DNA from: Lachnospiraceae bacterium
Lineage (GTDB): Bacteria; Bacillota; Clostridia; Lachnospirales; Lachnospiraceae
Reading direction: 5' to 3'
Assembly (NCBI GenBank): GCA_024698555.1
Contig: JAILRI010000151.1
Location: 1 to 42,821, forward strand
Length of the DNA: 42,821 nt
Below the pieces are notes generated by a model. It had not been told where the DNA came from, searched no databases, and worked only from the letters and a program-made list of their open reading frames with translations. A program made the position numbers and the translations under genes. Of this stretch, positions 1 to 42,821 are shown in pieces (position 1 is the stretch's first letter; each line of letters begins with the position of its first letter).

Positions 1-1
1 A

Positions 2-541
2 CAGGAGAGGGGCCTGCGTTCCGGGACGCTGAATGTTCCGGGGATAGTGGGAATGGGCGTTGCGGCCCGGCTGGCCATGGAACGCATGGAACAGGATCAT
101 GCTCATATTACGGAACTCAGAGCCCTTATGATAGAGGAACTAAAGAAAAACGGCTGTGAGTTTGTGCTTAATGCCGGGGACGAAAAAGAGTGCAGGGCTA
201 ACCCGGCCGGTAACAACGCTGATATGTATATGCGCGGCAATACAGCCGGAATAACTGTGCCGCAAATACTGAATATCGGATTTAAGGGAATAGAAGGCTC
301 ATCGCTGCTCATAGAGCTGGATATGAAAGGCATAATATGCTCTACGGGCTCAGCCTGCGCAGCGTCATCCGCGGAACCGTCCCACGTGCTTACTGCAGCC
401 GGGATCGATAAAGAACTCATAAGAGGGTCTCTCAGGCTGAGCTTTTCAAGGTACAATACCGCTGATGAGGTAGCAGAGGCTGCATCGGTCATCGCGAAGA
501 GTGTTGAAAGACTTAAAAAACTGAATGGATACGAATTATGA
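2..541 (+). CDS. Cysteine desulfurase (NifS/IscS family), C-terminal part, truncated by window start
   Basis: Frame open from base 2 (QERGLRSGTLNVPGIVGMGVAARL...); CSTGSACAASSAEPSHVL matches the catalytic-Cys loop of class V aminotransferase-fold desulfurases; RGSLRLSFSRYNTADEV tail. Confidence 0.93.
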   Translation, partial: QERGLRSGTLNVPGIVGMGVAARLAMERMEQDHAHITELRALMIEELKKNGCEFVLNAGDEKECRANPAGNNADMYMRGNTAGITVPQILNIGFKGIEGSSLLIELDMKGIICSTGSACAASSAEPSHVLTAAGIDKELIRGSLRLSFSRYNTADEVAEAASVIAKSVERLKKLNGYEL

Positions 542-1383
542 TAGAGTATGACTGCCACGTACACAGCTCATTTTCGAGCGATTCAAAGACAGAGCCCGAA
601 AAACAGGTTCAGAAAGCCATTGAGCTTGGGATGAAGGGAATATGCTTTACCGATCATATGGATTATGAGTTTCCGAACGAGGAACGATCGGGATTAAGCT
701 TTATATTTGATCCGGATGAGTATTTTAAGGCCATGATACCGCTTAAAAACAGCTACAGTGACCGGATCGGGATCAACATCGGCGTGGAGATAGGCTTAAG
801 AAACGAGGAAGAATGCCGGGAACGCGTAAAAAGCGATTACGAAAAGCTGACCGGAGCATATGGATTTGATTTTGTCATCGGATCAACCCATTGTCTGGAA
901 TTTACGGATCCTTACTATGAAGACCCCTATTGGACCGGGAAAAGTGTCAGTGAGGGAATAAGGACATATTTGGAAGCAGTGCTTTATAATGCCCGTAAAT
1001 ATGATTTTGACAGTCTCGGTCATCTGGACTATCTGGTAAGGTATGTTCCCGAAAGCAAAGGCTGGAATATCAGTGATTACAGACCTTCCGATCATTTTGA
1101 CATCATAGATGAGATACTGAAGGAGCTTATAGATTCAGGCAGGGCGCTGGAAGTCAATTCGGCGGGGTTAAAATACGGACTGGGCTTTGCCCACCCGCAG
1201 CCCGGGATCCTGTCCAGATACCGCGAGCTGGGCGGAGAATTGATAACCATCGGTTCCGACGGACACAAACCGGAACATATCTGCTACGCGTTCGGGGATG
1301 TGGCAGAAATATTGAAGGGACTTGGTTTCAGATATTACACCGTATATAAAGCACGACATCCCGAAATGATAAAGATCCGGTAA
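538..1383 (+). CDS. PHP-domain phosphatase, histidinol-phosphatase (HisJ/HisK) family
   Basis: DCHVHSSFSSDS N-terminus, FTDHMD, IGSTHCLEF, LGHLDYLVRY, ITIGSDGHKPEHI metal-binding motifs; ATGA overlap with upstream gene. Confidence 0.88.
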   Translation: MIEYDCHVHSSFSSDSKTEPEKQVQKAIELGMKGICFTDHMDYEFPNEERSGLSFIFDPDEYFKAMIPLKNSYSDRIGINIGVEIGLRNEEECRERVKSDYEKLTGAYGFDFVIGSTHCLEFTDPYYEDPYWTGKSVSEGIRTYLEAVLYNARKYDFDSLGHLDYLVRYVPESKGWNISDYRPSDHFDIIDEILKELIDSGRALEVNSAGLKYGLGFAHPQPGILSRYRELGGELITIGSDGHKPEHICYAFGDVAEILKGLGFRYYTVYKARHPEMIKIR

Positions 1384-1407
1384 CATCATTATATACATGG
1401 AGGCAAA

Positions 1408-3183
1408 ATGGCATTCGATGGAAGCATGGTGGCGGCTGTCACATGCGAGTTAAATAAAACACTGGCCGGCGGGCGCATTTCCAAGATACAGCAGCCTGAG
1501 TCCGATGAGCTGGTGATCACGGTTCATAAGGACGGGAACTATAAGCTGCTGCTGTCAGCGAACGCGAGCCTTCCCCTGGTCTATCTGACCCGGGAAACAT
1601 ATGTGTCGCCCCTGGTGTCTCCCGCGTTCTGCATGCTGCTGCGAAAGCATGTGGGAAGCGCGAGGATCACCGAAATATATCAGCCGGAATTTGAAAGGAT
1701 CATCATTTTCAGGCTGGAACATCTCGATGAAATGGGGGATGAAGCAGTCAAGCTTTTGATCATCGAGCTCATGGGAAAGCACAGCAACATCATTTTCTGT
1801 GATGATAAGATGACTATCCTGGACAGCATCAAAAGAGTGCCTGCTTCAGTGAGTTCCGTAAGAGAGGTGCTTCCGGGACGTCCTTATTTTATCACGAAGA
1901 CTGTTGAGAAGGCAGATCCGCTGAAGCTTAACGCCGCTTCGTTCCGTGAAAAGATACTGGGCTGCCCTAAGCCTTTATATGAAGCGATTTATACGCAGAT
2001 AACGGGCATAGCCCCGATGACCGCGAACGAGATATGTTTTCTGGCAGGAGTAAATCCTGACCTTCCGGCATGTTCGTTTCAGGAAGATACGGATGTGGCC
2101 GGACATATTTATGCCGCGTTTTCCGGATATTTTGAAAAAGTGACCTCAGGCCTTGAAAAGCCGGTGATCCTGTATAAGAACGGTGTTCCTTTTGATTTTG
2201 CGGCAGTGAGACCCCTAAGCATTTCAGGCGGCGAATATACGGCAGAAAGCTTTGATTCACCCAGCGAGATGCTTGAAACCTATTATGCCTCGAAAGATGA
2301 GATCACACGCATCAGGCAGAAATCGTCCGATCTGTCGAAGGTACTTTCAAACGCGATAGCAAGGACTGTCAAGAAGCTCGAACTTCAGCAAAGGCAGCTT
2401 AAGGACACTGAAAAACGTGATAAATTCAAGGTTTACGGAGAACTGCTCACGGCGTTCGGATATAATGTTCCGGAAGGTTCAAGAGAAACGATACTGAACA
2501 ATTATTATACCGGCGAGGATATAAAGATACCTTTAGATCCCGACATTTCGCCTATTGAAAATGCCAAGGTCTATTTTGCCAGGTATTCAAAGCTGAAACG
2601 TACATTTGAGGCCGTATCCGCACAGCTTGAAGCAACACGGGAGGAGCTTGAGCATCTCGAATCTGTCAGGTTGTATCTCGACATGGCCAGAAGTGTGGAT
2701 GAGCTGAGCGTTTTACGTGACGAACTTGCTCAGGCAGGATACATAAAAAAGAACACAGCGGCCAAAAACGGCAAGGGCAAAGCTCCGGGCAAGAATTCCC
2801 CGAAATCGCTGAAACCCTATCATTATGTGACTGAAGACGGGTTTCATCTGTATGTCGGAAGGAATAACTATCAAAATGACGAGATCACTTTTAAACTTGC
2901 CGGTAATTCAGACTGGTGGTTCCATGTAAAAGGTAATCCTGGTTCGCATGTGATACTGAAGACCGAAGGCAGAGAGGTTCCCGACAGCGTATTTGAGACA
3001 GCCGCAGCTCTTGCGGCCTACCATTCCAAGGTATCGGGGGATGAAAAGACAGAGGTCGATTACCTCGAACGCCGGAATGTCAAAAAGCCAAACGGCGCAA
3101 AACCGGGTTATGTGGTTTATTATACCAATTATTCGATGGTGGCTTCTCCCGGCATAAAGGGACTGACCAGGCTCGACAGCTGA
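1408..3183 (+). CDS. NFACT family protein (RqcH / fibronectin-binding-like)
   Basis: MAFDGSMVAAVTCELNKTLAGGRISKIQQP N-terminus; YVGRNNYQNDEITFKLA...DWWFHVKGNPGSHVIL NFACT-R domain. Confidence 0.93.
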   Translation: MAFDGSMVAAVTCELNKTLAGGRISKIQQPESDELVITVHKDGNYKLLLSANASLPLVYLTRETYVSPLVSPAFCMLLRKHVGSARITEIYQPEFERIIIFRLEHLDEMGDEAVKLLIIELMGKHSNIIFCDDKMTILDSIKRVPASVSSVREVLPGRPYFITKTVEKADPLKLNAASFREKILGCPKPLYEAIYTQITGIAPMTANEICFLAGVNPDLPACSFQEDTDVAGHIYAAFSGYFEKVTSGLEKPVILYKNGVPFDFAAVRPLSISGGEYTAESFDSPSEMLETYYASKDEITRIRQKSSDLSKVLSNAIARTVKKLELQQRQLKDTEKRDKFKVYGELLTAFGYNVPEGSRETILNNYYTGEDIKIPLDPDISPIENAKVYFARYSKLKRTFEAVSAQLEATREELEHLESVRLYLDMARSVDELSVLRDELAQAGYIKKNTAAKNGKGKAPGKNSPKSLKPYHYVTEDGFHLYVGRNNYQNDEITFKLAGNSDWWFHVKGNPGSHVILKTEGREVPDSVFETAAALAAYHSKVSGDEKTEVDYLERRNVKKPNGAKPGYVVYYTNYSMVASPGIKGLTRLDS

Positions 3184-3219
3184 AATTATTTGAGTCAGGC
3201 CGGTCAAGGAGGTTAAGTA

Positions 3220-5313
3220 ATGATATACCGTATGAAATCGGGAAATCCGATAGATACAGAAGCAGTAGTGAACACGGAAGATATTGAGCAGATAACGGAG
3301 CTGGAGTTTATCGATAAACTCGGCAGCTTCGGAGGCTCCTACTATACGGATAAACCGGATATTTCCGAGGGACGCTTCGCGCTTGAGCTGAGCTACAGGA
3401 TGAATGAGAAGACCGCTTTTTTCGGTCTGGGGGAATCCATGCGCGGTATCAACAAGCGCGGGTACAAGTATATATCGGAGAATACGGATGAACCGCGTCA
3501 GGTTGAGGATAAATACTCCCTGTACGGTGCCCATAATTTTCTGGTGGTAAAGGATGAAGAGGAATTCGGACTCTTTATTGATTATCCCGGGAGAGTGGAA
3601 TTTGATCTGGGATTTGAAACGAGAGATCTGATGACGGTCAGGATACCCACAAAGGATGTATATATATATCTTATCTCGGGAAAGGATCTGGCCCAGATCA
3701 CAAAGCAGTTCAGGCATATTATCGGTATGAGCTATATCCCGCCGTTGTGGGGATTCGGATACGGACAGTCCAGATTCGGATACAAAACCGCCGACGATAT
3801 CCGCGAGGTGGTCAATAAATACAGGAGCGCGGGAATTCCTCTCGATATGGTCTATATGGATATAGACTATATGCAGGATTATAAGGATTTTACGATCAAC
3901 AGGACCCGTTTTCCCAATTTTGAAGATTTTGTGGAGGAGATGAAGGAACAGGGGGTCCGTCTGATACCTATCATGGATGCTGCCATCGCTCATGATGACA
4001 GGATGAAGATCTTTGAGGAAGGCAGGAATAAAGGGTATTTCTGTACCAATGAATCCTCGGGAATATTTGAAGCAGGTGTATGGCCCGGCTGGACGGCATA
4101 TCCCGACTTTCTGCGTCCGGAGGTAAGGACGTGGTTTGGCGAGCTTTACAGGGATTTTACGGATTGCGGGATAGAAGGCTTCTGGAACGATATGAACGAA
4201 CCGGCTCTGTTCTATACTGAGTCGAACTATAAAGAAACTCTTGCCGCTTTTGAAGAACTGGCTTCGAAAAACTCCGATCCGACGCCGGGAGAGCTTCTTG
4301 AGCTGGCCGGCCGTATCAACGGATGGAACGGTCATGACCAGTATGCCCATTTCTTCCATGTGGTGGACGGCAAGAAGATCAGACATGACCGGGTACATAA
4401 CCTGTATGGCTACAATATGCTGCGGGCTACCTCGGAGGGACTGGAAAACCAGCTTTCGGGAGCGCGTCCGCTTCTGTTCGGCAGATCTTCATATATAGGC
4501 GCGCATCGTTACGCGGGAATATGGACGGGAGACAACTGTTCCTGGTGGTCGCATCTGTTGCTCAATATCCGTCAGATGCCGGGGTTAAATATGTGCGGTT
4601 TCCTGTTTTCCGGTGCGGATACCGGCGGATTCGGCGCCGAGGTCACGGAGGACCTGCTGCTGAGGTGGACTGCGTTTTCCATCTTTACTCCGCTGTTTAG
4701 AAATCATTCAACATGTGACGTGAGAAAACAGGAGTGTTACCGTTTCGGTGATATAAAGGCATTCAGGGAGATCATAGCACTGCGTTACAGGCTGATCCCT
4801 TATCTGTACAGCGAGTTCTTAAAAGCGGCTCACAATGATGAATGCTACCTGCGGGCTCTGGCTTTTGACTATGAGGATGACGACGACGCGGTAGAAACGG
4901 AAGACCAGCTGCTGCTTGGCGAAGGTCTGATGCTGGCTCCCGTATATATGCAGAACACGGAAGGAAGGCATGTATATCTGCCCGAAAGGATGCTCATGAT
5001 CAGGTTTAATACGGCTTCAGAATATGAAACTGCAGTTTATGAAGCCGGGCATCATTACATAAAGATCGGACTAGAACAGGTGGTGATCTTCCTTCGGGAG
5101 AGTCATATACTGCCCCTTGCTTCACCGCAGGTCTGCACCGCGGATATGAAGCATTATATCGAATACGGACACAAGGGCGAGCTTGAGGCTGATGATTTTG
5201 AGATCATAGCCTTCCCGGATCCCGCGGATGGACCAAAGCAGTACTACGAGTACAAAATGTGGTGCGAAAACGCCGACAGGGAGCCGGTGGAAAATAAGAT
5301 CGTCAGGGAATAG
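3220..5313 (+). CDS. Glycoside hydrolase family 31 (alpha-glucosidase-like)
   Basis: PPLWGFGYGQSRFGY, GIPLDMVYMDIDYM, GFWNDMNEPALF (nucleophile motif), WTGDNCSWWSHL, GADTGGF. No signal peptide seen. Confidence 0.92.
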   Translation: MIYRMKSGNPIDTEAVVNTEDIEQITELEFIDKLGSFGGSYYTDKPDISEGRFALELSYRMNEKTAFFGLGESMRGINKRGYKYISENTDEPRQVEDKYSLYGAHNFLVVKDEEEFGLFIDYPGRVEFDLGFETRDLMTVRIPTKDVYIYLISGKDLAQITKQFRHIIGMSYIPPLWGFGYGQSRFGYKTADDIREVVNKYRSAGIPLDMVYMDIDYMQDYKDFTINRTRFPNFEDFVEEMKEQGVRLIPIMDAAIAHDDRMKIFEEGRNKGYFCTNESSGIFEAGVWPGWTAYPDFLRPEVRTWFGELYRDFTDCGIEGFWNDMNEPALFYTESNYKETLAAFEELASKNSDPTPGELLELAGRINGWNGHDQYAHFFHVVDGKKIRHDRVHNLYGYNMLRATSEGLENQLSGARPLLFGRSSYIGAHRYAGIWTGDNCSWWSHLLLNIRQMPGLNMCGFLFSGADTGGFGAEVTEDLLLRWTAFSIFTPLFRNHSTCDVRKQECYRFGDIKAFREIIALRYRLIPYLYSEFLKAAHNDECYLRALAFDYEDDDDAVETEDQLLLGEGLMLAPVYMQNTEGRHVYLPERMLMIRFNTASEYETAVYEAGHHYIKIGLEQVVIFLRESHILPLASPQVCTADMKHYIEYGHKGELEADDFEIIAFPDPADGPKQYYEYKMWCENADREPVENKIVRE

Positions 5314-5331
5314 AATCAGGAGGAAGTTAAA

Positions 5332-6213
5332 TTGCTGCAGAAATTGGAAAGAAAACTGGGAAAGTACGCCATCAGAAATCTGATGCTGTATGTGATCGTG
5401 GTATACGCGGCAGGATATATCGTGTCCATGATCAACCCTGATTTTTACTATGAGTGGCTGATGCTCGACATAGATAAGCTGCTGCACGGACAGGTCTGGA
5501 GGCTGGTGACTTTTCTCATACAGCCTATAGAGGACAGTTTCCTGTTCCTGCTGCTCATGCTGTGGGTATATTATTCGATAGGCAACACGCTTGAAAGAGT
5601 CTGGGGGACCTTCTTTTTCAACGTATATTATTTCATGGGCGTGATCTTTAATATCCTGGCTGTGATCGTGATTTATATCATGACCCGTATATGGGTCGGA
5701 TACGGATTGAGCTATCCGGTAACACTGTATTATCTGAATCTGTCCATGCTGCTCGCCTTTGCCGTGACGTTTCCTGAGGTCAGATTCTACCTGATGTTTA
5801 TCATTCCCTTCAAGGCCAAATATCTGTCCATACTGTACGCGGTCATACTTACTTACAGTGTGATCCGGGGATTTATGGGAGGCGTGCTTTCGGGCTGCAT
5901 AGTTACGATATCGATCCTGTTCTCCCTGGCCAATTTCTTCATTTACTTTGCCATGATGAAGGGTGTACGCATAAGAAGCCCTAAGGAGATCAAGCGGCGT
6001 ATGGAGTTTAAGAACTCCTACATGGAGGGAACCCGGGCCAATCTGCACAGACCGCCTGTCGGATCACACGGTTCCATAACCAGGCATAAGTGCGCGGTAT
6101 GCGGGCGCAGCGAGCTTGACGGCGATAACCTGCAGTTCAGATTCTGCTCAAAATGCAACGGCAATTATGAATACTGCCAGGATCATCTGTTTACGCATGT
6201 ACACATACAGTGA
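5332..6213 (+). CDS. Rhomboid-like membrane protein with C-terminal Cys-rich (zinc-ribbon-like) tail
   Basis: TTG start; HGQVWRLVTFLI and NTLERVWG rhomboid-like motifs, several TM helices, tail CAVCGRSELDGDNLQFRFCSKCNGNYEYC. GxSG catalytic motif not seen. Confidence 0.7.
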   Translation: MLQKLERKLGKYAIRNLMLYVIVVYAAGYIVSMINPDFYYEWLMLDIDKLLHGQVWRLVTFLIQPIEDSFLFLLLMLWVYYSIGNTLERVWGTFFFNVYYFMGVIFNILAVIVIYIMTRIWVGYGLSYPVTLYYLNLSMLLAFAVTFPEVRFYLMFIIPFKAKYLSILYAVILTYSVIRGFMGGVLSGCIVTISILFSLANFFIYFAMMKGVRIRSPKEIKRRMEFKNSYMEGTRANLHRPPVGSHGSITRHKCAVCGRSELDGDNLQFRFCSKCNGNYEYCQDHLFTHVHIQ

Positions 6214-6257
6214 CCGGTTTACTTTTTTTCAGTGTTTCCTTAGGAAAGATTTACAGG

Positions 6258-7316
6258 ATGTTTATTAAAGACGTAAAGCTTATTCTGCATGAACGCAGGA
6301 TGATGATAGTTCTGGCGCTGACAGCGGCAGTGCTGATCATGGGAGCATGTTTTGCCAAGCCTTACATGGCCGGCGTAAAGGTCAGGTTCGGAGTGGCCGA
6401 TCTGGATGATTCCGAGTATTCCAGGCTTCTGATCGCTTATTTTGAACAAAGCGAGAGCTTCAGCTCCTATGTGGAGCTGGTTGCGGGGACTGAGGAAGAG
6501 CTGGCCGCCAGCTTCAAAAACCGTGATATAGATCTGTATCTGGTGATTCCAAAGGATTTCGCGGCGAAGCTCATGAACATCGATAATGTGCCGATAAGGG
6601 CTGTGATCGACAGCTCGGATAAGACCAAAGCTGTTCTTTACAAGAACCTGCTGGAAGCCTACGGCAATTATATCAGCGCAGTGGAAGTGAACGCCCAGGC
6701 AGTGTATGATCTGATGGGCGAAGAAGGGTATGACACAGATACGCGTTCAAAGGTCAACTACAGTCTGTCTTATGATCTGATCTTTACAGCGCTTGGGAAG
6801 GATGAGTTCTTTAAGCGTAAAGAGAGCGAACGTATAAAAGGCGTGGATCTGGTCAATTATTACGTTTATTCGCTGCTAGGACTGATCATCATGTATACCG
6901 GCATGATAGCGGGACTTGACTTTCTGATCGAAAGGAAGAGTCTGGCAGGCGCGCGGCTGAAAGCATTGGGGTACGGGGCATTTTGCAGATACCTTTCCAA
7001 ACTGGCCGCATTTTTATGTATTGGGGGAACGGCGCTTCTGATACTGCTTCTATGTATAAACGCAGGCGGAAAAATGCATTTTGACGCCGGTTCGATATTT
7101 GTTGTGATACTCTCGCTTGGGCTTGCATGCGCGTTTTTTATGGCGATATCTTTTGCCGGAATGTCAACCGGCGGATATATCACATTTTCAAATATGCTGA
7201 TACTTATGCTGACCATTGTGGGCGGCGGGATCATACCGATCATGTACCTGCCCGAAGCCATGTCAAGGGTAGCGATGTTTACCCCTTTGTACAGGTTTAT
7301 CAGGGCTATGCTATAG
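6258..7316 (+). CDS. ABC-2 type permease-like membrane protein
   Basis: Start chosen at internal ATG (MFIKDVKLILHERRMMIVLALTAAVL); N-terminal TM, extracytoplasmic domain, C-terminal TM bundle ending IIPIMYLPEAMSRVAMFTPLYRFIRAML, as in ABC2_membrane_3 proteins. Confidence 0.75.
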   Translation: MFIKDVKLILHERRMMIVLALTAAVLIMGACFAKPYMAGVKVRFGVADLDDSEYSRLLIAYFEQSESFSSYVELVAGTEEELAASFKNRDIDLYLVIPKDFAAKLMNIDNVPIRAVIDSSDKTKAVLYKNLLEAYGNYISAVEVNAQAVYDLMGEEGYDTDTRSKVNYSLSYDLIFTALGKDEFFKRKESERIKGVDLVNYYVYSLLGLIIMYTGMIAGLDFLIERKSLAGARLKALGYGAFCRYLSKLAAFLCIGGTALLILLLCINAGGKMHFDAGSIFVVILSLGLACAFFMAISFAGMSTGGYITFSNMLILMLTIVGGGIIPIMYLPEAMSRVAMFTPLYRFIRAML

Positions 7317-7334
7317 AGGTTTTTAATCAAAATC

Positions 7335-8411
7335 ATGAACAGTTATTTACTGAGGATCAAGCTTTTTATGCGAGACCGGACAGCGGTTATCTGCATGTGC
7401 CTGACTGTTCTGGTACTGCTGTTTGTGCTCGGGGCGCTTAACATACATGCTTCTGAGATGTCAGCGCTTCCTGTCGGGCTGGTGGCGGATGGGCAGGCTG
7501 ATTTAAATTCTTCTGTCGCCGGAACTATTTCGGACAGGATCAGATCAAATGAAGCGCTTCACGTATACAGCGGAAGTCTTGATGAGCTTAAAGATATGCT
7601 TGCGGACGGATATATTTACTGTATAATAGAACTCGGCCCCGGACTGGAGGAAACAGTCCGCCGCGGCGAATACAAGGGTATTATGACCATGTATTCGGCC
7701 AAAGACAGTCCCGTAGCCGCCCTGATCGGGGATATTGCCGCAGGCTGCGCGATGGATGCGGTATGCATGTATAAAGCATACAACACCTATTCCGTCCTTG
7801 AAAGCGCAGGGGAAAAGGAACATGCGGATCTTGCCGGTTACAGCGCCAGACTGGAGACCATGAAACGGGACGGCGGCTATGATTTTGTGTTTGATACGGA
7901 ATATATCGATACCGGCAAAAAAGTTGAAAATGAAATAACGAACGCGCTTATCTACAGACAGGTGATCGCCGGGCTTATAGCGATGCTTTTGGCACTTACG
8001 GCTTTCAGCGCGTGCAATCCGATAACCAGAGAATATGCTGCCGGGATCAGAGGAAGACTTTCGATATCCGCAAAGGGCAGCGTCTTACTCTGTATCGGTG
8101 AGGCGGCGGGGCTTTTTACCTGCTGCATGCCGGCGGCGATACTGGCCGGATTGCTTTCAGGAAGAAGCATAAAGGCAGTACTTTCCATGATCCTGCTCAA
8201 TACGGTCCTTTTGGCTGTTGCTGTTGCAGGCAGCTACCTGCTGGCACTTGTGCTTAAAAATGTCATGGCTTATCAGGTGGCGGGAACGATACTGATCATT
8301 ACTCTTTCGACAGCCGGTTTCATAAGCATTTTCGAAGGACTGACCGGAGGGAATTTATTTATACATACGCCTGTAGCGGCTTTTATCAGGTGTTATACGG
8401 AATTTTTATAA
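7335..8411 (+). CDS. ABC-2 type permease-like membrane protein, second copy
   Basis: Same architecture as the preceding gene (N-terminal TM, large extracellular domain, C-terminal TM bundle). Confidence 0.72.
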   Translation: MNSYLLRIKLFMRDRTAVICMCLTVLVLLFVLGALNIHASEMSALPVGLVADGQADLNSSVAGTISDRIRSNEALHVYSGSLDELKDMLADGYIYCIIELGPGLEETVRRGEYKGIMTMYSAKDSPVAALIGDIAAGCAMDAVCMYKAYNTYSVLESAGEKEHADLAGYSARLETMKRDGGYDFVFDTEYIDTGKKVENEITNALIYRQVIAGLIAMLLALTAFSACNPITREYAAGIRGRLSISAKGSVLLCIGEAAGLFTCCMPAAILAGLLSGRSIKAVLSMILLNTVLLAVAVAGSYLLALVLKNVMAYQVAGTILIITLSTAGFISIFEGLTGGNLFIHTPVAAFIRCYTEFL

Positions 8412-8529
8412 GATCATGAGTAACTGTTCATCCTTCGTGAGCAAAATAGACTTCTTTGCCAAACCGGTCTGTTTTTGCGAGTTGTGGACTTAAGGGCTGA
8501 ATAGTCATGAGTTGGGAGGAAGCTTTGAA

Positions 8530-9882
8530 ATGACCACAATAGATAACCTTATACTCGACGCATGCGGCAAATACCTTCTGATAGGCGGTATGCATGTATG
8601 CGCGTATTACTATATGCTGGCCGAGTGTGACAATGATATCGGCTTTGACCGGATCGAAAGGCTTGAAGCCAATAACCGTGTTTTGAGCGAACTGATAAAT
8701 GACGTGTTTTCGGGGAACACCGATCTGGACGATCTTAAGGAAAGAGCTGTTGAGCTTAGAAAAGACGTTAAAGAAAGCATGCATGACATAGTCGCGTATA
8801 TCGATAACGCGCATCTGCTCGAATATATACTGCTAAGGACCAAAACCGGTGACGGCAGACCGTTAAAGGAGATCAATGATGATGCCGTAGCCAGAGATAT
8901 ACTTACCGCGATCTTTAAAAGCGATTCGAATGCCGTGATCAATGACAACATAAGAAAAGTCGTTTCACAGCTTCCGGTCAGGATGACTAAGGACAAGTAT
9001 AGAGATGTACTGAGAAACGAGCTTAAGTCGTATATCGGCCAGCCGAAGCCCAATATCGACAGGGTGATGTATATGATCAGGAGCAGTGCCGGTATAAGCG
9101 GGTATCCCAAATATGTTATCGATGATTTTGAAGAGGATTACAGGAAACTTCAAAAATACACCGAACCCGGAATTTCCGAGAGCGATAAGGATTACGCCTG
9201 CGCCCAGATAAATGATCTGATAGAATATATGGGTGATTTCAGGGACGGTGTTGAGTTGCAGATGAAGGTCATCGATTATCTGCTGGTATACCTGATGAAC
9301 TATGAAGAGGCCGATCCGGAGTATATTGACAGCGTTCTCGATCTTAAGGAGATCATCGATGCCTCGGAGGATGTTTTTAAATATGGAGCGCCCGAACAGA
9401 TGCCGGCTTCGGTAATGAAGAGCTTTGACGAGCTGGCAGGCCGCGCGGAGGCCGAGTACGGGTATCTGGAAAAAGTGATCTCAAAGATCGCGAAGGAACA
9501 GCAGAAAGAAAGGACCCTGTCTGACGGGATCATTTATGATGACAGGTTTTTTATGGAGAGATTTGCCATCTGTGACAAGCTTCTTTCCGGTTCCGCGTTT
9601 GCGGATATAGATGTTGAAAAGGATCAGGATACTTCGCCGCTTACCGAGGAAGAATTCGATAGAATGATCGATGGTTTTATGTCTGATCTGAATAAAGCCG
9701 GAGCATCGGATTCCAAAGCAATGCTCAGGGCAAGAATGGCTTCAACATTTACCTGTATCCCGCCTTTCTTCAGCAACAGGACCGAAGTCATGCATTATGT
9801 TCTGGATTCGCTCAAAGGCTGCAGGGACATATATGAGAAAACAGCGTCTGTCGAGCAGGTAAAGAGTTTTCTGGAAGAGTGA
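8530..9882 (+). CDS. Hypothetical protein, acidic, helical
   Basis: Long ORF in good codon style; likely start MTTIDNLILDACGKYLL; no recognised family. Confidence 0.75.
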   Translation: MTTIDNLILDACGKYLLIGGMHVCAYYYMLAECDNDIGFDRIERLEANNRVLSELINDVFSGNTDLDDLKERAVELRKDVKESMHDIVAYIDNAHLLEYILLRTKTGDGRPLKEINDDAVARDILTAIFKSDSNAVINDNIRKVVSQLPVRMTKDKYRDVLRNELKSYIGQPKPNIDRVMYMIRSSAGISGYPKYVIDDFEEDYRKLQKYTEPGISESDKDYACAQINDLIEYMGDFRDGVELQMKVIDYLLVYLMNYEEADPEYIDSVLDLKEIIDASEDVFKYGAPEQMPASVMKSFDELAGRAEAEYGYLEKVISKIAKEQQKERTLSDGIIYDDRFFMERFAICDKLLSGSAFADIDVEKDQDTSPLTEEEFDRMIDGFMSDLNKAGASDSKAMLRARMASTFTCIPPFFSNRTEVMHYVLDSLKGCRDIYEKTASVEQVKSFLEE

Positions 9883-9898
9883 TTTTAAGGGGGAGAGC

Positions 9899-10228
9899 AT
9901 GATTACCTGGGACGATCATGTAAAATTTACCAGAGCGATGAAAAACAAGTTCGGAAGGGTAAAGCGCAAGCTGCGCTGGCACAGGCTGAGCGTAGCTAAG
10001 TATTACTGCGTAACATTTCCGACGAATCCCGAGAATAAGCTGGATATATACAATATGGGTGAGCTGTTCTTCAAAAGATATGAGGATTCGGAGGACGAGC
10101 TGCATATAGTGGGTCTGGCCGAAAGCCGGGATGCTGCCATACATCTGGCGGCAGATATAGTCGCTGAGGTATATGACAGGACCGACGGATTTGATATCAG
10201 GAGATATTTTAAAGAGTTCGCTGAATAA
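9899..10228 (+). CDS. Hypothetical protein
   Basis: ORF immediately downstream with RBS-like gggggagagc; no recognised family. Confidence 0.7.
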   Translation: MITWDDHVKFTRAMKNKFGRVKRKLRWHRLSVAKYYCVTFPTNPENKLDIYNMGELFFKRYEDSEDELHIVGLAESRDAAIHLAADIVAEVYDRTDGFDIRRYFKEFAE

Positions 10229-10293
10229 ATGCGAACTGTAACGATAACTAAAAAGATGACTCATTGAATTGTTAATACCACGGGGATAAGTAA

Positions 10294-11340
10294 ATGCTGC
10301 ATATATTACTTCTGATCCTGAAGATCATCGGGATAACGCTTCTGGTGATCATAGGGCTCATTTTACTGGCAGTACTGCTCATACTGTTCGTCCCGCTCAG
10401 ATACCGGTTAAGAGGCAGCGGCAGGCGCATTTATGACGAGGAAGCCGAAAAAGGCTATGAAGCGTCTGCATTGGCTAAAGTCACATGGCTGCTGCATTTT
10501 GTGAGCGTTAAGATCAATTATTCGGACGGTATCGGATATATAGTCAGAATTCTCGGAATTCCCTTTATCAGGGGCGGGAATGAAGAAAAAAAGAAAAAAG
10601 AAGATAAAGGCGACAAAGACGGTGAAAATGAGATAAAGGCTGAAGAAAAGGGCGAAGAAGAAGCAAAGCCTGAAGAAGAAGCAAAGCCTGAAGAAGTAAT
10701 GGAAAAGGAAGAAGGGGAAGAAAAGCCGAAAGAAGAATCGGAAGAGGGCGAAGAAGAGGAAAAAACTCCGGCAGAGGAGCCTGAGGGTAAAGAAGGCAAA
10801 GAAGAGGCAAAACAGGAAGAACCGGAAGATAAGGAAGAAGAGCCTGAGGATGAATCTGAAGAAGGGGAAGAAAAAGAAAAAACTCCGGAAGAAGAGCTAA
10901 AGGATAAAGAGAACGAAGAAGAGGAGGAAAAGCCCGAAGAGAAATCGGAAGAAAAAAGTGTTGTTAAAAAAATAAAAAACTATTATAATAAAGTGACGGG
11001 CATTCTTGAAGACCGGAGAGTGGCAAAAGCCTGGGAGCTGATAAAGGCACAGACCGCGAAGCTGTTTAAGGCTGTTATGCCCAGAAAGGCCGAAGGATAT
11101 TTTAAATACGGCTTCGAGGATCCGGCTGTTACCGGATATATAACTGCACTTTTTGCGTCGCAGTACGGGCTGTTAAAGGATATGGATATCGAACCTTATT
11201 TTGAAGATGAGATACTTGACGGTGATATGAAGCTTACCGGAAGGATATTCTGCATAAGTATACTGTGTGTTGCGGCAAAGCTCTATTTTAACAAGGATGT
11301 GCGGTATACGCTTGACCGGGTAAACGAGCTTAAGGGATAA
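10294..11340 (+). CDS. DUF2953-like (YtfI-like) membrane protein with Glu/Lys-rich insert
   Basis: N-terminal TM LLLILKIIGITLLVIIGLILLAVLLILFVPLRYR; C-terminal GYFKYGFEDPAVTGYITALFASQYG; located next to a YtfJ homologue as in B. subtilis ytfI-ytfJ. Confidence 0.7.
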   Translation: MLHILLLILKIIGITLLVIIGLILLAVLLILFVPLRYRLRGSGRRIYDEEAEKGYEASALAKVTWLLHFVSVKINYSDGIGYIVRILGIPFIRGGNEEKKKKEDKGDKDGENEIKAEEKGEEEAKPEEEAKPEEVMEKEEGEEKPKEESEEGEEEEKTPAEEPEGKEGKEEAKQEEPEDKEEEPEDESEEGEEKEKTPEEELKDKENEEEEEKPEEKSEEKSVVKKIKNYYNKVTGILEDRRVAKAWELIKAQTAKLFKAVMPRKAEGYFKYGFEDPAVTGYITALFASQYGLLKDMDIEPYFEDEILDGDMKLTGRIFCISILCVAAKLYFNKDVRYTLDRVNELKG

Positions 11341-11419
11341 CGGCAACAACAGATACACAGATGAAATACAGTTACACAGCTGATATAAAGCAACATATGG
11401 AGATAAAGGAGATATAGGT

Positions 11420-11872
11420 ATGGCAGAGATCAGTAATAATTTTAATGAAACCGTCAGTGCTCTGTTTAAAGGGATGGATGCTTTCATTACCACCAAGACC
11501 GTGGTCGGCGATGTGGTGAAGGTTGATGAGGATACTTATATTCTCCCTCTGGTGGATGCGACATTCGGAGTGGGCGCAGGTGCCTTCGGAGGCAACAATA
11601 AACGCCGTGCAGGAGGCGGCATGGGCGGGAAGATCACGCCTAACGCAGTTCTGGTGATACAGAACGGCAAGACCAGACTCGTAAGTGTCAAGAACCAGGA
11701 CAATGTGACGAAGATCATCGACGCTATCCCGGACATCATGGACAGATTCAAGAAATCACCCGAGGAAAAGGCTGCGGATGAAAGACAGAAGGCCTCCATG
11801 GACAAGAAGGGCAAAAAGTACATAGAAGAAGAGATGAGCAAAGGCAAAGATAAATCCCCCGAAAAAAAGTAG
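11420..11872 (+). CDS. ytfJ: GerW / YtfJ family sporulation protein
   Basis: VVGDVVKVDEDTYILPLVDATFGVGAGAFGG and KITPNAVLVIQNGKTRLVSVKN are characteristic. Confidence 0.85.
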   Translation: MAEISNNFNETVSALFKGMDAFITTKTVVGDVVKVDEDTYILPLVDATFGVGAGAFGGNNKRRAGGGMGGKITPNAVLVIQNGKTRLVSVKNQDNVTKIIDAIPDIMDRFKKSPEEKAADERQKASMDKKGKKYIEEEMSKGKDKSPEKK

Positions 11873-11977
11873 TTGCATTATTTTTTCTCTTATGATAAAA
11901 TTGTTGCGTTTGAGGCTTAAAGTACCTTTAAGTATGAAGTTTAAACGAAGATAAATAGAGTTAAGGAGGTGTGCTAA

Positions 11978-12175
11978 GTGGCTAAGTGTGCAATCTGTGA
12001 AAAGGACAATATGTATGGACATCATCTGAGCTATTCTAGAAGCCATGTTTCCAGACGTGCCAACAGAGTTTGGAAGACCAATGTAAAGTCTGTAAGGGTT
12101 AAGACTGAGGGCGGAACCAAGAAGATGTATGTTTGCACAGCATGTTTGAGAGCAGGCAAGGTTGAGCGTGCTTGA
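11978..12175 (+). CDS. rpmB: 50S ribosomal protein L28
   Basis: MAKCAICEKDNMYGHHLSYSRSHVSRRANRVWKTNVKSV...KKMYVCTACLRAGKVERA; aaggaggtg RBS. Confidence 0.95.
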   Translation: MAKCAICEKDNMYGHHLSYSRSHVSRRANRVWKTNVKSVRVKTEGGTKKMYVCTACLRAGKVERA

Positions 12176-12188
12176 TATTGTTGAATTC

Positions 12189-12215
12189 GGGACTGCTTTT
12201 TGCAGTCCCTTTGTT
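12189..12215 (+). terminator. Rho-independent terminator after rpmB
   Basis: GGGACTGC-tttt-GCAGTCCC followed by tttgtt. Confidence 0.75.
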
Positions 12216-12252
12216 ACTATTCACTGACTTGCTTTATCAGGAGGTTAATGAT

Positions 12253-12609
12253 ATGAACGGAACCTTTGTTACGGGACTTGGAGAAGTTCTCGTCGATAAT
12301 GACGTGATCGCGAAATGCGCAGGCGCCGCGGCATGCGAATGCTTCGGCATCGTCGGTATGTCATCTATCAGCGTCAGGGACGGCCTTGCAAAGCTGCTCA
12401 AGATGGAGAACCTGTCCAACGGCGTAAACGTTACTATAGATAATAACCAGCTGTATATTGATCTTCATATTATCGTGTCCTACGGCGTAAATATTCCCTC
12501 TGTATGCGAAAACCTGATCGAAAATGTAAAATATAAGGTTGAAGATACTACCGGGTTAGAGGTAAGGAATGTAAATATTTATGTTGAAGGCGTCAGAGTC
12601 ATCGATTGA
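12253..12609 (+). CDS. Asp23/Gls24 family envelope stress protein
   Basis: Start moved from 12172 to 12253 (aggaggttaatgatATG); LGEVLVDNDVIAKCAGAAACECFGIVGMS, IIVSYGVNIPSVCENLIENVKYKVEDTTGLEVRNVNIYVEGV. Confidence 0.9.
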   Translation: MNGTFVTGLGEVLVDNDVIAKCAGAAACECFGIVGMSSISVRDGLAKLLKMENLSNGVNVTIDNNQLYIDLHIIVSYGVNIPSVCENLIENVKYKVEDTTGLEVRNVNIYVEGVRVID

Positions 12610-12627
12610 ACGCGGGAGGGCACTTAA

Positions 12628-14352
12628 GTGATTGTAAACAGTATAGACGCGCAGCTTTTGAAAAAGATGTTTCTGGCTGCCGCAAAGGCGCTCGACTCCA
12701 AGAAGGAGATCATAAACGAGCTCAATGTGTTTCCTGTGCCTGACGGAGATACAGGAACCAATATGACTATGACCATCATGTCCGCCGCGCGTGAGGTTTG
12801 TTCACTGGCGGAGCCTGACATGGCTGATCTGGCCAAAGCAATATCATCCGGTTCCTTAAGAGGTGCCAGAGGCAATTCGGGCGTTATCCTGTCTCAGCTC
12901 CTCAGGGGCTTTACCAAGGTGATAAAGGATGAGAAGGAAATAAATGTTGAAATAGCGGCCAACGCCTTTATGAAGGCAGTTGAGACTGCATATAAGGCTG
13001 TAATGAAGCCCAAAGAGGGTACAATTCTTACAGTTGCAAAAGGCGGCGCCGAAAAGGCCGCTGAGCTGGTAGGGGAGACCGAGGATCTGATCGAGTTCGC
13101 TACTATAGTCATCGAGAGGATGGAAGAGGTTCTCGAATATACACCCGAGCTGCTTCCGGTACTGAAGGAAGCGGGCGTGGTCGATTCCGGAGGACAGGGA
13201 CTTCTCGAAGTTATGAAGGGAGCCTTCAGGGCGCTTTCCGGCGAGGAGTTTGACTTTAAACTGGACAGCGGCAATGTAAGCTCATCGGCTCCGGCCGAGA
13301 CCAAACGTGCTGTAAATACCGAAAATATATCCACTGCGGATATCAAGTTCGGATATTGTACGGAGTTCATCATTTTACTCGATAAGGAATTTACCGAAAA
13401 GGACGAGGATGAATTCAAGGCTTTCCTTGAATCTATCGGTGATTCCATAGTTTGTGTATCGGATGACGAAGTTGTTAAGACCCACGTACACACCAACGAT
13501 CCCGGACTGGCTATCCAGAGGGCTTTGACCTACGGACAGCTCAGCAATATGAAGATAGACAATATGCGTCTTGAACATACCGAGAAGCTGGGACTTGAGC
13601 AGGCGGCAGCGGCTGCTTCGAGCCAGACATCTTCTGCGTCTGATGCAGCTTCAGGTACAGAGACCGCAAAAACTTCCAAGCCTTCGGTACATAAGAAATT
13701 CGGTTTTATTTCGGTATCTATCGGTGAAGGCATAAACGAGATATTTACCGGACTGGGCGTTGATTTCCTTATCGAGGGCGGACAGACCATGAATCCTTCG
13801 ACTGAGGATATGCTCAATGCTATCGATGCGGTTGACGCGGATACTATTTTCATACTTCCGAACAATAAGAATATCATACTTGCAGCCCAGCAGGCACAGG
13901 CGATGACTTCGGACAAGAATATCGTGGTCATCCCTTCCAAGACCATTCCTCAGGGTATAGCTGCCCTCATCGGCTTTGTCGAGGGCAAGGATGTCTCCGA
14001 AAATGAGGAATCCATGCGTGAGGCCATGCAGCATATAAAGACCGGCCAGGTGACCTATTCCGTCAGGGATACAAAGATAGACGGGATGGAGATCAAACAG
14101 GGCGACTATATGGGCATAGACGATCATTCGATCAAGAGCGTCGGTACTGATATGCGCGGATGCGGCGTAGATCTTATTGAGTCGATGATAGACGATGAAT
14201 CGGAGCTGGTTAGCATCTACTTTGGAGCTGAAACTACAGAAGATGATGCAAACGCGCTTGCCGAAGAGATCATGTCCAGACATAAGCTTCTGGATGTGGA
14301 GGTACATGCAGGCGGTCAGCCGGTATATTATTATATCATTTCGGTTGAATAG
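12628..14352 (+). CDS. DAK2 domain protein (YloV / FakA-like kinase)
   Basis: NVFPVPDGDTGTNM, SGSLRGARGNSGVILSQLLRGF, VVDSGGQGLLEVMKGA, and C-terminal DUF1949/DegV-like FIL PNNKNIILAAQQA region; adjacent Asp23 as in Firmicutes. GTG start. Confidence 0.93.
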   Translation: MIVNSIDAQLLKKMFLAAAKALDSKKEIINELNVFPVPDGDTGTNMTMTIMSAAREVCSLAEPDMADLAKAISSGSLRGARGNSGVILSQLLRGFTKVIKDEKEINVEIAANAFMKAVETAYKAVMKPKEGTILTVAKGGAEKAAELVGETEDLIEFATIVIERMEEVLEYTPELLPVLKEAGVVDSGGQGLLEVMKGAFRALSGEEFDFKLDSGNVSSSAPAETKRAVNTENISTADIKFGYCTEFIILLDKEFTEKDEDEFKAFLESIGDSIVCVSDDEVVKTHVHTNDPGLAIQRALTYGQLSNMKIDNMRLEHTEKLGLEQAAAAASSQTSSASDAASGTETAKTSKPSVHKKFGFISVSIGEGINEIFTGLGVDFLIEGGQTMNPSTEDMLNAIDAVDADTIFILPNNKNIILAAQQAQAMTSDKNIVVIPSKTIPQGIAALIGFVEGKDVSENEESMREAMQHIKTGQVTYSVRDTKIDGMEIKQGDYMGIDDHSIKSVGTDMRGCGVDLIESMIDDESELVSIYFGAETTEDDANALAEEIMSRHKLLDVEVHAGGQPVYYYIISVE

Positions 14353-14369
14353 ATTTGTGAGGAAATGCT

Positions 14370-15923
14370 TTGAACAGAAAAGGTACGACCGGCTTCTTTA
14401 AGGCATATTTCAGCGGATTTTTAAGGGCTGCGGTGGTGGCGGTACTGCTGCTGGCGCAGTTCGCGCTTATATTCGGACTTGCGATAGGCTTAAGCACGGG
14501 CGGCGTATATGTTTATTTCGTCATTCAGTTCTTAAGCCTTTTATTGATAGTCGGACTGCTCAACAGGCATACGAATTATCTGTTCAAGCTCAGCTGGCTG
14601 ACGATCATCGCAGTCGTTCCCTTCGCGGGAGTTATCATGTATTACCTGTGGGGTCATGAGCGCAATCTGCATAAAGTCAAAAAACACGGACTGGAACTGC
14701 TTTCGTACGGTAAACGGTTCGAAGTGAGAGTTGAGAAGGCGGAAGGAGACTTTGCCCGTACATTTCCTGACGGTGTCAAACAGATGAAATATCTGACAGG
14801 TCAGGGCTTTCCCCTTTATGAAAACAATACTTACAGGTATTATTCCACCGGAGAAGAGGCATTTGAGGCGGTTATAGAAGACTTTGAAAAAGCGGAGCGT
14901 TTTATCTTCATCAGCTTTTTTATTGTTGCCGAGGGAGTCCTGTGGGAAAGAGTAAAACCCATTTTATTACAGAAAGCGGCTTCGGGGGTTGAGATCAGGT
15001 TTATTTATGATGATTTCGGTTCGATGTTCCGCACGGATAAGGCGTTCTGGCAGGAACTTGAAGCAGCGGGAGTAAAGGTTGGAAGGTTCAATCCTATCCA
15101 CAGATATCTGGACAAGCTGTACTTAAACTACCGCAATCATCAGAAGATCATAGTCATAGACGGCAATGTATGCTATACCGGAGGCTTTAATCTGGCAGAC
15201 GAGTACATTAATGCCATAGAGAGATTCGGATACTGGAAGGACGGCGGTGTCAGGATCGAGGGCGACGGTGTGTACGGGATGACCTGCATTTTCCTTGATA
15301 TGTGGGGCGTGGTAGTTCTCGGTAACAATGATGATTATAATGTTTACCGTCCCGATGTACGCGTAAACAATAGCGCCGGCTTTTGCCAGACCATAAGCGA
15401 CGGACCGCTCGATTCCGACAAAAATCCGATCGAAGCCTCCATAACGCAGCTAATTTACAGCGCAACCGATTTTCTGTATATCATGAGTCCGTATCTGATA
15501 CTGGAGGACGCAGTAAGCGACGCGCTTTGCAATGCCGCTGATTCCGGCATAGATGTAAGGCTTGTGATACCGGGGATACCGGACAAAAAAGCAGTATATC
15601 TGATCACGAAATATAATTGCGGCAAGCTTTTGGAACACGGCGTGAGAGTGTATGTTTATACTCCGGGATTTGTCCATAACAAGAATATTATCACGGAAAA
15701 CGTTGCATTGGTGGGATCTATCAATCTTGATTTCCGGAGTTTTTATCTGCATTTTGAATGCGGAGCATATATGTGGGATCCTGTTTTGGTACAGGAGATT
15801 AAAAAGGATTATGAAAATACCTTCGGCGAATGTCATGAAATGAGCTATGAGGAATGGCTGGCAAGGCCAAGAACGGAAAAGCTCAAGCAATGGTTCCTGA
15901 ACATATTTGCCGCGTTGATGTAA
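14370..15923 (+). CDS. cls: Cardiolipin synthase (PLD family)
   Basis: N-terminal TMs; two HKD motifs: HQKIIVIDGNVCYTGGFNLADEY and HNKNIITENVALVGSINLDFRSF. Confidence 0.92.
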   Translation: MNRKGTTGFFKAYFSGFLRAAVVAVLLLAQFALIFGLAIGLSTGGVYVYFVIQFLSLLLIVGLLNRHTNYLFKLSWLTIIAVVPFAGVIMYYLWGHERNLHKVKKHGLELLSYGKRFEVRVEKAEGDFARTFPDGVKQMKYLTGQGFPLYENNTYRYYSTGEEAFEAVIEDFEKAERFIFISFFIVAEGVLWERVKPILLQKAASGVEIRFIYDDFGSMFRTDKAFWQELEAAGVKVGRFNPIHRYLDKLYLNYRNHQKIIVIDGNVCYTGGFNLADEYINAIERFGYWKDGGVRIEGDGVYGMTCIFLDMWGVVVLGNNDDYNVYRPDVRVNNSAGFCQTISDGPLDSDKNPIEASITQLIYSATDFLYIMSPYLILEDAVSDALCNAADSGIDVRLVIPGIPDKKAVYLITKYNCGKLLEHGVRVYVYTPGFVHNKNIITENVALVGSINLDFRSFYLHFECGAYMWDPVLVQEIKKDYENTFGECHEMSYEEWLARPRTEKLKQWFLNIFAALM

Positions 15924-15945
15924 TCTACTTCCTGAGAGGCGCTTT

Positions 15946-16191
15946 ATGTACACCAATACCTGCAAGCATTGCCAGAAGCTGTTCAAAAGCCGTAGGAAGA
16001 GCTACTGCTGCAAGGAATGCGCAGATATCGACAAGATGAGATATGAGCAGATAAAGGCTTATCTGAGGCATTTTCCGAACAGCAACGCTTACCAGCTGGC
16101 AGACGCTCTGGATATAGACGTTTATACCGTCCTGAAATACGTAGAGGAAGGCAGCCTTGTAGTCAGCAAAGGAGAGTTTGAAAAGTTATGA
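15946..16191 (+). CDS. Small Cys-motif protein, YvyF/TIGR03826-like
   Basis: CKHCQKLFKSRRKSYCCKEC plus HTH-like PNSNAYQLADALDIDVYTVLKYVEEG. Confidence 0.6.
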   Translation: MYTNTCKHCQKLFKSRRKSYCCKECADIDKMRYEQIKAYLRHFPNSNAYQLADALDIDVYTVLKYVEEGSLVVSKGEFEKL

Positions 16192-16931
16192 TCTCATATG
16201 TAAGGGGTGAACTGCTGTTTACGACCGATGGCGCTGTAGTGATCGATACAGGCGGCATAGGCGTGGAAGTAAACGTGACGTCTCCGGTGCTTGCCATGCT
16301 GGAGAATAAGAGCGGTGAGATAGAGCTCTATACCTATCTGAACGTGAAGGAAGACGCGATGACACTGTTTGGCTTTACGACACGCAGGGATCTGAAGCTT
16401 TTTAAGCAGCTGATCACAGTAAACGGTATCGGGCCAAAGAGCGCGTTATCCATATTGTCAAATATGTCTTCGTCAGATCTGATAGCTGCAATCCTTTCCG
16501 AGGATGACAAGACTATCGCGAAAACTCCCGGAGTCGGGGCAAAATCGGCCAGCAGGATAGTGATAGACCTGAAAGACAAGCTCAGTTATGAGGATATGCT
16601 GACCAGGGACGAGAGCGGGATCAAACCCGCTGAGTATGCGGCGGACATTACGACAGACGGTGACAAAAGCCCGTATGCTGACAGCGGGGTGTCCGGATCA
16701 AAGACTGGCGCGTCTTCATTAAAGAAGAACGCGGGCAGGAATCAGGATAACATAAAGAACGGTTCAGGCGTTACCTCAGACGATCTGATGAATGAAAAGA
16801 ATGAAGCGATACAGGCGCTTTCCGCCCTCGGTTACTCTGTTTCCGAAGCCATGAAGGCTGTTAGGAGCATAGAACTGAAACAAGGTATGACGACGGAAGA
16901 AATACTGAAGGCAAGCCTTAAATATCTGTGA
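16188..16931 (+). CDS. ruvA: Holliday junction branch migration protein RuvA
   Basis: MISYVRGELLFTTDGAVVIDTGGIGVEV, NGIGPKSALSILS, TPGVGAKSASRIVIDLKDKL, C-terminal ALSALGYSVSEAMKAV; precedes ruvB. Confidence 0.93.
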   Translation: MISYVRGELLFTTDGAVVIDTGGIGVEVNVTSPVLAMLENKSGEIELYTYLNVKEDAMTLFGFTTRRDLKLFKQLITVNGIGPKSALSILSNMSSSDLIAAILSEDDKTIAKTPGVGAKSASRIVIDLKDKLSYEDMLTRDESGIKPAEYAADITTDGDKSPYADSGVSGSKTGASSLKKNAGRNQDNIKNGSGVTSDDLMNEKNEAIQALSALGYSVSEAMKAVRSIELKQGMTTEEILKASLKYL

Positions 16932-16950
16932 TTATATATAAGGAGTTTTC

Positions 16951-17955
16951 GTGGCAAAACGGTTGATTACCACCGAATACACGGTGGAGGATAAGGCGAT
17001 AGAAGGTACTTTGCGGCCTCAGCTGCTGGCCGATTATATCGGACAGTCGAAGGTCAAGGAGAACCTTAAGGTTTATATAGAGGCGGCGAAAGCACGCGAA
17101 GAACAGCTGGACCATGTGCTGCTGTTCGGACCTCCGGGACTGGGAAAAACGACGCTGGCCGGTATTATCGCCAACGAGATGGGCGTCGGCATCAAGACCG
17201 CGGTCGGTCCTTCGATCGAAAAGCCCGGAGATATCGTATCATTGCTGAGCAATCTTGCTCCAAAGGATGTTCTGTTCATTGACGAGATACACAGGCTGAA
17301 CAGACAGGTTGAGGAAATGCTGTATTCGGCAATGGAGGATTTTTACGTAGATATACTGATAGGACGCGGAGCCACCGCAAAGTCGATCAGACTTGATCTG
17401 CCTCCCTTTACGCTGGTGGGCGCCACCACCAGAGCGGGCATGCTCACAGCGCCGCTTCGAGACCGGTTCGGGGTGGTCAGCAGACTTGAATTTTATACCA
17501 TTGATGAGCTGGAGACCATCATTAACCGCTCTGCGGATGTGCTGGGCGTGGAGATAGACAAAGAGGGAACCTTAGAGCTGGCGAGAAGGTCAAGGGGAAC
17601 GCCGAGGCTGGCCAACCGGCTGCTTAAGAGGATCCGCGATTTTGCCCAGATAAAGTACGACGGAAGGATCACACTTGATGTAGCGAATTACGCGCTGGAT
17701 CTGATGGAGGTAGACAGTTTCGGTCTTGACAATATCGACAGAGCGGTGATAAAGACCATGATCGAGAAATTTGACGGCGGACCTGTCGGGATAGAAGCTG
17801 TGGCAACTACCATCGGAGAGGATGCCGGAACCATAGGAGAGGTTTACGAACCGTATCTGGTGCAGACGGGGCTGATCGCAAGGACTCCCCGGGGCAGGAT
17901 CGTGACTGGTGAAGGATATAAGCACTTCGGACTTGAGCGTCCGGCAAGAGTTTGA
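16951..17955 (+). CDS. ruvB: Holliday junction helicase RuvB
   Basis: GTG start; [62 protein letters not shown]. Confidence 0.97.
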
Positions 17956-18070
17956 TGAAACCATATTTCAGTTTAAAACAGTTCAAGGAACGCTTCAGTG
18001 ATCACGATGAAGTTTAATAAAAAGTATTTGATAAAATGAAAATACATATGGATTAAAAAGGAGAGTAAGC

Positions 18071-18907
18071 ATGTACGAGATCATCAACAAAAGGAACCTC
18101 AATCCCACAGTTACTCTGATGGAGATCATGGCACCGCTGGTTGCCGCAAAGGCAGAGCCCGGTCAGTTCATTATCCTGAGGGTCGATGAGAACGGCGAGC
18201 GTATACCGCTCACGATCGCTGATTATGACAGGGAGAAGGGAACAGTAACCATTATTTTCCAGATAGTGGGAGCAACTACCGAGAAGCTGAACCACCTGGA
18301 AGCCGGAGATCATCTTCAGGATTTTGCCGGACCTTTGGGAAAGCCCACCGAAACCGAAGGCTTAAAAAAGGTTGCTGTGGTAGGCGGCGGTGTAGGCTGC
18401 GCCATCGCTTATCCTGTCGCAAAGAAGCTGCATGAGCTGGGCTGTGAAGTGCATTCCATCGTCGGCTTCAGGAACAGGGATCTGGTCATCTTAGAGGATG
18501 AATTCAAGGCAGTAAGCGATAAGCTGTGCATGATGACTGATGACGGAAGCTATGGTGAAAAGGGACTGGTTACCAACGCGCTTAAAAATCTGATCGATGA
18601 AGGAAACAAGTATGATCAGGTGATCGCCATTGGACCCGTGATCATGATGAAATTCGTCTGTCAGCTTACCAAGGAATATGATATAAAGACCATAGTTAGC
18701 ATGAACCCGATCATGATCGACGGAACCGGAATGTGCGGTGGCTGCAGGCTTACAGTAGGCGGCGAGACCAAGTTCGCCTGCGTGGACGGTCCCGATTTTG
18801 ACGGACATCTGGTAGACTTTGATGAAGCCATGAGCAGAGGAATGATCTATCGCGACTTCGAAAGACACGCGTATGAAGAAACCTGCAACCTGTTTAAAAA
18901 ACAGTAA
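18071..18907 (+). CDS. Sulfide/dihydroorotate dehydrogenase-like FAD/NAD-binding protein (NfnA-like)
   Basis: VVGGGVGCAIAYPVAKKL; CGGCRLTVGGETKFACVDGPDFDGHLVDF [2Fe-2S] motif; partner of downstream GltA-like gene. Confidence 0.9.
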   Translation: MYEIINKRNLNPTVTLMEIMAPLVAAKAEPGQFIILRVDENGERIPLTIADYDREKGTVTIIFQIVGATTEKLNHLEAGDHLQDFAGPLGKPTETEGLKKVAVVGGGVGCAIAYPVAKKLHELGCEVHSIVGFRNRDLVILEDEFKAVSDKLCMMTDDGSYGEKGLVTNALKNLIDEGNKYDQVIAIGPVIMMKFVCQLTKEYDIKTIVSMNPIMIDGTGMCGGCRLTVGGETKFACVDGPDFDGHLVDFDEAMSRGMIYRDFERHAYEETCNLFKKQ

Positions 18908-18921
18908 CAATTCAGCGCCCC

Positions 18922-19072
18922 TGCCAGATAGACATATTTGAAGTGAAAGCTTGCTTTCAAGCTTCAAATATGCTTATCTGGCAAAGGACGGTGACGTTAG
19001 TTACCGTCCCATCACATGAGCAAAAAAATGAATTCTTTGTTTTTCTTTATTGTCATTTTTTTGCGAATGTGA
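18922..19072 (+). other. Three consecutive hairpins in the NfnA/NfnB spacer
   Basis: 18922-18983: TGCCAGATAgaCATATTTGAAG/..CTTCAAATATGctTATCTGGCA with inner TGAAAGC-tt-GCTTTCA; 18986-19009: GGACGGT..ACCGTCC; 19012-19072: TCACATgaGCAAAAAAATGA..TCATTTTTTTGCgaATGTGA. Confidence 0.75.
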
Positions 19073-19131
19073 GTGGGGGGATGAATTGTTACTGATAACC
19101 ACCCGAATGAATATATACAAGGAGAGATCGT

Positions 19132-20541
19132 ATGCCCAACATGTCATTGAACAAAAATCCCATGCCTTCCCAGGCTCCGGATGTGAGAAATAAGAATTTT
19201 GAAGAAGTAGCTTTAGGATATACCGAGGAAATAGCGCTTGATGAGGCAGCCAGATGCTTAAACTGCAAGAACAGCCCCTGTGTGAGCGGATGTCCCGTCA
19301 ATGTTCATATTCCCGATTTTATCAAAAAGATCGTTGAAAAGGATTATGAGGGCGCATATCAGGTGATTGCGCAGTCATCGACACTTCCCGCTGTCTGCGG
19401 CCGCGTATGTCCGCAGGAGACCCAGTGTGAGTCAAAGTGTGTAAGAGGCATAAAGGGTGATCCTGTCGGAATCGGACGTCTTGAAAGATTTGTAGCAGAC
19501 CGTCACAATGAGCTGGCAAATGCCGAAGTAAAGATCCCGGAATCTAACGGTCACAGGGTCGCCATAGTGGGTTCCGGCCCTTCAGGTCTTACCTGCGCGG
19601 GCGATTTAGCTCGTCTGGGCTACAAGGTTACCGTATTTGAGGCTCTGCATACTGCCGGCGGCGTACTGGTATACGGAATTCCCGAGTTCCGTCTTCCCAA
19701 GGCAATAGTGGCCCGTGAGGTTGAGCTGCTTAAACAGTTGGGTGTGGATATCGAGACCAATATCATCATCGGCAAGACTCTGACTATAGATGAACTGTTT
19801 GAAAAAGGCTTTGAAGCTGTATTTATCGGTTCAGGCGCCGGACTTCCAAACTTTATGAATATTCCCGGAGAGTCCTTGAAGGGTGTTTACTCAGCCAATG
19901 AGTACCTTACCCGCAGCAACCTGATGAAGGCGTTTAAGGACGATCCCGACACACCTATCATGAAGGGCGGAAAGGTCGCTGTAGTGGGCGGCGGCAATGT
20001 GGCTATGGATGCCGCAAGGACTGCCCTCAGGCTTGGCGCTGATAAAGTTTACATCGTTTACAGACGTTCCATGGAGGAGCTTCCCGCAAGGAAGGAAGAA
20101 GTTGAGCACGCGATAGAGGAAGGCATTGATTTCCAGCTTCTGCGTAATCCGGTGGAGATCCTGGGGTATAAGAACCCGGATGATCCGAGAGACCCGAAGA
20201 ACGGCTTTGTGACCGGTATGAGAGTGCAGCAGATGGAACTGGGCGAGCCTGACGCAAAAGGAAGAAGGAGACCCGTTCCGATCGAAGGCTCCGAATACGA
20301 GCTTGAAGTAGACGCGGTAGTCATGGCCATCGGAACCTCCCCCAATCCTCTTATCAAAAACACCACCAAAGGTCTGGAGGTAAATCCCCGCGGCGGTATC
20401 ATAGTCAACGAAGACGGCCTGACTTCACGCGAGGGTGTTTACGCCGGAGGTGATGCAGTAACAGGCGCTGCCACCGTTATTTCGGCCATGGGCGCCGGTA
20501 AGACTGCCGCTGCCGCTATAGACAAAGCTTTACGGGCATAA
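19132..20541 (+). CDS. gltA: NADPH-dependent glutamate synthase small-subunit-like (NfnB / GltA family)
   Basis: LNCKNSPCVSGCPVNVHIPDFI, CGRVCPQETQCESKCVRG, VAIVGSGPSGLTCAGDLARLGY, GGGNVAMDAARTALRLGA, GVYAGGDAVTGAATVISAMGAGK. Confidence 0.94.
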   Translation: MPNMSLNKNPMPSQAPDVRNKNFEEVALGYTEEIALDEAARCLNCKNSPCVSGCPVNVHIPDFIKKIVEKDYEGAYQVIAQSSTLPAVCGRVCPQETQCESKCVRGIKGDPVGIGRLERFVADRHNELANAEVKIPESNGHRVAIVGSGPSGLTCAGDLARLGYKVTVFEALHTAGGVLVYGIPEFRLPKAIVAREVELLKQLGVDIETNIIIGKTLTIDELFEKGFEAVFIGSGAGLPNFMNIPGESLKGVYSANEYLTRSNLMKAFKDDPDTPIMKGGKVAVVGGGNVAMDAARTALRLGADKVYIVYRRSMEELPARKEEVEHAIEEGIDFQLLRNPVEILGYKNPDDPRDPKNGFVTGMRVQQMELGEPDAKGRRRPVPIEGSEYELEVDAVVMAIGTSPNPLIKNTTKGLEVNPRGGIIVNEDGLTSREGVYAGGDAVTGAATVISAMGAGKTAAAAIDKALRA

Positions 20542-20553
20542 CTATTGGACACT

Positions 20554-20587
20554 AACGGACGGTTTGCAGAACCGTCCGTTTTTTTCT
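20554..20587 (+). terminator. Rho-independent terminator after gltA-like gene
   Basis: AACGGACGGTT-tgcag-AACCGTCCGTT followed by T-run. Confidence 0.9.
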
Positions 20588-20757
20588 TGTTTTTTTCCGG
20601 GCGGCATATTATAATCATATTGAGTGTTGGGATAATTATTTGGACATTTTAGTGAATGCGGGTTTAGCATCATAAGTTAGGGATAAAAACGTACAGGGAT
20701 TTAGGAGCTGACATATTGATTCGGTAATAAAGGCGTTGTGAATAAAAAGGCAAAGTT

Positions 20758-21246
20758 ATGAGACGACCAAACAACATACTGCTCATCGGCATGCCCGGAT
20801 GCGGGAAGAGTACGATAGGACGGCTGGCGGCGGAGAGGATCGGCTATTCCTTTCTGGATGCCGACGAAGAATTTGAAGAATATTTCGGGATTTCTCCCGC
20901 GGACTATATAGAGTGCTTCGGTGTACCCAAATTCCGGGAAAAGGAATCGAAGGTTCTGGGAGTTTTTAAAAACTGCACCAGAACCGTAATATCTCTGGGC
21001 GGCGGAGTCGTGGAAATACCTTCGAACGAAAAGCTGCTGCATAAGGCAGGGAAAGTGATATATATCCGGCGCGACACGGACAAGCTGGCCCGCGCAGGAC
21101 GTCCCGTGACCGCGGCGAAAGGTGTGGAGACGCTTTACGCGGAACGGCATGAACGATATGAGCAATGGTCCGATCATACTGTTGACAATAACTCGGATGT
21201 GGAGAATGCCTTGTCGGCGATACTGAAATTACTTCATTCCGGATAA
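20758..21246 (+). CDS. aroK: Shikimate kinase
   Basis: NILLIGMPGCGKSTIGRLAAERIGYSFLDADEEFE, FREKESKVL, VISLGGGVV, YIRRDTDKLARAGRPV. Confidence 0.85.
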   Translation: MRRPNNILLIGMPGCGKSTIGRLAAERIGYSFLDADEEFEEYFGISPADYIECFGVPKFREKESKVLGVFKNCTRTVISLGGGVVEIPSNEKLLHKAGKVIYIRRDTDKLARAGRPVTAAKGVETLYAERHERYEQWSDHTVDNNSDVENALSAILKLLHSG

Positions 21247-21288
21247 CTTTGAACCTTTAAATAAAAAAATAGATACTTAAGGAGGTTT

Positions 21289-22425
21289 ATGATGAAAAAC
21301 AAACGTAACTTATTGGGAAAGGTACTGGCTCTGCTTCTTTCGGCAGTGCTGGTGACCGGGATGTTTGGAGGCGTTGCGGCCGAGGCGAAGGAGATCTCGA
21401 TCCCGCCGCCGAAGATCAGCATCAGCTACACCAAGGATGACATCGCGGCGAAGGTGACATTTGGCAAGACAAAGGATGCCGACGGCTACGAGATCTATAT
21501 ACTGGGCATGGGCGACATGTATACGGACTATAAGGAGGCTCCTATAGATTGGGTTACAACAGGTAATGGCGGCTTCAAATTTACTCAGAAGGTGGAGCAA
21601 AACGGCAAGAAGAAACGTACCGTGACTCTCACCATGCTTTCGCCCGGAACCTACAAGATCAAGGTCCGCTCATATAACGAGAAAAAGTACGGAGCGGTAG
21701 TCTTCAGTGAATACACAAAAGAGAAGACTTTTACTGTAAAACAGGCTGCTCCCGGTTATAAATCAAAATATGACTTTTCAAAAGTGAAGAAGGGGGATGT
21801 CATTACCTTCGGCGCTTTTGAGCAGGACGGTGATTTTTCCAACGGCAAGGAGCCCGTTGAATGGATAGTGCTGGACAAGAACAAGAAGCAGATGCTGGTC
21901 ATGAGCAGGAACGCCCTTGACTGTATTCCTTATGATATGCCCAGCGAAAACACGAGCGAATATTACAGGGCGAGGACCTGGGAGATATGCTCGCTTCGCA
22001 AATGGCTGAACAGCGAATTTTATAACGCGGCGTTTAACAAGGCGGAACAGAAGCTGATCAAGACCACCACCGTTGAGAATTTTGACAATGTGATCTCAAA
22101 GGTTTCGGGCGGTGATGATACAAAGGACAAGGTATTCCTTCTTTCACAGCTTGAGATGATCAATTCCGATTACGGCTTTGCGGAAGAGTATGATACCCAT
22201 GACGAGGCAAGACGCTGTGTACCTACTGCCTACGCCATATCTCAGGGGGCGTACTCGACGATTGGGTATCAGGAAACCGAAAGACACTGCTGGTGGTGGC
22301 TGCGCTCACCCGGAAGCATCGAAACAAAGGCAATGATCGTGGGTATTCCCGGCAACCTGGACGACGAGGGAGTAGCGTCCGCCATGATCGCCGTACGTCC
22401 CGCGATGTGGATATCGGTGAAGTAA
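21289..22425 (+). CDS. Secreted protein with DUF6273-like domain
   Basis: Signal peptide MMKNKRNLLGKVLALLLSAVLVTGMFGGVAAEA; fibronectin-like middle; ITFGAFEQDGDFSNGKEPVEWIVLDKNKKQMLVMSRNALDCIPY...WWWLRSPG. Confidence 0.85.
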   Translation: MMKNKRNLLGKVLALLLSAVLVTGMFGGVAAEAKEISIPPPKISISYTKDDIAAKVTFGKTKDADGYEIYILGMGDMYTDYKEAPIDWVTTGNGGFKFTQKVEQNGKKKRTVTLTMLSPGTYKIKVRSYNEKKYGAVVFSEYTKEKTFTVKQAAPGYKSKYDFSKVKKGDVITFGAFEQDGDFSNGKEPVEWIVLDKNKKQMLVMSRNALDCIPYDMPSENTSEYYRARTWEICSLRKWLNSEFYNAAFNKAEQKLIKTTTVENFDNVISKVSGGDDTKDKVFLLSQLEMINSDYGFAEEYDTHDEARRCVPTAYAISQGAYSTIGYQETERHCWWWLRSPGSIETKAMIVGIPGNLDDEGVASAMIAVRPAMWISVK

Positions 22426-22516
22426 GATAAAGCCGCGAAAGACCGAGTGTCTTTTACGGAATTCCAACCGGAATCTTGATGAGATTTCCTCGGGCGGATA
22501 TGTTTATAAAGCAAAA

Positions 22517-22680
22517 CTAGTACATCGATCGCGAAATAACTGGACTAATGCGCCGAATGCTTGCCCGAGAGTACATGTCTAAAAACGCAGACGTAGCGGG
22601 CTACGGCGAGGCTTTCAGGCGTGTGCTATCGCTAAAGCCGTCAAGCATTCGGTCCAGTTATTTAAGAAGCGATGTACTAG
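22517..22680. repeat. Intergenic inverted-repeat element (long imperfect terminal arms)
   Basis: Left arm 22517-22563 ctagtacatcgatcgcgaaataactggactaatgcgccgaatgcttg; right arm 22642-22680 is its reverse complement except a small variable block and an 8-nt deletion (taatgcgc). Confidence 0.88.
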
Positions 22681-22756
22681 GCGCCCGGGATACAGGTAAA
22701 TGATATAATGACGATAATCATCTGTCATGTTGTTTTAAAGAAATGGAGGATAATAA

Positions 22757-23776
22757 ATGAGCAGTATCAAAATGATCGCACCCAAGCTGGATAAAATGCC
22801 CTGGCAGGAAAGACCTGAAAAAATAGTTAACGCGCCTGTATGGCGTTACAAGGAGAACCCTATAATCAACCGCAACCCCGTGGAGGGCGTGGCACGTATC
22901 TTTAACAGTGCCGTAGTACCTTACGAGGGCAAGTTTATCGGCGTATTCCGCGGTGAGCAGACAAACGGAGTCTCGTTTATTTACTTAGGCCGCAGTGAAG
23001 ACGGTATACATTGGAATTTTGAAAAAGAGAAGATCCAGCTGGTGGACGAGAAGGGTGAGCCCTTCATGCCCAACTACGCATACGACCCGAGACTGGTAAA
23101 GGTAGAGGATACCTACTATATCATCTGGTGTACGGATTTCTACGGTGCTTCTATTGGTCTTGCAAAGACAACCGATTTTAAGACGTTTACCAGGCTGGAG
23201 ACTCCCTTCCTGCCTTTCAACCGCAATGCCGTGCTGTTCCCGAGGAAGGTTAACGGGAATTTCATGATGCTGTCCAGACCTTCAGACAGCGGACATACGC
23301 CTTTTGGCGACATTTTCATCAGTGAGAGCCCGGATCTGACCTACTGGGGCAAGCATCGCCATGTGATGGGCAGGGCTCCCGAATGGTGGGAGAGCCTTAA
23401 GATCGGTGGAGGCGCTGCGCCCATCGAGACCAGTGAGGGATGGCTTTTGTTCTACCACGGCGTATCCGGCACCTGCAATGGATATGTTTATTCTATCGGT
23501 GGCGCTATACTGGACCTTGAAAATCCTTCAAAGGTACTCTACAGATGCGACAGCTGGCTGCTTACTCCCGAAGAGTGGTACGAGGAGAGAGGTTTCGTAG
23601 GCAACGTATGCTTCCCGTGCGCTACCTTACATGACCCCGATACCGGACGTATCGCCATCTATTACGGCGCGGCTGACAGTTATGTGGGACTTGCCTTCTG
23701 CTATTTTGACGAGATCGTGGAATATATCAAAAAACACAGCGTGACCCGCTATGATGACGAGTGTATCGGAAGATGA
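22757..23776 (+). CDS. Glycoside hydrolase family 130 (beta-mannoside / mannosylglucose phosphorylase-like)
   Basis: NPIINRNPVEGVARIFNSAVVPYEGKFIGVFRGEQ, SRPSDSGHTPFGDIFISESPDLTYWGKHRHVM, YYGAADSYVGLAFCYFDEIVEYI. Confidence 0.9.
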   Translation: MSSIKMIAPKLDKMPWQERPEKIVNAPVWRYKENPIINRNPVEGVARIFNSAVVPYEGKFIGVFRGEQTNGVSFIYLGRSEDGIHWNFEKEKIQLVDEKGEPFMPNYAYDPRLVKVEDTYYIIWCTDFYGASIGLAKTTDFKTFTRLETPFLPFNRNAVLFPRKVNGNFMMLSRPSDSGHTPFGDIFISESPDLTYWGKHRHVMGRAPEWWESLKIGGGAAPIETSEGWLLFYHGVSGTCNGYVYSIGGAILDLENPSKVLYRCDSWLLTPEEWYEERGFVGNVCFPCATLHDPDTGRIAIYYGAADSYVGLAFCYFDEIVEYIKKHSVTRYDDECIGR

Positions 23777-24711
23777 GTATGAAAATCGTATTTCTTGACA
23801 GAAAAACCATCGGAGAGGATCTCGATCTGTCCGGATTTGACCGGTTCGGCGAAGTGGTGATGTATGACTTTTCCGAACCGGAAGAGGTGGCTGAAAGGGT
23901 TAAGGACGCTGAGATAATAGTCCTGAACAAGACCCGTATCGATGAGGCTTCGGTGGGTGAGGCACCTAAGCTTAAGCTTGTATGTGTGACCGCGACCGGA
24001 ACCAATAATCTCGATAAGGAATTTCTGGCCCGCCGGGGCATAGAGTGGCGCAATGTAGCAGGGTACTCTACCGAAACGGTTGCGCAGCATACCTTTGCGT
24101 TATTATTTTACCTGTTTGAACACCTGGGTTACTACGATGATTATGTTAAGAGCGGCAGCTACGCCGGAGACAGACTTTTTACACATTTCGCGCAGAACTT
24201 CCATGAACTGGCAGGCAAAACATGGGGCATCATCGGGCTGGGCGCCATCGGACACAGAGTGGCCGGGATCGCCTCCGCTTTTGGATGTAATGTGCAGTAT
24301 TATTCGACCTCAGGGAAAAACCATGACAGTTCCGTAAAAGAAGTGAGCTTTGACGAGCTGCTTACGACCTCTGATATAATATCGATCCACGCGCCGCTTA
24401 GTGACGATACGCTGGGGCTGATCAATGCGGAAGCCATTAAGAAGATGAAAAGGCAGGCTATTCTTTTAAATCTCGGGCGCGGGCCTATAGTTAATGAGGA
24501 CGATCTGTGTGTAGCCCTGGATGCAGGTATCATCTCCGGCGCAGGACTTGACGTACTTACTGTGGAGCCTATGAAGAAGGACAGTCCGTTCCTTTCGATG
24601 AAACATCCCGAAAGAGTATTTATTACGCCGCATATCGCCTGGGCATCGATAGAAGCCAGGAAGAGGCTCATGAAGATCATTGAGGGACAGATCGAAGAGT
24701 GGCTAAGTTAA
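23773..24711 (+). CDS. D-isomer-specific 2-hydroxyacid dehydrogenase
   Basis: Start at ATG overlapping upstream stop (ATGA); VCVTATGTNNLD, TWGIIGLGAIGHRVAGIASAFG, ILLNLGRGPIVNEDDL, GAGLDVLTVEP. Confidence 0.92.
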   Translation: MSMKIVFLDRKTIGEDLDLSGFDRFGEVVMYDFSEPEEVAERVKDAEIIVLNKTRIDEASVGEAPKLKLVCVTATGTNNLDKEFLARRGIEWRNVAGYSTETVAQHTFALLFYLFEHLGYYDDYVKSGSYAGDRLFTHFAQNFHELAGKTWGIIGLGAIGHRVAGIASAFGCNVQYYSTSGKNHDSSVKEVSFDELLTTSDIISIHAPLSDDTLGLINAEAIKKMKRQAILLNLGRGPIVNEDDLCVALDAGIISGAGLDVLTVEPMKKDSPFLSMKHPERVFITPHIAWASIEARKRLMKIIEGQIEEWLS

Positions 24712-24722
24712 GGGGTTTATAG

Positions 24723-25370
24723 ATGGCAGGTAATTTCTTTGGGGCGGACGGGCCTCTCAATAAATTTGCCGATGTCTTCGTCGGCGTGTTTGTAACTGGT
24801 CTGCTGACAGTCATTCTTTGTGTGCCTGTCATTACCGCAGGTCCGGCGCTCACCTCCGGGTATTATACCATGACCAAGGTAGTTCGCCATCATGAAGGAT
24901 ATATGCTGAAAAGCTATTTTAAATCCTTTCTGCTCAATATCCGGGTTTCGCTGCCAAGCTGGATCCTGTATCTGGCTGCCATCGCGGTCCTGATCTTTGA
25001 CATGTATTACATGGACATGACTTCAGGCGCGTTCAGCATAGCGATAAGCGGTGCGCTCATTGCCATTGCTGCGATCCTGTTCATGAACATATGCTTTTTC
25101 TACATTGAACTGTCCAGGTTTAACATGAAGGGCTTCGAACTGTTCAAATTTTCCATGCTCACGATGTTCAGGCATTTTCCTTCGGCCTTGCTAGTCGGAG
25201 CGATGATAGCCGGAGCGTTTTACCTGGGATACCGGACACTGTGGGGAATTTTTATTTTTCCCGGGCTTGCGCTGTACGGCTCAACCTTTATCATGGAAAG
25301 AGTACTGCTAAAATACATGCCTGAGCCCGAAGAAGGCAGCGAAGAAGCCGAGAAATGGTATTATAAATAA
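24723..25370 (+). CDS. YesL family (DUF624) membrane protein
   Basis: MAGNFFGADGPLNKFADVFVGVFVTGLLTVILCVPVITAGPALTSGYYTMTKVV is typical. Confidence 0.85.
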   Translation: MAGNFFGADGPLNKFADVFVGVFVTGLLTVILCVPVITAGPALTSGYYTMTKVVRHHEGYMLKSYFKSFLLNIRVSLPSWILYLAAIAVLIFDMYYMDMTSGAFSIAISGALIAIAAILFMNICFFYIELSRFNMKGFELFKFSMLTMFRHFPSALLVGAMIAGAFYLGYRTLWGIFIFPGLALYGSTFIMERVLLKYMPEPEEGSEEAEKWYYK

Positions 25371-25456
25371 TGTGATATAAATAGTAATATGTGTGATATG
25401 GTCATATATTCAGAATATTTAAATAATCTGCGGATCACTATAATATTTCCGCGTCA

Positions 25457-25495
25457 AAAAGCCGATATATCGAGTAAGCAGATATATCGGCTTTT
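25457..25495 (+). terminator. Terminator-like hairpin (bidirectional)
   Basis: AAAAGCCGATATATC-gagtaagca-GATATATCGGCTTTT, perfect 15-bp arms. Confidence 0.85.
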
Positions 25496-25696
25496 GATTT
25501 ATCCGTTTCTATGCAGAACTCATTTACATCGAGAGTATAATGTCACTTCTGCTGTTAAAGCAAAAAAGATATATATGCCGGCCCGGAAAAAAGGAGTTTT
25601 CCGGTAGAAACTGTGTTTACACCGATGGAACTGTAAAAGCCCGCAATATGACTGAAAGAATCAAAGGTTCCGGAAAAAGGGAAAGGAGACCCGAAT

Positions 25697-26929
25697 ATGA
25701 AGATCGCATCCAGCAGCATTTCTATGGAATCCCAGCACAGGGAGAGTACTTCAGCAACCTATGAAGAACTGAATATTGAGACCAGGAGCGGCGCAAAAGC
25801 TATGGAACGGATAGCTTCTCTGGCAGAAAGCGCTGGAGACGTGGTAAAGGGTATGCGCGAATATAACCGTGAGGAAAAGCTTTCCGAGGAGCAGCGCCGT
25901 AAGGACAATGAACAGAGAAACGTGCTTTCGTTGCTCGAAAGAATGCGTGAACAAAAGCAGGAGCCGTTGTTTAAGATCAATGATGAGACCGATACGCAGA
26001 TAAAACTGCTCAGAAGGCTTTTGGAAGCGTTAAGCGGCAAGGGAAGGCTTGAACCCATAGATATTTCAGAATACAAGAGCGGTCAGGTGCTTGACTTAAG
26101 GAGCAGCAACTTTAAAAAAGCCGATATGATCGCCGGCATCCGCGGTGTTACAAACGCTACTGACGGGATTCAGGCGGCTTCGGCTGTGATGCGCGGAAGC
26201 TCCATAAGCGCTTCCGCTACGCAGATCACTGCTTTGAACATAGGAACCGGCGTGACCGGAACCACCTGGCAGCGGATCACCGCCAAGAGCGGTATGTACA
26301 ACGAAAGCGAATATACGACTTTTCAGTCTCAGGGGCTCGCGGTTACGGAGGACGGACGTTCCATCAGTTTCGGTGTGGAACTGTCCATGGGCAGATCATT
26401 TACTCAGAAATTTGAATCACTGGAAGCTCAGGAATTTATCATGACAGATCCGCTGATCATCAATATTGACAATGATGTGGCATCTGTGACCGACGTGAAG
26501 TTCAGGTTTGACCTGGACAGTGACGGCAAGGCGGAAGAAATGAGCTTTGCCGGACCGGGCAGCGGATTCCTGGCTCTTGATAAGGATGGAAACGGTAAGA
26601 TAGATAACGGAAATGAACTGTTCGGAACAAAAAGCGGAGACGGTTTTGGAGATCTGGCTGAATACGATACTGACGGTAATTCCTGGATCGATGAAAATGA
26701 TGAGATATATGAGCATCTGAAGGTCTGGACCAAAGATGAAGACGGAAACGACAGGCTCATGAGCTTGAAGGAAGCCAATGTGGGGGCGATATATCTGGGG
26801 AACGCAACGACTGAATTTACGCTGAAGGGTGAGGATAACCGGACGAATGCTCAGATCCGCAAGACCGGGATTTACCTTAAGGAGAACGGGGGTGTTGGGA
26901 CGCTGCAGCATGTTGATCTGGCGGTGTGA
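25697..26929 (+). CDS. Protein with EF-hand/dockerin-like calcium-binding repeats (RTX-associated type domain)
   Basis: FDLDSDGKAEEMSFAGPGSGFLALDKDGNGKIDNGNELFGTKSGDGFGDLAEYDTDGNSWIDENDEIYEHLKVW; no signal peptide seen. Confidence 0.78.
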   Translation: MKIASSSISMESQHRESTSATYEELNIETRSGAKAMERIASLAESAGDVVKGMREYNREEKLSEEQRRKDNEQRNVLSLLERMREQKQEPLFKINDETDTQIKLLRRLLEALSGKGRLEPIDISEYKSGQVLDLRSSNFKKADMIAGIRGVTNATDGIQAASAVMRGSSISASATQITALNIGTGVTGTTWQRITAKSGMYNESEYTTFQSQGLAVTEDGRSISFGVELSMGRSFTQKFESLEAQEFIMTDPLIINIDNDVASVTDVKFRFDLDSDGKAEEMSFAGPGSGFLALDKDGNGKIDNGNELFGTKSGDGFGDLAEYDTDGNSWIDENDEIYEHLKVWTKDEDGNDRLMSLKEANVGAIYLGNATTEFTLKGEDNRTNAQIRKTGIYLKENGGVGTLQHVDLAV

Positions 26930-26968
26930 AGTATATTAAGGTGTTTAAATGTCAGACAGATACTGATG

Positions 26969-27015
26969 AAAAGGGATGTGGCTACCGCACAAAGTGCGGC
27001 AGCCACATCCCTTTT
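26969..27015 (+). terminator. Long compound terminator hairpin
   Basis: AAAAGGGATGTGGCT-a-CCGCAC-aaa-GTGCGG-c-AGCCACATCCCTTTT. Confidence 0.9.
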
Positions 27016-27278
27016 CTCAGCAAGATTATTTAGGGGGCTCTGTCCGGCCAAGTAAGTCCATGCCGATATGAGGAATGAATATAGGAGTTTGCTGTATTTT
27101 TATATTATAAGGCTTGAATTATCCTCTATGGATGGTGTAATATATATATTGTAACTGTGCGGATGCTGTAAATAAATACAATCGGGTTTTTTAACCTGCG
27201 ATTATCAACCGGCTTGCAGGCACTCGATTTGGGGCAGGGGTCTGAGCAGTTACTATATGTGTATAAGGGGTTCTTGGG

Positions 27279-29636
27279 ATGGCAAACAACAAGATTTACA
27301 GGAAGATCAGGAAAAACGGGTTTTTAACGTCTTTTATATTATTTATCATTTTATGTGTGGCGGCTGCCTTAGTGGTCTCTTTTTCCTTCAGGCAGTTCCT
27401 GCGATATGTGCTTGATGAAAAGCTGAGCACTGAATACAGTAAGGTGCTGTATATGGCTCGTCTGTATGAAAATGAGCTTGAAAGATCGGCTTCAGATGCT
27501 GATAAAGCAGCCGGAACCAATCTTTCAGGCGCAGTGACAGACAGCAGCGAGAATGATATTTACAAGCCCCTTGATGAGGCAGGGCGGGACTATATCATTA
27601 CGTATGCTTCGGGGAAGATCATCCATGTTAAAGGATATGACACCAGGAAGATCAATACGGTGAAGGCAAGGATCACCGAAACGTCTGATGAAATGGAGCT
27701 GTTTATCGATCAGGTAAATCCGTATTTTTACAAGGACAGGAACGGAATGATCACCATAGACAGTAAACTTTTCCTTGAACTGCTGAACGGAAAAGGTGCT
27801 ATTGACAGTGAGATAGACCGGATAGATGACAATATGAACATCAGTATCCGTGACAGTTTCCTGCAGGGCTACAATATGGGCAAACAGGCTGCTGAAGGCG
27901 GACTGCCCGCAGATGGTAACGGGGATGATCCCGGTGAAGCCGGAAGTGGTAAAGCCGATGATTCCAGCTTCTGGCAAGGCCTGAGTGACGGATGGAATGC
28001 GGATGAGTCGGGAAACATCGAGATCGGAGTTATCAGAGAAACTGAGGACGGTGAAGGAGTAAGATACCGCGACGGACTGATCTCATATCAGGTTTACAAT
28101 GACGGACGTGACAGCGAAAGCTTCGTGGATCTTCCTTTATGGATGAGCGTGGATATCATGGGCGGCGACAGGAAGCTGATCGTTCAGACTCTATTTGACA
28201 TCAGTATCCGCGAACTGATGCTCTTTGCCAAGATAGCTTCGGTCATAATCTTTCTGGTGTCCCTGGTGCTGTTAGTCATGCTCATAAACGCCATCCGCGG
28301 TATGATCAGGCAGAAGAAGATCACGGGTTATTTCTTTAGTGAGGCTACGACCGGCGGCAATAACTGGACCTGGTATCTGATAAAGGGCAACCAGCTGCTT
28401 AAAAAGCGCACCAACCGCAGATATAACTACGCGGTGATCAGCCTGCTTTTCGTCAATTACCGTACTTACTGTGTCTGCCACTCTCTTACTGAGGGTGAAA
28501 AGATGCTTAAAAGAGTATATGTAGGGCTTTCAAACCTTATTTCCAAAAAAGAAATGTGCGCATATGCCGGCTACGCGAACTTTGCCCTGATCCTTCGGTA
28601 TGAACAGGAGGAAGAACTGAAAACCAGGCTGAACAGCATGATCCGTCAGCTCGAATTTACCGATCCGGATCATAAGTTCAACTTCCAGTTCGGCGTCAGC
28701 CTGATAGGCAAGAATCTGGACGCTGCGGGTAAGCCCGTAAGGCGCAAAGACATAGAGCTTGAAAATGAATACAATAACGCTACGGCAGCCAGACTTACTA
28801 TGTCAGAGACGGAGGAATCCGGAATTGCGTTCTTTGATGAAAGGATAGTTGAAGATCAGAAGTGGCTGGATACCGTTCAGGAGCATCAGAAACAGGCTGT
28901 ATCCAATGAAGAATTCATGGTTTACTACCAGCCCAAGTATGATCCCAGAACCAATGAGCTGAGAGGAGCAGAAGCGCTGATCCGCTGGAATTCTCCTCAG
29001 TACGGTCTGGTTGCGCCCTATAAGTTCATACCTATTTTTGAGAAAAACGGGTTTATCACCGAGATAGACCATTATATGATCCAGCATGTGGCCAGAGCTC
29101 AGAAAAAATGGCTCGACGCGGGATATAAGTGTGTTCCCGTATCTGTAAATGTTTCAAGGGCACATTTTATCGAGAGTGACCTGGCTGAACAGATCAGGGA
29201 TATGATCGATGAGGCAGGATGTCCGCATCACCTGATCGAGATAGAATTGACTGAAAGCGCCTTCTTTGATGACAAGAAGGCAATGATCACGACTATCAAC
29301 AAGCTGAAAGAATACGGCTTTGCTGTATCCATGGACGATTTCGGAGCCGGTTATTCTTCACTTAATTCACTGAAGGAGATGCCTCTGGACGTGTTAAAGC
29401 TCGATGCGGAGTTCTTCAGAGGTGAGGCTGCCGAGGAAGGCAGGGGCGAGATCGTAGTATCGGAGGCCATCAAGCTTGCCAAGAGCCTCAACATGCGTAT
29501 AGTGGCAGAGGGTGTGGAGATCAAGGAACAGGTGGATTTCCTGGCATCCGAGGGCTGCGATATGATACAGGGATATTATTTCGCGAAACCCATGCCCGGT
29601 GCTGAATATGAGCAGAAGATGAGTACGGCTGCGTGA
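27279..29636 (+). CDS. Membrane-bound EAL-domain protein (c-di-GMP phosphodiesterase) with degenerate GGDEF-like domain
   Basis: MVYYQPKYDPRTNELRGAEALIRW, SVNVSRAHF, IEIELTESAFF, SMDDFGAGYSSLNSL, GYYFAKPMP; region CAYAGYANFALIL occupies the GGDEF motif position. Two TM helices flank an extracytoplasmic domain. Confidence 0.88.
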   Translation: MANNKIYRKIRKNGFLTSFILFIILCVAAALVVSFSFRQFLRYVLDEKLSTEYSKVLYMARLYENELERSASDADKAAGTNLSGAVTDSSENDIYKPLDEAGRDYIITYASGKIIHVKGYDTRKINTVKARITETSDEMELFIDQVNPYFYKDRNGMITIDSKLFLELLNGKGAIDSEIDRIDDNMNISIRDSFLQGYNMGKQAAEGGLPADGNGDDPGEAGSGKADDSSFWQGLSDGWNADESGNIEIGVIRETEDGEGVRYRDGLISYQVYNDGRDSESFVDLPLWMSVDIMGGDRKLIVQTLFDISIRELMLFAKIASVIIFLVSLVLLVMLINAIRGMIRQKKITGYFFSEATTGGNNWTWYLIKGNQLLKKRTNRRYNYAVISLLFVNYRTYCVCHSLTEGEKMLKRVYVGLSNLISKKEMCAYAGYANFALILRYEQEEELKTRLNSMIRQLEFTDPDHKFNFQFGVSLIGKNLDAAGKPVRRKDIELENEYNNATAARLTMSETEESGIAFFDERIVEDQKWLDTVQEHQKQAVSNEEFMVYYQPKYDPRTNELRGAEALIRWNSPQYGLVAPYKFIPIFEKNGFITEIDHYMIQHVARAQKKWLDAGYKCVPVSVNVSRAHFIESDLAEQIRDMIDEAGCPHHLIEIELTESAFFDDKKAMITTINKLKEYGFAVSMDDFGAGYSSLNSLKEMPLDVLKLDAEFFRGEAAEEGRGEIVVSEAIKLAKSLNMRIVAEGVEIKEQVDFLASEGCDMIQGYYFAKPMPGAEYEQKMSTAA

Positions 29637-29778
29637 AAGCATCTGCTATGGGCAGGAAGACGTGTATGGCGGCGTGAAAGCATCTGCTATGGGCGGGAAG
29701 ACATATAAGGCAGTGTGAAAGCACCCGTTATAGGCGGGAAGATATGTACGGCAGCGTGAAAGCACGGATCGTGAGCAG
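29615..29778 (+). repeat. Four tandem 41-bp units overlapping the EAL gene stop codon
   Basis: Units at 29615, 29656, 29697, 29738: gaagatgagtacggctgcgtgaaagcatctgctatgggcag / gaagacgtgtatggcggcgtgaaagcatctgctatgggcgg / gaagacatataaggcagtgtgaaagcacccgttataggcgg / gaagatatgtacggcagcgtgaaagcacggatcgtgagcag. Confidence 0.92.
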
Positions 29779-29789
29779 AGGATGCAGAT

Positions 29790-32291
29790 ATGTATAACAA
29801 GGACATTTTTGATAAATATCTTGATTCATACAAAAGGTATCGCACATCATACGGGTGGAAACAGGTAAAATACAAGTGGCAGGCTGCATACAGCTTTAAC
29901 CACCGCTTTGATAACAATGCTTACGACATGGCCGGAAACCTTAAAACCGCCATAGACTATGACGGTGATCTGATACTGGAACTGATGGGTGAAACAGGAA
30001 ATGCTGCCGGAACCGTACGTGAAAATGGTATGGATCAGGGTAATTCTGACAGGGAGAGCACTTTTGCCATGAACAGCCCCATACGGAGTATAGGGCTGTA
30101 TGACATGGCACGTAAATTTACTGATGATGTACGTACCATGCTCAGCTTTCTTTTTAATGAGAACAGGGAGCTGTACAAACGTATAAATGAATTTTCGAAT
30201 CATGCGTCCGTAGTGCTGGACAGGATGGGAACAGGGGGCAGGAAATTCCGTTTCCAGAACGGATATATGGCGGCTGTGCTCCTGTGGCTCAAATATCCCG
30301 ATAAATATTATCCGTTTACTTTTCCTGATATCAAATGGGCTTTTGCCAATCTTAAGGCAGGAGAAATATCCTTTGGAGACGGCTTCGCCCGCAATATGAC
30401 ACTGGCTGTTGCTTTTTACGATGAAGTCAGGGAAGCTTTAAGGACAGATAAAGAGCTCCTGGATATCATAAAGGAACGGATCGATCTTACGTGCTACTCT
30501 GATCCGAAGCAGGTGACGCTGACTGCGGATTTTTGTTCGTATGTAGCGGGAAGATATCCCGAGGATGATGAAAACGGCGCGAAGGACGAGGCCGGATGGC
30601 GCCCCTGCGGGTATGATCCCGAGCTGACAAAGGATGACTGGCTGCTCATCTTAAGAAACAAGAGCATATGCGATGAAGATCATCTGGCGATCCTGGCCAG
30701 GATTAAGGACAATGGCGGGGAAGCCTGTGTGGACGAGCTGGCGAAGTATTACGGAAAGGTCAAATCCTATTACAATGAGGGAATACTTGCATTTGCGAAG
30801 AACATAACGGGCGCCTACGATATCCCTTCACCTAAGTACGAGGATACGTTTCTGCGGATGTTTTCCATTCCTTTTACCTGGAAGAATGTCAGGAGCTTTG
30901 ATGAAACAAACCTTTATTTTAAGCTGAGACCCGAGCTTGATGCGGCGCTGTCGATGATCGACTTAAGCCATGTGGAGCTGTATGTGGATGTGAATCCTCG
31001 CCGGAAGATCAAGAACTACTGGCTGCTGTCCACAAACCCCAGAGTATGGGGATTTTCACATATGGCTGTAGGAGATGTCAAGGCATATACTCTGTATAAC
31101 GATAACGGCAGCAAAAGACGTATTTTTGACAACCTGCTCAATGCCAAGGAGGGCGATATAGTAGTAGGCTACGAATCGTATCCCACCGAGCAGATAGTAG
31201 GCTTAGGCGAGGTAAGCGCCGCGCATGACGATAAATATCTGTACCTGAAAAAGACGGAAGGACTGGCTTCGCCGATAGAACTCAGGGATCTTAAGATCAA
31301 TCCCGAGCTGCATGATATGGAGTTCTTTAAGAACATGCAGGGCAATTTCTTCCACATCAATCAGGGTGAATATGAGCGTATTATGGATATGGTGCGGGAA
31401 GAAAACCCGCTGCAGCCCGAAGGAGGGGCTCTCGCCTACACAAAAGAGGATTTCCTGAATGAAGTCTATATGGACGGCAAAGAATACGATCTGATCGTGG
31501 AAGTTCTCAAAAACAAGCGTAATATGATCCTGGAAGGCGCGCCGGGAGTCGGCAAGACCTTTACAGCCAGGAGGCTTGCGTATTCGATGATGGGAAAGAA
31601 GGACGAATCAAGGATCGAGTTCGTTCAGTTCCATCAAAATTACAGCTATGACGATTTTGTGCTGGGGTACAAGCCGACCGCCAACGGAAGAGAACTCAAA
31701 TACGGCATTTTCTACAGATTCTGCCTGTATGCGGGCAATCATCCGGATCAGAAGTATTTCTTCATTATCGACGAGATCAACAGGGGCAATATGAGCAAGA
31801 TATTCGGTGAGCTCCTGATGATGATCGAGAGGGATTACAGAGGTTCTGTGACGACACTTTCCTATAACGGTCTGCGTTTTCAGGTGCCGGAAAACCTCTA
31901 TATCATAGGTATGATGAATACCGCGGACAGGTCGCTGGCTCTCATCGATTACGCTCTGCGCAGACGTTTCAGCTTCTATCTGTGCGAGCCCAGATTCCGG
32001 AAGGAAAGGTTCATTGAGTATCAAAAGTCGCTGAACAGTCCTCTGTTTGACAGGGTGATAGATGAAGTGGTAAGCTTAAATAAGGAGATAGAGCTCGATC
32101 CGAAGCTGGGCAAGGGATACTGCATCGGGCACAGCTATTTCTGCGGCAGAAACAGTACCGATGTTACAGAGGAATGGCTGCAGGCAGTGGTGGATTACGA
32201 GGTAGTGCCGATGCTGCGTGAATACTGGCACGATGAGATAGAAAGAGCAAATAAGTGGGCCGAAAGATTTCATGAGGTACTGGGGCATTAA
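29790..32291 (+). CDS. McrB-type AAA+ NTPase with upstream EVE-like domain (no adjacent McrC)
   Basis: Walker A NMILEGAPGVGKTFTARRLAYSMMG; FVQFHQNYSYDDFVLGYKP; Walker B YFFIIDEINRGNMSKIFGELLMMIE; MNTADRSLALIDYALRRRF signature; EVE-like NYWLLSTNPRVWGFSHMAVGDVKAYTLYN...GDIVVGYESYPTEQIVGLGEV. Confidence 0.88.
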   Translation: MYNKDIFDKYLDSYKRYRTSYGWKQVKYKWQAAYSFNHRFDNNAYDMAGNLKTAIDYDGDLILELMGETGNAAGTVRENGMDQGNSDRESTFAMNSPIRSIGLYDMARKFTDDVRTMLSFLFNENRELYKRINEFSNHASVVLDRMGTGGRKFRFQNGYMAAVLLWLKYPDKYYPFTFPDIKWAFANLKAGEISFGDGFARNMTLAVAFYDEVREALRTDKELLDIIKERIDLTCYSDPKQVTLTADFCSYVAGRYPEDDENGAKDEAGWRPCGYDPELTKDDWLLILRNKSICDEDHLAILARIKDNGGEACVDELAKYYGKVKSYYNEGILAFAKNITGAYDIPSPKYEDTFLRMFSIPFTWKNVRSFDETNLYFKLRPELDAALSMIDLSHVELYVDVNPRRKIKNYWLLSTNPRVWGFSHMAVGDVKAYTLYNDNGSKRRIFDNLLNAKEGDIVVGYESYPTEQIVGLGEVSAAHDDKYLYLKKTEGLASPIELRDLKINPELHDMEFFKNMQGNFFHINQGEYERIMDMVREENPLQPEGGALAYTKEDFLNEVYMDGKEYDLIVEVLKNKRNMILEGAPGVGKTFTARRLAYSMMGKKDESRIEFVQFHQNYSYDDFVLGYKPTANGRELKYGIFYRFCLYAGNHPDQKYFFIIDEINRGNMSKIFGELLMMIERDYRGSVTTLSYNGLRFQVPENLYIIGMMNTADRSLALIDYALRRRFSFYLCEPRFRKERFIEYQKSLNSPLFDRVIDEVVSLNKEIELDPKLGKGYCIGHSYFCGRNSTDVTEEWLQAVVDYEVVPMLREYWHDEIERANKWAERFHEVLGH

Positions 32292-32323
32292 GATTGCTTT
32301 TACAGTAACGAAAGGATACGAAT

Positions 32324-33637
32324 ATGTGGGCATATGAAAGTGTTTTTTATCAGATCTATCCGCTGGGCTTCTGCGGAGCTCCGTTTGAAAATGACGGGAT
32401 CCTTGAACACAGGATACTGAAAGTTCTGGACTGGATCCCTCATATGCAGAAGCTGGGGATAAACGCAGTTTATTTCTCACCTGTATTTGAATCCGATACA
32501 CACGGGTATAATACCAGGGATTATACAAAGATAGATGTAAGGCTGGGTACTAACGAGGACTTTAAAAAGGTCTGTGAGGCTCTTCACGTTGCCGGCATCA
32601 AGGTAGTGCTGGACGGCGTTTTTAACCATGTTGGACGCGGTTTTCCGCAGTTTCGGGATGTAGTGGAACGGCGCGAGGCCTCGCCCTATACCGGATGGTT
32701 TTCGAGGATAGATTTCGGGGGCAATTCACCTTATAACGACGGTCTGTGGTATGAAGGCTGGGAAGGCAACTATGATCTAGTCAAGCTGAACCTGCGCAAT
32801 GAGGAGGTTATAGGCCATATTTTTAACGCCGTAGAGGGCTGGATAAGGGAATTTGACATCGATGGACTGCGTCTGGATGTGGCGTACTGCCTTGACCGTG
32901 ATTTCTTACGCAGGCTTCGTGAGTTTACCGATTCAAAGAAGCAGGATTTCTTCCTGCTCGGTGAAGTACTTCACGGCGAGTACGGCAGGATGCTGAACGA
33001 GATGCACCTGCATTCTCTCACCAATTACCAGTGCTACAAGGGGCTTCATTCGGCGATCAATTCATGTAATATGTTCGAGATCATCCACTCTCTCATGAGG
33101 CTCTTCGGACCCGAGGACTGGACTGTGTGCAGGGGCGCGCATCTGCTTTCCTTCGCGGATAATCATGATGTATCGAGGATCGCGACCATACTGCAGGATA
33201 AAAACTGTCTGCCTCTTCTTTATGCTCTGGTGTTCGGAATGCCGGGAATTCCCTGCGTGTATTACGGGAGCGAATGGGGCGCAACCGGCGACAAGGCTCA
33301 GGGCGATCCTTCCTTAAGACCGTCTTTTGACGCGCCTGAATGGAATACGCTTACAGATTACATAGCGGCTCTCGCGAAAGCCAAGCGCGAAAGCCGGGCA
33401 CTGAACTACGGCGGCATGAGGAATGTACTGCTGACCAACAGGCAGTGTATTTTTGAACGCAGGTGCGATGATGAGAGGGTCATGGTGGCGATCAATATTG
33501 ATTCCAATCTGTATATGGCCCATTTTGACGCGGGCTGCGGAACGGCGGTTGACCTGATCACCGGCAAGCCGCATGACTTTGGGGGCGGAAGCGAACTGGC
33601 TCCCTACACCGCGTATTTCTGGCTGATGGAGAGATAA
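32324..33637 (+). CDS. Glycoside hydrolase family 13 (alpha-amylase / neopullulanase-like)
   Basis: VFYQIYPLGFCGAP, VVLDGVFNHVGRGF, DGLRLDVAYCLD, FLLGEVLHG, SFADNHDVSRIAT. Confidence 0.93.
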   Translation: MWAYESVFYQIYPLGFCGAPFENDGILEHRILKVLDWIPHMQKLGINAVYFSPVFESDTHGYNTRDYTKIDVRLGTNEDFKKVCEALHVAGIKVVLDGVFNHVGRGFPQFRDVVERREASPYTGWFSRIDFGGNSPYNDGLWYEGWEGNYDLVKLNLRNEEVIGHIFNAVEGWIREFDIDGLRLDVAYCLDRDFLRRLREFTDSKKQDFFLLGEVLHGEYGRMLNEMHLHSLTNYQCYKGLHSAINSCNMFEIIHSLMRLFGPEDWTVCRGAHLLSFADNHDVSRIATILQDKNCLPLLYALVFGMPGIPCVYYGSEWGATGDKAQGDPSLRPSFDAPEWNTLTDYIAALAKAKRESRALNYGGMRNVLLTNRQCIFERRCDDERVMVAINIDSNLYMAHFDAGCGTAVDLITGKPHDFGGGSELAPYTAYFWLMER

Positions 33638-33665
33638 GAGTAACTATTGAGAAGAGGAACAGATC

Positions 33666-34190
33666 ATGGGAGACCGCAGGACGGAATATACGAAAAAGGT
33701 AATCAGAAAGGCTTTATTTACCCTTATGAAGAAGCGGAGCCTTTCGGACATCACCGTGAAGGAGATCTGCGAGGAAGCGGATGTCAACAGGGCTACATTT
33801 TACAGGAATTATCTTGATATTTTCGACCTGTACGAGAAGATCGAGGCCGATCTGTGCTCGGAAGCGCTGGGCGAGGACGAAGTTCCCGGAGCCGACCGCA
33901 ACCGGGTGTTTGAGATCATGTACAAAAATAAGCATTTTTACAGGGATTATTTTGAAATGCGCCTGTCAAGCGAGCTGCTGCGCAATACAGTAAAGCTGCT
34001 GTTCGATCAGATGAGGGAGCTGGTAAAGAAGCGCGGAACCTACAACGAAGAGGACTTTGAGATCTCCTATCAGTTCAATTACAGCGGAATAGCCGGCGCT
34101 ACCAGGGACTGGCTGAATAAGGGCTGTACCATACAGCCCAAGGAATTTGCCGATACAGTGTACGGCTTTCTGGCTAAGCAGTACCGTTGA
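33666..34190 (+). CDS. TetR/AcrR family regulator
   Basis: RRTEYTKKVIRKALFTLMKKRSLSDITVKEICEEADVNRATFYRNYLDIFDLYEKIE HTH. Confidence 0.92.
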   Translation: MGDRRTEYTKKVIRKALFTLMKKRSLSDITVKEICEEADVNRATFYRNYLDIFDLYEKIEADLCSEALGEDEVPGADRNRVFEIMYKNKHFYRDYFEMRLSSELLRNTVKLLFDQMRELVKKRGTYNEEDFEISYQFNYSGIAGATRDWLNKGCTIQPKEFADTVYGFLAKQYR

Positions 34191-34224
34191 AAATTATCTA
34201 TGATCATATAAGGATGAATTCAAG

Positions 34225-34740
34225 ATGCAGAGAAAACGTCTTTTTTTAACTGCGCTTTTTATCATATATATCGTGTTTCTGATATGGGCTATTATGTTCA
34301 AATTTTCATTTTCATACGCGGATATTCCCTTTAAAAGGCGATATCTGAACCTTAAGCCCTTCGGATACTATTTTTCGTTGTATTCATATACTCTTATGCG
34401 GGAGGTGATACTCAACTTCCTGATCTTCCTGCCTTTTGGAGGGTATCTGTATATGGTCGGAAAGTGTAAGATCCTTCCGTCCATAGCGACCATATGCGGA
34501 ACCAGCCTCATACTGGAGGTTTTGCAGTATGTATTTGCTCTCGGGACGAGCGATATAACCGATGTGATCATGAACACTGCAGGAGGAGCCGCCGGGTATC
34601 TGCTGACCTATGCCTTTGCCCGGATCACCGGTGATGAAGACAAGACTGAGATACTGTTCCTGCTCCTGGCGGGAGCGGTGACGACAGGGGTGCTGGTATG
34701 GGCTATGATGATGAAATATAATGGATTGAACATTATCTGA
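34225..34740 (+). CDS. VanZ-like membrane protein
   Basis: ILNFLIFLPFGGYLYM...EVLQYVFALGTSDITDVIMNTAGGAAGYLL. Confidence 0.88.
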   Translation: MQRKRLFLTALFIIYIVFLIWAIMFKFSFSYADIPFKRRYLNLKPFGYYFSLYSYTLMREVILNFLIFLPFGGYLYMVGKCKILPSIATICGTSLILEVLQYVFALGTSDITDVIMNTAGGAAGYLLTYAFARITGDEDKTEILFLLLAGAVTTGVLVWAMMMKYNGLNII

Positions 34741-34774
34741 TTAATTATATTTTGATTTAATAAAAATACTCAAC

Positions 34775-34825
34775 GCAATATGTTGTAAGAAGAAAAAATA
34801 TTTCTACAACATATTGCTTTTTTAT
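34775..34825 (+). terminator. Rho-independent terminator
   Basis: GCAATATGTTGTA-(17 nt)-TACAACATATTGC followed by ttttttatt. Confidence 0.88.
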
Positions 34826-34885
34826 TGGTGTTATGGGAAAATGGTAATGTATGTGAAATATCGGAGGTTATTATGGAGGATTACT

Positions 34886-36559
34886 ATGAATATACATAGA
34901 CGGATCCGAATGCTGGTTCTGCTTTTTGTGCTTTCTGCAGTGGTGTGTATGGGATGCAAGCATAAGGAGGAGGGACAGAACACGGATGGCAAAGCGCCGA
35001 CCGCGGCGGTAAAGCCCGGAGCGGCAGTGGTCACAGATAAGGATAAGGAAAAAGAGACTGAAGGCAGCGTCCAGTCTGATAATGCTTCGGGAACTGACGG
35101 AGCAGGGATTCAGACCGGTGAAGCTGCACAGAGTACGGATGCCGGACAGGACGGGAAGAATCAATCCGGTACGGATGATGGAGCGGGTGGCGCAGTACTG
35201 GACGGCGGCGATGTAAAACAGGCCGGTGAAGCTGCACTAACTACAGATGGAAAGGGCAGTGAAGACGCCGGGCAGGCCGGGAAGATTCAGTCAGGTACGG
35301 ATAACGGAACGGACGGCGGTGGAGCGGACAGCGATGGAGCTCAGACCGGTGAAGGTCAGCAGGAACAAACGGTGGCCATCAGTAATGGCGAGACAGTGAC
35401 CGTAAGCGATCTGGACAGCTTTATAGAAGCCATCGCGCCGAATACTACGATCATCCTCGAACCGGGCACCTATAACTTAAGCTATCAGCTTGAAGCGCTG
35501 TGGTATGACGATCCAAAGGTATTTAATGATACTCATGAGTACGTTCAGATCAGCGACTGCTTTGACGGAACCGAGATGACCATCCGTAACTGTGACGGTT
35601 TGAGCATCAAGGGCGGCGGAAGCGGCGACCATATTGTGACGGAACTTATGATCGATCCCAGATACGCAGCAGTACTGAGTTTTGAAAACTGCAGCAACCT
35701 GTATATGAGCCTGCTGAGTATGGGACATACCGACAGGGGAGACTGTTCGGGCAATGTGATCGATCTGTTCGGCTGCAGCAACATAACACTGGAAATAATG
35801 GATATATACGGCTGCGGCGTATACGGAATCGGTGCATTTGAAGGGACTAAGAACCTGTATGTTCATGACTCTACCATAAGGGACTGCTCCTACGGACCCT
35901 TTGAGATATACGAATGCAAGGGCGAGGTGATATTTACAGACTGTATCTTTACAGGCTCGGACGGCTGCGGATACTGCTCCAGAACTATGCGAAATCAGGA
36001 TCCCAAGCTCATTTTCAAAAACTGTATGTTTGGCGAGTGGGAGACCAACGGCTGGTATTTTGACGAGAACTGTGTCAATGAGGATCCAACCTGGAGCGAA
36101 ATTACTTACTATCCCGAATATCCGGATTATTCGGACTATCCCGATGATTATGACGGAAGCCTGCAGCTGAATGACGAAGAAAAGGCCGAAGTGCTGAAGT
36201 ATCTGGATAAATCAGCGGTAGATGAGAATAATTTCAACTATACTTCATGGTACGGGGTGGCAAAGGTCGATCCCGAGAGCGGCGAGACCGTATATTTTGA
36301 ATATACGGGAGGGATTGACGAAGAGTCAGCCGAAACACGTGACGGGATTTATATCTGGCTGGACGGGGATCATACGGGATATATGGTATGGAGCAGGCTG
36401 GGCGGTAAGGTCGATATCACCTGGGAAACCGGCGGCGGAAGCGAGATCACGCTGACCGGCTCAGACGGCCTGAGCTATTACGGAGATATATATACGAACA
36501 ATGAAGGATATATAAGGCTGTGCGTGCAGATCGACAACATGCTGGTTTGGCTGTATTGA
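34886..36559 (+). CDS. Lipoprotein with low-complexity linker and right-handed beta-helix-like domain
   Basis: Start moved to 34886; MNIHRRIRMLVLLFVLSAVVCMGCK lipobox; Gly/Asp/Gln-rich linker; repeating short strands (NCSNLYMSLLSMG..GCSNITLEIMDIYGCGVYGIG..GTKNLYVHDSTIRDCS..CKGEVIFTDCIFTG). Confidence 0.82.
   Translation: MNIHRRIRMLVLLFVLSAVVCMGCKHKEEGQNTDGKAPTAAVKPGAAVVTDKDKEKETEGSVQSDNASGTDGAGIQTGEAAQSTDAGQDGKNQSGTDDGAGGAVLDGGDVKQAGEAALTTDGKGSEDAGQAGKIQSGTDNGTDGGGADSDGAQTGEGQQEQTVAISNGETVTVSDLDSFIEAIAPNTTIILEPGTYNLSYQLEALWYDDPKVFNDTHEYVQISDCFDGTEMTIRNCDGLSIKGGGSGDHIVTELMIDPRYAAVLSFENCSNLYMSLLSMGHTDRGDCSGNVIDLFGCSNITLEIMDIYGCGVYGIGAFEGTKNLYVHDSTIRDCSYGPFEIYECKGEVIFTDCIFTGSDGCGYCSRTMRNQDPKLIFKNCMFGEWETNGWYFDENCVNEDPTWSEITYYPEYPDYSDYPDDYDGSLQLNDEEKAEVLKYLDKSAVDENNFNYTSWYGVAKVDPESGETVYFEYTGGIDEESAETRDGIYIWLDGDHTGYMVWSRLGGKVDITWETGGGSEITLTGSDGLSYYGDIYTNNEGYIRLCVQIDNMLVWLY
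35114..35345 (+). repeat. Degenerate duplication inside lipoprotein linker
   Basis: CCGGTGAAGCTGCAC at 35115 and 35223; gacgggaagaatcaatccggtacggat and gccgggaagattcagtcaggtacggat about 126 bp apart. Confidence 0.7.
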
Positions 36560-36578
36560 TATTTTTTGAGAGGGTGCT

Positions 36579-37289
36579 ATGGAAAGGATACTGTATTACG
36601 TAATTTGTGCATTGGCGTGTTACTTAGTCGGCACTGTAAACCCGTCATATCTGATCGCAAAAATGAAGGGCTTTGATATACGCAAATCGGGGTCAGGCAA
36701 TGCGGGAGGATCTAACGCCGTGATCACCATGGGCGGCAGGATAGGAGTGATGTGTACCATACTAGATATACTGAAGGCGTTTTTTGTAGTAACGGCTTCG
36801 GTCAGGCTTCTTCCGGAATTGCCATATATCAGGTCGATAGCTTCGGTGGCAGTCATGCTGGGACACATGTTCCCCTTCTATATGGGATTTAAAGGCGGTA
36901 AGGGACTGGCCTGCCTGGGCGGTTCGATCCTCGCCTTTGACGCGCTCCTGTTTGTGTTTATGGTACTTGCGGCTTTAGCTCTGGCGTTTATCACCGACTA
37001 TATAGTATTCGTTCCGCTTACGGCATCGGTAGCGTTTCCCATCGCGTATGGATGCATGTCGGGAGACTGGGTGGGAGCAGCTATACTGATCATCGCCACT
37101 GTGGCCATATATTACAGACACCTTGAAAATATAAGAAGGATCAAAAACGGTACCGAGGCACACTTAAGTTTTATGTGGAACAAGGATAAGGAAATGGAAA
37201 GGATCAAGGGTGCGATAGCTACCAAGGGCAACACAAAAGGTGAAGAGGCTGAGAAGCTCTCAGACCCCGAAAAGTTAAATCTGAAATAA
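36579..37289 (+). CDS. plsY: Glycerol-3-phosphate acyltransferase PlsY
   Basis: YLVGTVNPSYLIAKMKGFDIRKSGSGNAGGSNAVITMG; LGHMFPFYMGFKGGKGLA; YYRHLENIRRIKNGTE. Confidence 0.92.
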   Translation: MERILYYVICALACYLVGTVNPSYLIAKMKGFDIRKSGSGNAGGSNAVITMGGRIGVMCTILDILKAFFVVTASVRLLPELPYIRSIASVAVMLGHMFPFYMGFKGGKGLACLGGSILAFDALLFVFMVLAALALAFITDYIVFVPLTASVAFPIAYGCMSGDWVGAAILIIATVAIYYRHLENIRRIKNGTEAHLSFMWNKDKEMERIKGAIATKGNTKGEEAEKLSDPEKLNLK

Positions 37290-37507
37290 AATGTGCCAAT
37301 GATGTTTTAAAAGTTTTAAATGTATATATTACATATAATATAAAGAATATAGAAACAATTTTAAACAACTCAAATTGAACTTATTGTGTGTTGAACTTTG
37401 AATAATCAGAATATTCTTGATAGTCTACTGATGTAGAATAGTTTTCGCGCCCGGTAGTGTTTTTTGTTACGAATGTAGCGACTACAGTTGTAGAAAGAAC
37501 GTGAAAT

Positions 37508-37693
37508 ATGGAAAAAACAACCAATTGCGAAGATTGCATGTACTATGAGTATGATGAGGAATATGAGGAATTTTACTGCTCACAGTCATGCCTTGATGAG
37601 GATGATCTGGCCAGGATGAGCTGCGATCCCCATCCATCCTGTCCGTTTTACAGGGTTGGAAATGAGTACACAATTGTAAGGAAACAGATTTGA
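37508..37693 (+). CDS. Small Cys-rich protein, DUF6472-like
   Basis: MEKTTNCEDCMYYEYDEEYEEFYCSQSCLDEDDLARM...CPFYRVGNEYTIVRKQI. Confidence 0.72.
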   Translation: MEKTTNCEDCMYYEYDEEYEEFYCSQSCLDEDDLARMSCDPHPSCPFYRVGNEYTIVRKQI

Positions 37694-37900
37694 GACTGGA
37701 TGCTTTTGCCGTTTTTGATCTGAAAAGGGAAATGTACTTAATGATATCTAATATCCTATGGTTTTTGCTTTTTGTGAATTTTTATCTTATCTGATGTAAT
37801 TTTATTATATCTGGTTTTAGTCAGGTAATGCTAATTTATTTTTGGATGTTCATTGGGGAAATTATAATTAAATTTAATTTTAACAGGGGGATTTGTTTTT

Positions 37901-39391
37901 ATGAGTGATTTTTCAGGCAGGTTGAAAAAGGTTCACCTCGCGCCCGCAGACTGTGCTGTGGATATGGGTGACGGCAGTGAAAGAGGACTGTACGTAGATC
38001 AGGAATATATTCTGAATAAGCTACACAGACCACACAGGGCGATCAGTATCATGTACTGCTATTATCCTCTCGATGAGGCTTGGCCGAAGCGCGCTCAGGA
38101 AGCATATGCCGACAGGGATGTGAAATTTGCCTGGGATTATCCGTATGACAACTATTTCCCGTATATGGGCGGCATAGGCGGCAGCACCGATGGCGAGCCC
38201 TTTAACTGCATGAAGGATATAAGGAGCCACGGACAGGAAGTTATACTGACGCTGACTGTTGATCCTAAGGTCAGTGATGAGCATATCATCGGGATCGCAA
38301 AGGATCTTCGACCTTACGGACGTATGATGCTCAGGATGAATCATGAATGTACCGGCAGCTGGTTTTCATTTAACAAGAGAGCTTCTTATCAGCAGATCGC
38401 TGATTTCTTTGTACGCTTCTCGAAGATCATGAAGGAATATGCGCCCAATGTCCGCATGATTCTCTGTGCCGGTTCCGTCATGGATAAAAATAGACCCAAG
38501 CTTGAAAAGGAAGAGGAATTCATGGAGGCCGGGAGGGCAACCGATATATGGTCCATGGACAGGTATATCGGCCTTAACTGGGGCTGGCCTTATGAAGTTG
38601 CTGAAAAGACCAACGGCCAGCATAAGCTTGAGGATACTGCATTAAATTATGAGATGAGCAAGCTGACCTATAAGAGATATTGCGAACTCTACGGAATTAA
38701 AAAGCCTTTCGTGATGAGCGAGCTTAACGCCGACGGTGATGTGACGGGACCTTTTAAGCAGGCGGATATCATCAGGGATTTTTACATGATGTTTAAAAAC
38801 GATCCCGAAAAATGGGCAAGTGCCATAACACTGTACCAGTTCAGGGATGACGGAAGACTCGGCCTGGAATTTACAAACCCTTCCGATAAGCAGACCGGTA
38901 TAGAGTGGCCGCTCATGGATACGTACCGTGAGATCATCCACGATCCCTTCTTTATGCCTAAGATGGAAGAAGGCGATGAGATAGCTGTTTCGAATGATAC
39001 GCAGGATGGTAAAAAGTCATTCAGTATAGAACCGGTAAAGCTTCGCTGGGGAAGCCTGGAAGATTCCGACGGCGTCTCAATGGAACTTGACATGGAGAAA
39101 AACCCTGTGTTTGCCGAAGCCAATTTTCCTGAAGAACTGGCAGACGCGAACCTGATGCTTGAGATCAACGGACACTGGTTCCACAAGGCTAAGGGAGCCA
39201 GGTTTGTGGACTTTATGCCTGCATTTTACATAAACCGGCTGACCGGTCCCTGCAAGGTGAGCTTGAATATATTCGCGCCTCCCGCTGACGGGGTGAATGA
39301 TCCTTCGCAGGGTGATGACTGGGCGGAAAACTATTATTACGAGCTGAAGGCTCTGCCGGATATCAGGCTCAGATTTGAGCCGGTGTGCTGA
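37901..39391 (+). CDS. Glycoside hydrolase, GH26-like / clan GH-A TIM barrel with C-terminal accessory domain
   Basis: MMLRMNHECTGSWFSFNKRASYQQIADFFVRFSKIMKEYAPNV (acid/base-like NHE) and KKPFVMSELNADGD (nucleophile-like Glu). Confidence 0.65.
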   Translation: MSDFSGRLKKVHLAPADCAVDMGDGSERGLYVDQEYILNKLHRPHRAISIMYCYYPLDEAWPKRAQEAYADRDVKFAWDYPYDNYFPYMGGIGGSTDGEPFNCMKDIRSHGQEVILTLTVDPKVSDEHIIGIAKDLRPYGRMMLRMNHECTGSWFSFNKRASYQQIADFFVRFSKIMKEYAPNVRMILCAGSVMDKNRPKLEKEEEFMEAGRATDIWSMDRYIGLNWGWPYEVAEKTNGQHKLEDTALNYEMSKLTYKRYCELYGIKKPFVMSELNADGDVTGPFKQADIIRDFYMMFKNDPEKWASAITLYQFRDDGRLGLEFTNPSDKQTGIEWPLMDTYREIIHDPFFMPKMEEGDEIAVSNDTQDGKKSFSIEPVKLRWGSLEDSDGVSMELDMEKNPVFAEANFPEELADANLMLEINGHWFHKAKGARFVDFMPAFYINRLTGPCKVSLNIFAPPADGVNDPSQGDDWAENYYYELKALPDIRLRFEPVC

Positions 39392-39414
39392 CCGCAATCG
39401 AGATTTTTAAATAT

Positions 39415-39447
39415 GGGGCTGTCGTGCTGAGAAAGTGCGTCGGCCCC
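39415..39447 (+). terminator. Terminator-like hairpin downstream of the GH26-like gene
   Basis: GGGGC..GCCCC closing stem, interior pairs rely on G-U wobbles when read as + strand RNA; followed by tattgtat. Confidence 0.45.
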
Positions 39448-39470
39448 TATTGTATACAATTTATCCGGAA

Positions 39471-39735
39471 AGTGACTGCATTTGAGATTTTTCGATTTGC
39501 AGTCATCAGAAACAAGGCGGTCGAGTGACTGCATTTGAGTTTTTTCGATTTGCAGTCATCGGAAACAAGGCGGTCGAGTGACTGCATTTGAGTTTTTTCG
39601 ATTTGCAGTCATCAGAAACAAGGCGGACGAGTGACTGCATTTGAGATTTTTTGATATGCAGTCATCGGAAACAAGGCGGACGAGTGACTGCATTTGAGAT
39701 TTTTCGATTTGCAGTCATCGGAAACAAGGCGGACG
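39471..39735 (+). repeat. Five tandem 53-bp units, each containing an inverted repeat
   Basis: Units start 39471, 39524, 39577, 39630, 39683: agTGACTGCAtttgag(a/t)tttttcgattTGCAGTCAtc(a/g)gaaacaaggcgg(t/a)cg. Confidence 0.95.
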
Positions 39736-40017
39736 AATAATGACCACCGCACTTTCTGCCGGGGTCACCTCATACCGGATCATTTTCTTTCAACTTCCCA
39801 AAATACTAATAGTAATCAGGAAATTTCATAGTTTAGAGCTGTATTCAATCATGCGAATATGAATTTCCTGCGTTCACACGGTTTTAGTTCGCTAAATATC
39901 TTAATAATAAAAGATTCTGACAGCTATTCCGGAAACACATATTATTATACCGGAGATGTCTCTACCGAGCCTACTGAAAACGGTGTTTACCGTTCTTCGG
40001 ATAATTAATCTCCAACC

Positions 40018-40046
40018 TTGAATTTCTAAATATTTGGTGGTATAAT
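40018..40046 (+). promoter_or_regulatory. Sigma-70/SigA-type promoter
   Basis: TTGAAT-17 nt-TATAAT. Confidence 0.65.
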
Positions 40047-40083
40047 CTGAGTATTAAGTAACTTTTCAGGCCACCGCCTTGCG

Positions 40084-40109
40084 ACAGGAACCGGTCAGCC
40101 GGTTCCTGT
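40084..40109 (+). other. Perfect 11-bp stem, TCAG tetraloop hairpin
   Basis: ACAGGAACCGG-tcag-CCGGTTCCTGT. Confidence 0.8.
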
Positions 40110-40148
40110 TGTTTACTACGGGAAGTCAGCAAGCCGGCTTAAAACGTC

Positions 40149-40199
40149 CGGGCAAGCATTCGGAGCATTAGTCCAGTTATTTCGCGAACGATGTACAAG
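40149..40199. repeat. Solo arm of the 22517-22680 element, inverted orientation
   Basis: cgggcaagcattcggagcattagtccagttatttcgcgaacgatgtacaag matches the reverse complement of 22517-22567 at 48 of 51 positions by eye. Confidence 0.9.
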
Positions 40200-40300
40200 A
40201 TTGCGACCGGAGGGGACGGCAATAGAGAAAACATAAGATCTCGAACGGGCGGGAGGCGCTGAAGAGTCGCGGACATAATTACATACGGAGGTAGAAGTCT

Positions 40301-41680
40301 ATGAAGAATTGGGTAAGAAAGCTGCTGGTATTTGCTCTCATGCTGAGCGTGTGCTTTTCGCTGCCCGGAGTAAGGGCACAGGCAGCCACCAGGGAATCGG
40401 TAGAGAAGAAGGCTGATAAGGTTGACACCAAGATAGCAAAGCTCACTGCCAAACTTGAAAAGGCGACCGGCTCGGACAAGAAGAACATTGAAAAGGAACT
40501 GAAGGCGCTCAAGAAGGAATCCGATGCCTATCAGAAGGCTTTGAACGCTACATTTAAGGACGCCGAAGGTGAGATCAAGCTCGAGATCGCCAAGGGCAAG
40601 AAGAGCGCTCAGACTCCTGCCCTGACCGAGAAGAAGTATAACAAGATCATCTGGAAGTCAAGCGATACTTCGATCGCGACTGTTTCAAAGAAGGGCGTCA
40701 TCAAGGGCGTCAGTCTCGGAGAGGCTGTTATTACCGCTACCGCGAGTGTCAGCGGGGCACAGTATGTGATCAAGGTGAACGTTTATTCCAATGTGAGGAA
40801 TGTGGAATCGCTGGTATTTGAGGAAGAAGAGTATACTCTGAAAACCAACGATTACAAGGATACATTCTTCATTGCCAAGGCAGTAGTCACTCCCGCGGAT
40901 GCCAATGAGAAGATAAAGGTGGAGGTTGAGGACGAGACTGTTGCCAAGTACTCGGCGAAGAATAACCCCGGAACCGGACAGTTCGCGTTTAAGCTGAAGA
41001 AGGCCGGCAAGACCGAGGTGACCTTTACCGGCGCGAACGGAGAGCTTGCCTCATTAACACTGAACGTAACCTCTGAAAAGAACATCAAAAAGATCAAGCT
41101 GGACAAGAAGATTAAGCTGAACACGGTTACCGGCAAGTTCGATATAGGCTTTACCGTTAAGCCTGCCGATTATACCGAGGAACCCGAATGGATCTATAAT
41201 GAGGAAATCCTGAAACTCGTTGATTGCAAGGTTAACGATGATGGCAATGGAATCGCGACCTTCGAGATCGTTGATGCCCACGATACAGAAGTGACTGTAA
41301 AGACATTAAGCGGCTTAAAGAGCACCTGCCAGATCGTATTCAGCAAAAAGGATATTCCGATCACTGACATCGCATTTACACAGGCCAGCTTCGCGGCCGC
41401 GGGCGACAGCTTCCAGCTTACCTATACTCAGACTCCTTTCGAGAGCAAAGAGCCGCTTACCTGGAAGATCGACGGTGTGGTTATGAAGTCAGTGGAGAAT
41501 TTTGAACTGATGGATGAATGGTACGAAGAGGATCCCGATCTGGGCGCGCCTGCGGATGCCACCGCCCATATCGCTTACTTCGAGATCGAAAGTATCGAAG
41601 CGGCAAAGAGCAAGGGCTCTGTCATCGTTACCGTAGAGACCAAATCGGGCGCTACCGCATCCTGTACGGTGGTGTTCTGA
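40301..41680 (+). CDS. Secreted bacterial Ig-like (Big_2) domain protein
   Basis: Signal peptide MKNWVRKLLVFALMLSVCFSLPGVRAQA; coiled-coil; IIWKSSDTSIATVSKKGVIKGVSLGEAVITATASVSGAQYVIKVNV. Confidence 0.9.
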   Translation: MKNWVRKLLVFALMLSVCFSLPGVRAQAATRESVEKKADKVDTKIAKLTAKLEKATGSDKKNIEKELKALKKESDAYQKALNATFKDAEGEIKLEIAKGKKSAQTPALTEKKYNKIIWKSSDTSIATVSKKGVIKGVSLGEAVITATASVSGAQYVIKVNVYSNVRNVESLVFEEEEYTLKTNDYKDTFFIAKAVVTPADANEKIKVEVEDETVAKYSAKNNPGTGQFAFKLKKAGKTEVTFTGANGELASLTLNVTSEKNIKKIKLDKKIKLNTVTGKFDIGFTVKPADYTEEPEWIYNEEILKLVDCKVNDDGNGIATFEIVDAHDTEVTVKTLSGLKSTCQIVFSKKDIPITDIAFTQASFAAAGDSFQLTYTQTPFESKEPLTWKIDGVVMKSVENFELMDEWYEEDPDLGAPADATAHIAYFEIESIEAAKSKGSVIVTVETKSGATASCTVVF

Positions 41681-41840
41681 TTATTCCATTCAAAATGTCT
41701 TTTCTGCTGATGATGTAGAAACTGAAATGAGAAAGATGTACAGCTTATGAACCGGAAAATAAAATATTCTGCGAGTTCCAGAGAAGACTTGAAATCAATA
41801 TTTGATTGAAACGAAAGAAGAATTATAAAAGTATAAAAAA

Positions 41841-41871
41841 AGTTCGCCGCACCGGGATAGTGCGGCGAACT
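41841..41871. terminator. Bidirectional terminator between convergent genes
   Basis: aaaaaaAGTTCGCCGCAC-cgggata-GTGCGGCGAACTcttt. Confidence 0.88.
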
Positions 41872-41886
41872 CTTTCGTCCTGAGTA

Positions 41887-42405
41887 TCAGTTCCGGAGCT
41901 TGCCCAGCACCTCGTTTATCGCCTGGCGGTCGATCTTGCCGTCGGCAATGGTCTGGTCGAGCCAGAGCTCGAGGTTCTTGACCGAGACCGCCACGGCATC
42001 GAGCTGGTTCTTGATCTTGGCAAAATGAGCATACTCATCCTCGGTGATCTCGCCGTCCACAGTGATATCCACGAGATTCATCTTCTCATGGTCGAAAGCG
42101 TTCAGCGAGCTTAATATCTCCAGAACGATCTGCGAGAGATCCTTGAGCTCCAGCCTGTCCACGTGGGACTGGCCGATAGGACATTCGTGCGTGCAGTAAT
42201 AATTGCACAGAAGCGGATTTTTGTAGCAGTCGGCCATAGCGATGATCTCGTCGGGGTGGGGGAGCGACTTGCCGCTCTCGATCTTCTCGATGCGGTCGGC
42301 AGACACATACTCCATCAGCTCGCCTGCTTTTTCACGTGTATATTCCAGCGCCTCGCGGCTGGTCTGGTAGATATTCTTATTTTCTCTGATCGATTTCTTT
42401 CCCAT
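41887..42405 (-). CDS. Xre-family HTH regulator with Cys-rich motif
   Basis: NIYQTSREALEYTREKAGELMEYVSADRIEKIESGKSLPHPDEIIAMADCYKNPLLCNYYCTHECPIGQSHV; aaaggat RBS on minus strand. Confidence 0.85.
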   Translation of the reverse strand: MGKKSIRENKNIYQTSREALEYTREKAGELMEYVSADRIEKIESGKSLPHPDEIIAMADCYKNPLLCNYYCTHECPIGQSHVDRLELKDLSQIVLEILSSLNAFDHEKMNLVDITVDGEITEDEYAHFAKIKNQLDAVAVSVKNLELWLDQTIADGKIDRQAINEVLGKLRN

Positions 42406-42458
42406 GGGGTGATCCTTTCTTTTGATGTTTTATCTAAAAATATACCGGAAAAAACTTG

Positions 42459-42476
42459 ATATTTTTATAAAAATAT
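42459..42476. promoter_or_regulatory. Perfect 18-bp palindrome upstream of the Xre gene
   Basis: ATATTTTTATAAAAATAT. Confidence 0.55.
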
Positions 42477-42577
42477 ATTAAAATATCACACATGAAATTT
42501 TTAAAGACCCTTTTAACGATTATAGCACCAACGTGAAATGCTGACAAGGTGAAATTTGGGGCCTTTATAAGTTTTAT

Positions 42578-42595
42578 AAGCATATTAATATGCTT
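42578..42595. promoter_or_regulatory. Perfect 18-bp palindrome in divergent intergenic region
   Basis: AAGCATATTAATATGCTT. Confidence 0.55.
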
Positions 42596-42760
42596 TTACT
42601 GCAAACGGTCTGCGCGTTATGTGACGCGTCTGACTAAGGCTGGGAACTGTTACAAATAACTCAACAATACACGGATTGACAGTGCCGGGTTATTTTGTGC
42701 CGGTTCCGGGAGAAAACAAAAAAGGAGGAAGCAGAACAGGAAGTTTCTGCGAAAGTGCAC

Positions 42761-42821
42761 ATGAAATATTTTAAGAAGCTGACGGCTCTTCTGGTTGCGC
42801 TCGCCCTCATCCTTACCGGTA
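42761..42821 (+). CDS. Start of a secreted protein, truncated by window end
   Basis: aaaaaaggaggaa upstream; MKYFKKLTALLVALALILTG signal peptide. Confidence 0.75.
   Translation, partial: MKYFKKLTALLVALALILTG

What the first reader, a model, noticed from the sequence alone, without database searches (positions are those of the whole stretch)
22517..22680. Dispersed intergenic inverted-repeat element (164 bp) with structured core
Two long imperfect arms (47 and 39 bp; the difference is an internal 8-nt indel) enclose a core of about 78 bp that has its own pairing (gtagcgggctac; GGCTTT..AAAGCC). The arms differ from each other in a short block (atcgcga vs cttctta) and the indel, while ctagtacatcg, aaataactggac and cgaatgcttg are kept. 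This looks like a MITE-like element or a structured RNA family rather than a terminator. The outer CTAG on both sides could be a 4-bp target duplication around TACATCG...CGATGTA, or simply part of the arm. No coding capacity seen.
Basis: partly seen in the sequence, partly recalled or inferred. Interest (0 to 1): 0.68.

Follow-up and report, generated by a model that had tools for sequence, protein, structure and literature searches.

The report
Mobile hairpin element with conserved core
This 164-base stretch is one of dozens of copies of a small non-coding jumping element that borrows the ends of insertion sequences to move and carries a hairpin core, conserved across many gut bacteria of one family, that appears to be selected as single-stranded RNA or DNA.

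Summary
[quoted passage not shown] At least 24 distinct insertion sites at 94-99% identity were found in the same metagenome-assembled genome. Relatives occur in many Lachnospiraceae, including Blautia wexlerae, Coprococcus catus and [Ruminococcus] faecis.

CTAG is the preferred target; the duplication is most likely the inner TA, not 4 bp. An empty site was found in Blautia. Autonomous 1.29-kb partners with the same ends encode an IS630-family transposase, but the window's own genome lacks one.

The unexpected part is the core. A ~97-nt hairpin core is conserved across genera inside elements with two unrelated sets of ends: IS630-type (TA target) and ISAzo13-type (GGAACTGT, 3-bp TWA duplication). 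Both kinds occur in one genome. Of 59 pairs, 44 show compensatory changes. G.U changes outnumber A.C changes 120 to 41 on one strand, which points to selection on a single strand (RNA or ssDNA). Minimal end-only elements exist, so the core is probably not needed for movement. Its function is unknown; I infer a cis-acting structured transcript. No Rfam family matches.

The parts
22517..22680 (+). whole element with its two CTAG edges; element proper 22520-22677 between the two TA dinucleotides
   Evidence: dispersed copies and sharp flank edges; empty site in a relative
22518..22519 (.). left TA of the CTAG target (inferred target duplication, copy 1)
   Evidence: edge statistics over 71 class I copies; empty site; IS630 behaviour in PMC2170065
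22678..22679 (.). right TA of the CTAG target (inferred target duplication, copy 2)
   Evidence: as for the left TA
22518..22545 (+). left terminal inverted repeat TAGTACATCGATCGCGAAATAACTGGAC
   Evidence: same pattern at both ends of autonomous IS630 elements L118 and L135
22652..22679 (-). right terminal inverted repeat (on the minus strand TAGTACATCGCTTCTTAAATAACTGGAC)
22550..22646 (+). conserved structured core, shared by elements with IS630-type and with ISAzo13-type ends
   Evidence: alignment of 88 copies; cross-class conserved columns; covariation
22585..22611 (+). apical hairpin motif ACGYAGRCGTAGCGGGCTACGNYGAGG, the most conserved part
40149..40199 (-). truncated second copy: left end of the element only

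Best explanation
The element is a non-autonomous transposon (MITE). A DDE transposase of the IS630 (Tc1/mariner) family, supplied in trans, binds the ~28-bp inverted ends, excises the element and inserts it into TA, preferably CTAG, duplicating the TA. The inner ~97 nt is not a leftover of an IS: it is a conserved hairpin module that is also found between the ends of a second transposase family (ISAzo13, TWA duplication). Shown by sequence: dispersed copies, shared ends, target preference, one empty site, and the core in two kinds of vehicle. Inferred: that the module is kept because the plus strand folds as one long hairpin when transcribed by read-through from neighbouring genes, acting in cis on transcripts (processing, stability or insulation) and so making insertions tolerable or useful. 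I put the transposition part at about 0.95 and the single-strand selection at about 0.7 (RNA rather than ssDNA about 0.55). The specific cis role is only the leading guess, at about 0.3.
For: Copies and sharp edges. Autonomous partners: 1292-bp and 1291-bp elements in two other genera, 77% identical, with the same ends. Their 395-aa protein matches the IS630 transposase model (E 2.5e-66 and 8.2e-68) and Pfam DDE_3. Relatives of the transposase lie in a number of the other genomes that carry such ends. Target: 51 of 71 class I copies have CTAG on both sides; TTAG/CTAG (3), ATAG/CTAG (1) and CTAG/CTAA (4) vary only in the outer base, as TA duplication predicts. Empty site: occupied GGA-CCAG[...]CTAG-ATC versus empty GGA-CCAG-ATC at 97% flank identity. 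Second vehicle: class II ends equal those of ISAzo13-family elements (PF07592, E to 3.6e-128; inverted end pairs 1.30-1.35 kb apart, most flanked by matching TTA or TAA), and 13 of 17 class II MITE copies have identical TWA on both sides. Structure: 94.8% of cells paired versus 77.6% shuffled and 34-42% slid; 44 of 59 pairs with both-side changes. Strand: plus strand folds better in 56 of 56 representatives; 120 G.U versus 41 A.C changes on the core tree in strand-neutral pairs.
Against: The own genome has neither the IS630 nor the ISAzo13 transposase, although it is a 94%-complete MAG with 7.9% contamination and multicopy ISs assemble badly. The one empty site needs one substitution (CCAG left, CTAG right) to be an exact duplication. 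There is no orientation bias relative to neighbouring genes (28 of 67 upstream genes codirectional) and no promoter in the element above chance, so transcription is not shown. The strand asymmetry could also come from selection on single-stranded DNA.
Confidence: 0.85

Rival explanations
1. Ordinary MITE only: the core is conserved because the family spread recently between genera, and compensatory changes arise because long inverted repeats correct each other (template switching), not because the hairpin does anything.
For: Own-genome copies are 94-99% identical; a copy in another genus (G409) matches the window copy at 162 of 166 columns; copies insert in any orientation; no Rfam match.
Against: Arm correction keeps Watson-Crick pairs on both strands and does not predict an excess of G.U over A.C on one strand (120 versus 41 changes). 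The apical loop and internal-loop letters are nearly invariant while the stems around them change. The core is shared by elements with unrelated ends.
Confidence: 0.25
2. The hairpin is selected as single-stranded DNA (for example on the lagging strand) and helps the element to be recognised, replicated or transposed, as in REP/RAYT or IS200/IS605 systems.
For: The strand asymmetry covers the outer arms too (42 G.U versus 13 A.C changes), and G.T is tolerated better than A.C in folded DNA as well.
Against: The partners identified are double-strand DDE transposases. TIR-only derivatives exist: a 38-bp palindrome in strain D16-51 (L330) and a 63-bp element (L055). No HUH transposase was linked to the copies, though none was searched for.
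Confidence: 0.15
3. A stand-alone structured RNA gene family rather than a mobile element.
For: Strong covariation and conserved motif.
Against: Sharp inverted ends shared with IS elements, unrelated flanks, many copies per genome, an empty site, direct TWA duplications.
Confidence: 0.02

Closest known systems
RUP (repeat unit of pneumococcus), mobilised by IS630-Spn1
   Same: 107-bp intergenic repeat with ends like an IS630 element, TA-containing target, proposed movement in trans (PMC2229807, PMC3049150)
   Different: Other hosts and length; the present core is conserved across many genera and also rides on ISAzo13-type ends. The two sequences were not compared directly here
Correia/NEMIS and ERIC elements
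   Same: 100-160-bp palindromic intergenic elements with TA at the ends whose transcripts form long hairpins that affect mRNA (PMC2229807)
   Different: Other hosts. I know of no such element with one conserved core inside the ends of two transposase families (own knowledge, not a test)
Pneumococcal BOX elements
   Same: Small mobile repeats with extensive transcript structure, ends like an IS (ISSpn2) (PMC3049150)
   Different: BOX is modular (boxA, boxB, boxC) and streptococcal
IS630 family (IS630, ISY100)
   Same: Same class of transposase and TA target; a CTAG preference is reported for IS630 (title of Tenzen and Ohtsubo 1991, cited in PMC2170065)
   Different: The element has no transposase gene and an unrelated interior
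ISAzo13 family
   Same: Class II relatives carry the ends of ISAzo13-family elements and a 3-bp TWA duplication
   Different: The window copy itself has IS630-type ends

Membership tests
Bacterial MITE | short non-coding element with terminal inverted repeats | tested here: met
Bacterial MITE | many dispersed copies with unrelated flanks | tested here: met
Bacterial MITE | ends shared with an autonomous element coding a transposase | tested here: met
   (in other genera of the family; not found in the own genome)
Bacterial MITE | target-site duplication and empty sites | tested here: met
   class I: one empty site, duplication imperfect by one base; class II: TWA identical on both sides in 13 of 17
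IS630-mobilised elements | insertion into TA with TA duplication | tested here: inconclusive
   edge letters fit TA duplication with CTAG preference; TA is palindromic and the single empty site reads CCAG
IS630-mobilised elements | transposase acts on these ends | not testable with these tools
   needs a biochemical assay
Rfam RNA families | covariance-model match | tested here: not met
   no match in the window region at E up to 1; in 8 relatives only matches far below the gathering score
RUP, Correia, ERIC or BOX families | sequence of the family | not tested
   no dedicated comparison with their consensus sequences was run; hosts differ (PMC2229807, PMC3049150)
Structured RNA (generic) | covariation beyond shuffled and slid controls, with strand-specific wobble pairs | tested here: met
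Structured RNA (generic) | transcription | not testable with these tools
   no RNA-seq available here

The most novel reading that the evidence does not exclude
The unit of selection is the ~97-nt RNA-like hairpin module itself: a selfish or useful structured RNA that changes vehicles, being carried by whatever DDE transposon ends (IS630 or ISAzo13) are active in the host, and that has a function when transcribed.
Probability: 0.35. Interest if true: 0.8.

Novelty: new variant of a known kind. Interest (0 to 1): 0.58.

Why it matters
MITEs are usually seen as deleted transposons whose interior is free to drift. Here the interior is the conserved part, with strand-specific pairing and in two unrelated sets of ends. 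That makes the old question whether bacterial MITEs carry selected functions testable with a defined motif in common cultured gut bacteria. The elements also break assemblies: in this genome many contigs end inside copies, and some 'viral' contigs are bounded by them.

Tried and rejected
Rfam comparison: nothing above the gathering score. Empty sites in same-genus relatives of the own genome: flanking intergenic DNA too diverged. Searches in plasmids gave nothing, and in phages two unannotated faecal contigs with partial matches. IS4/IS5-type transposases (PF01609) as class II partner: none of the loci fetched was seen to have matching ends around the gene. A 1303-bp pair of class II ends in strain D16-51 (L327) proved to be a sensor-kinase-like gene lying between two separate elements. 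Gene-orientation bias: none. Several independent switches of ends: the core tree needs at least 6 changes (3 forced by well-supported branches), but one clade is not rejected (AU p 0.32), so only one switch is claimed. A 4-bp CTAG duplication: disfavoured because TTAG and CTAA variants change on one side only. Terminator: the only terminator-like hit is weak and at chance level.

Full report
Observation. The 164 bases at window 22517-22680 are as described: two imperfect arms of 47 and 39 nt that differ by 8 nt and one block, around a self-pairing core. The plus strand folds at -70.7 kcal/mol, z -6.4. The element lies between a DUF6273 protein gene (ends 22425) and a GH130 mannooligosaccharide phosphorylase gene (starts 22757).

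Copies. The own genome (a MAG of 275 contigs; the window is one whole contig) holds at least 40 scored matches at 94-99% identity. Twenty-four different left flanks were read; the flanks are unrelated and the homology stops sharply at CTAG on both sides. Many copies lie at contig ends with a 137-141-base overlap, as expected if the repeat breaks the assembly graph. Relatives of 74-89% identity occur in one same-genus genome and in three other genera of the family; most same-genus genomes lack it. A pattern for the ends finds 39 of 397 genomes of the family, in 38 genera. In a sample of 392 genomes of the order, the core occurred in the own genome and three others, all of the same family.

Mobility. 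The same ends flank 1292-bp and 1291-bp elements in two other genera; these are 77% identical to each other and encode a 395-aa transposase that matches IS630 (NF033545, E 2.5e-66 and 8.2e-68) and DDE_3. Transposase relatives, often cut at contig ends, are found in 17 of 55 genomes tested, 15 of them among the genomes with such ends, but not in the own genome. Of 71 class I copies, 51 have CTAG on both sides, and variants such as TTAG/CTAG and CTAG/CTAA change only the outer base. This is what a TA duplication in a preferred CTAG target predicts. IS630-family elements insert into TA and duplicate it, with occasional irregular ends in vitro (ISY100, PMC2170065); a CTAG preference is reported for IS630 in the title of a paper cited there. 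An empty site was found in Blautia-group genomes: occupied GGA-CCAG[element]CTAG-ATC (G681), empty GGA-CCAG-ATC (G309), a net gain of 161 nt. One substitution is needed to make the duplication exact.

A second vehicle. Searching by the core rather than the ends showed that the same core also sits between unrelated ends, GGAACTGTnnnnAAATWA. Those ends are the termini of ISAzo13-family elements: the PF07592 search and an end-pair test give inverted ends 1.30-1.35 kb apart, most flanked by matching TTA or TAA, and a partly masked element (L301) has an N-terminus matching NF033519. Class II MITE copies show identical 3-bp TWA repeats on both sides in 13 of 17 cases. One genome (SRR13428092_bin.28) carries the core in both classes (L212 and L253 versus L206 and L266). 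A tree of the core needs six changes between classes, three of them forced by supported branches, but does not reject a single class II clade (p 0.32).

The core as a structure. Across both classes a common set of letters is kept, including AAAAACG.AGGCGTAGCGGGCTACG..GAGG and internal-loop motifs, while the stems around them vary. In 45 diverse copies 94.8% of pair cells are standard pairs, 44 of 59 pairs have changes on both sides, and no shuffle or slide comes near. In 56 representatives below 90% identity the plus strand always folds better than the minus strand, mean -83.5 versus -65.8. In pairs found by folding either strand, the core tree needs 120 changes to or from G.U but 41 to or from A.C. 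Selection on double-stranded DNA, or correction between the arms, would treat these alike; selection on one strand, as RNA or as single-stranded DNA, would not. The asymmetry covers the outer arms as well as the core.

What it does. Transposition in trans is well supported. The role of the core is not. Copies are intergenic in any orientation, there is no promoter above chance, and TIR-only minimal palindromes exist (L330; L055), so the core is probably not needed to move. My leading guess is a cis-acting structured transcript that limits harm, or adds processing or stability effects, when neighbouring genes read through it. That would work like ERIC or NEMIS transcripts (PMC2229807) without being shown to belong to those families.

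Novelty. The element is a new MITE family of a known kind. I found no earlier description in the held library and no Rfam family. The conserved single-strand-selected core shared between two transposase vehicles is the unusual feature.

Noticed in passing
window 40149-40199 (minus strand): Left-end fragment of a second copy of the same element, diverging after about 51 bp.
   Followed up: partly
L296 (IMGVR_UViG_3300012677_000087), L425 (MT837746.1), MT838414.1: Short 'viral' or 'Bacteriophage sp.' contigs have the element at or near their ends. L296 has a 76-bp terminal direct repeat that is the element core and codes three serine recombinases; probably a contig ended or falsely circularised by the repeat.
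   Followed up: partly
L330:90-135; G449 (strain D16-51): Very small perfect palindromes (about 38 bp) with ISAzo13-type ends; the genome has several hundred end matches in all, of many element lengths.
   Followed up: no
L055 around 1279-1345; L045 left flank; L054: Internal-deletion derivatives of the element, some abutting or overlapping other copies at a shared CTAG.
   Followed up: no
L141 (G409, genus g74): A copy matching the window copy at 162 of 166 columns in another genus: recent horizontal transfer, or binning contamination.
   Followed up: no
class I copies: Edges departing from CTAG are often CCAG or CTGG (single transitions), possibly reflecting mutation or repair at CTAG sites.
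   Followed up: no
L025 (C34) and L058 (C247); L003: Several copies sit at or inside terminator-like inverted repeats next to gene ends.
   Followed up: no
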